A DNA stretch of 64,000 nt from Balneolaceae bacterium (GTDB lineage Bacteria; Bacteroidota; Rhodothermia; Balneolales; Balneolaceae): assembly GCA_020832285.1 (NCBI GenBank), contig JAFIFB010000089.1, positions 1 through 64,000 of the forward strand, given 5' to 3'. Positions within the stretch are counted from its first letter, which is position 1, and every line of letters begins with the position of its first letter. This document shows positions 1 to 64,000 of this stretch, in pieces. A model generated the notes under the pieces. It ran no database searches, was not told where the DNA came from, and was given only the letters and a program-made list of their open reading frames with translations. A program made the position numbers and the translations under genes.

Positions 1-158
1 AACCTTGGAAGTCGCCTGTAAAGCACCAGGGGGCAGGTTGGATAAATATACCCGTTTCGATTCAAACTTGCCCAAGGTCTAAAAACCTTGCCAACTATTT
101 CTAAATCCCTATTTTATCGTTTTCTTACAGACACTATGTAGCTGCACATCGATATCCG

Positions 159-704
159 ATGGCCAGATGGGCAATATGTCCGCAACCATTATTTATTCCT
201 CCTCTCAGGGATATTCTGCTGGATAAAACCGGTCGGTTAAATGTAAGGCGTGTTGCAGAACCGCAATGTGGAACTATGGAAATTGATGTTGACGGAACTG
301 CGCAGGGAATGTGGGTATTGGATGGCCACGATGTTACACTGACTGCCGAAAATTTTGATAAATTTTTTGCGCTCGCCCCCGACGATATTCAACCCGAAAA
401 GTATCATATCCTTGTTACTGCACATCCCTCTTTCAAGTTGCCCAATGATCAGTATCATATCTATCGATTTCCGTTAGAAGAGAGTGGTCGGGTAAACCGG
501 CGATTTTCCGAGCTTGAAGGGGATGGAACCGTGCATTGTTACATTCCGGAATTTTACCAGGAGATTAGTTTTTTCATGGCTTATGGTGCGGATAACAAAG
601 TATCCATCGAGAGAATAAATCATGCTACAGGGGATAGCCCATGCCATTCATTGAGTGCTGATTCATGGGAGTTATCAGGGGAAGAGATTATTCTGATGCG
701 ATAG
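159..704 (+). CDS. hypothetical protein, possibly N-terminally truncated
   Basis: A 181-residue ORF that I do not confidently recognise. Residues around 36-50 carry Cys-Gly then a DVDGTAQGMW stretch, which resembles a GTAQG-W motif I associate with C-terminal parts of uncharacterised secreted bacterial proteins; this is from memory only. There is no signal peptide. The frame stays open for 18 codons upstream of the chosen ATG (to a stop at 102-104) without another ATG, so the gene may be a 5'-truncated remnant of a longer protein. The stop codon is followed within a few bases by an inverted repeat (710-742). Neighbouring genes give no functional clue. Confidence 0.55.
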   Translation: MARWAICPQPLFIPPLRDILLDKTGRLNVRRVAEPQCGTMEIDVDGTAQGMWVLDGHDVTLTAENFDKFFALAPDDIQPEKYHILVTAHPSFKLPNDQYHIYRFPLEESGRVNRRFSELEGDGTVHCYIPEFYQEISFFMAYGADNKVSIERINHATGDSPCHSLSADSWELSGEEIILMR

Positions 705-709
705 GTTAA

Positions 710-742
710 TTTTTCAGGATCGGTTAAATAATTCCTGAAAAA
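710..742 (+). terminator. hairpin just after the first gene
   Basis: TTTTTCAGGA (710-719) and TCCTGAAAAA (733-742) form a perfect 10-bp inverted repeat with a 13-nt loop, starting 6 nt after the stop codon. There is no clear T tract after the stem, so termination is plausible by position but not proven. Confidence 0.35.
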
Positions 743-786
743 CGGTTTAGCATTTATTCTTGTAGTTTAACTTTGAAAGGATCACC

Positions 787-879
787 ATGCCAACAGATAA
801 GTTATCTCAAATTGCTGCTTACAGACTGTTTTTACAAAAGCAGTATACCTCGGCACATGAGCCAATCAGAGTGCAGTAA
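787..879 (+). CDS. possible small ORF, 30 residues
   Basis: ATG at 787 preceded by the purine-rich stretch AAAGGATCACC opens a 30-codon frame starting MPTDKLSQIA and ending PIRVQ. No Cys, no membrane segment and no recognisable family. It is listed only because its start context is good and it lies alone between two genes; it could be chance. Confidence 0.25.
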   Translation: MPTDKLSQIAAYRLFLQKQYTSAHEPIRVQ

Positions 880-1150
880 TTTATATGTTTTCACCGAGAA
901 ATAGTGATTTCAGTGAAGCGAAATAACATGTGCGATTTTTAGGATTTTACTTTTATTCCGAACTCAGGTAACCCAAATAGATCTTCTCTGTTTGATATTT
1001 CGGGAGTCTTAAAAAATTGCCAAAGTCAGGATTGTGGTATAAGTGGTAAAGTTCGGTAGTAATTCCTGTTGATTTATTTCCTCTCTTTTAGTCTTAATAC
1101 GTATGTATAAGCGAACAGTATTCAATCATTGAAAAACCTGAGGATCTAAA

Positions 1151-1651
1151 ATGAAAAAAGGAAATACATCTATTGCAGATGCGGTATTTAATTGTCTGCC
1201 CGCAGAAACAAAAAATGCCCTTACAGTGGTAAGCCAGATAAGCCTTCCGGTACACGACAAGTGCAGTTTTGACAGTCAGCTCGACCAGATGTCTCAAAAA
1301 GCGGATGAGCCAACCCGCAGAATAATAATGAATCTCAAAAGTGGTTTCACAGCCAGAGATTTTCCTATTCTATCACTGAGTAACGCTGTTGAAAAATTGT
1401 GGGTTAATTTCAGACCGATACCGCGCCCAATACCGAGACCCATCTGGCCTGAATTTGAATTACCTGGTGATATCAGGGAAAGGCCTTCGGTATGTTCAGT
1501 TTATCAAAATACATTTTATGATAATCCGGGTGCGGCAAACTGTGCCTGCAGTGCTTACGGAGATGCTCTTTCCCAGGGATTAACCGAATACCAGGCTATT
1601 ATTATCGGTATGCAAGCCGGTAACTATTTCAGAATTACCGGAGAATGCTGA
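1151..1651 (+). CDS. hypothetical protein with Ile-Pro-Arg-Pro repeat and Cys-rich C-terminus
   Basis: A 166-residue protein of unknown family; GAGGAT lies 6 bases before the ATG. The middle holds a short tandem Pro-rich repeat (RPIPRPIPRPIWPE, about residues 88-101). The last 60 residues carry four Cys, in C-S-V-Y, C-A-C and a terminal Gly-Glu-Cys. There is no signal peptide and no membrane helix. Two more Cys lie in the first 40 residues. A leader-like N-terminal half followed by a Pro/Cys-rich end could suggest a modified-peptide precursor, but no maturation gene is nearby and the protein is long for that. Function unknown. Confidence 0.6.
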   Translation: MKKGNTSIADAVFNCLPAETKNALTVVSQISLPVHDKCSFDSQLDQMSQKADEPTRRIIMNLKSGFTARDFPILSLSNAVEKLWVNFRPIPRPIPRPIWPEFELPGDIRERPSVCSVYQNTFYDNPGAANCACSAYGDALSQGLTEYQAIIIGMQAGNYFRITGEC

Positions 1652-2059
1652 TAAAATAGTTAGAAGTGAGAGATGAATGCCTTTGGCACGGGTTTCCTTT
1701 CTCGGGAATCGCTGTGCTCGGTGCTTACGAAACTTCAGGATTGACACGACACCAATATGGAAACTCTCTTTTCGGTATTTGCCATTTATCTTACAAATTC
1801 AACCAACTTCTCAAAATTTAATTGAGCTTGATTGGGGAAGTTACTTTCGAGTGATAGTTGATGTTTGCAGTATTTCTGTCTTTTTCAGTTTGCCAAAGCT
1901 GATTATGGATTTTCCAACAGAGTGGTTCATTGCAAATGTTGAAGGGTTCCAAATCCACGATGCTCAACCCCGAATTACTCACGAATTAGTGTTAAAAAAT
2001 GATCTGCTGATTTATTACTAATGATTTAAAGCGCTTCCGTGAGAATTGGTTCAAATTTA
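1652..2059. other. intergenic region with a degenerate dispersed repeat
   Basis: No convincing gene. About 1685-1735 resembles a degraded copy of the repeat module seen at 29380 and 31756 (shared GGGAATCGCT and GCTCGG blocks). A 114-codon frame starting inside that repeat (1677-2021) has no family features and is not called. Confidence 0.4.
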
Positions 2060-4933
2060 TCAATCAAATTCTGTATTTGTCTGTTCAGCCATCAAGAAAA
2101 TTTTGTTTGCCATAGCCTCCATCCGCCGGGTTCCGGAGTGTGTAGGGCCGAAGGTGTCTGTGTAGGCAGAAAGTGCCAGGGCTGCATAAGTGTGAGCATC
2201 CTGGTTTTTTCTGTTGTGTAAAAATTCAGTGTATGAGAAAAGTAGCTGGGGCCAGGCCAGCCCTTTTTGATACTCGTCGTTATTTCCCAGCGTAATAGCT
2301 TCTTTAAACACTTCAAGGGCATCATCCTGCCTGCCCAGTTCTGCCAGAGCCCTGGCACGATATTCTAATGCTGAAATGATTGCATCTGTATTTGCGTGAT
2401 CTAAATTGTTATAGATATTGAGTGCTTTATCGGCATAAGTCAGAGCCTCGTCGGGGCGATTTTCATCAAGACGAATATCAGCAAAAAGGCGCATTACAGT
2501 TGCAATCATTGTATGATCAGGCCCCAGTATTTTAAGATATTGGTCATATGCTGTCTGTGCCATCGTTTCGGCTTCATAAAATCGGCCCAATCGACTGAGA
2601 GGCCGGGCAATATTTGCTGAAATAATTCCAAAACGGATGTCATCTGCACCAAAAAGTTCTGCATTAATATCACGCGATTTTGAGTAGTGGTGTATGGCAC
2701 GTTCCCACTCCTCCGAATGCCGGTAAGCCAGTCCCAGATTGTTATGAACAGAAGCAACCCGGTTATTCAGCCCATCAGGGTAGGTTTCCCCGTAGATCTC
2801 TAATGCTTCTTGCAACAGCTCTATGGCTTTGCCAAGCTGACCTGTATTGATGAGATTTATAGATAAATTATTCCGAATTATGGCGCGCTGAGTATCACCA
2901 GGAATATCTGCGTAGATTATATCTGCCAGTTCCATCGCTTCTGTACGGTGCTCAACAGCTGATTTGTGATCTCCATAATATGCACGAATTGCAGCGAGGT
3001 TGTTGTGCATATTCATGCGCCAGCTTGGTGCTTCTTCGAGTGTTATGTTTAGATTTAATGCTTCTGTGAAATAGATTTCGGCATTTCCATGTTCCTGTTT
3101 GGCCACAAGTGCTCTGCCCATACTGTCCAGATATCGGTAGAGGGTTTCCGGCTCAAGATAATCCTCCTTTCGTGCAAGGATCAATGCCTCTTCAGCATGA
3201 TTGACTGATTCAGCCAGATGCCCCATTTCACTCAATAAAAATGTGAGATTCCGTGAAACAGATGAGTGAAGTTTGCCTGGTTTCAACCCTTTTGATGCTA
3301 ACAAATCCTCAGCTTTTTTAAGGCTTTCAAGGGCTTTGTCATTATCTCCGGTTTGCTGATCTGTTAATGCAATCGTCTGCAGTGCTTTTATTTCTGTTTC
3401 AAATTCTCCAATCGTATTGGCCAGTTCGAGTCCTTCCTCCAACAACTGACGCGCAGTTTCGTTTTCACCAATCCGACGGTTCAGATTTCCCAATATAACC
3501 AGCATGTCGGATCGCATAGCAGGATTTCCGTCGAAAGCATTTCCAATACGCAGAGCACCATTGGTAAGCAGATCGCGTGCTGTGGGTATTTCTCCCCGTG
3601 CGATGTCAGGGTCGTTAGCATTGAACAGCTCTATCAAAAAATCAGTAACCTGTTCTGCTTTATTAGCCTCTGTTACGGCACGGTCTCGTTCCTGAAGTGC
3701 AATAGCTTGCTGGTGAAGCAATGCCAAAAATAATCCTGTAATGATAATCAATACAGCTGCTGTAATGGCAACTCCCGTCTTATGCCTGCTCACAAATTTT
3801 TGTATGCGATAGATTCTGGTTGCAGGCCGGGCAATTACCGGCAAACCTGAAAAATACCTGTCGATATCATCATTAAATTCTTGAACGGTACCATACCGTT
3901 TTTCCGGTTCTTTTCGCAGTGCTTTCAGGCAGATGGTCTCCAGGTCACCCCTAAGTTTTTCCGCAGAAAATGGGAGGTTATGCTGCCTTGCAGAAGGTTT
4001 AGGTGGGTCAGCCTCTTGAATCATACGCTCGGCTTCAGCCAAACTTTTGCCAGACAGGTCAAAGGGACGCTGATCGGTGAGTAGTTCATACAAGATAACT
4101 CCCAGGCTGTAAATGTCAGCACTGGTTGTTATTGCACCTAAACTAAACTGTTCCGGAGCAGCATACTCAGGTGTAAGCAGCCTTTTTTCTGTTTGGGTAA
4201 CAGCCACACTCTCATGATCATCCCGTAATAACTTGGAAATCCCAAAATCAAGCAGTTTGACGATACCATCACCTGTTATGAGGATATTAGATGGCTTAAG
4301 GTCGCGGTGTACTACCAGGTTCCGGTGAGCGTAGATTACTGCACTGCAAATTTGCTGAAATAATTTTAAGCGCTCGTGGAGTGTGAGGCGATTTTGGCGG
4401 CAAAATGAATGCAATGATACTCCCTCCACAAGTTCCATCACCATGTAGGGCCAGCCTTCGGGAGTTACACCACCATCAAACACCCGGGCTATATTATTGT
4501 GTTGGAGATTGGCAAGAATCTGGCGCTCAATCCGCAGGCGGCTTATCTGTTCCTCTCGGTTCAGGCCAAAAGGCTGGATGATTTTAATAGCAACTTCCTG
4601 GTCAAATTCATCATCGGTTCTACGGGCTTTATACACCACACTCATGCCGCCACGACCTATCTCTTCCATGATTTCGTACCGGTCGGGATTTACTATACCT
4701 AAACGGACATCATTGGCGATTTCACTGATGGCCAATTCAGGCAATATCAAACCGTTAATTCCGAATTCTAAAAAATCCGGTGTCTTATTTTCAGCTTCAA
4801 TTAATAGCTCTACCTCTCTTCGTATCTCATCATCGCAAACCTCTTTTTTGAGGTAACCCTTCCAATGATTCTGGTCAAGCTCAAGAAGGCTGTCCAGTAC
4901 AACTTCAACGCGTTTCCATGTTTTTCTGTCCAT
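2060..4933 (-). CDS. membrane Ser/Thr protein kinase with TPR sensor region
   Basis: A 957-residue Hanks-type kinase. The kinase domain spans about residues 86-360: Gly loop GRGGMSVVY (93-101), catalytic-pair Lys 117 in VAIKI, HRDLKPSN at 209-216, DFG at 229-231, and the APE-type AAPEQ near 258-262, so it should be active. One membrane helix lies at about 386-408. The remaining ~540 residues are TPR-like helical repeats, expected outside the cytoplasmic membrane from the single-pass topology. The gene lies 50 bp downstream of an ECF sigma factor on the same strand, a pairing known in several phyla, so the two probably form one signalling unit. The signal and substrates cannot be read from the sequence. 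Confidence 0.95.
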   Translation of the reverse strand: MDRKTWKRVEVVLDSLLELDQNHWKGYLKKEVCDDEIRREVELLIEAENKTPDFLEFGINGLILPELAISEIANDVRLGIVNPDRYEIMEEIGRGGMSVVYKARRTDDEFDQEVAIKIIQPFGLNREEQISRLRIERQILANLQHNNIARVFDGGVTPEGWPYMVMELVEGVSLHSFCRQNRLTLHERLKLFQQICSAVIYAHRNLVVHRDLKPSNILITGDGIVKLLDFGISKLLRDDHESVAVTQTEKRLLTPEYAAPEQFSLGAITTSADIYSLGVILYELLTDQRPFDLSGKSLAEAERMIQEADPPKPSARQHNLPFSAEKLRGDLETICLKALRKEPEKRYGTVQEFNDDIDRYFSGLPVIARPATRIYRIQKFVSRHKTGVAITAAVLIIITGLFLALLHQQAIALQERDRAVTEANKAEQVTDFLIELFNANDPDIARGEIPTARDLLTNGALRIGNAFDGNPAMRSDMLVILGNLNRRIGENETARQLLEEGLELANTIGEFETEIKALQTIALTDQQTGDNDKALESLKKAEDLLASKGLKPGKLHSSVSRNLTFLLSEMGHLAESVNHAEEALILARKEDYLEPETLYRYLDSMGRALVAKQEHGNAEIYFTEALNLNITLEEAPSWRMNMHNNLAAIRAYYGDHKSAVEHRTEAMELADIIYADIPGDTQRAIIRNNLSINLINTGQLGKAIELLQEALEIYGETYPDGLNNRVASVHNNLGLAYRHSEEWERAIHHYSKSRDINAELFGADDIRFGIISANIARPLSRLGRFYEAETMAQTAYDQYLKILGPDHTMIATVMRLFADIRLDENRPDEALTYADKALNIYNNLDHANTDAIISALEYRARALAELGRQDDALEVFKEAITLGNNDEYQKGLAWPQLLFSYTEFLHNRKNQDAHTYAALALSAYTDTFGPTHSGTRRMEAMANKIFLMAEQTNTEFD

Positions 4934-4983
4934 GGAGTAAGAAGTTATTTATTTAAGTTAAAGGCATATTGTTGATTTACTGA

Positions 4984-5583
4984 TTATTCAAGTATGCCGG
5001 GATTCTTGTTTTGATTCATTAACTCTTTTGAAAGCCACATTTTAGCTTTTCGCCAGTCGTTCCGTATGGTTCGGTCTGTTACGCCGAGGTATGATGCAAT
5101 CTCTTCATCTTTCATAGAGATAAAAAATTTGCATTCTACCACGGTGGAAAGGCGATCGTTAAGGGTGCTTAATTTTCCGAGTGCAGAATCAAGATCCAAA
5201 AGCTCTTCACCAGTTGATGGTTCAGTAGCACCATGATGCGTGCCGAGTGTTTCGTTATGCTGGCCGCCGCCACGCTTCTCTGCACTTTTTTTGCGGTAAT
5301 GGTCAACCAAAATCTGGCGCATCATCCTTGCACAGAGAGCAAAAAAGTGATTCCTGTTTTCGAAATTGAGCTTGCCATGGTTAAATAATTTAATATATGC
5401 TTCATGTACAAGAGCAGTGGTGTGCATGGTTTTCATATTTCCATATCCCAAAAGCTTTTGGTGAGCCATATTTTTAAGCTCCTGGTAGGCAAGTTCAAAA
5501 AGCTTGTCAGAAGCGGTTTGATCGCCATCACCAGCACTTTTTAGCAAAAGGGTAAGCGTTTCCTGATCGTATTGAGTTTCCAT
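4984..5583 (-). CDS. ECF RNA polymerase sigma factor (kinase-associated type)
   Basis: 199 residues with sigma-70 region 2 (about residues 10-95, including ALVHEAYIKL and ALCARMMRQILVDHYRKK) and region 4 (about 130-190, with the helix-turn-helix DEEIASYLGVTDRTIRNDWR). This arrangement matches the TIGR02999-like ECF group that lacks a classical anti-sigma partner and is usually encoded next to Ser/Thr kinases. The kinase-TPR gene follows 50 bp downstream. Phosphorylation of the sigma factor by the kinase is an inference from gene order. Confidence 0.93.
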   Translation of the reverse strand: METQYDQETLTLLLKSAGDGDQTASDKLFELAYQELKNMAHQKLLGYGNMKTMHTTALVHEAYIKLFNHGKLNFENRNHFFALCARMMRQILVDHYRKKSAEKRGGGQHNETLGTHHGATEPSTGEELLDLDSALGKLSTLNDRLSTVVECKFFISMKDEEIASYLGVTDRTIRNDWRKAKMWLSKELMNQNKNPGILE

Positions 5584-5702
5584 TCTCCAGGATTAAAATA
5601 ATTCAAATCTAAATAAAGCCAATAAAGAATTTAAGTCAATACGTTTGTTAGTTTTGAAAAAAAATGTTTTCCCATCGGACAGGTCATGTTTTGTGTGCCT
5701 CC

Positions 5703-5770
5703 CCTGCGAAGTTTTAACGTAGTGGACAGCGTAGCAAGTGCTTGCTCACAGCCAAACTTCACTTCGCAGG
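5703..5770. repeat. inverted repeat between glycosyltransferase and sigma genes
   Basis: CCTGCGAAGT (5703-5712) is the perfect reverse complement of ACTTCGCAGG (5761-5770). Weaker pairing extends outward (CCTCC with GGAG) and a small GCAAG-TG-CTTGC hairpin sits in the centre. No coding sequence. It could be a MITE-like remnant or an RNA hairpin in the leader of the sigma factor gene. Confidence 0.6.
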
Positions 5771-5818
5771 ATAAAAGAGGAGCCTGGTGAGTAATACAGG
5801 TAGCAGAGAAATGCCCAG

Positions 5819-6817
5819 TCAAAGTTTTCTGATGATATCTTTCAGCTCATCAGTAGAATTAAAGAATTTCAGATTTTCTCCTTGTCTCTCCTTCAGGCAG
5901 CCTTTTCGTGGTAGAATGATCGTTTTATCATAACTCTCGGCAAGGGGCACTCCACCTGAGGACAGAACTTCCCGATAGTTGAATAAAACAAAATCCGCGG
6001 CATTCATAAACTCAGGTACATGATCTTCCTTGATAAACTGGGGAATCAGTACGATGTTCTCTTTTTTTCTCGCCAGCTTCCGAACTTTTTTGTACAACTT
6101 CATCTGCCCTTTTTTTACCGGTCCTACAATAATCAGTTTTTTTTGGATGGGTTCATCCAGGAACATTTCACAAACTTTGTCGGTCTGTTTATATGAACTG
6201 ATGTGGCCGAACATTAGAAAAAGCCGGTCATTCACTTTCAATTTCACATTGTAACGTTGATTAATTGCTTCGAGAGCCGCCACTCTTGGCATGAGTTGAG
6301 GCGGATATCCGGGATGGGGCCAAACCCGCATTTTTTTTTCATGCACCCCAAAAAAAGTACTGATCTCAGCTGCTGCTGCTTCGCATTCGATTTGCAGCAG
6401 ATCCGCTTTTCTGGCAAGCCATCTTCGCCCGTGAAAATTCACCCATTCCATTCGGCAGTCCATCGGCATCTTGTTGTGAACCGACCAGATCAGTTTTCCT
6501 CCGAGTGCTTTGTACAGAAATATGCAGAATAGTTTGTAAATGTAGGCAAAGATCGAAAAAAAGCCAGTACATTCAATCCAGTGATAATTAAGTATACTGC
6601 GTTTCCCGAAAAGCTGAGTGAAGACAAACTTGAGATGGCCTGGAGTCGTTACACCGTTTATCTTGTAGACTTTTGAGCTGAAAAGCTCTCTGTAGAAGAG
6701 ATAGAGGTAATCCGATTTTTTATAAGCGTATCGAATAGGAGGGTTCACATACAAAGTGCATGGTTCTTCCCCGTTTAATTCAGTGAAAAGATCTTCGAGT
6801 TTTTCTGGCTTCTTCAT
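5819..6817 (-). CDS. glycosyltransferase, GT-B fold (GT4-like)
   Basis: 332 residues, cytoplasmic. The C-terminal half has the Rossmann-type nucleotide-sugar domain of GT-B enzymes: LFLMFGHISSYKQTD, LIIVGPVKK, then a donor-site segment FVLFNYREVLSSGGVPLAES where Ser-Ser-Gly-Gly and a Glu seven residues on resemble the E-x7-E region of GT4/GumK-type enzymes. The N-terminal half contains a hydrophobic stretch (about 87-105) that may associate with the membrane. The acceptor and sugar are unknown. It is the last gene of the run starting with the BNR/sorting-domain protein, 12 bp after the PorV-like gene, so it may glycosylate an envelope component of that system. Confidence 0.85.
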   Translation of the reverse strand: MKKPEKLEDLFTELNGEEPCTLYVNPPIRYAYKKSDYLYLFYRELFSSKVYKINGVTTPGHLKFVFTQLFGKRSILNYHWIECTGFFSIFAYIYKLFCIFLYKALGGKLIWSVHNKMPMDCRMEWVNFHGRRWLARKADLLQIECEAAAAEISTFFGVHEKKMRVWPHPGYPPQLMPRVAALEAINQRYNVKLKVNDRLFLMFGHISSYKQTDKVCEMFLDEPIQKKLIIVGPVKKGQMKLYKKVRKLARKKENIVLIPQFIKEDHVPEFMNAADFVLFNYREVLSSGGVPLAESYDKTIILPRKGCLKERQGENLKFFNSTDELKDIIRKL

Positions 6818-6829
6818 GATGAATAGAAA

Positions 6830-7777
6830 TCAAAAATAATACTGGAGGCCAAAAGAGTGAACCGTACCGAACCCGGTTGAAAATGGCACAATGGCGTAAT
6901 TGATTCGAACCGGCTCAATGGCCATACCCAATCCAAAGCTAATTGGGCGTTCGGTAGCCCCGAATCGATAACCTCCCTGAATGTAAAAAAGTTCTGCAAT
7001 GTCTGCATTCAAGGCGACACTGATAAATCCTTCATCTGGATCATGAACGTTGTAATCACTTGTTGGATTATCTTCTATCGGTTTGCTCCAGTCGGCATAA
7101 AGCGATAGCAGCACGGGCAGGTCATTGGCTCCGGGGGTTACAAACTCAATTAAATCAGCCGAAAGTCCTGCATTAATCGTTGCAGGGAGTGTCGTTGAGA
7201 TCTCATCCAGACTTTCCATATTTCCCAGGTTTTTTACAGCAAAAGCAGTCCGCAGCCTCCGGTCTAAAAATTCAGCTGTAATACCTCCGCTCAGGGCATA
7301 ACCGTTTGCTCGGTGCTGAAAGATTTCCTCTCGAAGATATTGACCTGTGGCACCTATCGAAAACGGCCCGAATTTGTAAGCGGCAGCACCGGCAATCGAT
7401 AAATATCCTATCGAAAATTCACCTGCAGAATCACCGGGCCCGCTGAATGCGAGAAAGCCGTCGGATGTGGAATTATAAACTCCCAAAGCAAATGCCGATC
7501 GGTTTCGGCGAAAATTAACAGCGGCAAACTGGTTGTAAACATCAGCAATCCAAAGTGTATAGCTCAAATCCAGGCTCGATACCTCTTCCAAAACAAGGAG
7601 TGATGGATTTGTATAAATCGCCGATGGCCCTGTGGTTACTGCTGTTGACGCTTCGGAAATGGATAGCAGACGTGAAGAAGGGCCAATATTAAGAAAATCG
7701 AGTCCGCTGCCGGTATCTTGTGCGGTCAGATCAGCGGCAAAAAACAGGATGATAAGTACAAAAATCGGTCGTTTCAT
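6830..7777 (-). CDS. PorV/PorQ-like outer-membrane beta-barrel protein (second copy)
   Basis: 315 residues with a signal peptide (MKRPIFVLIILFFAADLTAQ) followed by the family opening pattern: SSRLLSISEASTA, then AIYTNPSLL. The rest alternates short hydrophobic strands and ends in an aromatic strand (FGLQYYF), as for a barrel. PorV and PorQ are type IX secretion components that receive sorting-domain cargo at the outer membrane; the exact role of this paralogue is not determined by sequence. It lies 9 bp after another PorV-like gene and downstream of a sorting-domain protein, suggesting a dedicated cargo/shuttle set. Confidence 0.85.
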   Translation of the reverse strand: MKRPIFVLIILFFAADLTAQDTGSGLDFLNIGPSSRLLSISEASTAVTTGPSAIYTNPSLLVLEEVSSLDLSYTLWIADVYNQFAAVNFRRNRSAFALGVYNSTSDGFLAFSGPGDSAGEFSIGYLSIAGAAAYKFGPFSIGATGQYLREEIFQHRANGYALSGGITAEFLDRRLRTAFAVKNLGNMESLDEISTTLPATINAGLSADLIEFVTPGANDLPVLLSLYADWSKPIEDNPTSDYNVHDPDEGFISVALNADIAELFYIQGGYRFGATERPISFGLGMAIEPVRINYAIVPFSTGFGTVHSFGLQYYF

Positions 7778-7786
7778 AAACTAAGT

Positions 7787-8830
7787 TCAGATATTCAGCC
7801 GGATGGCAAACACATGCATGGTTGAAAGTTGGGATGGTTCTCTCATAATTGCATAGTCTATGGAAGGAGAAAACCTGTCGTATGGTAAATGTAGAGAAAA
7901 TCCGGCACTCGGTTGAAGTTGATTTTCATCACCCGGTTGATTCAGTTGCAGTCCGCCCCGAAGAGTGATTCGTTCGTGAATAAGATAGCGGGTACCCATT
8001 CTCGCAAACCGGGTGGAGGAGGAGATCACTTTCCGGACCATCCGTTCGCCTGCACCGTTTTGATCCGAAACGAGCCGATTGATTTCTGATCGCTGAAGCC
8101 GTGTTTCGAAATCAAAACTGATCAGCCATAACTCAGAAAATTGGTATGATGTACCTGCAATCAATCTTGTTGGGAAATCGTAATTTCGGGGGGCAGTATC
8201 GGTTCCGTAAAGGCCGGATGAATCAACCGAATAGGAGGAGAGAAGGTCTTTCACAGCAAAAGCGAATGCCCAACCGGAGAGCGGCTTTATATATAACCCT
8301 GCATCAAGGCCGATGCTGCTGCTGTTGGGTATTTCATCATGCAGGTTTGCCAGGTTATATTTGATGCCGATTCCGCCCCAAAACCTCTCTGAAAACCGAA
8401 GCCCAAAATTTCCGATAACCTGGTACTCGCTGGTATTTAGCATTCCAGTGTGATAGCCGCTTGAACTTCGTCCGTCAATATCGCTTACCCTTGCGTTGAT
8501 CAGGCTGACGGAAAATCCAGCAGAAGGAGGGAGCTGAAAATGAGATGTGAGCATATGGAGCTGCCGGTCGAATTGAAGGGCAGCGGTACCCAGATCAAAC
8601 TGAATACCGTCGGCCGATACTGCGGCAAGGGCGGGATTGTAATAACCGTAACTTCCTTCATGATGAACAGCCGTCATTGTGTTGCCCATTGCCATCCCTC
8701 TTGGTGAAAAGCCCATTCGGGAAAAAGAGCCGGCAAATCCGCCGCTTTGTGCAAGCAGATCTGGTACCCAGAAAAAGAGTGAACAAAGTGATATAGCTGC
8801 AGTGATGATATATTTTTGAATACGCATCAA
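7787..8830 (-). CDS. PorV/PorQ-like outer-membrane beta-barrel protein (first copy)
   Basis: 347 residues with a signal peptide ending near LLAQ. The N-terminus carries the family pattern GFSPRGMAMGNTMTAV followed by YGYYNPAL, and the C-terminus ends in an amphipathic strand (MHVFAIRLNI). Its ATG overlaps the stop region of the upstream BNR/sorting-domain gene by 4 nt, so translation is coupled. It differs considerably from the paralogue that follows it. Function in delivery or anchoring of the neighbouring secreted protein is inferred from family and overlap. Confidence 0.85.
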   Translation of the reverse strand: MMRIQKYIITAAISLCSLFFWVPDLLAQSGGFAGSFSRMGFSPRGMAMGNTMTAVHHEGSYGYYNPALAAVSADGIQFDLGTAALQFDRQLHMLTSHFQLPPSAGFSVSLINARVSDIDGRSSSGYHTGMLNTSEYQVIGNFGLRFSERFWGGIGIKYNLANLHDEIPNSSSIGLDAGLYIKPLSGWAFAFAVKDLLSSYSVDSSGLYGTDTAPRNYDFPTRLIAGTSYQFSELWLISFDFETRLQRSEINRLVSDQNGAGERMVRKVISSSTRFARMGTRYLIHERITLRGGLQLNQPGDENQLQPSAGFSLHLPYDRFSPSIDYAIMREPSQLSTMHVFAIRLNI

Positions 8831-10449
8831 TCCAAAAGTATAATTTTTCCGTTGATGAATCCCTCGTTCGTCTCGATGGAGTAGAAGTAAGTTCCGGCAG
8901 CGATAGTTCGTCCCGATTCATCAGTACCATCCCAGGTAGTTTCATACGAGCCTGCTTCAGGGACGGGGGCAACTTCAAGGGTTTGCACCCGGTTCATTCC
9001 AAAATCAAAAATCCGAATGGTGGCCGGGCCGGGGTTCTGCATCCCGAATTTAATGCGAACGGAAGCGTGGAGTGTGGGAGAAAACGGATTGGGATAAGCG
9101 TAGGATTCCACGTTCGGTGCATCGGGCTGGTAAATATTGCCTCCCGACAGCGGTAAATCCACCCGGAGAATGCGCCATGTTTCGCCACTATCTTGTGTCC
9201 CGGCAATACCGTCATCTGTACCCACCCAGAGATATTCATTGGTGGATGCCACAGCATAGTACCGTGCACCTTTTTTGATGAAACTGTTAGGGCTGAAAAT
9301 CTGATCCAGCAGGCTCCAGGAATCACCGTCATCGTGCGATATATAGAGCCCGTTATCCGCGGCAGCGAAGATAGATCCGTCAAAAAAACCGACATCATTT
9401 ACGCGGATACCCTCCAAAAAATGACTGAACGTTTCTCCACCGTCATCGGTGTAAACAAGGCCAAAATCATCCCGGTTTTCAGGGTCAGCCCGCCAGTTGG
9501 TCATCCAGACACGCCCAAGATTTTTTTGCTCACGAATTTTTATGATCCAGTTTGCCAAAAGTCCGTCATCAATACCGGGCTGAAATGAAAAACGCTGCCA
9601 TTCAATTTTATCAGCAGGGGCGGATAGGGCATTTTCGGAAATGTTGACACCTGCTGCTGTTCCTACCCAAACGCGACTATCACTGTCAATCAATAGTCCG
9701 AATCCGAGTAAATTAGTGTCAAACCTGGGATCGTAGCGGTTTACTGTTTCCCCTTCTGATGTTTGCGAAAACCACTGATAGCTCTTTTCCGGTGAAAGTT
9801 CATTTTCGAAGGAGGGAGGCAGAATGATTCGTTCCCACGACTGTCCGTTATTGCGGCTTCGCAGCAGGCCTGATGCCCAGTGCACGGCCAGAAGCGTATC
9901 ACCAGAGAAGTCCACTTCATAAGGGGGAGATTGTTCCGGTACGGTGATCCGTGTACGAATATAGGTCTCTCCACCATACTGGAATTCAACATCGCAGGGC
10001 GGCCCGATTGAATTTCCGTCACATCCGGCGTTTGAGGACGGCCGTTCATCCAGCAGAAAAGGAATGAAATCCCAGGTATCTCCGTTGTTGAATGACTGAT
10101 AATAGCCCATTGCTGCATTGGTGCTCTCCCCTCCGGCGGTTGAGGTGAAACCCAGTCCGGCAAATATCTGGTCTCCTTCAACTGAGAGTGAAAATACACG
10201 TCCTCTTCCGGTAAAGATACTGTCGGCCGTTTCAGGCACGTAGATCTGACCCTTGTTTTCAAAATAAGCGTTTAAACCGGGAGCTGTCCATACAGCTCCG
10301 GGAGTGGTTTCCAGCGATGATGTGGAGTTTTGCTGAATAGTGGAGTGGCGGTCATCAACAGGACCAAATGTCTGAGCGTGGCTTTGTTTTATTCCGAATG
10401 CAAAGAAAAGAATGGCCAAAAACAGATGATTTGAGATGTCACTTCTCAT
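8827..10449 (-). CDS. secreted BNR-repeat protein with type IX-type C-terminal sorting domain
   Basis: 540 residues with a signal peptide (cleavage near SHAQ). The body has repeated Asp-box/BNR motifs of the type S-x-D-x-G-x-T/S-W: NNGDTW, NNGQSW, DDGGETF, DDGDSW, DSGETW, indicating a beta-propeller like sortilin or photosystem-assembly-type propellers. The last ~90 residues start with YPNPFSP and run through TWDGTDESGRTIAAGTYFY to KIILLD, the FlgD-Ig/type A sorting pattern. It should be exported and either released or attached at the cell surface. Ligand unknown. It heads a coupled operon with two PorV/PorQ-like barrels and a glycosyltransferase. Confidence 0.9.
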   Translation of the reverse strand: MRSDISNHLFLAILFFAFGIKQSHAQTFGPVDDRHSTIQQNSTSSLETTPGAVWTAPGLNAYFENKGQIYVPETADSIFTGRGRVFSLSVEGDQIFAGLGFTSTAGGESTNAAMGYYQSFNNGDTWDFIPFLLDERPSSNAGCDGNSIGPPCDVEFQYGGETYIRTRITVPEQSPPYEVDFSGDTLLAVHWASGLLRSRNNGQSWERIILPPSFENELSPEKSYQWFSQTSEGETVNRYDPRFDTNLLGFGLLIDSDSRVWVGTAAGVNISENALSAPADKIEWQRFSFQPGIDDGLLANWIIKIREQKNLGRVWMTNWRADPENRDDFGLVYTDDGGETFSHFLEGIRVNDVGFFDGSIFAAADNGLYISHDDGDSWSLLDQIFSPNSFIKKGARYYAVASTNEYLWVGTDDGIAGTQDSGETWRILRVDLPLSGGNIYQPDAPNVESYAYPNPFSPTLHASVRIKFGMQNPGPATIRIFDFGMNRVQTLEVAPVPEAGSYETTWDGTDESGRTIAAGTYFYSIETNEGFINGKIILLD

Positions 10450-10535
10450 TTAGAAGGAGTTTAGCAAACGGAGTATGTTCTGTTGTTTATCTGGCGGGTC
10501 TGTGTTCAGCAGAAGTATAGCCATTTTAGAGGCCA

Positions 10536-11237
10536 TCAGTAAATGATAACTTCAATATTATTGTAATAAAGCGTTGTATTTCCTTCGAAACCACTGTCAG
10601 TTCCGATTATCAGCCAGAGAATACCCTCTTCATTGGCAGTTGCCTCAAACGGCTCGGAGTTGTCTCTGTCAATCAGTTTGTATTCAAAATCAGACCCACC
10701 GTGTCCTATATGGCCAAGGAGTATCATATCATCTCCGTCCACTATCTGGTTGCCTTTATCGATATTCATTTGATAATATCCGGCATCGGTTTGATCCATC
10801 TCAACAATGACCGGAACTGGTTCAAAAGAGACAGCCCCAGCTTTCAAAAAGACACTGGAACCGGGCGAACCGCCAATGCCGAATGAGTCTTCCGGCGCGT
10901 TTGAGGCAAGCTGGATGTGGAATTCGATCTGGTAGGTTTTGTTGGGAGTGAGGCCCCTTACACGATGCTTAATAAACATAAAAAGGTCGTCACTGCGGTT
11001 ATCCCCACCAATCTGCAGGGCATATTGAGTTGTATCAAGAGGTGCAGGTAAGTGAGTTCTCCGGAAATTAAGATTATAAAAATTTTCCTGTCCCACTGGA
11101 TAGTCGGAGAACCCGGCGGTCCAGCCGTGGGTGTCTCTGTTAAAGCGCTCATTAATGACAGTTATATCATCATCATTTGAAAAATTGCACCCCGTCAAAA
11201 AGATAATAAAGCCAAGGAGTATCCCAGTGTACTTCAT
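10536..11237 (-). CDS. lipoprotein of unknown function
   Basis: 233 residues with a lipoprotein signal (FIIFLTGC, lipobox Cys 17). The mature part is rich in Asp/Glu and predicted beta strands (NKTYQIEFHIQLAS; TTLYYNNIEVIIY), resembling a carbohydrate-binding or jelly-roll module as in many Bacteroidota surface lipoproteins. That resemblance is structural impression only. It lies 86 bp upstream of the BNR-protein gene on the same strand and may share its transcript. Confidence 0.75.
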   Translation of the reverse strand: MKYTGILLGFIIFLTGCNFSNDDDITVINERFNRDTHGWTAGFSDYPVGQENFYNLNFRRTHLPAPLDTTQYALQIGGDNRSDDLFMFIKHRVRGLTPNKTYQIEFHIQLASNAPEDSFGIGGSPGSSVFLKAGAVSFEPVPVIVEMDQTDAGYYQMNIDKGNQIVDGDDMILLGHIGHGGSDFEYKLIDRDNSEPFEATANEEGILWLIIGTDSGFEGNTTLYYNNIEVIIY

Positions 11238-11748
11238 AAAGATTTTTTTAATTCGATCAGGAGAACGGAACTCTCCGAGTCCAATGATACGGCAATCCGG
11301 GCAATTGTAAAAAGGGAGGCCAACCTGTTAATCTGATTTTTGTTTGATTATTACACTTTTTTATGCATGATAAAAATCAAACTTGTTTTGTGTTAAAGTG
11401 TTTAATGTTGTCTTATTCTGATTCTTTTTTTGGTTGTTTTTTGTCGGGTGGATGATAATTCATAATAAATGATAAGATTATAGGGCGTATGTATTTATAC
11501 TATTTATTCAAAATACGAAAGATGTGGAAAATATTATTTATCGTGAAATCAAGAATATTTAATAACATAGAATATTTTTTCAAAAATGTCGGAACACAGA
11601 CTGCCTGAATAAATTTAAGGGAATAACCTGGATGTTTCACCAAGATCCCAAATATGCCTTATAAAGTAATATATATCAAATATTTACACTTTTATTGACA
11701 TGTTTGCTGTGAGATAAACAGGCTAACCCCAAATCAAAAACAGATGTT
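11238..11748. other. AT-rich intergenic region
   Basis: About 510 bp between divergent lipoprotein genes, strongly AT-rich, especially 11330-11700. A small GGAGA...TCTCC hairpin near 11261-11277 lies in the leader of the minus-strand gene. It presumably carries both promoters; no clear operator was seen. Confidence 0.5.
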
Positions 11749-13065
11749 ATGTTATTCAAGAAATATCTAACAATACCAATATCAATTATCATTTTTTCTA
11801 TTGTTCTTTTTACTGCCTGTTCAGACAATGGTGCGACTGCTGTTGATGTAGAATCAGGTGCAGTCATTAACGGTTCGGTGGAGAACGGAACCACTCAGGA
11901 CAAATCGATGAGCAGTGAATCTGAGGCAGAAGAAACAACCGTTTGGGCAGCCAGTGTTACATCAAACGGTTCAATTGAAAAAATAAGCGAGACAGAAACT
12001 GAAGTGGATGCATCCGGTGAATTTTCACTTACTGTGGATGCCAACACAGCTAATCATCTGGCAATTGTTGCAGAAAGCGGCGGAGTGGAACTGAAGGGTT
12101 TTATTTCCGGACAGATTGAAAACGGACAGTCTTATACACTGAAGCCAATCAATATTCAATCTACGGCTGAAACAGAGGTGTTTGCAAGAATTGTAGCAGA
12201 CGGCAAAACTGATATTGTCCATAAATCAGATATTGATGTATTCATTTCTTCAAGTGCAGGTGCAGAAATTTATTCAAACAGTTCGGCTATCGCAGATCTT
12301 TCGGCGGCCGTTAAAAATTCTGCTGAGGCCAGAACGGGTTTTTTTGCTGAATTTGAAAGTGATGCCAGTGCTAAAATGGATCAATATTTTGAACTGATGA
12401 CGGGCCTACAGTTTGATTATGAATCTGAGCTGAGCAGTTCAACTTCAACAGATGCCCGCGAAGCCGCATTTGAAGGATTTGTGGAAGCGAAAGCAAATGC
12501 ATATACCGAAGCAGAATTCGAGCTCGTCAATATTACCAAATTCCTCCACATGCAGAAGGAAGTAGCTCAAAACAGCATGGAATCTGTTTCTTCTTCGGTG
12601 CGAAATGAAGTCAGAAATTCAACGTCTATCATGGCTGCTATTGCACTTGATACTGCTGTTCAAGCCCGTGCTGAAACTGCTGGTATGTCTGGCTCAACGA
12701 TTTCTGCAATTGCTGATGCCGGTTCTACACTGCGAGCAAATGTAAGCGGAAGCGGTGGAGCAGAAGGTGAAATCAATGCCGCATTTGAAACCTATCATGA
12801 AGAAGTACGCTCTGCGATGGAAAACGATTCTTCGGTTGAAGGCACTATTTTGATTGCTATTGATACAGAGATCAACGCTGCAGGTGGTCCAGGGATACTG
12901 TTCGAGACAGCTATTTCCGGACTGATAAGTGCTCAGTCTCTGAATGATATATATGCCGAATTTGGATCGAGTGTGAGAAATTCGGTTGAAGTTCAAAGCG
13001 AACTCCTCGGAGACGTAGATGCTGAAGCTGTTGCAGATATCCTGATTCTGATAAATCTGTTTTGA
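11749..13065 (+). CDS. acidic Ser/Ala-rich lipoprotein of unknown function
   Basis: 438 residues with an N-terminal hydrophobic segment and lipobox (VLFTACSD, Cys 24). The mature protein is very poor in Lys and Arg and rich in Ser, Ala, Glu and Asp, with long stretches expected to be helical (residues ~190-300, containing periodic Glu/Ala/Ser). The segment ~60-150 looks like a small beta-sandwich. No family was recognised. A strong terminator follows 50 bp after the stop, so it is a single-gene unit. Confidence 0.75.
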   Translation: MLFKKYLTIPISIIIFSIVLFTACSDNGATAVDVESGAVINGSVENGTTQDKSMSSESEAEETTVWAASVTSNGSIEKISETETEVDASGEFSLTVDANTANHLAIVAESGGVELKGFISGQIENGQSYTLKPINIQSTAETEVFARIVADGKTDIVHKSDIDVFISSSAGAEIYSNSSAIADLSAAVKNSAEARTGFFAEFESDASAKMDQYFELMTGLQFDYESELSSSTSTDAREAAFEGFVEAKANAYTEAEFELVNITKFLHMQKEVAQNSMESVSSSVRNEVRNSTSIMAAIALDTAVQARAETAGMSGSTISAIADAGSTLRANVSGSGGAEGEINAAFETYHEEVRSAMENDSSVEGTILIAIDTEINAAGGPGILFETAISGLISAQSLNDIYAEFGSSVRNSVEVQSELLGDVDAEAVADILILINLF

Positions 13066-13116
13066 AATCAGTGTAAAACATCAATCGGTGAAACAGAGAC
13101 CGACTGGATAAACAAG

Positions 13117-13145
13117 CCCGGAGCCTGACAGTTCCGGGTTTTTTT
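13117..13145 (+). terminator. intrinsic terminator of the acidic lipoprotein gene
   Basis: CCCGGA (13117-13122) pairs with TCCGGG (13133-13138), followed by a run of seven T. Confidence 0.85.
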
Positions 13146-13265
13146 ATACCCAATAGACCGCAACTTTTCGAAAGTTGGGCTCTGTTTTATGGTTCTTACT
13201 GATGGAAATAGTAGTAATTCCATTCAACTATTTTTGTGAATAATGCAGGGTAGAAATTTCCGTAA

Positions 13266-13303
13266 AAAAGAAAAGGAGCCCCCGGTCAGAGAGACTCCTT
13301 TTT
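13266..13303 (-). terminator. terminator at the end of the dcw operon
   Basis: AAAGGAG (13272-13278) pairs with CTCCTTT (13295-13301). Read on the minus strand the stem is followed by TTTTCTTTTTT, about 80 bp after the ftsZ stop. It could also act on the plus strand. Confidence 0.8.
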
Positions 13304-13380
13304 GATTTAGCAATCTAAAAGATGGACATAGCTTGCCCATCCGATCTTATAAAGCAATCGCGGGTTACATGGAATAGGGT

Positions 13381-14724
13381 TTAATCCATGATTTTTCGCA
13401 AAAAAGCAGGCTGTTCCGTATCCCGTTTGTCGATACGTTCGGTGCGGTTGTTCAGCAGCGTTTTGTCGCTGCTTGCTTTTCGCTGTTCCTTTACCGAATC
13501 TGAAAACTCCTCTTCTCCTTCCATCTCATCATCCTCGTCGATGGTTCTCATATACTTGAGATTTCTGCGGTGGATTGCCGGAGAATCGAGCGATTTGAGG
13601 TTTTTTTCACCCTTGTAATAAGGTCCGTCTGTTCGATTTTTACGGCTGGCAATTTCGCTGGCTTTCGGAAGTTCGAATGATGTTTTTGGTTTTTTCCTTA
13701 TCGATTCGGACTGATTATTGGGAGCCACTTTAGCCTGAGACCGGTTTTCGCTTAATTCAAATCCAGTAGCAATAACTGTAACCCTAAGTTCTTCATCGAA
13801 CGACTCATCGAGAACCGTACCAAGAATTATTTCGGCATCTTCACCCGCTTCCTGCTGGATTATACTTGTAGCCGTAGTGGTTTCACGCATTCCAAGGTTT
13901 GATCCGGCCGAGATATTTACCAGTACATTTCGTGCTCCCCGAATGCTCACTCCATCGAGCAGGGGTGAGTTGATCGCTTCGCGTGCAGCAATCTCGGCCC
14001 TGTCGGGGCCACTGGCTGTGGCCGATCCCATAATTGCGGCACCCCCATCGATCATGGTGGTTCGGACATCGGCAAAATCGAGGTTAATAAGTCCTGGCAT
14101 TAGAATCAGATCAGAGATGCCACGGGTGGCGTTGTACAGAACTTCATTGGCGTTTTCGAAAGCCTCCATCAGCGACGTGTTTTCGTCTGAAATATCAAGC
14201 AGGCGTTCATTGGGGATTACAATGACTGTATCACAGTTTTTCTTGAGTTCGGTGATGCCCTCGAGGGCGTATCGCATTCTCACTTTACCTTCGCAATGGA
14301 AGGGGGTGGTTACGATTCCAACAGTTAATATTCCTTTACGTTTGGCTATTCCGGCTACTACGGGGGCTCCCCCGGTTCCGGTTCCGCCGCCCATTCCGGC
14401 TGTGATGAAAATCATATCGGCCGAGTCAACGGCTTCATCAAGTTCGTGACGGTTTTCCTCCACGGCTTCACGGCCAATTTCCGGGCGTGCACCTGCTCCA
14501 AGCCCTGAGGTTAAGTTTGCACCTACCTGAATGGCGATATCTGCCGAGTTGCTTTTCAGCGCCTGTGCGTCTGTATTCAGTGCGATATATTCCACACTGT
14601 CCAGTCCTTTACGGATCATATTGTTGATGGCATTTCCTCCGCCACCGCCAACTCCGATCACTTTGATTTTCGCATTATCCTGACCTTTTTCGTCAAAGCT
14701 AAAGCGTGATGTTACGTATTCCAT
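13381..14724 (-). CDS. ftsZ: cell division GTPase FtsZ
   Basis: The tubulin homologue that forms the division ring. 447 residues: N-terminal Rossmann nucleotide site with GVGGGGGNAINNM (25-36) and the tubulin signature GMGGGTGTGGAP (110-121); a GTPase-activating second domain; an acidic, variable linker from about 330; and a conserved C-terminal peptide (TEQPAFLRKIMD) for binding FtsA. The first start gives MEYVTSRFSF, a normal N-terminus. It is the last gene of the minus-strand dcw operon, 101 bp after ftsA, and a terminator follows. Confidence 0.99.
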   Translation of the reverse strand: MEYVTSRFSFDEKGQDNAKIKVIGVGGGGGNAINNMIRKGLDSVEYIALNTDAQALKSNSADIAIQVGANLTSGLGAGARPEIGREAVEENRHELDEAVDSADMIFITAGMGGGTGTGGAPVVAGIAKRKGILTVGIVTTPFHCEGKVRMRYALEGITELKKNCDTVIVIPNERLLDISDENTSLMEAFENANEVLYNATRGISDLILMPGLINLDFADVRTTMIDGGAAIMGSATASGPDRAEIAAREAINSPLLDGVSIRGARNVLVNISAGSNLGMRETTTATSIIQQEAGEDAEIILGTVLDESFDEELRVTVIATGFELSENRSQAKVAPNNQSESIRKKPKTSFELPKASEIASRKNRTDGPYYKGEKNLKSLDSPAIHRRNLKYMRTIDEDDEMEGEEEFSDSVKEQRKASSDKTLLNNRTERIDKRDTEQPAFLRKIMD

Positions 14725-14825
14725 GGTTAACTCCGTTTGTGATTGCTGTTTTCTTCTTGTCTGTAGATTGCTGTTTGTTTTTATCTTGGTCGTTTTCCAC
14801 CCTTGCTGAGGGTTTTTCGTACTGT

Positions 14826-16088
14826 TTAAAGTTCTTTGAACCAGCTCTTCATGCGTTCAGTGATGCTGCTCATTACTTTTTCCACACCGGTTCCTTTTGA
14901 TGATGATGGAACCATCGTTTGGTTTTCAAGCCCATCGGCTTTCAGGGCGTGAAGAACAAGTCCCACACTGGTTGCGTATATCGGGCTGTTTACCTCCTCA
15001 ATCAAACCACCGGCCAATCCGAGCGGCCGGCCGATTTTAGCATCCATTCCCAGGACTTCATTTGCCAGCGGACAGATATTTTTGATGAGTGAACCGCCAC
15101 CGGTGATGACAATTCCGGCACTGAGCGAATCGGCATAACCGCTGCGTTTCACTTCAATGGCCACTATTTCCAGAATTTCTTCCATACGAGCCTGGATGAT
15201 TTTGGCAAGAATGCTTTTTGTGATCTCTTTTGGCGGCCGTCCGGCAATACCGGGAATAGTGATCGATTCGTCTTCTTCGATCATATCCACAAAACATTCG
15301 CCATGGTTGTGTTTCAGTTTCTGTGCCTGATCGTCAAGAACACTCAGTCCCAGTTTGATGTCATCGGTAACTTTTTTACCTGCGATGGCGATCACTGCAG
15401 TGTGGCGGATGGTGCTTTCCTGGAAAACGGCGAGATCCGTTGTCCCGCCGCCGATATCAACGAGCACCACTCCGGCCTCTTTCTCTTCATCATCGAGAAC
15501 AGCATAAGAAGAGGCAAGGGGTTCCAGAATGATATCGGCCACCTGGTATCCTGCACGTTCTACACATCTGTAGAGATTTTTTGCAGCAGAAACCAGCCCG
15601 GTAATGATGTGGACTTCCGCTTCCATTCTCATACCGCTCATTCCCACCGGATCATTGATGCCGTCCTGGCCGTCCACTACAAATTCCTGGGGTATCACAT
15701 GCAAAATTTGCTGATCGGGTGGAAGCATAATCTGCTGGCAATCCTTCAAAATCCGCTCTACATCCTGTACAGTGATTTCTTTCTCTTTGTTGTTGATAGT
15801 GATCACACCCTTGCTGCGAATGCTTCGGATATGGTCGCCTGCAATGCCCACATTTACCGAATTCACCACAATACCAGAAGCCAGTTCAGCCTGCTGAATA
15901 GCTGTTTTTATAGCGTTTACCGTTTTATCGATATTGACAACCACACCGCGGTTCAGCCCTTCACTCGGCGCTTTACCCACTCCCAAAATGTGGATACGGT
16001 CCTGTTCATTGATAGATGCCACCACAGCACAAACCTTGGTTGTGCCGATATCAAGTCCTACTACAATTCGTTCGTTTTCGTGTTCCAT
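14826..16088 (-). CDS. ftsA: cell division protein FtsA
   Basis: Actin-like membrane anchor for FtsZ. 420 residues with the ATPase phosphate-1 motif VGLDIGTTKVCAVVA (10-24), the SHS2/1C domain typical of FtsA, VVLVDIGGGTTDLAVF, and adenosine motif GIVITGGGSLIKN. The last 15 residues (MSSITERMKSWFKEL) form the expected amphipathic membrane-targeting helix. It lies between ftsQ and ftsZ as in most dcw clusters. Confidence 0.98.
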   Translation of the reverse strand: MEHENERIVVGLDIGTTKVCAVVASINEQDRIHILGVGKAPSEGLNRGVVVNIDKTVNAIKTAIQQAELASGIVVNSVNVGIAGDHIRSIRSKGVITINNKEKEITVQDVERILKDCQQIMLPPDQQILHVIPQEFVVDGQDGINDPVGMSGMRMEAEVHIITGLVSAAKNLYRCVERAGYQVADIILEPLASSYAVLDDEEKEAGVVLVDIGGGTTDLAVFQESTIRHTAVIAIAGKKVTDDIKLGLSVLDDQAQKLKHNHGECFVDMIEEDESITIPGIAGRPPKEITKSILAKIIQARMEEILEIVAIEVKRSGYADSLSAGIVITGGGSLIKNICPLANEVLGMDAKIGRPLGLAGGLIEEVNSPIYATSVGLVLHALKADGLENQTMVPSSSKGTGVEKVMSSITERMKSWFKEL

Positions 16089-16129
16089 AAGCTTACCTGG
16101 CTTGTTTAGTTTGCTAAATATTTGAAATT

Positions 16130-16888
16130 CTATAAGTTTCGTGTTACAATTTGATCTCTGTACCGCAGATCAACCGTACTGAAAGAGTGAATTCCCTTCT
16201 GAGTAACAACTTCGGTGTAAAACGCTTCCCAATGCCGTATTTTCCGGTCAAAATCATCCTGCCCGAAAATCAGTTTAACGCCATTCTCTGCCGTAAGTGC
16301 TACCACGCCTTCACTCTCGTTCCAGGCCACTTCGCTGATTGTAATCCACCCGATGACATTTGATTTGGCCTCTGTAAGAAATTTTTCGACCTGCCGGAAT
16401 GCATCAGAACGGAGTGTGTCGGACACGGGATTGGCAGGAAAACCGTAAAGCAAGGGAACATCCCGTACATTTTCGGGAATCACCGGCAGTTTGATACCAC
16501 CACTGCTCACATAGACCCGGTCTGATCCGTCCACCAGCAAGGCGATCGGTTCACGCTCATGTACACGGAAAGTCAGAACACCTCGCAGGCTCATATTCAC
16601 AGAGACATCCTCTATATAAGGCAGGCTTTGAAGCCCGGAGATGATTTCAGGCAGGTTCAGACTGTCGGCAAGAATCCCTTCCGGAAGCTCTACAGAATCT
16701 GCAAGTTCCTGTTCAGAGGTGAACTTATTACCGGTGAACCGCACATCATGAATGGTCGTGTTTTTTTCGAGATGGATCCCGGCATAGACAGCTCCCGCAA
16801 CCAATCCAAGGCACAGAATCATCCAGATGATGGCAGTACCTTTTTTTCGGCGCGGTTTTTTCCTGTTATGTTTTTTCTTTTTAAACAA
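16130..16888 (-). CDS. ftsQ: cell division protein FtsQ/DivIB
   Basis: 252 residues: a very basic cytoplasmic N-terminus (KKKKHNRKKPRRKKG), one membrane helix (about 18-40), then a POTRA domain beginning IHDVRFTGNKFTSEQEL and a beta domain. It connects the early and late parts of the divisome in the periplasm. Sequence conservation is low in this family; the call rests on topology, POTRA start and position between murC and ftsA. Confidence 0.92.
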   Translation of the reverse strand: MFKKKKHNRKKPRRKKGTAIIWMILCLGLVAGAVYAGIHLEKNTTIHDVRFTGNKFTSEQELADSVELPEGILADSLNLPEIISGLQSLPYIEDVSVNMSLRGVLTFRVHEREPIALLVDGSDRVYVSSGGIKLPVIPENVRDVPLLYGFPANPVSDTLRSDAFRQVEKFLTEAKSNVIGWITISEVAWNESEGVVALTAENGVKLIFGQDDFDRKIRHWEAFYTEVVTQKGIHSFSTVDLRYRDQIVTRNL

Positions 16889-16889
16889 T

Positions 16890-18302
16890 TCAGTTTTTGT
16901 TTATCAGTTCTACAAATTTTTCACCGTATCGGTAGATGTCTCCGGCACCCATCGTAATGATGATATCACCTGTTTTTGTAATTTCTTTCAGTTTTTCAGG
17001 CAGGTCGTTTTTGTCTTTCACATAATGCACATCCTTGTGACCGTAATTTTTGGCTGTATCAGCAATCAGGGCTCCGGTCACTCCTTCAATCGGTTTTTCG
17101 CGCGACGGGTAGATGTTGGTCACTACCAGTACTTCGGCATCAAAAAAGGAGAGGCCGAATTCTTTGTACATTTGCTGGGTTCGTGAGTATAGGTGCGGCT
17201 GAAACACAGCAATAATCCGTCTTTCAGGCCAGCCTTTCCGTGCGGCTTCTATGGTGGCCTGTACTTCGGTGGGGTGATGTGCGTAATCATCAATGACAAT
17301 CAGTTCATCGGTATTGAGCTTGTGCTGGAACCGGCGGAATACACCTTCAAAGCGTTCAAGACCCGATTTAATTTTGTCAAACGGAATTCCCAGTTCAAGC
17401 CCGACTGCAACAGAACCCAGTGCATTTTTGACATTATGATCACCCGGTGCATTCAGTTCAATCTCTCCGAGAGATTCTTCCCCAAAGAGCACGGTAAATT
17501 TGCTGAAAAAGGTATTCTGAGAGATATTCACAGCCCGTACCTGCGCCTGCGGATTGTAACCGTAACTGATGGTACGCTTTTTAATCTTCGGAAGTATACT
17601 TCTCACCTCTGGGTTGTCCAGGCAAACCACCACGGCGCCATAAAAAGGCACCTTGTTGGCAAATTCCACAAAGGCATCTTTCACATCGTCGATATCTTTG
17701 TAGATGTCAAGGTGTTCCGCTTCGATGTTGGTTATTACTACAAGCGAAGGTGAGAGGCGCAGGAATGTACGGTCGTATTCATCGGCTTCTACGATGATGA
17801 TATCACCCTTACCTACCACAGCGTTGGTTTTGTCGAAACTGTGAACCCGGCCTCCCACAATAATAGTAGGGTCGAAACTGCCATCCTGAACCACATGGCC
17901 GGTCATAGTCGTTGTAGTGGTTTTTCCGTGCGTGCCAGCAATCCCGATTCCATACTTCATCCGCATCAGCTCTGCAAGCATCTCCGATCGCTTAATGACG
18001 GGAATATTCCGGGCCATCGCTTCACTGGTTTCTTCATTTTCTTTCGCTTTTACCGCACTGGTGTATACCACAACATCGGCTCCTTCAATATTATCCGGGT
18101 TGTGATCTTTATAAATAGTGGCACCCAGTTTTTTGAGCCGCCGGGTAGTTTCCGATTCACTCTGGTCGGAACCGGACACTTTGTACCCGCGAAGCAGAAG
18201 AATTTCGGCCATTCCGCTCATGCCAATCCCGCCGATGCCCACCATGTGAATGTGGCGGGTACGTCCGAATACGGGTTGTGTTTGAATTTTTTTACTGCTC
18301 AT
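16890..18302 (-). CDS. murC: UDP-N-acetylmuramate-L-alanine ligase MurC
   Basis: Adds L-Ala to UDP-MurNAc in cytoplasmic peptidoglycan precursor synthesis. 470 residues with the N-terminal UDP-binding motif HMVGIGGIGMSGMAEIL, the ATP loop IAGTHGKTTTTTM, the ligase segment DEYDRTFL and VIDDYAHHPTEV in the C-terminal domain. Its start overlaps the end of murG by 11 nt. Confidence 0.98.
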   Translation of the reverse strand: MSSKKIQTQPVFGRTRHIHMVGIGGIGMSGMAEILLLRGYKVSGSDQSESETTRRLKKLGATIYKDHNPDNIEGADVVVYTSAVKAKENEETSEAMARNIPVIKRSEMLAELMRMKYGIGIAGTHGKTTTTTMTGHVVQDGSFDPTIIVGGRVHSFDKTNAVVGKGDIIIVEADEYDRTFLRLSPSLVVITNIEAEHLDIYKDIDDVKDAFVEFANKVPFYGAVVVCLDNPEVRSILPKIKKRTISYGYNPQAQVRAVNISQNTFFSKFTVLFGEESLGEIELNAPGDHNVKNALGSVAVGLELGIPFDKIKSGLERFEGVFRRFQHKLNTDELIVIDDYAHHPTEVQATIEAARKGWPERRIIAVFQPHLYSRTQQMYKEFGLSFFDAEVLVVTNIYPSREKPIEGVTGALIADTAKNYGHKDVHYVKDKNDLPEKLKEITKTGDIIITMGAGDIYRYGEKFVELINKN

Positions 18303-19461
18303 TTTGATGTTGCTTCACATAGGTTAAAATTTCACGGACGATCTGTACTGCTGCATCGGGTTTGGCGAGATTAAGCATCGTTTCAGACATCGCACCAAGC
18401 CGTTCAGAATCAAAAATCAAATTGTTGATAATTGGTATAAATTCGTCGGCAAGGTTTTCTTCTTTTAATAATATGGCTGCTCCCGCGCTGGTCAGTGAAC
18501 GGGCATTTTTTTCCTGATGATTTCCGGCAACATTGGGCGATGGTATCAGGATTGCCGGCTGCCCGATATTCATCAGTTCGCTGCATGTTCCGGCGCCTGC
18601 ACGTGTTACCACCAGATCTGCAGCACCGTATGCCGGGGGCATATCATCAATAAACTTTACCAGCCGCAGATTCGAATAGTTATTTGTGTTGATTCTTCTG
18701 ATGAGTCCGTCGTAATAACTTTCACCGCACTGCCAGATGAGTTGAAGATTCATTTCGTTGTGCAGTTCATCCAGAGCCAAAACCATCCGCTCGTTAATAG
18801 CCCTTGCACCACCGCTTCCCCCCAATACCAGGAGAACCGGTTTGTCGTCTGAAAAGCCAAAAACTTTCAGTGCAGCCGGGCGATCGGTTTTCTGAAGTGT
18901 ACTCCGAACGGGATTTCCGGTCAGCCGAACTTTATCTTTCGGAAAGTGGGTTTCGGCATCATCAAAAGCGGTAAAAATGAGTGAGGCATGTTTGCTGAGC
19001 ATCCGGTTGGTTACTCCGGGAAAACTATTCTGCTCCTGGAGAACCAGCGGTATACCCAACTTTACAGCCATCCACCCGATGGGCCCGGAAGCAAATCCGC
19101 CGCAAGCAATTACAAGATCGGCTCTGAAAGACCTGAGAATAAAAAAGCTTTGAATAATGCTGACCAGCAGTTTCAGCGGAAAAAGCAGATTCTGGATGGT
19201 GAGCCGACGGTGCAGGCCGCTGATCCAGATACTTCTGATTTCATAACCATATTTGGGCACCGTTTGCCACTCCATGCGATCGCGGGTACCTACAAAAAGC
19301 AGATCCATTTCCGGATTTTGCGCTACAAATGCATCGGCAATTGCGATAGCCGGGTACACATGACCACCCGTACCACCGGCCGCCATGAGAACCCTTGAAG
19401 GATTCACGGCGGCGGTGAGGGTGTCTGTAGATGATATGTTCTTTGTTGCGGTTGCGATCAT
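18292..19461 (-). CDS. murG: UDP-GlcNAc transferase MurG (lipid II synthesis)
   Basis: GT28 enzyme that adds GlcNAc to lipid I at the inner face of the membrane. 389 residues with the glycine-rich acceptor loop AAGGTGGHVYPAIAIADAF, VLVLGGSGGARAIN at the start of the C-domain and the donor-binding segment TRAGAGTCSELMNIGQPAILIPSP. The ATG overlaps the ftsW stop by 4 nt, and the end overlaps murC. Confidence 0.98.
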   Translation of the reverse strand: MIATATKNISSTDTLTAAVNPSRVLMAAGGTGGHVYPAIAIADAFVAQNPEMDLLFVGTRDRMEWQTVPKYGYEIRSIWISGLHRRLTIQNLLFPLKLLVSIIQSFFILRSFRADLVIACGGFASGPIGWMAVKLGIPLVLQEQNSFPGVTNRMLSKHASLIFTAFDDAETHFPKDKVRLTGNPVRSTLQKTDRPAALKVFGFSDDKPVLLVLGGSGGARAINERMVLALDELHNEMNLQLIWQCGESYYDGLIRRINTNNYSNLRLVKFIDDMPPAYGAADLVVTRAGAGTCSELMNIGQPAILIPSPNVAGNHQEKNARSLTSAGAAILLKEENLADEFIPIINNLIFDSERLGAMSETMLNLAKPDAAVQIVREILTYVKQHQNEQ

Positions 19462-20651
19462 CCGTTATAAAATCGTTCCTTCGGGTTGAAGTTGTATTTA
19501 GAAATATTCAGCAGAACGCCCATCATCATACCGGCAAAAAGCATGCTTGTGCCGCCATAGCTTATAAACGGCATTGGCAGGCCGGTTACCGGAAAAAGGC
19601 CGGTAGCCACAGCTGCGTTTACAAAACCGTAGAGTGTGATCATGAGTGTAGCACCCAGGGCCATCAGTGTGCCGAGTACATCGGGTGCAAGACGGGCAAC
19701 CACGGCAATGCCGCGATATAATATCAGGGTGAAAAGGAAAATAACAGCGGCTGAGCCGATCAGCCCATACTCTTCGGCAATGATGGCAAAAATAAAATCG
19801 TTGTAGGGTGCCGGAAGAAAATCGCGCTGGGTACTTTTACCAACCCCAACTCCAAAAAGCTGGCCCTGTGCAATTGCAATATGTGCCTGCTGAGCCTGAT
19901 ATCCGCTGGTCGATTCAAACCGGGTGTTATTCAGTTCCGTAACCTGAGCGACGTATTGTGTAATCCGGCTCTGGCGTTGCTCGGATGTCATCACAAAAGA
20001 AGCACCCCCAATCAGACCGATAAGAATAAGCCCAAAAAGCTGAGGAGCACTGATACGACCCACAAACATCATCAGCAGGCAGATGCTCATCAACACGGCT
20101 GCACTGCTGAAATCCTCGACGGCAATCAGGGAACAGGTGATTGAAATCCAGAATAGAATAGGCAGAAATGCCCGCTTTAAGTCTTTGATATATTCTTGTT
20201 TTTCATGAAGAAGGACAGCCACGTGAATGATCAGTGAAATGGCGGCAAACGACGATGGCTGAAATGAAATAATTCCAACAGATAGAGATCTCCGTGCACC
20301 GAATTGAAACTCACCGTAGAAAATAACAGCGATCAAAAGAACCCAGCTCAGCACCATAGCCAGGCGGCTGAAACGTGCCAGCACACTGTAATTGACTTTG
20401 GAGAAAAAGACCATCACCAAAAATGCAATACCCATTTTAAGGATATGGCTGGTTACGAGTGTGCCAGCAGTGGTGCCATGAGTTTGGGCAAAGAAAGCAA
20501 TTGAAGAGAAAACAGCCAGCGATCCGAATACCATCAGCATAATGATGGTCACGAACAGAAACTGGTCACTTCCCTTTTTGGGAACTTCCAGCTCATCCTG
20601 CGTAGTGCCAAAAATGGAACCTACTTTGCTATTTGGTGTGGTGTAGTACAA
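19458..20651 (-). CDS. ftsW: SEDS peptidoglycan polymerase FtsW
   Basis: Polytopic glycosyltransferase that polymerises septal lipid II together with FtsI. 397 residues, about 10 membrane helices, with the SEDS signature near the end (GLPMPFISYGGTSML). The assigned start is TTG at 20649-20651, as no ATG lies before the first helix; the true start is uncertain. The region just upstream holds heptamer repeats (20656-20679), so the N-terminus may have been altered by repeat insertion. Downstream overlap with murG is 4 nt. Confidence 0.95.
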   Translation of the reverse strand: MYYTTPNSKVGSIFGTTQDELEVPKKGSDQFLFVTIIMLMVFGSLAVFSSIAFFAQTHGTTAGTLVTSHILKMGIAFLVMVFFSKVNYSVLARFSRLAMVLSWVLLIAVIFYGEFQFGARRSLSVGIISFQPSSFAAISLIIHVAVLLHEKQEYIKDLKRAFLPILFWISITCSLIAVEDFSSAAVLMSICLLMMFVGRISAPQLFGLILIGLIGGASFVMTSEQRQSRITQYVAQVTELNNTRFESTSGYQAQQAHIAIAQGQLFGVGVGKSTQRDFLPAPYNDFIFAIIAEEYGLIGSAAVIFLFTLILYRGIAVVARLAPDVLGTLMALGATLMITLYGFVNAAVATGLFPVTGLPMPFISYGGTSMLFAGMMMGVLLNISKYNFNPKERFYNG

Positions 20652-20655
20652 GTTT

Positions 20656-20679
20656 GGTTTCGGGTTTCGGGTTTCGGGT
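20656..20679. repeat. heptamer tandem repeat GGTTTCG, about 3.4 copies
   Basis: Direct heptamers in the short gap between murD and ftsW. The same gap has a perfect TAGCC-AA-GGCTA palindrome (about 20685-20696), a GGCGCAAGC...GCTTGTGCC hairpin (about 20733-20755) and two copies of CAATACT (about 20770-20783). Confidence 0.8.
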
Positions 20680-20793
20680 CTCCTTAGCCAAGGCTACGAA
20701 GACTGAAGTTTCGGATTATAAAAAAATGTTATGGCGCAAGCGTCCTGCTTGTGCCTTTTATTTGTGTCTCAATACTCAATACTCATCTCAACC

Positions 20794-22155
20794 TCACAAA
20801 TCGAGTACAGCCTGTTTAAAAACATTGCCTCTGTCTTCAAAATTTTCAAACATATCAAACGAGGAACAGGCGGGGCTCAGCAATACAATTTCACCCCGTT
20901 TGGCACTATTCCGGGCTTTTTTTACGGCTTCTTTCAGGCTTTCTGCTTCAATCATGTTTGGAACAACGTCTTCAAGCTGCTGTTTGATCAAAGGCCTCGC
21001 TTCGCCAATGGCTATAATGGTGTGAACATTTTCGCGGATTCGCTGTTCGAGTTTGGAGTAATCGTTTCCCTTGTCACGTCCGCCCAGAATCAGTACCATC
21101 GGGGTGTTAAAACTGCCAAGCGCATACCAGACCGCGTTCACATTGGTTGCTTTGCTGTCGTTGATGTATCTTACACCTTCATAGTTTCTCACAAATTCAA
21201 GACGATGGGCAACACCTTCAAAGGTTTTCAGGCTTTCACGGATATACTCATTTTTGATCTCCGAAGCGCGAGCTGCAAGTGCTGTAGCCATACCGTTTTG
21301 GAGATTGTGCCGTCCTGTTAATCCAATTTCTCCGATCTGCATAAGCTGTTCTTCCTCATTATTGATTTTTAAAATCAGATTGCCATTACGCACAAATGCA
21401 CCGTTAGAGACTTCACCTTCACTTGAAAAAGCAAGCAATTGAGGTGTGTTTTCTCCCTCGGCAAGATGTTCTGCATGGGCAGAAAGAATGGGATCATCAA
21501 AATTATAGATGAACCAGTCTGATGCGATCTGATTTTTAGTTAGGTTGAGTTTGGATGCTGCATAGAGATTAAAATTCTGATGATAACGGTCGAGATGATC
21601 CGGGGTGATGTTTAAAATGATACCGGTATATGGATGGAAAGTATCGATATGGTCAAGCTGAAAACTGCTGATTTCGAGCAGAGCCGTCTGATCCGGGGAT
21701 GAACTCTCTGCATGGTCTGAAAAAGCCGTACCGATATTTCCTGCCAGAAAGTGATCTCTTCCGGCCAGTTTCCAGGTGTGAGCCAGCCAGTTTACTACAG
21801 ATGTTTTTCCATTGCTGCCGGTAACGGCCACAATGGGCGAGCGGTTAAACCAGCTTGCCACTTCTACTTCGGAAAACAGTTCACGGCCGCTTTCCATATA
21901 ATTTTTTGCGATGGATGAATCTGACGGAACACCGGGGCTGAGTACAAGAAATTCCCCGTTCATCGCACGCTCCGAATGTTGATTTTCCTCTAATCCGATC
22001 TCTTCGGAAGTGAGCAGTTTTTTGTTTTCTTCAGATATAGAACCGAAATCTGATACAAACGGAACCGCTCCGCTGCGTTTCAGTAAACGTGCCACGGCCA
22101 CTCCGCTCCGGGCGGCACCGGCAACCACGATATGTTTACCTATGAGATCTCTCAT
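20794..22155 (-). CDS. murD: UDP-MurNAc-L-Ala:D-Glu ligase MurD
   Basis: Adds D-Glu to UDP-MurNAc-L-Ala. 453 residues: N-terminal Rossmann domain (HIVVAGAARSGVAVARLL), ATP loop VTGSNGKTSVVNWLAH, central-domain Lys region, and the C-domain VRYINDSKATNVNAVWYAL, which is diagnostic for MurD. Start overlaps the mraY end by 4 nt. 142 bp of repeat-containing DNA separate it from ftsW, unlike the tight spacing elsewhere in the operon. Confidence 0.98.
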   Translation of the reverse strand: MRDLIGKHIVVAGAARSGVAVARLLKRSGAVPFVSDFGSISEENKKLLTSEEIGLEENQHSERAMNGEFLVLSPGVPSDSSIAKNYMESGRELFSEVEVASWFNRSPIVAVTGSNGKTSVVNWLAHTWKLAGRDHFLAGNIGTAFSDHAESSSPDQTALLEISSFQLDHIDTFHPYTGIILNITPDHLDRYHQNFNLYAASKLNLTKNQIASDWFIYNFDDPILSAHAEHLAEGENTPQLLAFSSEGEVSNGAFVRNGNLILKINNEEEQLMQIGEIGLTGRHNLQNGMATALAARASEIKNEYIRESLKTFEGVAHRLEFVRNYEGVRYINDSKATNVNAVWYALGSFNTPMVLILGGRDKGNDYSKLEQRIRENVHTIIAIGEARPLIKQQLEDVVPNMIEAESLKEAVKKARNSAKRGEIVLLSPACSSFDMFENFEDRGNVFKQAVLDL

Positions 22156-23288
22156 CGCAGTTTGAGGGTTAAGAGGCTTAAAATTCCAAGTAATATGGCG
22201 ATGATCCAGAAGCGTACTACGATCTTCGATTCAGGCCAGCCCTGTTTTTCAAAATGGTGATGAATCGGAGCCATAAGGAAAATTCGCTGCCCTTCTCCAA
22301 ATTTTTTACGTGTGTATTTAAACCACGAAGTCTGGATGATAACCGAGAGTGCTTCAACCACAAAAATTCCACAGATAATAGGGAGCAGAAGCTCTTTGTG
22401 GATCATTACAGCAAGGGCACCAAGTGCTCCGCCGAGGGCAAGCGAGCCGGTATCACCCATGAACACCGATGCGGGATAGGCGTTATACCAGAGAAAACCG
22501 AGACAGGCCCCAACAAGTGAGGCGGCAAATATGGTCAGTTCACCGGCTCCCGGCAGATACATAATGTTCAAAAACGCTGAAAAGTCAACACGGCCAGAGA
22601 CATAGGCAAAAATTCCCAGAATTACGCCAGCAATTGCAGATGTACCAGAGAGAAGCCCATCAAGCCCGTCGGTAAGATTTGCGGCATTGCTAACACCGGT
22701 GATGATAAAAATGACTACCGGGATGAACACCAGCCAGCCGTACTCATCACCAAAAAATGCGTAATCGATATTAACCTCCTTGAGGAATGGGACAGTAGTA
22801 AGGGTATTATACTCTTCGAATGCAGGCCAGAAGTAGAGAGTAACGCCAAGAACGGTTCCAACCAGTACCTGACCGATAATTTTAAACCATCCGTGAAGAC
22901 CGGATTTGTCTTTTCGAACAACTTTAATATAATCATCAACAAAGCCTACACCACCCAGTACAAGTACCACAAATATGATCATCCAGGTATAAATACTGTC
23001 CATGCGCATCCATAGTAAGGCAGGTATCACCGTCGCCAGAATGATGATGACACCTCCCATCGTTGGCGTATCCGCTTTACTCAGATGCGATTTTAGTCCG
23101 ATATCATCACGGATATTCTCTTTCAGCTGCATTCGTTTGAGCCATTGGATGATCTTTTTTCCAATTATCAGGCTGATAATGAGTGCTGTAGCTGAGGCAA
23201 AGGCTGTTCGCGTTGTGATAAAATCGAACGCTCCGAATCCCGGGGGGCTGATGGTCTGATTAATCCATGATAGCAGTTCGTATAACAT
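22152..23288 (-). CDS. mraY: phospho-MurNAc-pentapeptide transferase MraY
   Basis: Integral membrane enzyme making lipid I from UDP-MurNAc-pentapeptide and undecaprenyl phosphate. 378 residues with about 10 helices. Active-site motifs are visible: GGVGFVDDYIKV, NAANLTDGLDGL, FMGDTGSLALGG and the cytoplasmic MAPIHHHFEKQGWPE loop. The start and the murE stop share one base; the end overlaps murD. Confidence 0.99.
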   Translation of the reverse strand: MLYELLSWINQTISPPGFGAFDFITTRTAFASATALIISLIIGKKIIQWLKRMQLKENIRDDIGLKSHLSKADTPTMGGVIIILATVIPALLWMRMDSIYTWMIIFVVLVLGGVGFVDDYIKVVRKDKSGLHGWFKIIGQVLVGTVLGVTLYFWPAFEEYNTLTTVPFLKEVNIDYAFFGDEYGWLVFIPVVIFIITGVSNAANLTDGLDGLLSGTSAIAGVILGIFAYVSGRVDFSAFLNIMYLPGAGELTIFAASLVGACLGFLWYNAYPASVFMGDTGSLALGGALGALAVMIHKELLLPIICGIFVVEALSVIIQTSWFKYTRKKFGEGQRIFLMAPIHHHFEKQGWPESKIVVRFWIIAILLGILSLLTLKLR

Positions 23289-24775
23289 CAGTTCACCTCC
23301 TCTTTTTCGGGGTGATTGTTGATTGCCATAAGTGCATCACGGGCAATTTCACGGTCATCAAAATGAATTCGTTTTCCGTTGATTTCCTGATAGGTTTCAT
23401 GTCCTTTACCTGCAATCAGCACCATGCTTTTCTTCCCGGCCTGCTTAATTGCAGTACGGATGGCTTTTTCACGTGAAGTAATTGCCTGAACGGCTTCAGG
23501 TTTACTAAATCCTGTCATGATGTCGCGTATGATGGCTTCAGGAACTTCGGTTCTGGGATTATCGGACGTGACAATGATTTTGTCACCATATTTTTCCGCG
23601 ATTTTTGCCATTTCGGGGCGCTTTTTTTTGTCGCGATCGCCTCCGCATCCAAAGACAATAGTGAGCCGCTGGCCACGGGTTTTGAGCTCTTTGAGGGTTG
23701 AAGCTACGTTTTCGAGTGCGTTGGGAGTATGTGCATAATCCACAAAAACCATTGGTTCCTGGCCAATTCGCTCCGGATCATTGACTCGCTCCATGCGGCC
23801 GGCTGCTCCGTTGCATTCAGGGAGAATTCCGGTCACGCGGGTTCCATCCAGTCCAAGGGCCGTGCAGATGAGTAAAGCTTCTGTCACATTATATGCGTTG
23901 AACCGCCCAACGAGTGGTGTAGTAAATTCGGTTTCGTCAAGGGAGATGGTCATTCCGGATGCATCAGATGAGAGGATGACGGCGCTCAGCAATCCTTTGT
24001 CTTCGAAACTGAAACTGATCATTTTAGCCGGGGTTGAATCAACCATCCAGAGGCCTTTGGGGTCATCGGCATTGGTGATGGCCCAACACTTGTTATCCAG
24101 TGAGGTAAACAATTTCTTTTTGGCCGATGCATACTCAGCCATCGATTCGTGATAGTCCAGGTGATCGTGGCTCAGGTTGGTAAATACGGCCACATCAAAT
24201 GGAATACCCAAAACCCGGCTTTGATCGAGGGCGTGTGATGAGACTTCCATTACAAGATATTCGCTTCCCGCTTCAGCCATCTGTTTCATATCGGCTGCAA
24301 TTTCAATGGGGTCGGCTGTAGTGAGACGGCTTTTGTAAACATTCTCATTCACACGCTTTTCTACCGTTCCAAGGAGTGATGTCTTAAAGTTGAGTTTGGT
24401 GAGTATTTGCCACAGGAGGGTTGCAACGGTGGTCTTGCCATTTGTTCCGGTGATACCGATTATGGTAAGTTTTTTGGCCGGTTCACCTGCCATTTTTTGT
24501 GCAAGTGGCCCTAAAAGTGTCCGGGTATTTTTAACAATGAGGATGGCAATACCCGGAACGGGAGATAGTTCTTGTTCCGAAATGATAACTGAAGCTCCGC
24601 GATGCACTGCTTCATGGATGAAATTGTGCCCATCGGAACGCAGCCCTTTTACGGCAATAAAAATATCGCCATTTTGGACTTCACGCGAATCCTGGCAAAG
24701 TTTACCGATAGCACCTGGTTTTTCTCCAAGTACAGAAACAGGATTACAAAATTCTATGATCTCTTCAAACTTCAT
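23288..24775 (-). CDS. murE: UDP-MurNAc-tripeptide synthetase MurE
   Basis: Adds the third stem-peptide residue. 495 residues with ITGTNGKTTVATLLW (ATP loop), VMEVSSHALDQSRV, and FGCGGDRDKKKRPEMA. The C-terminal substrate motif reads TSDNPRTEVP; D-N-P-R is the motif that selects meso-diaminopimelate, so the peptidoglycan is predicted to be DAP-type. One-base overlaps join it to ftsI and mraY. Confidence 0.98.
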   Translation of the reverse strand: MKFEEIIEFCNPVSVLGEKPGAIGKLCQDSREVQNGDIFIAVKGLRSDGHNFIHEAVHRGASVIISEQELSPVPGIAILIVKNTRTLLGPLAQKMAGEPAKKLTIIGITGTNGKTTVATLLWQILTKLNFKTSLLGTVEKRVNENVYKSRLTTADPIEIAADMKQMAEAGSEYLVMEVSSHALDQSRVLGIPFDVAVFTNLSHDHLDYHESMAEYASAKKKLFTSLDNKCWAITNADDPKGLWMVDSTPAKMISFSFEDKGLLSAVILSSDASGMTISLDETEFTTPLVGRFNAYNVTEALLICTALGLDGTRVTGILPECNGAAGRMERVNDPERIGQEPMVFVDYAHTPNALENVASTLKELKTRGQRLTIVFGCGGDRDKKKRPEMAKIAEKYGDKIIVTSDNPRTEVPEAIIRDIMTGFSKPEAVQAITSREKAIRTAIKQAGKKSMVLIAGKGHETYQEINGKRIHFDDREIARDALMAINNHPEKEEVN

Positions 24776-26916
24776 TAATTCGATACGATTGAACTTACCT
24801 GGTTAATGGGCCTTGCTTTACCTCGAACGCTGACTGTCCGCCCTTTTTGCATAAGGTCTCCGGCGCGGGGAAATTGTGTGTAAATCGTGCCGGATCCCAC
24901 TGTTTCGATGTTCAGGCCGCGGCTCATCAGCAGATGTGTGGCCTGTCTCATGTTGAAATGTGTCAAATCAGGTATCCGGGTGTATCCTTCTGGGATAGAA
25001 TCATCGGTATCAACACCGAGAGTAAGCCTTATAGGCGTATTGGGTGACATGATTTCACCCGGTGCGGGACTCTGTTCCAAAACGGCAGTACCATTTCCTT
25101 CTACAGTGAAGGGTATTCCACTTCGTTTCAACAGGGCAGATGCCTGGCTGCTGTTCAGGCCTTGAAGCCGGGGAATGACCACAGTTCTTTCTTCAGCAAT
25201 GGTATCAGAGTCAGGTGTGCGCTGAATGTTGTTTCCGAGAGAAGAGACCCGTGTGGCAATTTCCTTAAAAACGGATCCAGATGTGAACCCTCCGAAAATA
25301 CTGGTTCGTGGTTCATCCAGTATGACCAGAATTACATATTCGGGATCATCAACAGGGAAAAATCCTACAAAAGATGCCCGGTACCTGGTTTGATACCGCC
25401 CATCGATATATTTTTGAGCCGTACCGGTTTTTCCGGCAATTCGCAGGCCGTCAATGGATGCCCAGCTTGCAGTCCCTGAATCAGACACAACTTGCTCGAA
25501 AACGGGCATAAGTCTTTCAATAGTCTGTTTTTTGGCGACCTGTCTCACTTTTTGCGGTTTTTTCTGCTTTTTGATATTTCCATATTCATCGGTTACCCGG
25601 TCAACCACGTAAGGTTTCATCATGGCACCGCCATTTGCAAAAGCTGCATAAGCCTGGATGAGCTGGATGGGTGTAACCTGAACTTCATACCCGATCGACA
25701 TCCACGGAAGGGTTACACGGCTCCATTCATAAGGGCGCTGAAGCCGGCCTCCCCGCTCACCGGGCAAGTCGATTCTCGTGGGTGTGCCAAAGCCCAGGTT
25801 TCGTGCATATTGATAAAAGACATCTGGTTCAAGTCTCATTGCAATTTCTGAAGTGGCGATGTTCGACGATCTTGCTATCACATCAGAAAAGTAAAGGTCA
25901 CCTAGAGGATTGTGATCGCGCATGGCCTGTCCATGGATCATTCTGGAGCCATTTTCAGGAGTTTCAAAAATTTCATCGAACCGAACTGCATTCTGTTCTA
26001 CAGCAGCAATAGCTGTAGCCAGCTTAAATGTGGAGCCCGGCTCAATCATATCTGATACCGCAAAATTTCTGCGGTTTTCATTTTGGACAGAAGCAGGAGA
26101 ATTCGGGTTAAATGTGGGATAATTGGCCAGAGCTTTGATGGCACCGGTTTTGGGATTCATCACAATGGCCGTACCCTGTTTGGCACGGTGGTTCTGAATT
26201 CCAACCTCCAGTTCCTCTTCCACAATTGCCTGTATTTGAGCATTGATGGTAGTATGAAGAGAATGTCCCTGTTGGGGAAGTTTACGGGGAGCTCCCACAT
26301 ATGCAAAAACCTGGTTAAGGCGGTCCTTCCGGACTTGCTGAAGGCCATCATTCCCCTTTAACAGGTCGTTGTAACGTGCTTCAAGGCCTTCCATGCCTGT
26401 AAGGTTATGATTTACAAAACCGAGCAGATGTGCGGCAAGTGAGCCGAAACTGTAATTACGCCGGTACTGCTCTTCCAGGATAAGGCCGCGGATGTTAAGT
26501 TCATTGAGGTCTTCGTAGGTCTGAACCGGAACACTTCGTTCAAGGACTACATATTTAGATTGAGCTGAAGCCTGCCTGATGCGATTACGGTAATACTGAG
26601 CCGTACGCCCTGTATGACTGCTGAGTGTTGAAGCTATATTCTCGATTTGAGAGGGATCATCAATCGAGTGCGGATCGATGGCAACTTGATAGATTACTGT
26701 GTTTGCAGCAAGAATAGAGCCGTTTGTATCATAGATATAACCGCGTTCGGCCGGTATCGAAATGTAATCGATGGCCTGGGAGCTCCAGAGTTCACGGAAG
26801 CCGTCTCCTTCAACCAGGTTTACCCGCAACATTTGCAGAAGAATTCCGGCAGGGAGAAGCAAAAGCAATCCCAAAAGCAAAAACATACGGCCCATAATGG
26901 AGCTGCGTTCTTTCAT
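24775..26916 (-). CDS. ftsI: septal transpeptidase FtsI (PBP3) with two PASTA domains
   Basis: Class B penicillin-binding protein that cross-links septal peptidoglycan. 713 residues: one N-terminal membrane helix (11-31), a dimerisation/pedestal domain, and the transpeptidase domain with STFK (Ser 295, Lys 298), SSN (350-352) and KTGT (496-499). Two C-terminal PASTA repeats lie at about 590-650 and 655-710. The paired PASTA domains resemble the Spo/PBP2x type. It follows ftsL by 14 bp and shares one base with murE. Confidence 0.97.
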   Translation of the reverse strand: MKERSSIMGRMFLLLGLLLLLPAGILLQMLRVNLVEGDGFRELWSSQAIDYISIPAERGYIYDTNGSILAANTVIYQVAIDPHSIDDPSQIENIASTLSSHTGRTAQYYRNRIRQASAQSKYVVLERSVPVQTYEDLNELNIRGLILEEQYRRNYSFGSLAAHLLGFVNHNLTGMEGLEARYNDLLKGNDGLQQVRKDRLNQVFAYVGAPRKLPQQGHSLHTTINAQIQAIVEEELEVGIQNHRAKQGTAIVMNPKTGAIKALANYPTFNPNSPASVQNENRRNFAVSDMIEPGSTFKLATAIAAVEQNAVRFDEIFETPENGSRMIHGQAMRDHNPLGDLYFSDVIARSSNIATSEIAMRLEPDVFYQYARNLGFGTPTRIDLPGERGGRLQRPYEWSRVTLPWMSIGYEVQVTPIQLIQAYAAFANGGAMMKPYVVDRVTDEYGNIKKQKKPQKVRQVAKKQTIERLMPVFEQVVSDSGTASWASIDGLRIAGKTGTAQKYIDGRYQTRYRASFVGFFPVDDPEYVILVILDEPRTSIFGGFTSGSVFKEIATRVSSLGNNIQRTPDSDTIAEERTVVIPRLQGLNSSQASALLKRSGIPFTVEGNGTAVLEQSPAPGEIMSPNTPIRLTLGVDTDDSIPEGYTRIPDLTHFNMRQATHLLMSRGLNIETVGSGTIYTQFPRAGDLMQKGRTVSVRGKARPINQVSSIVSN

Positions 26917-26930
26917 ACTGCTTTATGTAG

Positions 26931-27365
26931 CTATTTGGTGATATAGATAATTTGGTCTGCGGGTCCTGCATTTACGAATCCCTGGCTGCGGGCTTGCTGG
27001 TAGATCTCTTTGGGCCCGGTCATTCTGTCGTAAACCAGTCTCTGTTCGTGGTACAGGCGCTTTGCCTTGTTATACTCGTTTTCGAGCTGATTCACTTCCA
27101 TTAAGGCCTGTTGTGTGCTAAACACATGGCCGATATAAAAAATCCCGCAAATTCCGATCAAAAAACTTGCGAGCACAACCTTCCAGGGGGTAAAAGCCGG
27201 AAGTTTGTTTTTTTTGGTCTGTTGGTCTGTAATGCGTCTGCCATGGGGTGAAGCAGCGCCGTCTGTATGTAAGTTCTTTGAAAACAAACTTCTTTTTTTG
27301 TTTTCGGAGGGTTTTCCGCCTGAAATTCCCTGGAACCTGGTTTTTGAATGGGATTTGACAAACAT
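26931..27365 (-). CDS. ftsL: FtsL-like divisome protein
   Basis: 144 residues: a basic cytoplasmic tail of about 65 residues, one membrane helix (VVLASFLIGICGIFYIGHVF), then a periplasmic coiled-coil segment with heptad-like spacing (STQQALMEVNQLENEYNKAKRL). The family has low sequence conservation; the call rests on size, topology and position between rsmH and ftsI. The ATG shares one base with the rsmH stop. The long basic tail is somewhat unusual. Confidence 0.88.
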   Translation of the reverse strand: MFVKSHSKTRFQGISGGKPSENKKRSLFSKNLHTDGAASPHGRRITDQQTKKNKLPAFTPWKVVLASFLIGICGIFYIGHVFSTQQALMEVNQLENEYNKAKRLYHEQRLVYDRMTGPKEIYQQARSQGFVNAGPADQIIYITK

Positions 27366-28285
27366 TACCCCTCCGTCGCTTTTTCTGCCACTCGCAGCTT
27401 GGCGCTTCTGGCAGCAGGGTTGGCCTCTGTCTCTTCATCAGAGGGAGTGATAATCTGTTTGGTAATCACTTTAATAGGATTGATCGGATTGCCGAAAAAA
27501 TCTTTTTCCACGGTTCCTTCAAAATTCCCGCTCTTAAAAAAGTTTTTTACAATCCGGTCTTCAAGTGAGTGGTACGAAATGGCTACGATCCGCCCGCCGG
27601 TTTTCAAAAGTTCAAGTGAATCCTGCAATCCTTCTTTCAACACATCCAGTTCACGGTTTACTTCAATACGGATGGCCTGAAATACTCTTGCAACTGATTT
27701 GATAATATGAGGGCCATAGAGTACGCTTTCAATTGCATCGCGTAGCTGGAGAGTCGTTTCAACAGGGCGCTTTTCGATAATCGATTTTGCAATCTGCCGG
27801 CTCAGCCGTTCTTCACCGTAGTGGAAAATGATGTCACGCAGCTTTTCATAATCGTAGTTGTTTACAACCTCATAAGCCGAAACTCCGCTTAGTTCACTCA
27901 TTCGCATATCCAGCGGGCCATCGTGCTGAAAACTGAATCCGCGTTCCGGCGCTTTGATCTGGTGTGTTGAAATACCCAGATCGAACAGTACACCAGACAC
28001 TTTTCCGTGATACTTTTTGGGAATAATGGTTGATAGATGGCCGAAGTTACCTGTTATGGGTTCAAAACGCGGGTCATTACCAATTTTTTCCGAGGCAGCC
28101 TGGTGGGCTTCAGTATCCTGGTCCACACCCATCAGAATGGCAGTTTTTTCCAGTTGATTCAATATTTTTATACTGTGCCCGCCTCCGCCAAGAGTAGCAT
28201 CAATATAAATTCCCGATTTGTCTGTAATTAGGAATTCAACAGAAACATCGAGTAACACGGGGGTATGTGGATGATATTCAGCCAT
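27365..28285 (-). CDS. rsmH: 16S rRNA m4C1402 methyltransferase RsmH (MraW)
   Basis: SAM-dependent methyltransferase acting on 16S rRNA C1402. Family motifs: HTPVLLDVSVEFL at the start, YIDATLGGGGHSIKIL (SAM loop), GVLFDLGISTHQI, FSFQHDGPLDMRM, and ISYHSLEDRIVKNFF. A longer frame is open to 28402, but that start lies inside mraZ; the ATG at 28283-28285 gives the conserved N-terminus MAEYHPHTPVLL, 5 nt after the mraZ stop, and is preferred. Confidence 0.97.
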   Translation of the reverse strand: MAEYHPHTPVLLDVSVEFLITDKSGIYIDATLGGGGHSIKILNQLEKTAILMGVDQDTEAHQAASEKIGNDPRFEPITGNFGHLSTIIPKKYHGKVSGVLFDLGISTHQIKAPERGFSFQHDGPLDMRMSELSGVSAYEVVNNYDYEKLRDIIFHYGEERLSRQIAKSIIEKRPVETTLQLRDAIESVLYGPHIIKSVARVFQAIRIEVNRELDVLKEGLQDSLELLKTGGRIVAISYHSLEDRIVKNFFKSGNFEGTVEKDFFGNPINPIKVITKQIITPSDEETEANPAARSAKLRVAEKATEG

Positions 28286-28289
28286 AATC

Positions 28290-28754
28290 TCAAAGTTCAT
28301 GTTTCGGTTCATCTCCCATAACCTGTTCAAAAAGTTCCTGGTATGCTTCGAAATCGAGTTCGTTATCAATTTCTTCGAGTTTGCCGGGCGACCAGATTTC
28401 AATACGGTCGCCGCTTCCGATGAATATGGCAGATGAATTAATATCAGACCACTCCATCAGGTGGGAGGGTAGTGAGATACGGTTTTGTTTATCTAATGCC
28501 AGATCTTCTGCATATCTTAAAAAATTACGGATTACTGTACGTCCGTTTTTCCTGAAACTGTTTATGCTGGCAAGTTTATCTTCTACAGCTTCCCACTGAT
28601 CTTGTGGATATAAGTAGAGGCAGGGTTCGAGGCCGCGAAGAATTGTGAATCGGTCGTTAGCATCGGGGTTGACGAGTTTGCGCAGTTTGGCAGGGAAAGC
28701 AACACGGCCTTTATTGTCTACACTGTGTTCATATTGCCCTTTGAAACTTGGCAC
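28290..28754 (-). CDS. mraZ: transcriptional regulator MraZ
   Basis: DNA-binding protein with two AbrB-like/SpoVT repeats that controls the dcw operon. The preferred start is GTG at 28752-28754, giving VPSFKGQYEHSVDNKGRV and 154 residues, normal for MraZ; a longer frame to 28850 would run through the operator. The two family motifs are DNKGRVAFPAKLR (repeat 1) and DKQNRISLPSHLMEW (repeat 2). Three 10-bp-spaced boxes lie upstream at the predicted transcription start. Confidence 0.96.
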   Translation of the reverse strand: MPSFKGQYEHSVDNKGRVAFPAKLRKLVNPDANDRFTILRGLEPCLYLYPQDQWEAVEDKLASINSFRKNGRTVIRNFLRYAEDLALDKQNRISLPSHLMEWSDINSSAIFIGSGDRIEIWSPGKLEEIDNELDFEAYQELFEQVMGDEPKHEL

Positions 28755-28821
28755 GAGAGATCTCTGAATTTTGATTGCTAAATGTATTGGATAGCAGGTA
28801 TTGATAAAGATACGGTCAATT

Positions 28822-28878
28822 TCCCCACTATCTCCCACTTCTCCCCACAATGTACCCCAAAGCCCCCTATTTTGTCAA
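28822..28878 (-). promoter_or_regulatory. dcw promoter with three MraZ boxes
   Basis: On the minus strand, TTGACA (28873-28878) and TACATT (28849-28854) are spaced by 18 nt. Immediately downstream lie three direct repeats: GTGGGGA (28842-28848), GTGGGAG (28832-28838) and GTGGGGA (28822-28828), each exactly 10 bp apart. MraZ is known to bind short G-rich direct repeats with 10-bp periodicity in its own promoter. The boxes cover the likely start point, consistent with repression. Confidence 0.88.
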
Positions 28879-29304
28879 GAGGAAAATGTAGTAATTAAAA
28901 CAACCGTTTATTTTTAAAGCTGTACCATCAAAAATGTACTTTAAAATGGCTTCAGGATGGATTTATTGCTCATAGTGACAGGGGTGGAGGAAAGTGGGAG
29001 GACCTGAAGCGATGAACTGTGTAATCAATGAAAAGAAGCTTCCGGGGTGTGAAATGAAAGCAAAGTTACTGTTTTTTTAATCATCATGCAGGGCAAGAAT
29101 GGATTTAAACACGGTTGTTGATTCGAATGAGTCAGGTATTTGTCAAAGGTTTTTCAGAGTGAAGTTTTCAACAAACGACCACCGGTATTGGTCAGCTGAG
29201 AGTTGGCTGTGTAGTTTCAAAATTGGATCTGATGCGTAAAATCTTTGCTGAGCAAGTTTGATTAATTTGGCTGTCCTGCAAAGCATTTCAGTCCCTCGAT
29301 GTTT
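28879..29304. other. intergenic region upstream of the dcw operon
   Basis: No gene supported. GTGGAGG (28984-28990) and GTGGGAG (28994-29000), 10 bp apart on the plus strand, resemble the MraZ boxes and may be a second, opposite-facing site. Otherwise nothing was seen. Confidence 0.4.
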
Positions 29305-29518
29305 CTAGCCCGCATTTCTCACCAAGAAATATGGTTGTGGGCAAGCCATTTCAGAGACAACATAGCCCACGGGCAATTTCACTTCGTGGGAATCGCTTAC
29401 GCTCGGAGCGCAGTATCTGACAGGGTGTTTTTGGGCAATCGTCGAAATTGCAGGCTAAGGCATTAATAATCAAATTGATAGATTTATTCATAATTTTTTC
29501 AGTGAGAAATGCGGCTAG
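29305..29518. repeat. MITE-like element with terminal inverted repeats
   Basis: Left end CTAGCCCGCATTTCTCAC (29305-29322) is the reverse complement of right end GTGAGAAATGCGGCTAG (29502-29518) except for one extra C. Length 214 bp, no coding capacity. Positions 29310-29345 match the reverse complement of 41639-41674 at 35 of 36 bases. No target duplication is visible. Confidence 0.75.
29380..29436. repeat. dispersed repeat module, copy A
   Basis: A block beginning CACTTCGTGGGAATCGC and ending near GGGTGTTTTTGGGC, closely matched at 31756-31810 in the same orientation and, in degraded form, near 1685-1735. It lies inside the 29305-29518 element. A 16-nt AATTGATAGATTTATT also occurs next to both copies. 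Confidence 0.75.
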
Positions 29519-29778
29519 GCAGAAGTGGCTCTGAACACAACTAACCCGGTTGTCTTGACATGAGATTTTTGATCTGATTTCATATAGTGTTCAACATTAA
29601 ACCCAATTCCCAGCCTGGACAAGTTCACATCTTTCTGAGCTTAATAACATTTTAGACCGATATGATCTGATATTCTTCTAAATTTCGTGATAATAGACAA
29701 AATGGAGATCTGTCAATTTCCAAAAGCACATAAACCATAAAAATTGAATTATAAAACTAACGTATTTTACTTAATAAA

Positions 29779-30426
29779 ATGAAAAAACTAATCATTGTAC
29801 TAAGCACAGCAGCACTAATAGTTTTGGGATTTAACGATGTTGAAGCGCAGGATACCCGTTTTGGGCTGAAGGGTGGCTTATCACTTTACTCTATAACCGA
29901 TAGTTTTGGTGAATTTGAAGAAACCTCAAATAGAAATCTCGGTTTTGCAGCTGGTATTTTTGTGGAAAAGCCATTCACGGATATTTTTTCACTTCAGGTG
30001 GAGGGTCTTTTTGTTCAAAAGGGTGGTGAGTATGAAGACAGCGAATTCGGAGATGAAATCATCACGCTTTCCTATGTGGATGTTCCTGTTTTACTGAAGG
30101 TGAATATCCCGCTTGATGGAAATGCTTCTCCGTATGTGTATGGTGGAGGATTTGTAGGCTATCTTGTGGATGCATCGGCCGAGGAGGATGGCGCAAGCTT
30201 TGATATAGATGAATTTACAAAGGATATAAACTACGGTTTGTCTTTTGGAGCTGGTGTTTCCTTTGGTGCGTTTAATATTGATATCCGCTATGACCTTGGG
30301 CTTGCAGATATTTATGATGAAGGAGATCTTTTAGATGACATGGGAGAATGGGGAGACTTCTTTGGCCTTAGTGATATAAAAGCAACAACAAGCGGGTTAA
30401 TGTTTACCGCCGGTATTTCATTCTAA
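29779..30426 (+). CDS. outer-membrane beta-barrel protein (PorT/porin-like), paralogue 1
   Basis: 215 residues with a signal peptide cleaved near VEAQ, then RFGLKGGLSLY, the opening strand of the 8-stranded OMP_b-brl_2-type family. Strands alternate with acidic loops (EEDGASFDIDEF; DEGDLLDDMGEWGDF) and the protein ends in a hydrophobic strand with terminal Phe (FTAGISF) for Bam insertion. Acidic loops fit a saline habitat. The function is probably structural or a small-solute channel and cannot be specified. Two paralogues follow on the same strand, each with its own spacing and terminators. Confidence 0.85.
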   Translation: MKKLIIVLSTAALIVLGFNDVEAQDTRFGLKGGLSLYSITDSFGEFEETSNRNLGFAAGIFVEKPFTDIFSLQVEGLFVQKGGEYEDSEFGDEIITLSYVDVPVLLKVNIPLDGNASPYVYGGGFVGYLVDASAEEDGASFDIDEFTKDINYGLSFGAGVSFGAFNIDIRYDLGLADIYDEGDLLDDMGEWGDFFGLSDIKATTSGLMFTAGISF

Positions 30427-30451
30427 AGAATCATTTCAGTACTGCTCTTAC

Positions 30452-30489
30452 AAAAGCCCTCTTTTTTTGATGTGAAAGAGGGCTTTTTT
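30452..30489 (+). terminator. terminator after paralogue 1
   Basis: AAAAGCCCTCTTT pairs with AAAGAGGGCTTTT, followed by T-rich sequence, 25 bp after the stop codon. The symmetric stem may act on both strands. Confidence 0.9.
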
Positions 30490-30838
30490 GTATCTGTTTT
30501 ACAAAGAAAGAAACTTAAAGAGATTTCTGTAACTCTTTCATTAAAAACACTTGTATTCACAATTCATAGATTTTATTACAACCAATATGCATTTAATTTA
30601 TAGGTCTGTAAATAGTGTAACAATTTATATGTATTCTGTAATAATAATCAAGTAAATATCATTTATTTTTTCTATAGCAATAAATAAAAAGAAATCAAGA
30701 GAGAAAGCATTTGGAAGACAGGGATTGAGCACCTGTCTTCCTTTTGCTTTTCATTATTCAAGTTATCAGTTTCGCTCACAAATAAATATTTATAATAATT
30801 TGCAAAAAATCATCTAAAACCCATCTATTAAGGAATTC
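30490..30838. other. AT-rich region with an orphan terminator
   Basis: About 350 bp between paralogues 1 and 2. There is no ORF, but a strong intrinsic terminator (30713) lies about 90 bp before the next gene, hinting at a small RNA or an attenuated leader. Confidence 0.5.
30713..30751 (+). terminator. orphan intrinsic terminator
   Basis: GGAAGACAGG (30713-30722) and CCTGTCTTCC (30732-30741) form a perfect 10-bp stem with a 9-nt loop, followed by TTTTGCTTTT. No gene lies between it and the previous terminator. Confidence 0.8.
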
Positions 30839-31543
30839 ATGAAGAAAATACTAACAATACTTTGCATAGCTGGTTTGTTTGCATTTACAGTGAGTGAAAC
30901 TCAGGCACAGGATACCCGGTTTGGAATCAAAGGCGGCTTGTCATTTTATAAAGTTGCAGGAGATTTTTCAATTGATTTTATGGGTTCATCGTTATCTGAA
31001 TCTTTTGACACAGGAACCAAAATGGGTTTCCACGGCGGTATTTTCATGGAAAAACCCCTAAATCAGTTCTTGTCGATACAGCCTGAGGTAAACTTTATGC
31101 AAAAAGGAAGCAGAGAATCAGACGATTTTGGTGACGATATTGATTCGTTTTTTGGTGCCTTCGAAGATGATGGTGTAACAATGAGCTATATTGATGTACC
31201 CTTGCTGCTGAAAGTAAATATTCCTCTCGGAGACAACCTGACTCCATTTTTATCTGCCGGCGGATATCTTGGTTATCTTTTAGGTGCCGAAGTTGAGTTC
31301 GAAGGATCTACTGAGGATATCAGCAATGATGTAAAAGACATAAGTTATGGCCTGCTTTTCGGTGCAGGAGTAAATTTTGGGTTTATTTTTCTTGAAGCTC
31401 GTTACGACTATGGAATGTCAAACCTGTTTGAAAACGATCTGTTTACGAGTGGTGAATTTAACAACAACTTCAATGGTGATTTTGGAATCGATGTTAACTT
31501 AAGAAACAGGGGCATTAGCCTGGCTGTCGGCTTTAATTTTTAA
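30839..31543 (+). CDS. outer-membrane beta-barrel protein, paralogue 2
   Basis: 234 residues, signal peptide ending TQAQ, then RFGIKGGLSFYKV. It shares with its neighbours the internal block SYIDVPLLLKVNIP, a GYLLGAE turn, DISYGLLFGAGVNFG and a final Phe. Compared with paralogue 1 it has a longer acidic loop (EDSDDFGDDIDSFFGAFEDD-like, residues ~95-115). The outer-membrane location is well supported; the substrate is unknown. Confidence 0.85.
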   Translation: MKKILTILCIAGLFAFTVSETQAQDTRFGIKGGLSFYKVAGDFSIDFMGSSLSESFDTGTKMGFHGGIFMEKPLNQFLSIQPEVNFMQKGSRESDDFGDDIDSFFGAFEDDGVTMSYIDVPLLLKVNIPLGDNLTPFLSAGGYLGYLLGAEVEFEGSTEDISNDVKDISYGLLFGAGVNFGFIFLEARYDYGMSNLFENDLFTSGEFNNNFNGDFGIDVNLRNRGISLAVGFNF

Positions 31544-31561
31544 AAAAGTAAAATCTGTTTT

Positions 31562-31600
31562 AAACCTCCTTTTGATACATTTCATTGGGAGGTTTTTTTT
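31562..31600 (+). terminator. terminator after paralogue 2
   Basis: AAACCTCC pairs with GGAGGTTT followed by eight T in total, 19 bp after the stop codon. Confidence 0.9.
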
Positions 31601-32063
31601 GTTGAAATTTTCTTATTCAACTATTACTGTTATCACTTAATACGTATAGTTTAGATTGTATAGAAAGATGATTTTATATCATTATAGTGATAAAGAATTC
31701 TACTAAATAAAATTGATAGATTTATTAATATTTCGCTTCGCGTACAAAAAATGAGCACTTCGTGGGAACAGCTTACGCTCGGAGCACAGCAACATCAGAA
31801 GGGGGTTTTTATGTTCCACAAATAATGTATAGCTGTTTAGATCAAAATAATACCAGCCTGAACCAGCGATTATTATCATTAAAAATTAGAAAGTTATTAA
31901 TAATCAATAAATAACTTGCTTTTTATCCTGAAATCCAATCAATTGAATGGTAAGTTGCTTTATAAGAATTTTATATGTTTTCGAAGGCTGGTTTTAAAAG
32001 TAGAAGCAGATCTCATTTCAAAAAGGGAAAATCATCAAAATTTAAAGACACGGGGTAAAAATT
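31601..32063. other. AT-rich region with repeat module copy B
   Basis: About 460 bp before paralogue 3. Contains AATTGATAGATTTATT (about 31711) and the repeat module at 31756. No convincing gene; a 67-codon frame at 31916 is not supported by composition. Confidence 0.5.
31756..31810. repeat. dispersed repeat module, copy B
   Basis: Begins CACTTCGTGGGAACAGC and contains GCTTACGCTCGGAGCACAG, matching copy A at 29380 over most of about 55 bp. Flanked here by paralogous barrel genes. Confidence 0.75.
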
Positions 32064-32729
32064 ATGAAAACAAAAATATATATCCTGCTTTTGGTAATGG
32101 GAGCGTTTCTTTTTTGTAACACGATAAGTCTCTATGCCCAAAATGAAATAAGAGTGGGTTTGAAAGGCGGGATATCGGCATATAAAGGCAATATTGATTT
32201 TTCCGGTTTTGAGATGAATACGGAGTATAACAATGGCATTCTCGCCGGATTATTTGTTAATTTTGCAATCCATCACTTTGTTTCTCTGCAGCCGGAACTG
32301 CTTTATGTTCAGAAAAATACAGGAGATACCAATGGGCTGTTGAATGATTCAGATACTGTGGAATCGGCTTTTGCATATATCGATCTGCCGGTTCTGCTGA
32401 AATTGAAAATTCCGGTGAATCAAGCGTTTTCTCCGTTTCTTACAGCCGGACCCTATATCGGATATCTGCTGGAAGCGGAAGATACAATCAACGGGGTTAC
32501 GGAGGATGTGAGTGAATTTATGAAAGATATTAACTTTGGCCTTCTATTTGGAGCAGGAGTGGCACTGGGCCGTTTTCATCTTGAAGCGAGGTATGACCTG
32601 GGAGTTTCTAACACTATTGATGAGGATTCAATTTTTAATGGGAGCAATGGCGGGGCGGACTTCCTGGATGATGTGAGCGCGAATGCAAAGTTGCGTGGAT
32701 TCCAGTTTTCAGCGGGAATTTCGTTCTGA
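32064..32729 (+). CDS. outer-membrane beta-barrel protein, paralogue 3
   Basis: 221 residues, signal peptide (cleavage near LYAQ), then RVGLKGGISAYKG. Shared blocks with paralogues 1 and 2 include AYIDLPVLLKLKIP, GPYIGYLLEAE, FMKDINFGLLFGAGVALG and a final SAGISF. Base composition is a little higher in GC than paralogue 2, so the copies have diverged for some time. It is the last of the tandem triplet; the next gene is convergent. Confidence 0.85.
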   Translation: MKTKIYILLLVMGAFLFCNTISLYAQNEIRVGLKGGISAYKGNIDFSGFEMNTEYNNGILAGLFVNFAIHHFVSLQPELLYVQKNTGDTNGLLNDSDTVESAFAYIDLPVLLKLKIPVNQAFSPFLTAGPYIGYLLEAEDTINGVTEDVSEFMKDINFGLLFGAGVALGRFHLEARYDLGVSNTIDEDSIFNGSNGGADFLDDVSANAKLRGFQFSAGISF

Positions 32730-33032
32730 TCGTCCTGAGTATTTTGTTCTTAGTATACAAATACGAAATTGGACCTTCGAGATGATGATCAGCCACGAAT
32801 CAGCACTCCGCACTGTTTGGTGTTCGCTGAACTCGCTAATGAACGCCGTTTTTTTCAGACATTGAGATGGTTTGTGGTCATTCAAGTGTAGGTATCAATT
32901 ACCAAAAACAAGTGAGACTGTAACTTAACCCGTAACACTGGTTGGGTGTGACCATGACTGCTGTGACAAGAAATTCTTCTAATTCAAAGCAGTCAAGCCG
33001 CAGGGTAATCGTTGATTTCAGTCCACCCGTTA
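32730..33032. other. convergent intergenic region
   Basis: 303 bp between paralogue 3 and the end of the methionine operon. A GACTGCT...AGCAGTC stem (32956-32994) with a 25-nt loop is the only structure seen; it has no T tract. Confidence 0.4.
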
Positions 33033-34112
33033 TCAGTGTCGGATACTTAGGATATCTGCCAGTACTCCGGCAGCAGTAACCTCTTTACCGGCACCAGGCC
33101 CCTGGATTACCAGCGGCTGATCGAAGTATCGACGGCTTTTTATTCGAATGAGATTGTTAGTTCCGTTCAGCTGGCCGATGGCGGATGATGTTGGAACCGA
33201 CTCGATTCCAACTTTAATTTTACCGTTTTTAAGACTTCCGGTATATCGGAGCGTTTCGCCTTTTTCTGCAGCCTTTGCACGTTTCTTTTCCCAGATTTCA
33301 TCGTATTGGTTCAACTCTTCCAGGAAAGTTGCGGAATCCACATCTTTAAGTTGTTCCGGGATCAGCGATTCAACATCAAGTTCATCACGTTCGATTTTCA
33401 AACCGCAAATGCGTGCAAGAATCAGGAATTTTCGGGCTACATCTTCTCCGGATAGATCGTCTCTGGGATCGGGTTCGGCGTAACCAAGCCTTCGCGCTTT
33501 AATGACCGATTTACTGAAACTATTGCCTTTGTCAAGTTCAGAGAAAAGGTAGGTCATGGTCCCGGAAACCACACCACTCAACTCCAGGATTTCATCCCCT
33601 GTAAATTGCAGGTTTTTGATAGCATAGATGATCGGGAGGCCGGCGCCCACATTGGTTTCGTAAAGAAATTCCACGCCATTTTTTCCAGCTGTATAGTGCA
33701 GCGTATTGAAATCTTCCTGGCTTTGGGTATTGGCCAGTTTACTCGGGGTAACTACATGAATTTTATTTTCAAGCAGTTGAGGGTAGAGCCGGGCAACGTC
33801 GGCATCGCCGGTGGCATCTATAAAAACTACTGATCGCTCAGGATAGGAGGCGAGTTTATCGATGATAGCCTCCCAGTTCTTATTGGGGCCGCGAAGTAAG
33901 TCATTCAGGGAATATTCACTCTGGCTGCGATCGTACCACAGTACGTGCCGGGCATTGCATACGCCAAGAACACGCAGTGATTTACCTGATCCGTTCCGTG
34001 TTACCTGTTTCAGTAATGTGCTGCCCACAGCACCAACTCCTGCTATAAATAATTTCTTCACTTTTGGGGCCTGCTCTGTTTCTGGCTGTTTTATGGCTTT
34101 TAATTGTGTCAT
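33033..34112 (-). CDS. hom: homoserine dehydrogenase (ThrA/MetL-type catalytic domain)
   Basis: Reduces aspartate semialdehyde to homoserine, the precursor used by MetX. 359 residues: NAD(P) site LFIAGVGAVGSTLLKQV (about 20-36), the conserved catalytic region TNVGAGLPIIYAI, SGVVSGTMTYLFS, and GYAEPDPRDDLSGEDVARK. This matches the dehydrogenase half of bifunctional aspartokinase/homoserine dehydrogenases rather than the ACT-tailed Hom type; no kinase half is fused. It overlaps the end of metX by 4 nt and is the last gene of the SAM-controlled operon. Confidence 0.95.
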   Translation of the reverse strand: MTQLKAIKQPETEQAPKVKKLFIAGVGAVGSTLLKQVTRNGSGKSLRVLGVCNARHVLWYDRSQSEYSLNDLLRGPNKNWEAIIDKLASYPERSVVFIDATGDADVARLYPQLLENKIHVVTPSKLANTQSQEDFNTLHYTAGKNGVEFLYETNVGAGLPIIYAIKNLQFTGDEILELSGVVSGTMTYLFSELDKGNSFSKSVIKARRLGYAEPDPRDDLSGEDVARKFLILARICGLKIERDELDVESLIPEQLKDVDSATFLEELNQYDEIWEKKRAKAAEKGETLRYTGSLKNGKIKVGIESVPTSSAIGQLNGTNNLIRIKSRRYFDQPLVIQGPGAGKEVTAAGVLADILSIRH

Positions 34113-35161
34113 GTTAATGTATAGCTGTGTTGTTTTTCAGTAAATGTCTGGATAATCTTTGTCAATTGCTCAAACTCTATGAGGAATGCGTCGTGGCCGT
34201 AAGGAGACTGTACTTCGCTGTACTCACCGTTAGAAAGTAGTTTGGCAAGCTCCTTTTGTTCGTAAACCGGATAAAGGTGGTCGGAATCTACCCCAATCAC
34301 ATTAACGGGAATCTTTACTTGCTTCAGAACTTCTTCAAAAGTTCCCCTTTCACGTGATACATCATGCGTATCCATCGCTTCGGTTAAAAGTATGTAGGAA
34401 TGGGCATCAAAACGTTCGGCAAGTTTTTTTCCTTGATAGTTCAGGTACGATTCTACCTGAAAAAGATCTTTTTTATTTTCCTGTTCATTTCTGCCGAACC
34501 TGGATTCATAATTTTTTGGAGTTCTATATGTGATCATGGCCATCATCCGTGCAGCGGCAAGTCCGCCATCAGGCCCGTCCTTTCTGTTGTAATTACCACC
34601 ATTCCATTTGGGGTCATTCACAATGGCTGTCCTCTGTGCATGACTAATGCCGATTGCCCAGGCGCTGTGAGCTTTGCCCATTGCCATAAGCACGGCCGAT
34701 TGAATTCGCGGGTCCATGATTGAAAATTCGAGTGCCTGCATGCCGCCAAGAGATCCCCCCAAAACCAGCTCAATCCCCTTGATTCCGAGCCGGTCCAAAA
34801 CCAATTGTTGAAAACGGACCATGTCCCTCACGGTAAGAGAAGGAAAATCATTTAGATAGGGTTTTTCGGTTTCGGGATTTACAGACCAGGGGCCCACCGA
34901 TCCGTACGGACTGCCCGGTACGTTGATACAGATGATAAAGTTTTTTTCGGGATCGCAAACATTCCCCTTACCAAAAATTCCGGGAAACCACTCATCAGCG
35001 GCGGCGTGGCCCGTAAGTGCATGGCAAATCAGAATTACATTATTCTTCTCCTTGTTCAGCTTTCCCCAGGTTTTGTAAGCTGCTTCAGGACGTTTGAAAA
35101 TAAAACCGGATTCGGTTATAAATGGATCGTCTAATGTAACTTTTGTAATTCCTTCGTTCAT
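34109..35161 (-). CDS. metX: homoserine O-acetyltransferase MetX
   Basis: Acetylates homoserine for direct sulfhydrylation. 350 residues, alpha/beta-hydrolase fold with nucleophile motif LGGSLGGMQALEF (Ser in G-x-S-x-G-G), the oxyanion region ICHALTGHAAADEW, Asp in GVDSDHLYP and His in YGHDAFLIE. Both metX and metY, the pair for the acetylhomoserine route, are in this operon. The end overlaps hom by 4 nt. Confidence 0.97.
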   Translation of the reverse strand: MNEGITKVTLDDPFITESGFIFKRPEAAYKTWGKLNKEKNNVILICHALTGHAAADEWFPGIFGKGNVCDPEKNFIICINVPGSPYGSVGPWSVNPETEKPYLNDFPSLTVRDMVRFQQLVLDRLGIKGIELVLGGSLGGMQALEFSIMDPRIQSAVLMAMGKAHSAWAIGISHAQRTAIVNDPKWNGGNYNRKDGPDGGLAAARMMAMITYRTPKNYESRFGRNEQENKKDLFQVESYLNYQGKKLAERFDAHSYILLTEAMDTHDVSRERGTFEEVLKQVKIPVNVIGVDSDHLYPVYEQKELAKLLSNGEYSEVQSPYGHDAFLIEFEQLTKIIQTFTEKQHSYTLT

Positions 35162-35224
35162 TCTTTTTTGTTTTTAAAAAAAACCTGCCGGAAGCGATGA
35201 ACAACACTACCGGCAGAGATTTTT

Positions 35225-35806
35225 TCAGTACGGTGTAAAGTGCACACTGCCATTCAATTCCACCGGATTTTTTATAATATCCAGCACAGGACAGCGGGTT
35301 ACAGATAGTTTTTCAAGCGTTTTGAGCTTTTCGGTGTCGGTTTCATTGGTTTCGATTGTGGTTTTATAAGAAACCGTTTCAAAACCGGCACGAGCATCTG
35401 ACAGGTTGAGAAAACCGTGCAGATTCAAGTCGCCTTCAACTTCTACGTTTACTGATTTCAGATCGATGTCCAGAACGGTAGCATACGCTTTAATAACAAT
35501 TTCCTGGCATGCTGCAAAAGCACCCAGTACATATTCAACCGGGTTGGGACCTTTATCAGTTCCGCCCAGTTCTGCCGGTTCATCAGAAACGAATTCAAAA
35601 TTCCGGATGTTTACATCGGTCAAAAAACCGTTTTCGAGTTTTGATTTGGCCCGGAATGTGGCGTCTGCCTGTTTCGGATCTTTTTGGATATTTGAAATCA
35701 GATTTAGAATAGCTTCTTTAAGCTGTTCATCATTTGTGGAAATAAGGGTTTCTGCTGTACTCATAACTTTGTATTTTACGCTTTCGTGAGATGTATGATG
35801 GGCCAT
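35225..35806 (-). CDS. OsmC-family protein
   Basis: 193 residues; a start at the internal Met near 35764 (MSTAETLIST) may be the true one, since the first 14 residues look non-conserved. OsmC/Ohr fold features: GPNPVEYVLGAFAACQEIVIKAYA with the first Cys and SVTRCPVLDIIKNP with the second, the pair that reduces peroxides in OsmC/Ohr. Placement inside a methionine operon suggests a role in sulfur or thiol redox, but many OsmC-like proteins have no known substrate. Confidence 0.9.
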   Translation of the reverse strand: MAHHTSHESVKYKVMSTAETLISTNDEQLKEAILNLISNIQKDPKQADATFRAKSKLENGFLTDVNIRNFEFVSDEPAELGGTDKGPNPVEYVLGAFAACQEIVIKAYATVLDIDLKSVNVEVEGDLNLHGFLNLSDARAGFETVSYKTTIETNETDTEKLKTLEKLSVTRCPVLDIIKNPVELNGSVHFTPY

Positions 35807-35873
35807 TGGCTCTTCATACTGTTAATGGTAGCAGAACTCTGGGGGGAGTTCTGCTATTTTTTTGGATTCAGGT

Positions 35874-36326
35874 TTAGCTGCAATGCAGCGATACATGTTT
35901 GATATCGGGGTTTGCCGAACCTGCATAGTTGGTTTGCAGGCGTTTTGTTAGCCTCACCGTATCTTTCGCCAGATTCTCAAGCCGCCTGTAAGCAAGAGTC
36001 TCAACCACTTTTCCTTTCAGAGAATCATTGGGACTCAAATCAAATAGGTTTTTGAATGCACCAGAAAAAGTACCTCTGTTGATCGGCGAGTCTGCAAACA
36101 GTGCATTGAATTCTTTGATTTTGTTGATTATCCGGAGCGTATCCCCGATATAAAAATCGGGGCTCCGTCCATCATAAAAAACAAAATCATACTCAGAAAT
36201 CGGAACGATTTCGATTTCTATCTCTTCGTATTGCTCTTTGGTAAAATCAAGAGTTTTCTGTTTAGCAATCTCCTTTTTAGAGAGTTTGCTAAAACTGCCT
36301 GAAATTCCTGCAATTTGTATACTCAT
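35874..36326 (-). CDS. NADPH-dependent FMN reductase-like flavoprotein
   Basis: 150 residues, shorter than typical (about 175-190). Flavodoxin-like features: FMN phosphate loop GISGSFSKLSK at the N-terminus and ADSPINRGTFSGAFKNLFDL, the SsuE/MsuE-type ring-binding segment (usual form TPxYxGxxSGxxKNxxD). It may supply reduced flavin to a two-component sulfur-assimilating monooxygenase encoded elsewhere, or reduce a thiol substrate. It lies between metY (16 bp) and the OsmC-like gene in the SAM-controlled operon. Confidence 0.82.
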   Translation of the reverse strand: MSIQIAGISGSFSKLSKKEIAKQKTLDFTKEQYEEIEIEIVPISEYDFVFYDGRSPDFYIGDTLRIINKIKEFNALFADSPINRGTFSGAFKNLFDLSPNDSLKGKVVETLAYRRLENLAKDTVRLTKRLQTNYAGSANPDIKHVSLHCS

Positions 36327-36341
36327 GCCGACTCATTATTT

Positions 36342-37685
<1,344 letters not shown>

Positions 37686-38177
37686 TTAATTGATGGTTAA
37701 ATTGCAAGTTTTTTGAAAAATTTCAGGCTCTTCCGGTGGATTTTTTGAATCACGGATCAAAAACTGGTGGTCAACTTTTATGCAACGGTTCTGAATCATG
37801 AAAATCCCGGCTTGTTTTGCTCTTTCTGATTGCTGGGGATGAGTACCAGTTCCAAGCTGTAACCATATCGCCTTCGGATTTATTTCCAGGGCCTGATCCA
37901 CTACCAGGTGTACATAATCCGGCTTAATAAAGACATCCACGGCATCCACTTTTTCAGGGATAGAAACAAGGTCGGGATAAGCTTTTTGCCCCAGTATTTC
38001 ATCTGCTTCCGGATTTACGGGTATGATATTGTAACCTGCATTTTGCAAATACCTGCCCACGTAGTGGCTGTCTTTATGTTTGTTCCGGGAAATTCCCACG
38101 ATTGCAATGGTTTTTATTTCTTTCAGTAAGTTTTCAATGTGGTCTGTCTCCTGAGACAATTCGAGAGTCGACCTCAT
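37686..38177 (-). CDS. CoA-binding domain protein (YccU-like)
   Basis: A small Rossmann protein, about 163 residues from the ATG at 38177 (a TTG 36 nt upstream is also in frame). Motifs: IKTIAIVGISRNKHKDSHYVGRYL (nucleotide loop; shown in part), YNIIPVNPEADEILG, IDVVDVF-type strand (VDAVDVFIKP) and IWLQLGTGTHPQ with MIQNRCIKVDH near the end. The family binds CoA or a nucleotide, but its cellular role is unknown. It is the first gene behind the SAM-I riboswitch, 82 bp after the second terminator, so it belongs to the methionine regulon. Confidence 0.88.
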   Translation of the reverse strand: MRSTLELSQETDHIENLLKEIKTIAIVGISRNKHKDSHYVGRYLQNAGYNIIPVNPEADEILGQKAYPDLVSIPEKVDAVDVFIKPDYVHLVVDQALEINPKAIWLQLGTGTHPQQSERAKQAGIFMIQNRCIKVDHQFLIRDSKNPPEEPEIFQKTCNLTIN

Positions 38178-38259
38178 TTTATTATCGTACCATGTATTAA
38201 AAGTTGTTCGCAATAGCTCAATAATTTAATTCTGAGTTTCACTAAAGTTTTTGTGAAAC

Positions 38260-38310
38260 AAAAAAAGCCTCTTCCAAAAATCCCGTGGGAAAGATTTTCA
38301 GAAGAGGCTC
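38260..38310 (-). terminator. expression-platform terminator of the SAM-I riboswitch
   Basis: On the minus strand AGCCTCTTC pairs with GAAGAGGCT, followed by seven T. The long inner loop contains a second AATCTTTCCCACGGGATTT stem. Located 25 nt after the aptamer, as expected for SAM-dependent termination. Confidence 0.92.
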
Positions 38311-38334
38311 TGTTTTAAGAACATTGCCTGTCCA

Positions 38335-38468
38335 TCTCATCTTTCCCGATCCCGCAAATTTAAAATTGCCGGGATGGGCAGGATTTAGCACCTGACAACC
38401 CGGCATTTCTGACGGATCCGGTTGCTAAGGTTTCTCAGGGCCTGTCCCTCCACCTTTCTGGATAAGAG
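38335..38468 (-). promoter_or_regulatory. SAM-I (S-box) riboswitch
   Basis: Reading the minus strand, all conserved SAM-I blocks are present in order: CTCTTATCCAGA with GGTGGAGGGAC, GGCCC followed by GAAACCTTAGCAACC, AGGTGCTAAATCCTGCC, and GGAAAGATGAGAT, whose last bases pair with the first to close P1. The variable P4/P3 arms are intact. SAM binding should favour the terminator at 38260-38310 and shut off the metY-metX-hom operon. It is the second regulatory stage after the leader-peptide attenuator at 38505-38640. Confidence 0.97.
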
Positions 38469-38504
38469 TTCATTTTTTTAAAGAACAAAAACCGAAAAGC
38501 CGGA

Positions 38505-38539
38505 TAACAAAAAAGCCCTGCTGGAGACCAGAGGGCTTT
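38505..38539 (-). terminator. leader-peptide attenuator terminator
   Basis: On the minus strand AAAGCCCT-CTGG pairs with CCAG-C-AGGGCTTT (one bulged base), ending in TTTTTTG. It lies 36 nt after the stop codon of the Cys/Met-rich leader peptide and about 40 nt before the SAM-I aptamer. Its 5' arm CCCTCTG (minus strand, 38529-38535) can instead pair with CGGAGGG (38566-38572) just after that stop codon. Confidence 0.85.
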
Positions 38540-38574
38540 GTAAAAATTCCTTGAAAATTAGTACACCCTCCGCA

Positions 38575-38640
38575 TCATGCGCTGCAACGCATACACATCA
38601 TACAGAGACAACAAGAAATATTTTTATCTGAACTTTTCAT
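38575..38640 (-). CDS. Cys/Met-rich leader peptide (21 aa)
   Basis: A 21-codon ORF from ATG (38638-38640) to TGA (38575-38577). Residues 10-19 read CCLCMMCMRC: the peptide has five Cys and, after the start, three Met. The first nine residues are unremarkable (MKSSDKNIS). It sits alone in a leader, is followed by an intrinsic terminator and then a SAM-I riboswitch, and precedes methionine biosynthesis genes. Codon content matched to the pathway product and precursor is the hallmark of attenuation leaders. No strong Shine-Dalgarno is visible, which is normal in this group. Alternatively it could be a metal-binding microprotein, but position and terminator favour attenuation. Confidence 0.75.
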   Translation of the reverse strand: MKSSDKNISCCLCMMCMRCSA

Positions 38641-38891
38641 AGAAGTAATGATAACACTCTTTATAGGAACCATGCAAGCATTTTTTAAAAAATAATGAAA
38701 CCGCTATTTCAGATTAAGAAGTTTAAAATAATCAGTAAGGTAAACGCAATTTTCTTTAAATTCAAAAATAACAACACTAAAAGTCAGATAGAGTATTTGA
38801 GAATCGGGATGATTCTGTTTCAGATTATTCTGAATTCATTTAATATTTTAATCAATCTATCAGATAGAATTTAATGGAATAGCGGAGAACC
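38641..38891. other. AT-rich divergent promoter region
   Basis: About 250 bp between the leader peptide (minus) and the sugar dehydrogenase gene (plus). Presumably holds both promoters. A TATAAA sequence read on the minus strand lies about 20 nt before the leader ATG; no confident -35 was assigned. Confidence 0.4.
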
Positions 38892-40067
38892 ATGAAAGAC
38901 AAAAGACCTGTTGTAATTTCTTGTTTTTTATTTTTTTTAATTGCCTGCACAACGGATTCCGAGCCGGATGATGATCCCATACCCCCGGTTGATGATGAAC
39001 TGCCAATTGTACTTCCCGACGGTTTTTTCTCCGAAGTTTATGCCTCACAATTAGATGGGCCGACATCGATCGAATTTCCACCTGACGGGAGCAACCGACT
39101 TTTTCTAAATGAACTTGCAACAGGACATATCTGGATATTTGAAGATGGGGAACGACTGGAAGAGCCATTCTTCAACCTGCAGGATTTCTATCCGGATTCA
39201 TTTCCGTTCAGCGGATCACGGGGATTGATCGGGCTGGAATTTCATCCCGATTATCAAAACAACGGTTGGCTATACATCACATACGCATTGCCGGGCGAAG
39301 AGGGAGAATCTGGTTATGTGGCAAGAATAACCGATGAGAATAACAGGTCTGCAGATTTTACAGAAATACTCTCAGATTTGCCAAGTGAGCAGGGGCATCA
39401 GGTTCAAAATGTGAGGTTCTTGCCCGATGGAATGCTCTATCTGTCTGTAGGCGATGCATATCGGCCAGAGCTGGTCCAGGAGGTCAGTGAAAAACATGGC
39501 AAAGTATTGAGATTTACAGAAAGTGGTGATATTCCCGCTGATAATCCGTTCGGAGCAGACAGCTATGTTTACGCATTGGGTTTCAGGAATGCATTCGATT
39601 TGGCCTTTGGTGATAATGGAGAGCTTGTAATGAGCGATAACGGAGATGTGGGGATGGACACTTTCAGACAGGTTGAACCGGGATCAAACCACGGCTGGCC
39701 GATCGCTGAAGGTTTTCATGGGAAACCTGATTATTCTGAACCCTTGTATGTTTGGGAGGATGCCGTTGTACCCACTGGCCTGCACAGGTATTTGGGCAAT
39801 CAATTTCCATCGCAATATCACGGAGCACTATTACAGGTTCTGTTTGGAGTCGTGAATGATGGACCCGATCCTATAGGTAAGCGTATTCAAATTGTGGAAA
39901 AAGAAGGCTCCGGAGTGAATACCTCTGTTTCATTTTCCGATTTTGCTGTTTTTGAATTCGAAGGGAATGCGAACCCGATTGATATTGCAGAAGGACCGGA
40001 CGGCAGCCTGTATGTGAGTGATTATTTTCAGGGAAAAATTTTCAGAATTTTTTATCGCGGGAATTGA
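38892..40067 (+). CDS. PQQ-type soluble aldose sugar dehydrogenase, lipoprotein
   Basis: 391 residues with a lipobox (FFLIACTT, Cys 19) followed by a low-complexity acidic linker (SEPDDDPIPPVDDELP), then a six-bladed propeller of the glucose/sorbosone dehydrogenase family: GPTSIEFPPDGSNRLF, GLIGLEFHPDYQNNGWLYITY (in part), HQVQNVRFLPDGMLYLSVGD, YALGFRNAFDLAF, EPGSNHGWPIAEG, and PIDIAEGPDGSLYVSDY near the end. Such enzymes oxidise sugars in the periplasm or at the surface with PQQ. PQQ synthesis genes are not in the window. Confidence 0.9.
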   Translation: MKDKRPVVISCFLFFLIACTTDSEPDDDPIPPVDDELPIVLPDGFFSEVYASQLDGPTSIEFPPDGSNRLFLNELATGHIWIFEDGERLEEPFFNLQDFYPDSFPFSGSRGLIGLEFHPDYQNNGWLYITYALPGEEGESGYVARITDENNRSADFTEILSDLPSEQGHQVQNVRFLPDGMLYLSVGDAYRPELVQEVSEKHGKVLRFTESGDIPADNPFGADSYVYALGFRNAFDLAFGDNGELVMSDNGDVGMDTFRQVEPGSNHGWPIAEGFHGKPDYSEPLYVWEDAVVPTGLHRYLGNQFPSQYHGALLQVLFGVVNDGPDPIGKRIQIVEKEGSGVNTSVSFSDFAVFEFEGNANPIDIAEGPDGSLYVSDYFQGKIFRIFYRGN

Positions 40068-40078
40068 GAATAAATGAT

Positions 40079-40528
40079 TTAAAATGAGAGGCAGATCACA
40101 TTTTTTTCCCTTATCACTGATTGCGCCTGATGCCGCTCTTTAAATCCTTCAATTACAGCATTAATCGGTTCGGATTTGTTGTCATCGATAGTATAATAAT
40201 GAGTGATTACTTTGCCGGGCTCTTTTATGATAACACCTTCGGGATCTTTCCATTGCCCGTAGGAATCAAAAACGGTGAAGCCTTCGGGGAAGTGGGGTGT
40301 TACCACATCCTCAAGGTAGCTTTGCCAGTCGCTGGCAGAAATGGTCCCATTCGGAGAGGAGAGCCCAAAATAAAGAGTTACCTGATGAAAAGGTTCCAGG
40401 CCGTCCGGGCATTCCATAGCAGGTTGTTCTGAACAGGAATGGATTGTTAGGAAGAGGGAGAAAAAAAGGGAGAACAGAATTTTTCCGGAGAATTGAGACA
40501 GCACGTAGAGAGCTTTTTTCTTCATCAC
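40079..40528 (-). CDS. DUF3574 lipoprotein
   Basis: 149 residues; signal with lipobox-like FLTIHSCSE (Cys 32). The mature part matches the DUF3574 pattern: VTLYFGLSSPNGTISASDWQSYL (in part), VVTPHFPEGFTVFDSYGQW, then EPGKVITHYYTID. The family often has a secreted protein with no known activity. Its ATG directly abuts the era stop, so it is co-transcribed with era; no functional link is evident. Confidence 0.85.
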   Translation of the reverse strand: MMKKKALYVLSQFSGKILFSLFFSLFLTIHSCSEQPAMECPDGLEPFHQVTLYFGLSSPNGTISASDWQSYLEDVVTPHFPEGFTVFDSYGQWKDPEGVIIKEPGKVITHYYTIDDNKSEPINAVIEGFKERHQAQSVIREKNVICLSF

Positions 40529-41410
40529 TTAATAACCGAGGTTTCGGACCCAGTTCTCTTTTTCACGCCACTTTTCCCGTACTTTCACATGCAGTTCAAG
40601 GAATACTTTTTTTCCGATAAATTCTTCAATCGATTCACGCGATTTAATACCCAGCTCTTTGATAGCAGCGCCGCCTTTTCCAATTAACATGCCTTTCTGA
40701 GACTTCCGGTTCACGATAATATCGGCGCTAATTCGGTCGATCTCTTCTTCTGTTTCATAAGAAATTACATCAACCGTACAGGAGTAGGGAATCTCTTCAT
40801 GAAATTGTAAAAAAAGCTGTTCACGAATTAGTTCCGATACAAAAAATCGGACCGGATGCTCACTCAAATCCTCTTTGGGATAATAGGGCGGGCCGGGCAG
40901 TAACTGGCTGCGGATTCCTTCAAGCAATTCGTCCATTCCATCCCCGCGAATGGCAGATACGTAATGAACGGCCTTGAACCTGAGTTTCTCTTCAATCGAA
41001 GCCACCTTTTGTTTGGCTGCCTTCTCATCGATGCTGTCGATTTTGTTAACCACCAGAAAGATCGGTTTGTTGATGGTCCGGAGCAGCTCAATCACTTCAT
41101 CGGTGGGATAGGTGTCGGTTGGATCAAAGATGAGCAATATCAGGTCACCATCGGCACGTGCTCGTTCGACGGTTTTCATCATTGCTTTTTGCAGTTCGTA
41201 CTTCGGTGTGATGACTCCGGGGGTATCAAGGAAAATGATTTGGGTGTGGTCATCCGAGAAGATACCCACAACCTGATGCCGCGTAGTTTGAGGTTTATGT
41301 GTGGTGATGGAGATCTTACTGCCAAGAATACGATTCATCAGCGTGGATTTGCCCGCATTTGGCTTTCCAATGATGGCAACATAACCGGACTTATGTGGTT
41401 TTTCAGTCAA
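40529..41410 (-). CDS. era: ribosome-maturation GTPase Era
   Basis: GTPase acting in 30S assembly by binding the 16S rRNA 3' end. 293 residues: G1 GKPNAGKSTLMN (residues 16-27), G2 region THKPQTTRHQVVGI, G3 DTPG, G4 NKID, and a C-terminal KH domain with GMLIGKGGAAIKELG and FLELHVKVREKWREKENWV. Full length. About 290 bp including a MITE-like element separate it from pdxJ upstream. Confidence 0.98.
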   Translation of the reverse strand: MTEKPHKSGYVAIIGKPNAGKSTLMNRILGSKISITTHKPQTTRHQVVGIFSDDHTQIIFLDTPGVITPKYELQKAMMKTVERARADGDLILLIFDPTDTYPTDEVIELLRTINKPIFLVVNKIDSIDEKAAKQKVASIEEKLRFKAVHYVSAIRGDGMDELLEGIRSQLLPGPPYYPKEDLSEHPVRFFVSELIREQLFLQFHEEIPYSCTVDVISYETEEEIDRISADIIVNRKSQKGMLIGKGGAAIKELGIKSRESIEEFIGKKVFLELHVKVREKWREKENWVRNLGY

Positions 41411-41608
41411 AATTCAGTATTTATAGAAGTTTAAAAAAAGTGGAAATTCTTCGATTGTTCTGGAGACTTACCCGTCGTTTTTTCTTTGATACGACACAAG
41501 TATAACAGTCAACGAATGATTTATAGAAAAAGTGAATAGTTTTAATGATTATGAAAATTTCAGGTTGACTCAACTGATGAATTGTGCGCTATTTTGTAGT
41601 TGAATATA

Positions 41609-41688
41609 AGTACGCGTTTAGCGGTTCGAATCAAACGCCTTGCCCACAACCAAATTTCTTGGTGAGAAATGCGGTCTAAACAGGTACT
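41609..41688. mobile_element. 80-bp MITE-like element with target duplication
   Basis: Ends AGTACGCGTTTAG (41609-41621) and CTAAACAGGTACT (41676-41688) are inverted repeats with two mismatches. The element is flanked on both sides by AATATA (41603-41608 and 41689-41694), a perfect 6-bp direct duplication. Its interior has a GCGTTT...AAACGC hairpin and the 36-nt core shared with 29310-29345. It ends just after the pdxJ stop. Confidence 0.72.
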
Positions 41689-41697
41689 AATATAAAA

Positions 41698-42420
41698 TTA
41701 ACGTCTTTTCATAATTTCCAGATAGGCCTTCACCGTTCGTTCCAGACCCCAGAACAGAGACTGTGAAACCAGTGCATGGCCGATACTGATATCCTGAAGA
41801 TGCGGCACGGAATTGATCAATACCGGAAGGTTATTTAGGTTTAATCCGTGGCCGGCATTTACTGTCATCCCGAGTTCATGAATTTGCTCGGCACCTTTCT
41901 GCAATCGTTCCAGTTCGTGCAGTTGTTCACTTTTGGATGTTGCGTTGGCGAAATTTCCGGTGTGCAGTTCTACAGCATCGGTTCCAAGTTTGGCAGCCAG
42001 TTCAATATCTTCGGGGTTCGGATCCAGAAACAGGCTCATCAGAATTCCGGTATCTTTAAAAGCCGGGAAAACCCGCTGTTCAAAATCATCATACACGACC
42101 TTCATATTCAGGCCGCCTTCGGTAGTTAATTCTTCTCGTCCTTCGGGAACAAGAGTACACAGTTCGGGCTTTACCTCTTTGCAAATCCGGATCATCTCAT
42201 CGGTTGCGGCCATCTCGAAATCGAGAATACCCTGAACACTTTTTTTCAGTTCATACACATCCTCATCGCGGATGTGGCGGCGGTCACCACGAAGATGGAA
42301 AACGATACCGGCAGCTCCGGCATCTTCGCAAATTTTGGCGGCTTCAATCGGGCTGGGGAAACCTTCGCCCCGGGCGTTGCGAAGAGTGGCAACATGATCG
42401 ATATTTACAAGTAACTGCAT
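41698..42420 (-). CDS. pdxJ: pyridoxine 5'-phosphate synthase PdxJ
   Basis: Condenses 1-deoxyxylulose 5-phosphate with 3-amino-1-hydroxyacetone phosphate to form pyridoxine phosphate. 240 residues, full length TIM barrel: LLVNIDHVATLRNARG at the N-terminus, HLRGDRRHIRDEDVYEL, CTLVPEGREELTTEGG, ELHTGNFA, and VNAGHGLNLNNL near the end. Single gene; the MITE-like element lies just downstream. Confidence 0.98.
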   Translation of the reverse strand: MQLLVNIDHVATLRNARGEGFPSPIEAAKICEDAGAAGIVFHLRGDRRHIRDEDVYELKKSVQGILDFEMAATDEMIRICKEVKPELCTLVPEGREELTTEGGLNMKVVYDDFEQRVFPAFKDTGILMSLFLDPNPEDIELAAKLGTDAVELHTGNFANATSKSEQLHELERLQKGAEQIHELGMTVNAGHGLNLNNLPVLINSVPHLQDISIGHALVSQSLFWGLERTVKAYLEIMKRR

Positions 42421-42567
42421 GAAAGATTTTTGTTTGAGATCAGGAATTATTCAAAAAAACAAAGAATCCGGACTTGATTCAATAATCAAAGAAGTTTATC
42501 GTAATATATTCAAGCCGGGACGGCATTGTCTCCGAAGATACAACAATCATCTGCAAAAGTTTAACAA

Positions 42568-43086
42568 GTGAACAGTTCATTTCTGTTACATTTTCTTCTT
42601 TTTGGTTTGATAGCTGCCCTGCTTTCAGGATGTGGTGTGTACAGAACCGGTAGTCAGGCACCGGCGGGAAGCACAGACCGCCCGCCCATGATGACAGTTG
42701 TGACGGATGAGGCAGTCAGCTCCGTTCAGCAGCAGCTCAACTCTGCCCATAATGAATGGCAGGGAACACCCTACAGGCTTGGTGGCAGCAGTCAGAATGG
42801 AGTAGATTGCTCGGCTTTTACACAAATCGTATTTCGCGACTTTTTTGAACTAAACCTTCCCCGTCATACAAGTGAACAGATACAGGCCGGTACCGGAATC
42901 CGGCGAAGTGCCATTCAACCGGGCGACCTGATTTTTTTTAGAACATCGCGCGGTGTGCTGCATGTTGGTATTGCGATGGGTGGGGGAGATTTTCTTCACG
43001 CTTCACTTTCTTCCGGTGTGATGATCTCAAATATCAGCCAGAGTTACTGGGCAGGGCGATATCTGGGAGCGCGGAGAGTATTTTAA
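42568..43086 (+). CDS. NlpC/P60 peptidoglycan hydrolase, lipoprotein
   Basis: 172 residues from a GTG start. Lipobox LLSGCGVY (Cys 22), then a C-terminal NlpC/P60 domain: GTPYRLGGSSQNGVDCSAFT with the catalytic Cys, LHVGIAMGGGDFLHAS with the catalytic His and third polar residue His, and YLGARRVF at the end, as in Spr/MepS-type D,L-endopeptidases. It is expected at the outer membrane facing the periplasm, cutting peptide cross-links during wall growth. Confidence 0.93.
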   Translation: MNSSFLLHFLLFGLIAALLSGCGVYRTGSQAPAGSTDRPPMMTVVTDEAVSSVQQQLNSAHNEWQGTPYRLGGSSQNGVDCSAFTQIVFRDFFELNLPRHTSEQIQAGTGIRRSAIQPGDLIFFRTSRGVLHVGIAMGGGDFLHASLSSGVMISNISQSYWAGRYLGARRVF

Positions 43087-43092
43087 CTCTTG

Positions 43093-44253
43093 TCAAATCC
43101 ACCATCGTCCAAGGCCTCTCATGGTAAATATGCGGGCAAAAAGGGAAGTAAACGGTTTCCGCAACATCAGTTTCACACCATTTTTCATCACCGGGCCAGA
43201 GGTTTCCCTGCGACCCAGCCACATGTTGATCTCAGCACGTTTGGCCACCTGCCGGGCAACTTTTCTTCTATCACTGGAATATCTTTGAAACAATTGAGGT
43301 TGATCTTCCGGCGATTTTATAGCTCTGCCGATTGTTTCTGCACACGCCTCCGCATCTAACCAGCCCAGGTTCATGCCTTGCCCGCCAATAGGGCTCACCA
43401 CATGGGCAGCATCACCAGCGAGCAATACATTGCCGGAGTGAAAGCTTCTTGCCAGGAAATGCTGAACACCAAATGAGCTCATCATCACATTTTTCATCCC
43501 TGAAAGCGAGTGACCGATGCGCTGTTCAATGAGATTCGCCAGCTGGCCGGAACCAGGTTTTTCTATATAGTTTTCAGTTTTAACCACCCAGCGTCTCAAT
43601 TCCCCGGGCAGGGGAAACGATTCAATCAGTCCGTCGCGATGCAGGTACACAGCAGCATCCGTTCCGAAAGAAGTGTTGTCGCTGAAATCACCCATAACAT
43701 AACAGTCGGGGTATGGGCTGCCGTCAAATGGTATATTCAGGTGATTTCGAACAAAACTGTTTTTCCCGTCGCACCCCACAAGAATGGACGAGGTAAGTGA
43801 ATGCTGTTTGCCGTCTTTGCTGAATGTAACCGTGACCGAATCGTTTTCAATAGTAAAATCGAGCAGCTCAGCTTCCCGGATAAGTGCACGCTCATCAAGT
43901 GACCAGAGCCGGTTTCCAAGAAGCGTTTCGGTTTTCCACTGCGGGAGAGCCAGAATGTAGCGGTAGGGCGGCGGACAATCATCAAAACGAATTGTGCCGA
44001 TTTTCTCCCGGTTCCAGAAGGCGATGCCGCGTTTAATTTTCAGGCCCTCTTCGAGAAATTGTTCTGCAAATCCGGCTTCATCAAACAGCTCCAGCGAAAC
44101 CGGATGGATGCCGAGAGATTTTGAGTGGCGATCCGGTTCCATTCGTTTTTCGAGTACACGGCAGGTGAAACCTCTCTGAATGAGCCGTCCGGCCAGGTAA
44201 AGCCCGACCGGGCCACCGCCCGCTATGATAATGTCAACCGGAGATGAGCTCAT
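43093..44253 (-). CDS. FAD-dependent aromatic monooxygenase of the type III PKS operon
   Basis: 386 residues of the PHBH/UbiH-like group: FAD ADP-binding loop IIIAGGGPVGLYLAGRL (about 8-24), the DG motif LVGCDGKNSFVR, and the FAD/ribityl motif VLLAGDAAHVVSPIGGQGMN. It probably hydroxylates the aromatic ring made by the upstream polyketide synthase, as SrsC does after SrsA/SrsB in Streptomyces phenolic-lipid synthesis. That role is by analogy of gene content. The stop of the methyltransferase overlaps its ATG by 4 nt. Confidence 0.9.
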   Translation of the reverse strand: MSSSPVDIIIAGGGPVGLYLAGRLIQRGFTCRVLEKRMEPDRHSKSLGIHPVSLELFDEAGFAEQFLEEGLKIKRGIAFWNREKIGTIRFDDCPPPYRYILALPQWKTETLLGNRLWSLDERALIREAELLDFTIENDSVTVTFSKDGKQHSLTSSILVGCDGKNSFVRNHLNIPFDGSPYPDCYVMGDFSDNTSFGTDAAVYLHRDGLIESFPLPGELRRWVVKTENYIEKPGSGQLANLIEQRIGHSLSGMKNVMMSSFGVQHFLARSFHSGNVLLAGDAAHVVSPIGGQGMNLGWLDAEACAETIGRAIKSPEDQPQLFQRYSSDRRKVARQVAKRAEINMWLGRRETSGPVMKNGVKLMLRKPFTSLFARIFTMRGLGRWWI

Positions 44254-45005
44254 TCGTGATCAGTTTTGAATTCAGCCAGCAGCCGGAAAGGAATTTGCCG
44301 GTTTACCTGCCAGCCGTTCGGAAGTTCCTGTTCAAGTTCCTTTTTTTTGTAACTTCGACGGATAGAGGTCAGTCCGTCTTCTGTGATGAAGCTGTTTTTG
44401 AAAAGGAACGGAGCGATTGTTTTAAAAGCGGCATAACCGATCGGGTTTCTTTCGATGTCATTAAAAATGACACGTTTTTTCACCAGAATTCTCGCATCCC
44501 GGCAGATTTGATTCAATTGTTCTGCTGAAAGATGATGGACCAAATGATTGGAGATCACGATGTCGAATTTCAAATTTTCGTCGGCCAGGTTTTGGGATGA
44601 AGTTTTCATAAAACGAACATTCTCCGGCACCTGCACTTCAGACAAAAACTGGTGAGCACGTTCATTCGGATCGATGCCGGTAAACTGCACATCAAAACTG
44701 TCTTTTGAACATAACTCACAAAGATGAAGAATGATGTCACCTCCCCCGCAACCGATGTCCAATATGGACGCTTTGCCGCCGTTTCTCAGGATCTCTGGTT
44801 TGATACGGGAACTATAGATTTGTTTCCACCCCGATAGAAGGCGGTTAATTTTGCTGAACTGGCGGTACGTGTTAAAAAGCAGATCGCGGTCGCAGGCGGG
44901 ATCATCCATTCGCTCGGTAAGGAGGTTATTTCGTTCAGGGAAGAATGGGTCCATAATAGTGGATGGATGAGTTGGAGCGACGGCAGAATATTTGGCAATA
45001 TACAA
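44250..45005 (-). CDS. SAM methyltransferase of the type III PKS operon
   Basis: 251 residues (or about 234 from the inner Met at 44954, where conserved FPERNNLLTERMDDPACD begins just downstream). Class I methyltransferase with SILDIGCGGGDIILHL (SAM loop), FTGIDPNERAH, and FDIVISNHLVHHLS. It lies 15 bp after the polyketide synthase and overlaps the monooxygenase. By analogy with SrsB it would methylate a hydroxyl or ring carbon of the alkylresorcinol-type product. Confidence 0.9.
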   Translation of the reverse strand: MYIAKYSAVAPTHPSTIMDPFFPERNNLLTERMDDPACDRDLLFNTYRQFSKINRLLSGWKQIYSSRIKPEILRNGGKASILDIGCGGGDIILHLCELCSKDSFDVQFTGIDPNERAHQFLSEVQVPENVRFMKTSSQNLADENLKFDIVISNHLVHHLSAEQLNQICRDARILVKKRVIFNDIERNPIGYAAFKTIAPFLFKNSFITEDGLTSIRRSYKKKELEQELPNGWQVNRQIPFRLLAEFKTDHE

Positions 45006-45020
45006 AACAGCGGATGAATT

Positions 45021-46118
45021 TTATCCGTTGTTCGTTGTAAGGAGTGCGGCTTCCAGTGTGAGTCCCGGGCCGAAAGCCATCGCGAGAGTCCGGTTTTTGG
45101 GCTTGGAGTGGGGCCGGTTCAGGAATTCCTTCAGTACAAAAAGTATGGTGGCACTGCTCATATTTCCGAAATCGGAGAGTACTTTTCGGGAAGCACTCAG
45201 GGTGTCATCGGACAGAGACAGAGTTTTTTCGACTTTGTCCAGAATTGCCCGTCCGCCGGGGTGTACCGCCCATAGGTCGATCTGATCCTGGTTCAAGCCG
45301 AAAGGTTTAAGTACCGGTTTTAAAAAAGATTCGAGCCCTTCGCTGAGCAGCTCAGGGATGTAGTTCGAAAGCACCATGTTGAAACCGTTATCTCCGATAG
45401 ACCAAGCCATATCTCCGGCTCCCTTTTCTGTGATGGAAGAGGCAAATCCATCGATCTGATAGGCGTGATTTTCTGGTTCTCGGCTGCTAACGATGGCCCC
45501 GGCGCCTCCGTCGGCAAATACGGATGCCGAAAGAAGATTATCCATCCTGGGATGAGCCTGGAAGTGAATGGTGCAAAGTTCAACCGAAACAATCATTACG
45601 CTGGCTTCGGGATTGGCGCGACAGATCTGGTCGGCCAGTTTGAGAGCTGGAATGGAGGCGTAACATCCCATAAATCCAAGGTGGTAACGCTCAATTGAGG
45701 GGGCCATCCCGATGGATTTAATGATATCAAAATCAGGTCCCGGAGCATAAAATCCAGTGCATGAAACGGTGATCAGGTGAGTAATGTCTTCTGCCCGAAA
45801 TACAGAATTGACAATGAGTTCCCGGGCAGTTCTAATAAACAGTTTTCGTCCTTCGCGGATATAGGTATCATTGCGGCTGCGGGTGCCTGGTGATGAACCC
45901 TGCCCGTTGAAAAAAAGTGAGTGAGAACTATCGGACTGAAAATCGTCTACCACAGAATAGCGTGTTTCGATTCCCGATCTGGAGTAAAGGTGATGGATTA
46001 TTCGTTTGTCCCGATCACTGCCCTGCACTATTTTTTTCATTTGATCCCTGATCTCCTCTTGCCTGTAAAGGTGATCGGGAACAACGGTTTCGATCTGATG
46101 AATGTAGGAAGAAGGCAT
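45021..46118 (-). CDS. type III polyketide synthase (chalcone synthase superfamily)
   Basis: 365 residues. The catalytic triad is visible: Cys 152 in LGFMGCYASIPAL, His 286 in DLWAVHPGGRAIL and Asn 319 in FGNMSSATILFVL. Other conserved blocks include CTGFYAPGPDF and VFADGGAGAIV. It condenses an acyl starter with malonyl-CoA units; long-chain alkylresorcinol or alkylpyrone synthesis is suggested by the adjacent methyltransferase and FAD-monooxygenase, the srsABC-like set. The starter unit cannot be read from the sequence. Confidence 0.93.
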   Translation of the reverse strand: MPSSYIHQIETVVPDHLYRQEEIRDQMKKIVQGSDRDKRIIHHLYSRSGIETRYSVVDDFQSDSSHSLFFNGQGSSPGTRSRNDTYIREGRKLFIRTARELIVNSVFRAEDITHLITVSCTGFYAPGPDFDIIKSIGMAPSIERYHLGFMGCYASIPALKLADQICRANPEASVMIVSVELCTIHFQAHPRMDNLLSASVFADGGAGAIVSSREPENHAYQIDGFASSITEKGAGDMAWSIGDNGFNMVLSNYIPELLSEGLESFLKPVLKPFGLNQDQIDLWAVHPGGRAILDKVEKTLSLSDDTLSASRKVLSDFGNMSSATILFVLKEFLNRPHSKPKNRTLAMAFGPGLTLEAALLTTNNG

Positions 46119-46326
46119 GATATGGCAAAGGTTTACTGAATGGTATGTTCATTGAAAATCTGATCGGTTGCAAAATCGTTCAGTCCGGCAATAAAAACAG
46201 TGATATTGAAAATAAAAACCAAAAACTCTATTGAAATTTATTAATGCAAGTGAGATCAGAAATTTGTATCTGACTTTAAAAATGGTTATAAACAAAACGG
46301 TTTGCTAACAATTCTGAATTTCTATT

Positions 46327-47826
46327 ATGGCTCAACAGAACAGTGTTCGCAAGGAAAGATTTGCAACTAAATGGGGACTGATTTTAAGTGTGTTGGGTAT
46401 TGCTGTTGGAACCGGAAATATTTGGCGGTTTCCAAGAATTGCCGCACAGAATGCCGGGGATGACGGTGCCGGTGCTTTTCTTATTGCATGGGTAACTTTT
46501 CTGTTCATCTGGTCCATACCGCTGATTATTGCCGAGTATGGAATCGGCAGAAATGGCCGGAGGGGTGTTGTCGGTTCATTTATAAAAATGGCGGGCGAAC
46601 GGTTTGCCTGGATGGGGTCTTTTATAGGGTTTGTGGCTACGGCCATTATGTTTTATTACAGTGTTGTAGCCGGATGGTGCGCTTACTATCTGATTGAGTC
46701 GATCATCAATGTACTTCCGGCGACGGTAGAAGAGGCCGATATGGTCTGGTCAGGATTTCAAAGTTCCACCCTTCCCTCTATCTTTCATGCCCTGATGATA
46801 TTTATGGGGGGACTTGTGATTTTGAAGGGTGTGAAGAGCATCGAGAGGATCAACATGATTTTGATCCCGTCGCTGCTGCTGGTCCTGGTTGTTTCGCTCA
46901 TCAAGGCGATTTCACTACCCGGAAGCGGTGCGGGTATTGCATACCTGTTTACACCCGATTGGTCTACGCTTAAAGAACCAAGTCTCTGGCTGGAGGCACT
47001 CACACAAAACGCTTGGGATACGGGCGCAGCATGGGGGCTGATTTTGACCTACGGAGCCTATATGCGAAGCCGCGATGATATTACCATCAGTGCTTTTCAA
47101 ACCGGCATTGGGAATAATCTCGTCTCGCTCATGGCGGCTGTAATTATATTTTCCACCGTTTTTGGCATGCTCGGTTCACAGATGAGTGACCGCGAAATTC
47201 TGGAAGTGATGCAAACATCCGGACCTGCCTCCACCGGGCTGACCTTTATGTGGATGCCTCAGCTTTTTAGCGGGATGGCCGGGGGTAAGATTTTTGCCAT
47301 TCTTTTTTTCCTGGGATTGACCTTTGCCGCATTCAGTTCGCTGATATCGATGATTGAACTGGCCACTAAAGTATTCGTGGATATGGGCATAACCCGCACC
47401 AAAGCCACTATTGCAGTTTGCACAGCCGGATTTCTGTTTGGCCTTCCTTCGGCGATTTCACTCAATATATTTGCCAACCAGGATTTTGTCTGGGGAGTTG
47501 GCTTGATGGTTTCCGGCGGATTTATTTCATTTGCCGTTATCACCTTTGGCGCTGAAAAGTTTCGTAAAACACTTGTAAACACTAAAGAGAGCAAAGTGAA
47601 ACTGGGTAAATGGTGGACATTCATCCTGAAATATGTAATTCCGGTAGAAGTGGTAACGCTGCTTGTTTGGTGGATTTATCTGAGCGCCACAGCTTTTGCA
47701 CCTGACACATGGTACAATCCGCTTAGCCCGTTTTCTGTAGCAACCGTGTTTTTACAGTGGGCAGTTGTAATGGTACTCTTTAAAATCTACAATCGGAAAA
47801 TTGTACAAAAAACCATTTTGAACTGA
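46327..47826 (+). CDS. neurotransmitter:sodium symporter (NSS) family transporter
   Basis: 499 residues with about 12 membrane helices. The first helix has the LeuT-type Na+/substrate site: AVGTGNIWRFPRIAAQNAG. Later helices carry TFAAFSSLISMIELATK and AWDTGAAWGLILTYGAYM, typical of bacterial NSS proteins. It imports an amino acid or similar small solute with Na+. A tiny 26-codon frame follows 36 bp downstream. Which solute is carried is unknown. Confidence 0.95.
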   Translation: MAQQNSVRKERFATKWGLILSVLGIAVGTGNIWRFPRIAAQNAGDDGAGAFLIAWVTFLFIWSIPLIIAEYGIGRNGRRGVVGSFIKMAGERFAWMGSFIGFVATAIMFYYSVVAGWCAYYLIESIINVLPATVEEADMVWSGFQSSTLPSIFHALMIFMGGLVILKGVKSIERINMILIPSLLLVLVVSLIKAISLPGSGAGIAYLFTPDWSTLKEPSLWLEALTQNAWDTGAAWGLILTYGAYMRSRDDITISAFQTGIGNNLVSLMAAVIIFSTVFGMLGSQMSDREILEVMQTSGPASTGLTFMWMPQLFSGMAGGKIFAILFFLGLTFAAFSSLISMIELATKVFVDMGITRTKATIAVCTAGFLFGLPSAISLNIFANQDFVWGVGLMVSGGFISFAVITFGAEKFRKTLVNTKESKVKLGKWWTFILKYVIPVEVVTLLVWWIYLSATAFAPDTWYNPLSPFSVATVFLQWAVVMVLFKIYNRKIVQKTILN

Positions 47827-48188
47827 GTGTTTTGACCAGGGTTTAAATATCAATTCATTGCCATGAAAAACCCGCAGAGTGACTCCATTAAAAAAATCAT
47901 CGACCTGAGTTCGATTAAAAAAGTCATTTATGTACTTCAATAGTCCCTTCCTTTGCGTTCGTGTTTAACAGTTCGAATCAAACAACCTGGCAGCCTTCAC
48001 CGGATCTGTCAGCGTTGTGAGCAAAAATAAATCTCTTTAACGCTGATGCTGAAGCATCGGGAGAGAGACACCGGGCACGAAGTCAGGTCGCTAAACAGAT
48101 ACTCCTTAACGAAGGAGGGGATCACCATTATTACAATTTAAAGTCGAACTCAGGTATCATATAATAAAAAATAGAGGCGTTAATTTGT
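47827..48188. other. intergenic region with tiny ORF and degenerate repeat
   Basis: An ATG at 47863 opens a 26-codon frame to 47943 (MKNPQSDSIKKIIDLSSIKK...) of doubtful reality; it has no membrane helix, unlike small subunits known for some NSS transporters. From about 47961 to 48104 the DNA resembles a degraded relative of the 41609 element (GTTTAACAGTTCGAATCAAA at left, GCTAAACAGATACT at right). Confidence 0.4.
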
Positions 48189-48749
48189 CTATTTACCCAC
48201 TTTCTTCTCAATATTTTTCAGTGTTTGATGGATTTCCTGCAGAAGCGGCAATAGTTCGTGGTCTTCCTCATTTGTGGCCGGGGCGGAAGCCGGGCCGGAG
48301 TGCTTATCGGTAATTTCATCCCTCTGATCGAGCACCATTTCCCTGAATTTGCGGGCTTCTATAATTCCGGTCAGAGACATATCGGCGGTTCCCTGCATGG
48401 TTTGCCCGGCGGTTTCTACTTGCAGATAACTCAGTCCGAAATATCGAAGTACCGGACCTTCCTTAAAGGTGAGATCCTGTATTTTGTCCAGCGGAATGGT
48501 TCGTTCGGTTTGAAACCAGACTCCTTTTTTAAAATGCAGTGCCCGTGTAGTAAGCTCACAATAAAGCGAATCGAAATAGCGGTTGATATATATTTTAGCA
48601 AAAATCAGCCAGAAAGGCAGCAGAATAATCCCAATCACTGAAATAGTCAGAATTATAATTCCACCGGTATAAGAGTAAGTCTTTAGTCGCGGGTCAAATT
48701 TAGCATCGAAGAGTTTACGTGCTCTCCGGTTATTGGGTGTGCTATCCAT
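48189..48749 (-). CDS. bPH2-domain membrane protein (YdbS-like)
   Basis: 186 residues. Two close hydrophobic segments (about residues 27-55) form a membrane hairpin, followed by a bacterial PH-like domain: YCELTTRALHFKKGVWFQTERTIPLDKIQDL (in part) and YLQVETAGQTMQG. The C-terminal 50 residues are charged with a possible coiled coil (LLPLLQEIHQTLKNIEKKVG). The family's role is unknown; some members influence envelope-stress resistance. Confidence 0.85.
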   Translation of the reverse strand: MDSTPNNRRARKLFDAKFDPRLKTYSYTGGIIILTISVIGIILLPFWLIFAKIYINRYFDSLYCELTTRALHFKKGVWFQTERTIPLDKIQDLTFKEGPVLRYFGLSYLQVETAGQTMQGTADMSLTGIIEARKFREMVLDQRDEITDKHSGPASAPATNEEDHELLPLLQEIHQTLKNIEKKVGK

Positions 48750-48828
48750 CTAAAGTTTATTGTTTTGATTTTGTTAAAGCCTCAGTTCGATTCATAATCA
48801 ATTTTATTTATTCAGTATGAAGTCTTCC

Positions 48829-48941
48829 GCCGGCTGGCGGAGAGATATAGAGGGGTGTCCATCCATTTTTTAACATTTTGATGAACATCCACCTTGATCC
48901 CCCTATTTTGCCAAAGGCATCCCGATGGGGCTAAGGGGGAC
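48829..48941. repeat. two strong hairpins in an intergenic region
   Basis: TCCGCC-GGCT-GGCGGA (48829-48844) is a perfect hairpin. A second one spans 48896-48941 with arms TCCCCCT and AGGGGGA and a smaller ATCCC...GGGG stem inside. The flanks share the words CGAACTCAGG near 48144 and 48964. No gene. Confidence 0.6.
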
Positions 48942-49045
48942 TTTTAAAGGCATCATTTAAGAATCGAACTCAGGATTAAAGCAAGTACGGATGAAGGTAC
49001 GCAGAGCAGAAGAAAAATCTTGAAAAGTTATAACAGAATGAAGCA

Positions 49046-49528
49046 TCAACCCGGCTGCAGCTGCTGTGGTTCTGAAGTGAGCCTGCCTCCGCGAACAGTT
49101 GCCCCAATGACCAGTGCTGCACTTATGACTACAAAATTTTTAAAAATATATTGGCCTTCAATGGTTAACACGAATGGTATCTGAGCGAAAACCAGTTCGG
49201 GAAAAATAAAAATCGGACTCATCGTACCGCCCATCTGAACAAGCAGTAAAAAAATGGTGAGTCGTAAATATGTTCCTGAAATCAGCAGTAACCCAATCAT
49301 CACTTCAAACAGGGCCAGAAACAGGAGGCTAATATGTGCGGGAATGAGATTAAATGTTAATACTTCGATGGTTGATAAAGCCAGATGCTCGGCCGGACTG
49401 AGCTCAGGAATAAACTTCAGGCCGCCAAACCAAATGAAAATCACCCCGACACTGTATCTCAGAACGTTGATTCCGTGTTTTGCCATCCATCGTGTTACTA
49501 GCGGATCAACAAATGAGAAAATCTTCAT
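49046..49528 (-). CDS. DoxX/DUF417-like membrane protein
   Basis: About 160 residues from the ATG at 49528 (MKIFSFVDPLV); an upstream Met is open in frame but the extra 25 residues are not membrane-protein-like. Four hydrophobic helices, including YSVGVIFIWFGGLKFIP, a pattern shared by DUF417/YkgB and DoxX proteins. These are poorly characterised; some members are linked to oxidative or chlorine stress, which would match the neighbouring msrB, but this is conjecture. Confidence 0.8.
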   Translation of the reverse strand: MKIFSFVDPLVTRWMAKHGINVLRYSVGVIFIWFGGLKFIPELSPAEHLALSTIEVLTFNLIPAHISLLFLALFEVMIGLLLISGTYLRLTIFLLLVQMGGTMSPIFIFPELVFAQIPFVLTIEGQYIFKNFVVISAALVIGATVRGGRLTSEPQQLQPG

Positions 49529-49717
49529 AATTTCCAGAATAAGATAATATTCAGGCCGGTCATTACTCCGCAAAGAGATTCTTTTGCAGGTATGCCAGAC
49601 CAAACCATTTCATTTTGAAAGAAAAGGGTTTGGTGTGAGTATCAAATGAAGAAAAAGTATTACTGAAAAATTTTTACAGAATTCTGGATAGAAACTGAAA
49701 ACTTTGAGATTAGTATC

Positions 49718-50287
49718 TCATTGTTCAGATACAGCTTCATATTTACTGACAAAATGCAGGGCAGCAGAATTCATGCAGTACCGAAGGCCGGTAGGGCGTG
49801 GTCCGTCGTCGAATACATGCCCGAGATGTGAATCGCAGCGGCTGCATACAATTTCAGTGCGTACCATGAAGAAACTTCGGTCCTCTTTTTCATCCACAGC
49901 ATCTTCATGGATGGGTTTCCAGAAACTCGGCCATCCTGTGCGGCTGTTGTATTTGGTGTCGGAGTGGAAGAGGGACTGGCCGCATCCTTTGCAAACGTAA
50001 ATTCCATCTTCATAAAAGCTGTTATATTTATTCACAAAAGGAATTTCGGTTCCCTTGTTACGCAAAACACGGTATTCCTCGTTTGATAGCCGGTTTCGCC
50101 ATTCCTCTTCGGTGCGAACCACTTTCTCCTGGTTGTCTGAGTCGGCCATAGCTTGTTCGTAGGTTATTTGGTTAAGAAGATGTTTATGATCTTCCTGGGA
50201 TACAACCTGGCTCTGTCCGTCTGACTGGCAGGCTGCAAGTATAAAGATTACCCAGAAACTGAGCAGAACTGTAATTTTTGATTGCAT
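49718..50287 (-). CDS. msrB: peptide methionine-(R)-S-oxide reductase MsrB, lipoprotein
   Basis: 189 residues. The signal has a lipobox (FILAACQS, Cys 20), so the enzyme is outside the cytoplasm. The MsrB domain has both zinc pairs (CKGC and CSRC), GWPSFWKPI, GHVFDDGPRPTGLRYCMNSAAL with the active-site Cys (usual form RYCINS). It repairs oxidised methionine in envelope proteins. The N-terminal linker before the domain is about 65 residues. Confidence 0.96.
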   Translation of the reverse strand: MQSKITVLLSFWVIFILAACQSDGQSQVVSQEDHKHLLNQITYEQAMADSDNQEKVVRTEEEWRNRLSNEEYRVLRNKGTEIPFVNKYNSFYEDGIYVCKGCGQSLFHSDTKYNSRTGWPSFWKPIHEDAVDEKEDRSFFMVRTEIVCSRCDSHLGHVFDDGPRPTGLRYCMNSAALHFVSKYEAVSEQ

Positions 50288-50352
50288 AATTCCAAATTAG
50301 GTAGAGATAGAAACAAAACGATTAGATCAGGCATTCATTTCAAAAAGAAAAA

Positions 50353-50952
50353 TCAAATATCAAACAGGAACCGGGCAAAAAACATATGAGAGTCAATACC
50401 GGGGTTTTCCAGGCTTTGATTTCCGTTGGATAGGTGGTGTATTTTATATCCTACCTGAAGTGCATAGTTATCCGATGTCTGGATATGATATCCCAGGCCT
50501 GCATCGAGTAAATAGTTAAATCGGCTTCCGAGATGATTTGGGAAATGAATGTTTGTCATAATCATACCAGCCGATATTGTAAAAAAAGGTGTATGCCGCT
50601 GCTGCGAAAATGGAACTTTGATAATGAGTGGAGCCAGGCCAAAACCGGTGCGGCTCTCTTTAGGACCACTGATACCATTGCTTGGAAATCGGATCCAACC
50701 GGTCAGGATCACCCCGCTGCCAACTTGCATTTCAGTTCTTCCCAAAGAAATGGAAGTGTGGTTGAACTCCGCATTAATATAAAATTGCCGGGTATTTTGA
50801 ATCGTGCCCCAGGCTTTAAAAGAAGTGGGCGAATATGCCACAGAAATGCCAATTTGATCAGATTCACCCGATCTTTGAGCTTCGGCTAATTGACTTGCAA
50901 TCAGGCAAAGAATTACGGTTGTGCAGATTCGTAGTAACATCACACAAACCAA
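50353..50952 (-). CDS. PagL-like lipid A deacylase (acyloxyacyl hydrolase family)
   Basis: 199 residues (start could be the inner Met, MLLRICTTVI). Signal peptide ends near AEAQ. The C-terminal block YKIHHLSNGNQSLENPGIDSH (in part) matches the PagL catalytic region, where His and Ser of H-x-S-N are essential, and the protein ends in a Phe-rich strand (FFARFLFDI). Predicted 8-stranded outer-membrane barrel that removes a 3-O-linked acyl chain from lipid A. Confidence 0.85.
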   Translation of the reverse strand: MVCVMLLRICTTVILCLIASQLAEAQRSGESDQIGISVAYSPTSFKAWGTIQNTRQFYINAEFNHTSISLGRTEMQVGSGVILTGWIRFPSNGISGPKESRTGFGLAPLIIKVPFSQQRHTPFFTISAGMIMTNIHFPNHLGSRFNYLLDAGLGYHIQTSDNYALQVGYKIHHLSNGNQSLENPGIDSHMFFARFLFDI

Positions 50953-50959
50953 CGGAGGT

Positions 50960-51292
50960 TTATTTGTTTTGTTTTGTCTGAAGGTGTACGTGATAGGCCA
51001 CCCCCCAAATAAACAGCCAGGCTGTTCCTGTTAAGTAAAAAGTTCCGTAAAACAGAAATGCCACATTTAAAAAGTATAGAAAATGATACATCCAAACTGG
51101 AGCTTCCGATACTTTCCTTTTTGTGATTGCTTGAAAATCCTTGCTGAAAAGAGAAATAAGCCGGGCAATGACCATCAAGCCAGTGTAGATATACAAGACG
51201 TATTCTAATAGTGTTGCTTCATCAAAAAAAACAACAATAGCTACAACAAGAGTGGCTATTAAATCTACGGTAATGTGTTTAAGCCACTGCAT
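50960..51292 (-). CDS. small membrane protein of unknown function
   Basis: 110 residues with three to four hydrophobic helices (LIATLVVAIVVFF, LLEYVLYIYTGLMVIARLI, FLYFLNVAFLFYGTFYL, WLFIWGVAYHV). No family recognised. It ends 8 bp before the PagL-like gene, so the two may be co-transcribed. Confidence 0.75.
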   Translation of the reverse strand: MQWLKHITVDLIATLVVAIVVFFDEATLLEYVLYIYTGLMVIARLISLFSKDFQAITKRKVSEAPVWMYHFLYFLNVAFLFYGTFYLTGTAWLFIWGVAYHVHLQTKQNK

Positions 51293-51347
51293 TTCGTTAA
51301 AGAAAAGAGTTAATCAGAAAGAAAATAACCCGAATCGGACTTAACAC

Positions 51348-51560
51348 TTACTGTATCTGAATAACTTCTTTAGCCTGAAGTCCTTTTTCACCATCTGCAA
51401 GCGTAAACTCTACTTTTTCCCCTTCGGTAAGTTTACGAAAGCCATCGCTCTGAATTTCAGAATAGTGAACAAAAACGTCTTCACCACCTTCTCTTGTGAT
51501 AAATCCGTAACCTTTGCCATTATGAAACCATTTAACAGTTCCTACTTCACGGTTTTCCAT
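51348..51560 (-). CDS. cold-shock domain protein (CspA family)
   Basis: 70 residues from the ATG at 51560 ([12 protein letters not shown]); a longer frame starting 39 nt upstream adds non-conserved residues. The single OB-fold has both RNA-binding motifs in the usual form: [10 protein letters not shown] (RNP1) and DVFVHYSEI (RNP2). It binds single-stranded nucleic acids and acts as an RNA chaperone. The upstream region to 51894 is long and may include a structured 5' leader, as in other csp genes. Confidence 0.95.
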
Positions 51561-51894
51561 AATAAAAATCCCAACTAAGTTCCCATTGATAGTTCGCAAC
51601 AGCCTGATTCCATTACTATTTGAATAAAATCAAAACCATCTTGCGCTAAGATACTTCGCAGGAATGTTTTAAGCAATAAAACTTACAAAATCAACAAAAA
51701 CGTTTGTTTATTTCAATAATTATGTATCTAAAACAAGGAATTGTAATTTCTTTGAAGGGTTTGCAAAACCAATTAGCAGAGTTTGAACACGGTTTTTGTC
51801 CAGTTTTCTGAGTTTATAAACCTTAAGGTGATTATTGAATCTGACTCAGCAAATATTTAATAAAGCGAACACAAAATTTCCTGTTCTGATGATT
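51561..51894. other. region between cspA-like gene and TonB receptor gene
   Basis: 334 bp, AT-rich, no gene. It would hold the promoter and leader of the cold-shock gene and the 3' end of the receptor transcript. No clear terminator seen. Confidence 0.4.
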
Positions 51895-53955
51895 TTAAAA
51901 CAGATCCATCCTCAGTCCCGCACGGATGCTTCGGACACTTCCCGGTTCAAAATAGCGGCCGAAAGCATTGTTTATTGCAACAGATGTGTTATAACGGGTA
52001 TTCAGGATATTTGAAACTGCGACGAATGGCTGAATTTTCCAATTACCTGCGTTGAGTACTGTAAAAGACCATCGGCTGTTAAGTAACAAATAGGAATCGT
52101 TGACAGCTTCATTGGCACTGTCTGCAAAGTATTCACTTATCCATTCGGTATCTGCACTGATTGTGTGGCTGCCGGCATGAAGAGAAAGTACTGAACCAAA
52201 CCTGTGTGGAGCAACACCGGGGAGCTTGTTACCTTCAAAAGTTGATCCCATATCGTATTCACCCCCGGAGAATTGAGCGTTGATCCAGGTGTACATTAGC
52301 TCCAGTGACAAGAATTCAACCGGATGAAAACGGAAATGGGTTTCAATACCAAAATGTTCTGCATCTCCGCCGTTACTGAAAATTGCCTGACCATCAATTT
52401 CTTGTTCCTGGATAATCTGATTACTAACAAACTGTGCGAATCCAGTGATATCAAATTCCAGATTTAGCGCAGGGTACAAACCGCGAAAGCCGCTTTCGAA
52501 ACCCAGCGCCCGTTCGGGGTTCAGGTCGGGATTAAAGCCGGGCAGTAAATTACCATCGGGACCCAGCCTGTTTTTGAATTCGGTTGTAGTGGGAGATTCG
52601 AACGAAGAGCTGAAGTTAGCAAACCACCGGGTGTTCCCGAAGTTGTAGTTTAAACCAACGCTCGGGTTCATAGTTGTGAAAGTGCGACTACTTTCGTCGT
52701 TTTCGATGAAATCATCCACAGAAAAAACCATCCGGTCACCACGCAGGCCTAAACTTACAGAGAGTCGGTTCAAATCAAAAACTGCTTTTGCGAAGAGTGC
52801 CTGGCTGCGAACATTATCGATCTGATTGATAATAATTTCATCTCCGCGACTTCCTTGCTGATTGTTGAATTGCTGTCTGTCATCATGCTGCCAGTTCATT
52901 TCACCTCCAACCTGAAGACTAAATGGCAGATCGTTAAAATCGTAGGTCGTACGCGTGCCTCCAGCCAGTCTGTCAACAGTAATATAAGGCCCGGGAAGCG
53001 GGTTGGTTAAATCGCGATAGGTACCGTGTGCCAGTACAGAGAGAAGCCCGCTCTCAAAATTGTGGATATACCGGGCTGATCCCATCATCTGATGGAACTC
53101 TTTACCGGCACGAACATTTTCATTAAAAGGCCAGGCCATGGAAGGATTTTCTTCAGCATCTTCCCTCGAGAGTGAACCAGGATGCTCTGCAAATGGCATT
53201 CCTGAGTATGTAAGCCTCACTACTGCACTCGAGTTTTCACCAGGTTCAAACCCGGCGGAGATACCTCCTCTGATAAGTTGAGCAGCACTGTAATCGCGGT
53301 AACCGTCAGTATCAAAATAGGAACCGTAGGCATTCCATCGCACACCACCGATGTTATCGTGCCATCGAAGTTCCTGCTTCATGGTATTGAAGGAACCCAT
53401 ATAACCGCGATAAAACAATTTTGGAGAGTCAGCCGGGGGCTGGGTTCTCATGTACAAAACACCACCACTGCTGTTTCCCCAGAATGTAGCCGAAGGCCCC
53501 CTTAACAATTCAAGGGATTGCACCATGGCTGGATCTACCATATTCATCACCGATTGACCATCGGCGACAGTAAGCGGAATATCATCCAGAATAACTTGTA
53601 TTCCCCGCACACCAAACTGAGAGCGCCAGCCCATACCGCGAACGGTCATGCGTTCACCAAGAGCGTGGTTTTCGCGATTACTGATCCAGACACCGGGAAG
53701 TGTAAAGGTGAGTTCATCCATGGTTGCAGCTGGCCGTGCGGTAATATCAGCCTCGCTTCGCGTTACATAACTAACCGACAGAGGCGCCCGCCCGATTGTC
53801 ACGGATGAATGAGTTGCTTCAATCCGAATCTCATCCAGTTCTATGGAAAGAGTATCGTTTTCTGCGGTTTGAGCGTTGCTATTCCAGAATACTGCGAATA
53901 TCAGAATAAATAGAGAACAACTTTTTGGGAGAAACTTACGTATTGTTGATTTCAT
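51895..53955 (-). CDS. TonB-dependent outer-membrane receptor
   Basis: 686 residues with signal peptide. The plug domain (about 40-165) has MDELTFTLPGVWISNR, RMTVRGMGWRSQFGVRGIQV, and LELLRGPSATFWGNSSGGVL, the conserved RGP-S-x-x-x-G motif; the barrel follows and ends in aromatic Phe (IRAGLRMDLF). No N-terminal carboxypeptidase-like domain, so it is not SusC-type. The closest general pattern is siderophore/metal receptors of the FecA/IutA kind, but the substrate is not determinable and no binding-lipoprotein gene is adjacent. Confidence 0.93.
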   Translation of the reverse strand: MKSTIRKFLPKSCSLFILIFAVFWNSNAQTAENDTLSIELDEIRIEATHSSVTIGRAPLSVSYVTRSEADITARPAATMDELTFTLPGVWISNRENHALGERMTVRGMGWRSQFGVRGIQVILDDIPLTVADGQSVMNMVDPAMVQSLELLRGPSATFWGNSSGGVLYMRTQPPADSPKLFYRGYMGSFNTMKQELRWHDNIGGVRWNAYGSYFDTDGYRDYSAAQLIRGGISAGFEPGENSSAVVRLTYSGMPFAEHPGSLSREDAEENPSMAWPFNENVRAGKEFHQMMGSARYIHNFESGLLSVLAHGTYRDLTNPLPGPYITVDRLAGGTRTTYDFNDLPFSLQVGGEMNWQHDDRQQFNNQQGSRGDEIIINQIDNVRSQALFAKAVFDLNRLSVSLGLRGDRMVFSVDDFIENDESSRTFTTMNPSVGLNYNFGNTRWFANFSSSFESPTTTEFKNRLGPDGNLLPGFNPDLNPERALGFESGFRGLYPALNLEFDITGFAQFVSNQIIQEQEIDGQAIFSNGGDAEHFGIETHFRFHPVEFLSLELMYTWINAQFSGGEYDMGSTFEGNKLPGVAPHRFGSVLSLHAGSHTISADTEWISEYFADSANEAVNDSYLLLNSRWSFTVLNAGNWKIQPFVAVSNILNTRYNTSVAINNAFGRYFEPGSVRSIRAGLRMDLF

Positions 53956-54107
53956 GAATACTTCATTTATTTGAAGCGAAGTGACTTGTTTTTGGGTAAG
54001 GCAGAATATTTGTATTGAAATGTAATGAATTTTCAGGTTTCATGAACCTTACTATGGTAAATGTGAATGAAATATCTGTTCTGTAAAGGATAAACAGAAA
54101 TCTGTTG

Positions 54108-54428
54108 ATGAGACGTTCGAACAAAAATTTATTTTTTTTACACTTTGAATGGTTGGTTCTTGCGGCAGGACTTTTATCTGTCGCAATGCTTAATCCTCTT
54201 GTTACATCGGAATCGATCTGTGTCATTGACAGAGTTGGGCTGGGATTTTGTCCGGGGTGCGGATTGGGGCGTTCAGTTGCGTTTCTGTTCAGAGGGGATT
54301 TGTGGTCTTCCATGCAGATGCATCCGGCCGGTATTCCTGCAGTTGGTATTATTTTGGGAAGAATCGTCACCATTTTCTATCGAAACTATAACATCAAAAA
54401 AGAAACAAATCATGAAAAAAATATTTGA
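54108..54428 (+). CDS. DUF2752 membrane protein
   Basis: 106 residues from the ATG at 54108 (a TTG precedes it). Two or three helices and the family motif GLGFCPGCGLGRSVAFLF with paired Cys (C-P-x-C-G-x-G-R). The family is widespread in Bacteroidota, function unknown. Its end overlaps the following TM2-domain gene by 17 nt, so the two are translated together. Confidence 0.85.
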   Translation: MRRSNKNLFFLHFEWLVLAAGLLSVAMLNPLVTSESICVIDRVGLGFCPGCGLGRSVAFLFRGDLWSSMQMHPAGIPAVGIILGRIVTIFYRNYNIKKETNHEKNI

Positions 54429-54759
54429 ACTTCTGCCTGAACTGGAAGGGGACGAATCTCAATATATCAGCCGGATTATTGAAGAAATGCCGGATGAGAA
54501 AGCAAAAATTTTCTCGAATATTTACAGGTCGAGGCGGCGAGATCCTATCTTACTGCTAATTCTGGCGCTGATCGGATTATTTGGCGTAGCGGGTATTCAC
54601 CGGTTTTTTGTAGGCCATATCGGCATGGGCATTTTATATCTTGTAACAGCCGGCCTCTGTTTTATTGGTACAATTGTGGATATGATTAACTACAAGAATT
54701 TTGCATTTGAATACAATCGCAAAGTAGCTCAGGAGATTCTTAAAGATTTTGATACATAA
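54412..54759 (+). CDS. TM2-domain protein
   Basis: 115 residues from the ATG at 54412; a longer frame to 54145 overlaps the DUF2752 gene and is not used. After about 45 charged residues, the TM2 domain follows: LILALIGLFGVAGIHRFFVGHIGMGILYLVT (in part), with the G-x-H-R-F-Y/F core, and a second helix GLCFIGTIVDM. TM2 proteins are small membrane proteins of unknown function, often encoded beside DUF2752. Confidence 0.88.
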   Translation: MKKIFELLPELEGDESQYISRIIEEMPDEKAKIFSNIYRSRRRDPILLLILALIGLFGVAGIHRFFVGHIGMGILYLVTAGLCFIGTIVDMINYKNFAFEYNRKVAQEILKDFDT

Positions 54760-54767
54760 GATCAAAA

Positions 54768-54887
54768 ATGCCTACCCAAAAAGAAATTATCTGGGTTACC
54801 ATTAAGATCGAACTTGATAATAACCTTTTTGAACATCCTCAGATGGTGATTACCGAAAAGGGTCTTGACTTCATTCATGCGCCGTAG
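54768..54887 (+). CDS. possible small ORF or gene remnant, 39 residues
   Basis: ATG at 54768, 8 nt after the TM2 stop, opens a frame beginning MPTQKEIIWVTIKI and ending ITEKGLDFIHAP. The T-E-K-G-L end resembles the winged-helix ends of phage antirepressors and small regulators, so this might be a truncated remnant. Weak evidence. Confidence 0.25.
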   Translation: MPTQKEIIWVTIKIELDNNLFEHPQMVITEKGLDFIHAP

Positions 54888-55146
54888 TTACAACTTCTGA
54901 ATTGAGCTCGACCTGACCAGGTGAGTAGAGAGTGTCAAGTATTGAGATTTTTCTGGTAATTGAAAATTAATTTGGTACAAAGAAAAAAGAAACAGACCTT
55001 TATCAGCAATCAGCAATCAGCAATCAGCAATCAGCAATCAGCAATCAGCAATCAGCAATCAGCAATCAGTCAGATCCTTAAAAAAGGATTACTTCAATCA
55101 ATCATTTTATCCTTAAAGCCGAAATAACATATTAATACGAATCAGA
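54888..55146. other. intergenic region with heptamer array
   Basis: No gene. A CAATCAG array occupies 55002-55069. The adjacent trpB2 gene ends at 55147. Confidence 0.6.
55002..55069. repeat. heptamer tandem repeat CAATCAG, about 9.7 copies
   Basis: A perfect run of the 7-nt unit, 68 nt long. Not in a coding frame. Copy number is likely to vary by slippage. Confidence 0.95.
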
Positions 55147-56508
55147 TTATTCCGGCTGAAGTGATTCAATTTGCCGGATATTGCTTTCGAGAAGCTCATC
55201 TGAGATTGTGTGGTCGCTTAGTTTGCCGGTAAAATAATCTTCGTACGCCAGCATATCCACAAAACCGTGGCCGCAAAGATTGAAAAGTATGGTTTTTTCA
55301 GTTCCTTCTTCCTTCGCCTGGTTTGCCTCCCGGATTACCTGTGCAACGGCGTGTGTGGCTTCCGGTGCGGAAATAATTCCTTCAGCTTTAGCAAAAAGCA
55401 CTCCGGCTTCAAAACACTCCAGTTGTTGCAGGGCCACTGCTTCAATCAGCTCGTCTTTCAATAATTGGCTGCAAAGTACGCTGGCTCCGTGGTATCTCAG
55501 GCCGCCGGCGTGTATAGCTGCCGGTTTGAAATTATGGCCGAGTGTGTACATCGGCAGAAGGGGAGTGTAACCGGCAGAATCCCCGTGATCGTACATAAAT
55601 TTACCCTTTGTCAGTTTTGGGCAGGAGGCTGGTTCAACAGCAACAAAACGTGTGGTCTTGCCATCGGTTAGATTGTTTTTGATAAAAGGGAAGGAGATTC
55701 CTGCAAAGTTTGATCCGCCTCCAAGAGGGGCTACAACTACATCAGGATAATCACCCGCATACTCAAGTTGTTTTATGGTTTCCTGCCCGATAATCGTTTG
55801 GTGAAGAAGAACATGATTCAGAACTGAACCGAGAGAATATTTGGTCTGTTCATCCATAACGGCTCTTTCAATAGCTTCAGAAATGGCAATACCGAGGCTT
55901 CCGCTCGTTTCAGGGTCTTCAGCTAAAATATTTCTACCGGCCTGGGTCCGGTCACTGGGTGACGGAAACACTTCAGCACCAAATGTGTTCATCATCACTT
56001 TTCGGTAGGGTTTTTGGTCGTAGCTGATCCGAACCATATAGACCTCACAATTGAGGCCAAACTGTGAACAGGCAAAAGCGAGAGCGGTTCCCCATTGCCC
56101 GGCCCCGGTTTCTGTGGTGATGTTTTTTACGCCTTCCTGCTTGTTATAATACGCCTGAGGAACGGCGGTATTGGGTTTGTGAGATCCGCTCGGGCTAACA
56201 CCCTCATATTTATAGTAAATTTTTGCGGGCGTATCGAGCATTTTTTCAAGGCCGGTAGCACGGAAGAGAGGGGCCGGCCTCCATAATTTATATATCTCTC
56301 TTACCTGATCAGGGATTTCGATGTATTGCTCAGCAGAAACTTCCTGCTGGATTAAACCCATGGGAAAGATCGGACTCAGATCGTCGGGACCTGCGGGCTG
56401 ACCGGTTTTGGGATTCAGGGGCGGCCGGGGTTTGTTCGGCATGTCCGCCACAATATTGTACCAGTGAGTTGGGATATCCGATTCATTCAGTAAGATTTTC
56501 TTGTCCAT
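55147..56508 (-). CDS. trpB2: tryptophan synthase beta-like protein TrpB2
   Basis: 453 residues, the longer TrpB2 type. PLP enzyme that joins indole and serine. The PLP-Lys segment reads [19 protein letters not shown], the phosphate-binding loop [10 protein letters not shown], and the N-terminal extension [18 protein letters not shown] is characteristic of TrpB2 rather than TrpB1. No trpA or other trp gene is nearby; TrpB2 can act alone on free indole. No Trp-rich leader was seen upstream. Confidence 0.94.
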
Positions 56509-56813
56509 TAGCGCAGGCCGGTTTGAAGTTGGTGTTGTTTTTTTACTGTGAGCAGATGTTGGGAATGATAATAGAATACCTGAATCAAAACCAAAGAATT
56601 TTTATGTTAATTGCTTAATTACAACCAATTTTCTCATATTTTTTGAATGAGAGAAGTACAGGTGAAACTTAAGGTAAAGCCGGAATTCATCTGTAATTCT
56701 ATTTGTTTTCAGCTTATGAATAAAATAATAGATTGGGATGAAAAGGTGATAAGTGTTACCTTTTTTCACATCTTTAAAAAGAGATTGAATTGCAATTTTT
56801 TACTAACTAAATC
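56509..56813. other. divergent AT-rich intergenic region
   Basis: 305 bp between trpB2 and the M20-like gene; no structure or ORF recognised. Confidence 0.5.
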
Positions 56814-57974
56814 ATGAAAGGTATTACTTCACTCGAAAAAAAGTTGTCTGGATTAGAGGAAAAGCTTAAAAAATATCGGGAAGTGTTGCTTGCGAATCTG
56901 GTGATGATCGGTGAGATTCCGGCACCCACTTCCGATGAAAACCGCAGGGTTAAATTTATCCTGAACCGGTTTGATGAAGCCGGTCTGACAGACTCTTCCA
57001 TAGATGGATCTGGAAACGGAATTGGGGTTCTCTCGGGCAAGGATAACAGCGAAGCTATTCTGATCAATGCACACGCTGATACTATTTTTTCTGCTAAAAT
57101 CGATCACACAATGCAGGTTTCGAGTAACAGTATTACCGGCCCTGGCGTGGCAGATAACAGCCTGGGCCTGGCTGCACTTGTAACATTACCCTATATCCTG
57201 GAAAATATGGAGGTTGAACTAAACCGGGACCTTGTTCTGCTGGCCGGTGTTAAAAGCCTTGGCAGGGGTAATCTCGAGGGGATCCATTTCTTTTTAGACA
57301 ACAATCCATTCACAATCAAAGGAGCCATCTGTATTGAAGGGATGCAGCTCGGCCGGCTCAGCTATTCTTCTATCGGAATGCTCCGGGGAGAGATTACCTG
57401 CCGTGTACCCGAAAGTTACGATTGGTCGCGGTTTGGCGATGCCAGTGCTATTCTTACACTGAACGAAGTGATAAACAAAATTAATGATATTCATCTGCCT
57501 AAACGCCCGAGAACAAGTATTGTGATGGGATCTATTGTGGGAGGAACCTCTTTCAATACCATCGCGCGAGATGCCACACTTGGCTTTGAGGTCCGATCGG
57601 AATCACAAGAAGTTGTGGAGCGGGCAGGTGAAACTATTAATGATATCGTTCTGGAGGTATCATCAAAAACCGGCGACCAGGTAGAGCTGGATATTTTTGC
57701 TAAACGGACCCCCGGCGGAATTCCTTATTCCCATCCGCTTACCAAGTGTGCCCGCTCGGTAATGGAAACACTTGATATTGAACCGCGTCTTGCACCCAGT
57801 ACATCGGAACTTTCTGCACTGATCGACAAAAATATTCCCGCCCTTACTCTTGGTTTAACCATGGGCGAACGAACTTCAAAAACAAACGAAACCATACAGA
57901 TTGAGCCGATTTATAAAGGGTTGGCTCAGCTTATCGGAACAATTTTAGCTGTAGACGGAGGATATTGTGAGTAA
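56814..57974 (+). CDS. M20-like protein lacking catalytic residues
   Basis: 386 residues with the M20 peptidase fold: INAHADT (His 87, Asp 89), GPGVADNSLGLA (Asp 114), FGDASAI and IVGGTSFNTIA of the dimerisation domain, and RS near residue 261. However, the EE pair normally following the third strand (catalytic and metal Glu) is Lys-Ser (147-148, AGVKSLGRGN), the dimerisation-domain GHS motif is Ser-Tyr-Asp (201-203), and the final metal His is Asn 358. The protein is therefore predicted to be inactive as a peptidase, or to use different chemistry. The next gene, gpgS, starts within its last codons, indicating coupled translation. Confidence 0.8.
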   Translation: MKGITSLEKKLSGLEEKLKKYREVLLANLVMIGEIPAPTSDENRRVKFILNRFDEAGLTDSSIDGSGNGIGVLSGKDNSEAILINAHADTIFSAKIDHTMQVSSNSITGPGVADNSLGLAALVTLPYILENMEVELNRDLVLLAGVKSLGRGNLEGIHFFLDNNPFTIKGAICIEGMQLGRLSYSSIGMLRGEITCRVPESYDWSRFGDASAILTLNEVINKINDIHLPKRPRTSIVMGSIVGGTSFNTIARDATLGFEVRSESQEVVERAGETINDIVLEVSSKTGDQVELDIFAKRTPGGIPYSHPLTKCARSVMETLDIEPRLAPSTSELSALIDKNIPALTLGLTMGERTSKTNETIQIEPIYKGLAQLIGTILAVDGGYCE

Positions 57975-58938
57975 TCTTCAATCCTGGATCGACAAAAACA
58001 CCTATCATCATTCGGAATTTTGGGACCTTATGAAACTGGTTGAGGCCAAAAAGAAAAAGAATCTGACCATCTCTCTGTGTCTGCCCACTCTCAATGAGGA
58101 GAAAACCATCGGCAAGGAGATTATTATATTCCGGTCGGAACTGATGGAACGCTATCCACTAATCGATGAGATCGCTGTAATTGACTCCGGTTCAGAAGAT
58201 AACACGCTTGAGGTAGCGAGAAATTATGGAGCAGATACCTATCTTGCTTCTGATATTTTACCGAATCTGGAACCCAAAAGAGGCAAAGGCGAAAATCTCT
58301 GGAAAGCCATTTACCAGTTAAAGGGTGATATCATTGTATATGTGGATGCAGATATAAGCAACATTCATCCCCGGTTTGTATACGGGCTGGTAGCCCCGCT
58401 GATCCACCGCGAAGAGGTAAAATATGTGAAGGCATTTTATGATCGTCCACTTGCATTTTCTGGTAACGTAAGAGCCTCAGGCGGCGGACGGGTTACCGAG
58501 ATTTTAGTTCGACCTCTCTTTTCTCTCTTTTTTCCCGATCTTACAGCGATGATTCAGCCGCTTTCGGGTGAGTATGCCGTACGGCGTGAAGTTCTCGAAC
58601 AGATCGCATTTCCTATCGGCTACGGAGTGGAAACATCGCACCTGATTGATGTCTATCACAAATATGGCCTTGAGGCTTTTGCTCAGACAGATCTCGATAA
58701 ACGAGTTCACGAAAACAAGCCCACGCAGGCACTTGGTAAAATGGCTTTTGGTATTTTACAGACTTTCATCAAAAGGGCCAGGGCACTTGGTGTGATCGAG
58801 AAAGCCGAGCATGAAACTATTCTGCGCCAGTTTCAGGCGCGGCAGGATCAGTATGAACAGAACCTGATTGAGATTGTGGAAGAAGAGCGTCCGCCAATGA
58901 TTGAGATTGAGGAGTACCGGAAGAAATTTAAGAAATAA
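57967..58938 (+). CDS. gpgS: glucosyl-3-phosphoglycerate synthase GpgS
   Basis: 323 residues from a GTG start overlapping the previous gene by 8 nt. GT81-type retaining transferase: SLCLPTLNEEKTIGKEI, EIAVIDSGSEDNTLEVARNYGA, EPKRGKGENLWKA and the metal site DIIVYVDADI (D-A-D). It uses nucleotide-glucose and 3-phosphoglycerate to form glucosyl-3-phosphoglycerate, the precursor of the compatible solute glucosylglycerate. The neighbours are an M20-like protein and a HAD protein; no classical phosphatase of the phosphoglycerate-mutase type is present here. Confidence 0.88.
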   Translation: MSNLQSWIDKNTYHHSEFWDLMKLVEAKKKKNLTISLCLPTLNEEKTIGKEIIIFRSELMERYPLIDEIAVIDSGSEDNTLEVARNYGADTYLASDILPNLEPKRGKGENLWKAIYQLKGDIIVYVDADISNIHPRFVYGLVAPLIHREEVKYVKAFYDRPLAFSGNVRASGGGRVTEILVRPLFSLFFPDLTAMIQPLSGEYAVRREVLEQIAFPIGYGVETSHLIDVYHKYGLEAFAQTDLDKRVHENKPTQALGKMAFGILQTFIKRARALGVIEKAEHETILRQFQARQDQYEQNLIEIVEEERPPMIEIEEYRKKFKK

Positions 58939-59004
58939 GCCTCCGGTTCACATAAATTCCGGGCTTGCGTGTGAGTATGGAAGGGAAAACGAAATCTTTA
59001 CATC

Positions 59005-59901
59005 ATGGAATTAACGGATCTGCACAAACGATTTATCGATCTTTCAAATCCACTTGAACCACAAGAGACAGGAACCATTCCAAGGCTCAGGAAACTTGCC
59101 GGAATCCGCCTTCTCGCATATGATTTTTACGGAACACTTTTTCTTTCCGGAGTGGGTGACATCGGCGTAGATGATGGCAGTTTTGATGCTGATATTCTGA
59201 TCGAAACATTTGAAAATTCAGGGATAAAGATCAAAAATAACGAAGCGGGATCAGAAGGTTTTCTGACGTACAATCAAATTGTTAAGGGGATGATTGAAGG
59301 GCTTAGAGAACAGGGTGTCGAATATCCAGAGCCCGATATCCGTGAAGTTTGGACAGCCGTTCTAAAAAAAATGGAAGCGGATGATCTGATTGAATACGAC
59401 AAAAGCAAGCCGGTTTCGGAACGGCTCTCTGTGGAGTTTGAGGCACGAATGAACCCTGTTTGGCCGGTTCCCGGTGTGGTTGAGACACTTCACTATTTTA
59501 AAAAGGAAGGCTTTCCTCAGGGAATTATTTCCAATTCACAGTTTTATACACCTGTCGTGCTGGAGGCTCTCACCGGGCAGACACTTACCGAACTGGGTTT
59601 TTCTGATGAAATCCTGCACTGGTCGTTCGAGGAAATGCGTAAAAAACCGGGACTTACCTTTTATAAAAATTTCATCGAAAAACTGTACCGATTCGATCAT
59701 TCCATACGTCCGGAAAATGTTCTCTATATTGGAAATGACATGCTGAAGGATGTGTATCCTGCCCATGAGGTGGGAATGAAAACAGCACTTTTCGCCGGTG
59801 ATAAACGCTCTCTGAAATGGAGACGGGATGATGATCGCTGCAAAAATCTGGTACCCGATCTTGTCATAACAAAACTTCCTCAGTTGAAAAAGTGCGTGTG
59901 A
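59005..59901 (+). CDS. HAD-superfamily hydrolase, DxYGT type
   Basis: 298 residues. Motif I is YDFYGTLF with nucleophile Asp 40 but Tyr 42 in place of the general-acid Asp, as in L-2-haloacid dehalogenases and some phosphatases. Motif II is ISNS, motif III the Lys in RKKPGLTFY, and motif IV GNDMLKD. The gene follows gpgS by 66 bp, so a role as the glucosyl-3-phosphoglycerate phosphatase is attractive (HAD-type phosphatases do this job for mannosylglycerate), but the altered motif I leaves this open. Confidence 0.82.
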   Translation: MELTDLHKRFIDLSNPLEPQETGTIPRLRKLAGIRLLAYDFYGTLFLSGVGDIGVDDGSFDADILIETFENSGIKIKNNEAGSEGFLTYNQIVKGMIEGLREQGVEYPEPDIREVWTAVLKKMEADDLIEYDKSKPVSERLSVEFEARMNPVWPVPGVVETLHYFKKEGFPQGIISNSQFYTPVVLEALTGQTLTELGFSDEILHWSFEEMRKKPGLTFYKNFIEKLYRFDHSIRPENVLYIGNDMLKDVYPAHEVGMKTALFAGDKRSLKWRRDDDRCKNLVPDLVITKLPQLKKCV

Positions 59902-60017
59902 AGGAGAGTTTTTCTGAGAATGAAAGGAGAGAACAACCGGCGATGCTCACTGTACTACGTGAAACGAAATGTGGATCAGCCTGACATTTAGTCTGACAAT
60001 TTATACTTGATACAGCA

Positions 60018-61178
60018 TTAGTTGTTTTCCGGTATCTGGTCGGAATTTATCTGGGTAAGAATGATCAGTGAAGTTTCTTCAGGCAGATAGTCTTTAGGAG
60101 TTTTATCGGCTACTCTTTGGAAAGAATAGTAACCAAAACGGGTAGCTCCGTAGGTTTCCACAATCTCTCCATTAGGGTCTATTGTTATTGGGCGTTTGTT
60201 TAGCTGCAAATAAGAGGTTTGTACTCGTGCAGGACCTCGGGTGACCGTTTGATTCCAGCGGGGGTAGCGTGAATCCTCTCCCTGTTCTGTATAGATAATT
60301 TCAAGTCGGCCGGGGAAGTTGAGAACAAAAAATCGTTCATCTCCCGCCTCCTGAATAATACGTTCGGGATTTGTCCTGAAGGTATTTCGTCTGTAATCAC
60401 CATGAACGCTCTGTCTTTGGCTATAGAGTAAAAAACCTTCAGCAGAAAGCCGGTGATCCATCAGGGAAAGGAAGAAATGGCGAAGGGATCCTTCAAACGC
60501 ATTTTCCCGGTTTTCCTTCCAATAGGCAGCTTGTGTGGAGTCAGCAGGGGGCAATTCCACGAAATGGCGGTCTCCTGTCCATCGTGTGCGAGATCCGGAG
60601 TGGAAAAATTCATCGAGATAATAGGTGATCCGGTATCCCAGGGCGCGGTTTTCTATTTGCAGTGGTGCCAGAGCCTCAGCGGTAAACCGACCCCACCAGC
60701 GAGACTCAAACCTTAATACTTCGGGGTTGATAATGGTGGTAGAATCTGACAGGGTGGACTCTCCTAAAAAGAGGCGTTTAAAACGGTCTAAGTGACGCTC
60801 CCAGCGATTGTCAAGGTTTCCTGCATAAATTTCGTCCAATTCATAGACTACCGGTTTCAGTCGTTTGTAAATATTTTTTTGGTCACCGGCTCTGAATATC
60901 ATGTCAACCGGGTCCCTTTCATACCCAATGATAGAAATAACCAACCGATGAGAGCCCGCAGGTATCCTGTTAAGCTGAAAGCGGCCGGAAGGATTGGTAA
61001 CTGTACCGATTTGAGTTCCCGATAAAAACACATGAGCACCACGTAAAGGTTCACCGGTTTCGGCATCTACAACTCTTCCCTCGAGGAAAGCTGGCATTAC
61101 TGACTGGGCGCTCAAAATGCAGGGATACGCTGCCAGGCATATCACAAAAAGAAGATAGGTTGTGAGGTAACTGCGCAT
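60018..61178 (-). CDS. secreted protein with carboxypeptidase-regulatory-like domain
   Basis: 386 residues, signal peptide ending near LSAQ. An N-terminal CarboxypepD_reg-like beta domain (about 30-115): GRVVDAETGEPLRGAHVFLSGT, GTVTNPSGRFQLNRIPAG, LVISIIGYERDPV. The rest (about 120-386) is a mixed domain of unknown family with many aromatic residues. There is no TonB-type barrel. Such proteins are typical outer-membrane-associated factors of Bacteroidota; the function is unknown. Confidence 0.85.
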   Translation of the reverse strand: MRSYLTTYLLFVICLAAYPCILSAQSVMPAFLEGRVVDAETGEPLRGAHVFLSGTQIGTVTNPSGRFQLNRIPAGSHRLVISIIGYERDPVDMIFRAGDQKNIYKRLKPVVYELDEIYAGNLDNRWERHLDRFKRLFLGESTLSDSTTIINPEVLRFESRWWGRFTAEALAPLQIENRALGYRITYYLDEFFHSGSRTRWTGDRHFVELPPADSTQAAYWKENRENAFEGSLRHFFLSLMDHRLSAEGFLLYSQRQSVHGDYRRNTFRTNPERIIQEAGDERFFVLNFPGRLEIIYTEQGEDSRYPRWNQTVTRGPARVQTSYLQLNKRPITIDPNGEIVETYGATRFGYYSFQRVADKTPKDYLPEETSLIILTQINSDQIPENN

Positions 61179-61972
61179 GTGAACCTCCAGGCCGCATTGT
61201 GTGCGGAGATTGATTTACAGTACTTACAATTTAAAGTTGATTTGGAAAATATCAAGTAAAAAGTTTGTGAACTTTATACTGATCCTGGAATGGGGTAAGG
61301 CTTTGGGCAGGTAAATATTGTGATATCGACCTTAGTTCAGTGCTTGTGATATTCGAAATGTGTGAGATTAGATTATGCACACTGCGTGCGTGCCGACACT
61401 CTTTTTTTTCATTGCCTGTGTCTTTCTGGAATGTCATAATGTTTGAATGAATATTGGAAAACGACGTCGGATGCTCGTTTTGAAACGTCATGGATCAAAC
61501 GTTGTGACCTGATTGCTGGTGAGATGTCATTAGTGAATCCATTTCATTTTTAGTTTTACAGTAAACCTTTGAAGTGGATTTTGCCTGTTATGATTTGGAG
61601 TTGGGAATTTGTTGCTAAAAAATTAGAGCAGATAATCGCGACTCTGGCCGCAAAGTGAACCCACAGGATTGGAGCCCGGTATAATACCAGTGACAGATTG
61701 GTTTCTGTCTTTTCTGAAATAGTGTTGCCCTGCTTTTTGGGCAAGATTAGGGGCTGCCAGTGACTCTAAGGTTCGCTGAGCAAACAATCTTTATTTCAAG
61801 AGACTGCTATCCGTGAATCAATTCATTTCTCTGTGAAGCCACCTGTGAATCGGGAAGGTTCCTCGTTTTTTTCATAACTGAGAGTGATTTGTAGCCTTAT
61901 TGAGAGTCATCTTTTAATTGCTTTTAATATATAAACCTTTTGATCTTTTTTGGAAATTTATTTAGTTCTACT

Positions 61973-62109
61973 ACTATTTATTCGCAATAAAACATTGTTC
62001 ACTACAAATTACTCGTAATAAAAAGGCGTTTGCTGATCTTCCTGGCACCAATTTACTCGCAATAACACTACAAATCACTCTTAATAAGGCTACAATTTAC
62101 TCGCAATAA
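61973..62109. repeat. iteron-like direct repeats, 22-bp period
   Basis: Five imperfect copies of ACTACAAATTACTCGCAATAA end at 61990, 62021, 62065, 62087 and 62109. The last four are in 22-bp phase (one slot empty); the first is offset (31 bp). Copies 3 and 5 share ATTTACTCGCAATAA exactly. No coding frame runs through them. Confidence 0.75.
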
Positions 62110-62160
62110 GGCACTTTCTCCTTGTACACACGGGACACCGAATATGAAAATAAGATTGAA

Positions 62161-62193
62161 ATAACCCGGGATATACCGGGAAAATATACCGGG
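62161..62193. repeat. short CCGGG repeat cluster
   Basis: Three units, ATAACCCGGG, ATATACCGGG and ATATACCGGG, spaced 10 and 14 bp, just downstream of the iteron-like array. Confidence 0.6.
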
Positions 62194-62327
62194 TCACTTT
62201 AGGGATATGTGATTGGAATCGTACAAATAAATTATACATATTAGGTGTGACTCTAAGCGAAGCACTGCAGAAGCGCACCTTTACCCTGAGTCACCAGGCG
62301 GGGAAGATATTCTATCTTTTATACCAA

Positions 62328-62359
62328 AAGGCCGATAGCCTACCGGCCTTACTTTTTTA
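62328..62359 (+). terminator. orphan intrinsic terminator
   Basis: AAGGCCG pairs with CGGCCTT (62344-62350), followed by ACTTTTTTA. It ends a transcript that has no recognised gene, perhaps an RNA over 62110-62350. Confidence 0.7.
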
Positions 62360-62902
62360 CTGCTACTCTTCTTTTTTAATACCAAACCATCTTTTTTAGA
62401 GGGTTCGAAAATTGAACATAACTCATCTTCTTTCGATTATGTGAGAGAGCAGGGGAGGGGCGTTCTTTTGAAAATCATATAACAAAGCATTATTTGGGGG
62501 GCTATATCCCTATCAGAGATTTTTTTCACTTTTTTTGGAAGGAGTTCCGGTTTTTTGGTTCATAGATGTAGTAAAAGTGATGATGAAAAGTGCGAGCACA
62601 CTTTTCGTTTATTCTTGGCAACAATCATATTTATTTGTGCTTTTCATCCCGATCTTGGGATTTGAGCACTTGTGGGTGGAGCCATTATCCAGATACAGGG
62701 CACAAAAGAATAAGATCTATATTTTTTTTCCATATGAGTAAATAAAATACCCCAGGTGCTCTGATATCTGATAAACTGAACAATCGGTACGCAGTTACAG
62801 GATATTCATGATTGAACAGAATACATAATGATCAAAGGCCATACTTCATTGTATGAAATATTGTTCATTAGCAGCGTTAAATGCCATTAATGAATAAAAT
62901 AT

Positions 62903-62941
62903 CATACATACTATTGTAAGTTGTTTTGTATATTGTGTATG
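62903..62941. promoter_or_regulatory. possible HipB operator
   Basis: CATACATAC (62903-62911) and GTGTATG (62935-62941) form an imperfect inverted repeat 25 bp before the hipB start, in the place expected for autoregulation by an antitoxin. Confidence 0.35.
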
Positions 62942-62965
62942 GTTTATCATCCATTAACTCCTAAA

Positions 62966-63322
62966 ATGGCCGTTATGAATGAATTATCGTACAAAAATTG
63001 GTCAGCAATGAGTGATAAGGCGTTGATTGAACAGTTCGGTGCTTTTGTAAAACATCATCGCTTGCGGCAAAACAAAACCCAGCAGAGTGTAGCTGAAGAA
63101 GCTGGAATCAGCCGTTCCACTCTAAGCCTTCTTGAACGGGGCGAAACGGTTACGATTCTGACGTTCATTCAGGTTCTTCGGGTGCTGGATCAATTGCACA
63201 TCATGGATGTTTTCCGGATTGAAGAATCGATCAGCCCGATAGCACTTGCCAAATTAGAGAAGGAGAAAAGACAAAGAGCAGGCAAACAAAGGCCAGAGAA
63301 CCCGGAAAAAAGTGAGTGGTAG
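62966..63322 (+). CDS. hipB: HipB-like antitoxin, XRE family
   Basis: 118 residues from the ATG at 62966 (a frame open to 62921 adds a non-conserved stretch; a start at 62975 is also possible). Helix-turn-helix at about 33-60: VKHHRLRQNKTQQSVAEEAGISRSTLSLLERG (in part), the Cro/C1 type. The C-terminal tail is basic (KEKRQRAGKQRPENPEK). It should bind its own promoter and neutralise or co-repress with HipA, encoded 2 bp downstream. Confidence 0.9.
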   Translation: MAVMNELSYKNWSAMSDKALIEQFGAFVKHHRLRQNKTQQSVAEEAGISRSTLSLLERGETVTILTFIQVLRVLDQLHIMDVFRIEESISPIALAKLEKEKRQRAGKQRPENPEKSEW

Positions 63323-63324
63323 CT

Positions 63325-64000
63325 ATGAAAACCGCATTTGTGCATATATGGGATGAGTTAGTGGGCGCTGTTGCGTGGGATGATACCAGAGGCCTTGCGA
63401 GTTTTGAATATGATGAGGCATTTAAACAAAAAGGCTGGGACCTGTCTCCTGTAAAAATGCCGATCGCAAGCGGGGTCAATATATTTTCTTTTCCTGAGCT
63501 GCAAAAAAAAGCGAACACGGAGTTTGACTGCTTTAAGGGTTTGCCGGGAATGCTGGCCGATACGCTACCCGATAAATACGGGAATCAATTAATCAATCAC
63601 TGGCTGGCCAGGCACGGCCGTCCGGAGAACAGTATGAACCCGGTTGAAACACTCTGCTTTATCGGAACAAGGGGGATGGGAGCACTGGAGTTTGAGCCGG
63701 CAACACTGAGCAACACCAAAAATACATTTGATGTGGAGGTAAACAGCCTGGTGGAAATTGCGCAGAAGATACTGAGCAAACGAGAGCAGTTCAATACGAA
63801 CCTGCAGGAGCAGGATGAACAAGCCATTCGAAACATCCTGAAAATTGGCACTTCTGCCGGTGGGGCAAGGCCAAAAGCTGTAATTGCATACAATGAAAAG
63901 ACTGGCCAGGTAAAATCCGGACAGGCAAAAGCACCGAAAGGATTTGAACACTGGCTTATTAAACTGGATGGCGTCAGCGATGTTCAGCTTGGTGAAACAT
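63325..64000 (+). CDS. hipA: HipA-family Ser/Thr kinase toxin (3' end outside window)
   Basis: The first 225 codons of a gene that runs past the window edge. N-terminal couple_hipA region (MKTAFVHIWDELVGAVAWDD, then FKGLPGMLADTLPDKYGN, a motif highly conserved in HipA), followed by the kinase Gly-rich segment IGTSAGGARPKAVIAY and HWLIKLDG, where the Lys of the kinase core lies. The catalytic D-x-x-x-x-N part is beyond 64000. In known members the kinase phosphorylates glutamyl-tRNA synthetase and induces growth arrest. Confidence 0.93.
   Translation, partial: MKTAFVHIWDELVGAVAWDDTRGLASFEYDEAFKQKGWDLSPVKMPIASGVNIFSFPELQKKANTEFDCFKGLPGMLADTLPDKYGNQLINHWLARHGRPENSMNPVETLCFIGTRGMGALEFEPATLSNTKNTFDVEVNSLVEIAQKILSKREQFNTNLQEQDEQAIRNILKIGTSAGGARPKAVIAYNEKTGQVKSGQAKAPKGFEHWLIKLDGVSDVQLGET

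Follow-up and report, generated by a model that had tools for sequence, protein, structure and literature searches.

We describe a regulatory leader in which an attenuator of the trp/his type, very likely reading the charging of both tRNA-Cys and tRNA-Met, is followed in series by a SAM-I terminator riboswitch and then by a methionine operon; the function is inferred and has not been measured. The comparisons below show that the elements are conserved, that the codons of the leader peptide are under selection, that a pair of RNA arms is mutually exclusive and covaries, and that two terminators are present. The locus lies in the window, by which we mean the whole 64,000-nt stretch of Balneolaceae DNA that was analysed. 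On its minus strand, a promoter-like pair is followed by a leader ORF, terminator 1, a boxA-like element, the SAM-I aptamer, terminator 2, and the operon.

Anatomy of the locus

All features described here are on the minus strand. The leader ORF (38575..38640) has 21 codons and would encode MKSSDKNISCCLCMMCMRCSA before its stop codon; the preliminary description had noted a 21-codon ORF with CCLCMMCMRC at residues 10-19, and its coordinates and sequences were right. A promoter-like pair, TTGCAT (38672..38677) and TATCATTA (38646..38653), spans 38646-38677 and ends 5 nt before the leader ATG. Such a pair is assigned to the -33/-7 promoter type of Bacteroidota. In most of the 74 related loci with a leader, TTGC sits at about -37..-33 from the leader ATG, and the -7-like element, whose role is an inference without TSS data, shows positional conservation at -13/-12/-8. 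The motif ends about 5 nt from the leader AUG in most clades, with genus g3 differing. Given this spacing, the leader ORF is likely to be nearly leaderless in most clades, although this is inferred from sequence and no TSS data are available.

Past the ORF lies the terminator 1 hairpin, the putative attenuator (AAAGCCCUCUGGUCUCCAGCAGGGCUUU, 38512..38539), with its U tract at 38504..38511. The 5' arm of this hairpin contains strand 3 (GCCCUCUG, 38529..38536), which pairs with strand 2, the antiterminator arm (CGGAGGGU, 38565..38572). In the MFE structure, the Cys/Met codons also pair with the stop-codon region and the antiterminator arm in a protector (1:2) hairpin (38567..38608). The preliminary description had proposed a 12-bp terminator stem with a T tract, which held (11-12 bp with one bulge, -16.2 kcal/mol), and a CGGAGGG:CCCTCTG pairing with one G-U, which held as well, CGGAGGG occupying 38572..38566 and beginning 2 nt past the stop codon. 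A boxA-like element (GTTCTTTAAA, 38477..38486) lies between the attenuator and the SAM-I (S-box) aptamer (38334..38468). The aptamer matches RF00162 at 71.4 bits (E 1e-14) against a gathering score of 44.4, which satisfies membership of the family, with SAM binding inferred; it is the sole SAM-I detected in the window's genome. Terminator 2, the predicted expression platform, follows at 38265..38310 (-26.1 kcal/mol), so that the claimed order of terminator 1, SAM-I, and a second terminator also held.

The first operon gene (37686..38177) encodes a CoA_binding_2 protein (PF13380, E 9.8e-37) from an ATG at 38177, or possibly from a TTG at 38213 that would make it longer. It is followed by a Cys_Met_Meta_PP gene of the O-acetylhomoserine sulfhydrylase family (36342..37670; PF01053, E 1.8e-137), which we take to be metY from its family and context. 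Next come genes for an FMN_red family protein (35874..36326; PF03358), an OsmC-like protein (35225..35806; PF02566), and an acetyltransferase of alpha/beta hydrolase fold (34109..35161; PF00561), the last of which we take to be metX from sequence and context, and then hom, encoding homoserine dehydrogenase (33033..34112; PF00742/PF03447). The earlier claim that metY, metX, and hom follow the switch needs one correction, as metY is the second gene. The closest named relatives of the window's metY are from Balneolaceae, Rhodohalobacter among them.

The leader peptide is conserved

An RF00162 search of 92 genomes of the family returned 104 loci, which we typed by their downstream gene as metY-type (82) or metH-type (22; metH was recognized from its N-terminal sequence). 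Counting as a leader any ORF, no more than 300 nt upstream of the aptamer, in which a 10-codon stretch holds 5 or more Cys/Met, we found one in 74/82 metY-type loci. The same criterion was met by 8/1640 dinucleotide shuffles (0.5%) and by 0/82 antisense strands; the ORF is real, far beyond chance. No Cys/Met leader was present in the 22 metH-type SAM-I loci of the family, nor in 42 loci from other orders of the class, although metY there has SAM-I. The eight metY-type exceptions comprise six loci of genus g19 plus those of genomes G061 and G037. Among 18 loci from the four other families of the order (f2-f5), 10 met the strict criterion, and most of the remainder carry a smaller Cys/Met cluster recognizable by eye. 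Leader, terminator, and SAM-I also occur together in further families of the order. With 10/18 strict matches in f2-f5 and 0/42 outside the order, the stack is likely to be a feature of the order Balneolales.

Amino acid composition and codon substitution both single out the Cys and Met codons. Cys makes up 18.8% and internal Met 14.1% of residues in the 74 leaders, every one of which has at least two Cys and at least one internal Met (median, 3). We compared observed with expected synonymous changes among single-nucleotide codon differences within genera. In genus 1, synonymous changes at Cys/Met codons numbered 196 against 77 expected, compared with 203 against 207 at other codons; the corresponding counts were 83 against 25 and 100 against 79 in genus 3, and 32 against 16 and 45 against 67 in a third within-genus comparison. 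The excess at Cys/Met codons is thus 2-3 times expectation, while elsewhere the counts stay near it, with the caveat that they are pairwise and hence not independent. This is the contrast that attenuators predict, and it probably reflects retention of Cys and Met identity in an otherwise free peptide. The attenuator therefore meets one requirement for membership of its class, a short ORF with clustered codons for pathway amino acids, in 74/82 loci, though translation itself has not been observed.

The preliminary description had staked its proposal on conservation of the ORF and its Cys/Met codons in relatives. That check was run and passed: the leader is kept across the family and is recognizable in most of the 18 loci of the other four families, and its Cys/Met codons are the constrained part. 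The stack also exposes an annotation gap. The leader peptides had no meaningful match in Pfam or NCBIfam, and a relaxed-threshold Rfam search of the attenuator brought no known leader family past its gathering score, the weak matches (Trp_leader, PyrR, mir-722) being far below threshold.

Terminator and antiterminator arms change together

Terminator 1 was called with a folding-based scan, since a gapless-stem scan overlooked bulged stems. A U-tract terminator lies between leader and aptamer in 74/74 leader loci. The duplex of strands 2 and 3 is likewise present in 74/74, with the arm at offsets of -14 to +12 nt relative to where the stop codon ends, and its pairing is significant by shuffling (p<0.05) in 63/74. 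In all loci, strand 2 is thus placed where a terminating ribosome would cover it, as the attenuator class requires.

The identity of the arms differs by clade. In and near the window's genus, the arm and terminator sequences are CAGAGGG:CCCUCUG and CGGAGGG:CCCUCCG. In genus g3, CCGAAGG or CCGGAGG pairs with CCUUCGG and lies inside the last codons (...QPKD/QPED), whereas the genus g4 arm, AAGGGCU, overlaps the UAA stop and pairs with AGCCCUU; in genus g7, the arm ACCGGGGGAU pairs with the terminator side GUCCCUCGGU. Among 66 distinct combinations, 31 have C:G at position 5 of the 5' arm, 24 have U:A, and 9 have U:G; at position 6, U:A occurs 22 times and C:G 19 times. Arms paired with their own terminators reach a paired fraction of 0.92, against 0.87 when swapped between loci, and 0/1000 swaps reach 0.92. 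A cruder swap test separated own from swapped arms only modestly (18.8 versus 15.7), because GGG/CCC is common to the arms, and the position-wise table is the more informative. It does count against the pairing that part of it is this generic GGG/CCC, swapped arms still being 87% paired. The antiterminator arm nonetheless changes together with the terminator, clade by clade. The protector hairpin has 12 consensus pairs in the window's genus, 4 of them with compensatory double changes.

We also modelled the folding of each leader. When strand 2 was left free and strand 4 had yet to be transcribed, the antiterminator formed in 74/74 loci (median, -15.3 kcal/mol), and with a ribosome at the stop codon, terminator 1 formed in 74/74. 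Without a ribosome, the MFE structures were mixed, with the 2:3 pairing in 41/74 and the 1:2 protector in 33/74, and basal behaviour is therefore not predictable. The proposal of an antiterminator, made in the preliminary description, thus held at the sequence level, the arm being conserved and covarying with the terminator. An intrinsic terminator with a mutually exclusive antiterminator, another requirement for membership among attenuators, is present in 74/74 loci with covarying arms.

A variant arrangement occurs at four loci of family f2 (L193, L206, L219, L226), where the leader is present without a U-tract terminator before the aptamer. The leader ends ~22 nt from the aptamer in these loci, and the ORF lies inside an imperfect hairpin that is very long.

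The SAM-I riboswitch and its two contexts

Downstream of the aptamer, 81/82 metY-type loci have a terminator. None of the 22 metH-type loci has one, and their start codon mostly lies within ~50 nt after the aptamer. With no terminator and a nearby start codon, the metH SAM-I is likely to be a translational switch, as inferred from sequence alone. The metH-type loci (e.g. L002, L004, L118) carry, by eye, a promoter-like TATATT/TATCTTTG just upstream of the aptamer.

We considered whether the window's locus was one of the known T box/SAM-I tandems. In the window, SAM was the only Rfam family to exceed its gathering score, and a relaxed-threshold search of 38250-38760 turned up no T box. As far as that search reaches, no T box RNA lies beside SAM-I, and the locus does not fit this class.

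A boxA-like element between the two terminators

Across the order, 96/100 metY-type loci carry the motif GTTCTTT, which precedes the aptamer by 10-54 nt (median 19). Within the family, it is found within 60 nt of the aptamer in 79/82 metY-type loci, where shuffles lead one to expect 2.65; further upstream it appears in only 2/82 metY-type loci, and it is absent from all 22 metH-type loci. A 16S search of the window's own genome gave no match, and rRNA boxA sequences were therefore taken from relatives. There, GTTCTTT is present in the rRNA leaders of 7/8 operon copies examined and in most 16S-23S spacers, examples of the boxA-like sites being GTTCTTTGAGAATA, GTTCTTTATAATATT, GTTCTTTGAAGGTA, and GTTCTTTGACATATT. 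By sequence, the element matches the boxA-like site of rRNA operons; NusB/S10 binding and any effect on termination are inferred. We judged a second promoter, or pairing with the aptamer, to be less likely identities for GTTCTTT than boxA.

Genus g19, which has small genomes, has lost the leader and attenuator (L145, L154, L156, L158, L164, L184), and most of these loci retain the boxA-like element and SAM-I. The element is also found in 5/42 loci of other orders. From these two distributions, boxA is not strictly tied to the attenuator.

The simplest guess, and no more than a possibility, is that boxA shields a long untranslated leader from Rho. A bolder reading, which we lean slightly against, is a three-part gate made of an attenuator on a nearly leaderless ORF, an rRNA-type boxA loading NusB/S10, and a SAM-I terminator, in which NusB/S10 on RNA polymerase would protect the untranslated stretch from Rho or early termination. 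If the bolder reading is true, boxA would have a functional role in an operon under riboswitch control, and free S10/NusB or Rho activity would be a third input. Short of that, the data strongly hint that this riboswitch leader incorporates a boxA site.

A model for two-input control

We propose that transcription starts almost at the leader AUG. When Cys and Met are plentiful, the ribosome would reach the stop codon and cover strand 2 (CGGAGGG), whereupon terminator 1 (strands 3:4) would form and the transcript would end. A ribosome stalled at the Cys/Met cluster would leave strand 2 free to pair with strand 3 (CCCUCUG) before strand 4 is made, giving an extended hairpin of about -15 kcal/mol. 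RNA polymerase that passes terminator 1 would then transcribe the boxA-like element, the SAM-I aptamer, and terminator 2, which would stop it if SAM is bound; low SAM would permit entry into the metY-metX-hom operon. The predicted gate is (Cys/Met-tRNA shortage) AND NOT (SAM). Because polymerase must clear both terminators to reach metY, expression should require that Cys/Met codons be decoded slowly and also that SAM be low.

That the ribosome stalls, that transcripts terminate, that the aptamer binds SAM, and that the modules act in series in vivo are all likely on this anatomy, from which they are inferred without expression, ribosome-profiling, or binding data. The two-input gate put forward in the preliminary description, combining Cys/Met-tRNA charging with SAM, is supported to the same extent; it too is inferred, and its response to Cys, Met, or SAM limitation is untested. 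Severe Met shortage would also impair fMet initiation on the leader and so, in a trp-type design, favour termination, and the Met input may therefore work only over a moderate range. The model would constitute a natural two-input gate, reading sulfur amino acid use in translation (through tRNA charging) together with the methyl-donor pool (through SAM), and the more than 70 natural variants of its Cys+Met double-codon attenuator allow codons, arms, and switch to be compared.

Alternative explanations

The most serious rival, which we consider unlikely, is that the leader senses Cys-tRNA charging alone and that its internal Met codons serve the protector hairpin through AUG/UGU repeats. In its favour, the 1:2 hairpin of genus 1 takes its 5' arm from the Cys-Met-Met-Cys codons, some leaders have just one internal Met, a severe lack of Met would also block initiation on the leader, and leaders with Cys runs alone are known in Actinobacteria (PMC1262725). 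However, all 74 leaders hold at least one internal Met even in clades with different hairpins, Met-dominated leaders exist elsewhere in Bacteroidota (L285, L286), and at one Melioribacteraceae locus (L077) metY is preceded by the Met-only leader MKRIDINIAHIMMINMMMLFSLRTKGE, which has a terminator of its own and an arm to match. It is less likely still that the nascent Cys/Met-rich peptide responds to thiol stress, or to a metal (Cu, Zn, Cd), in place of tRNA charging. Cys and Met are metal ligands, and the operon includes OsmC and FMN_red family proteins, but the position and spacing of Cys and Met vary by clade and the other residues are unconserved, which fits codon counting and not a ligand site. 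Moreover, the core downstream genes are for Met synthesis, and a similar leader precedes metY without SAM-I in other Bacteroidota.

Also improbable, in our view, is an arrangement in which the modules are not in series and the SAM-I transcript has a promoter of its own, downstream of terminator 1 and ahead of the aptamer, so that the attenuator controls only part of expression. GTTCTTT, just upstream of the aptamer, is highly conserved, and metH-type loci carry a promoter-like site at that position (by eye). Yet in metY-type loci no TAnnTTTG-like -7 box was seen at promoter spacing beside GTTCTTT, the motif recurs unchanged at the boxA-like sites of rRNA operons in relatives, both in leaders and in spacers, and a good promoter-like pair sits just before the leader. 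Finally, short ORFs are common, and the leader might be a chance ORF or part of an RNA-only feature with incidental coding capacity. This is all but excluded by its presence in 74/82 loci against 0.5% of shuffles, by a synonymous excess confined to Cys/Met codons, and by the failure to find the leader in metH-type and other-order SAM-I loci.

Relation to known systems

The nearest precedent is the T-box(Met)/SAM-I tandem, whose logic of Met-tRNA charging plus SAM is known (PMC9481103). As here, a Met-tRNA sensor and SAM-I precede homocysteine/Met genes, with predicted 'A AND NOT B' behaviour, but in the tandems uncharged tRNA is sensed by binding to a T box RNA, whereas the Balneolales sensor would be a translated leader peptide that reads Cys too. 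The tandems number 2 and 7 examples, while the Balneolales stack is conserved through an order, and the words 'peptide' and 'uORF' are absent from the text of the tandem paper. The preliminary description did not recall this combination having been described, and in the literature we searched, which left out most subscription papers, we likewise found no account of a leader-peptide attenuator joined to SAM-I or of Met/Cys leaders in Bacteroidetes; such absence is not proof. As the Met-tRNA and SAM logic is already known from the T box tandems, what is new is its leader-peptide implementation, the Cys+Met readout, and the order-wide conservation.

Attenuators of the trp/his/thr type share with the Balneolales leader their regulatory codons, their antiterminator and terminator arms, a protector arm that only some of the Balneolales leaders form in the MFE structure, and an antiterminator arm under the stop-codon ribosome; here, however, two kinds of regulatory codon (Cys, Met) serve a Met operon, and a second, independent ligand-controlled terminator follows. 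The actinobacterial leaders, too, are short ORFs with runs of Cys codons that precede sulfur genes, no conserved terminator hairpins having been found for them in mycobacteria (PMC1262725), whereas those of Balneolales have an intrinsic terminator, Met codons, and then SAM-I. Mycobacterial polycysteine ORFs are reported to be leaderless (Canestrari et al. 2020, as cited in PMC13236596), and the Balneolales leader is probably nearly so, in the absence of TSS data. The element uORFC-8-2, before cysS in Rhodobacterales (PMC8632094), similarly combines a Cys-codon leader, an intrinsic terminator, and presumed attenuation, but it precedes another gene, has two tandem Cys codons, and lacks a riboswitch. 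In the Salmonella mgtA leader (PMC6386406), a leader peptide (Pro-rich mgtL) and a ligand-responsive RNA act on one operon, but the ligand is Mg2+ and termination is Rho-dependent and does not use two separate intrinsic terminators. Leader-peptide attenuation of amino acid operons is also mentioned in a flavobacterial study whose main text gives no details (PMC9723704). The stack thus likely differs from known systems in its combination of modules, the Cys+Met double code, and the boxA insertion, with both modules passing the membership tests that could be run.

Cys/Met leaders elsewhere in Bacteroidota

We inspected a small sample of 40 metY upstream regions from other Bacteroidota, recognizing SAM-I by its core pattern only. 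The SAM-I core motif was present in 21/40, among which a single Cys/Met-rich ORF was found, without a terminator before its aptamer. The 19 regions without SAM-I included 10 with a Cys/Met leader, several with its own terminator. SAM-I and the Cys/Met leader are therefore likely to be alternatives before metY elsewhere in the phylum and stacked in Balneolales, subject to the small sample.

Three further observations concern metY itself. Cyanobacterial metY genes from Dolichospermum/Anabaena (L070, L071, L073-L075) are 72-73% identical to Balneolaceae metY and have no SAM-I core motif upstream; horizontal transfer is possible. The Met-only leader upstream of metY in Melioribacteraceae (L077) has an antiterminator-like arm and no SAM-I. 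At another metY locus without SAM-I (L284; genome G249, family f26), two Cys/Met leader ORFs lie in tandem, each with a terminator.
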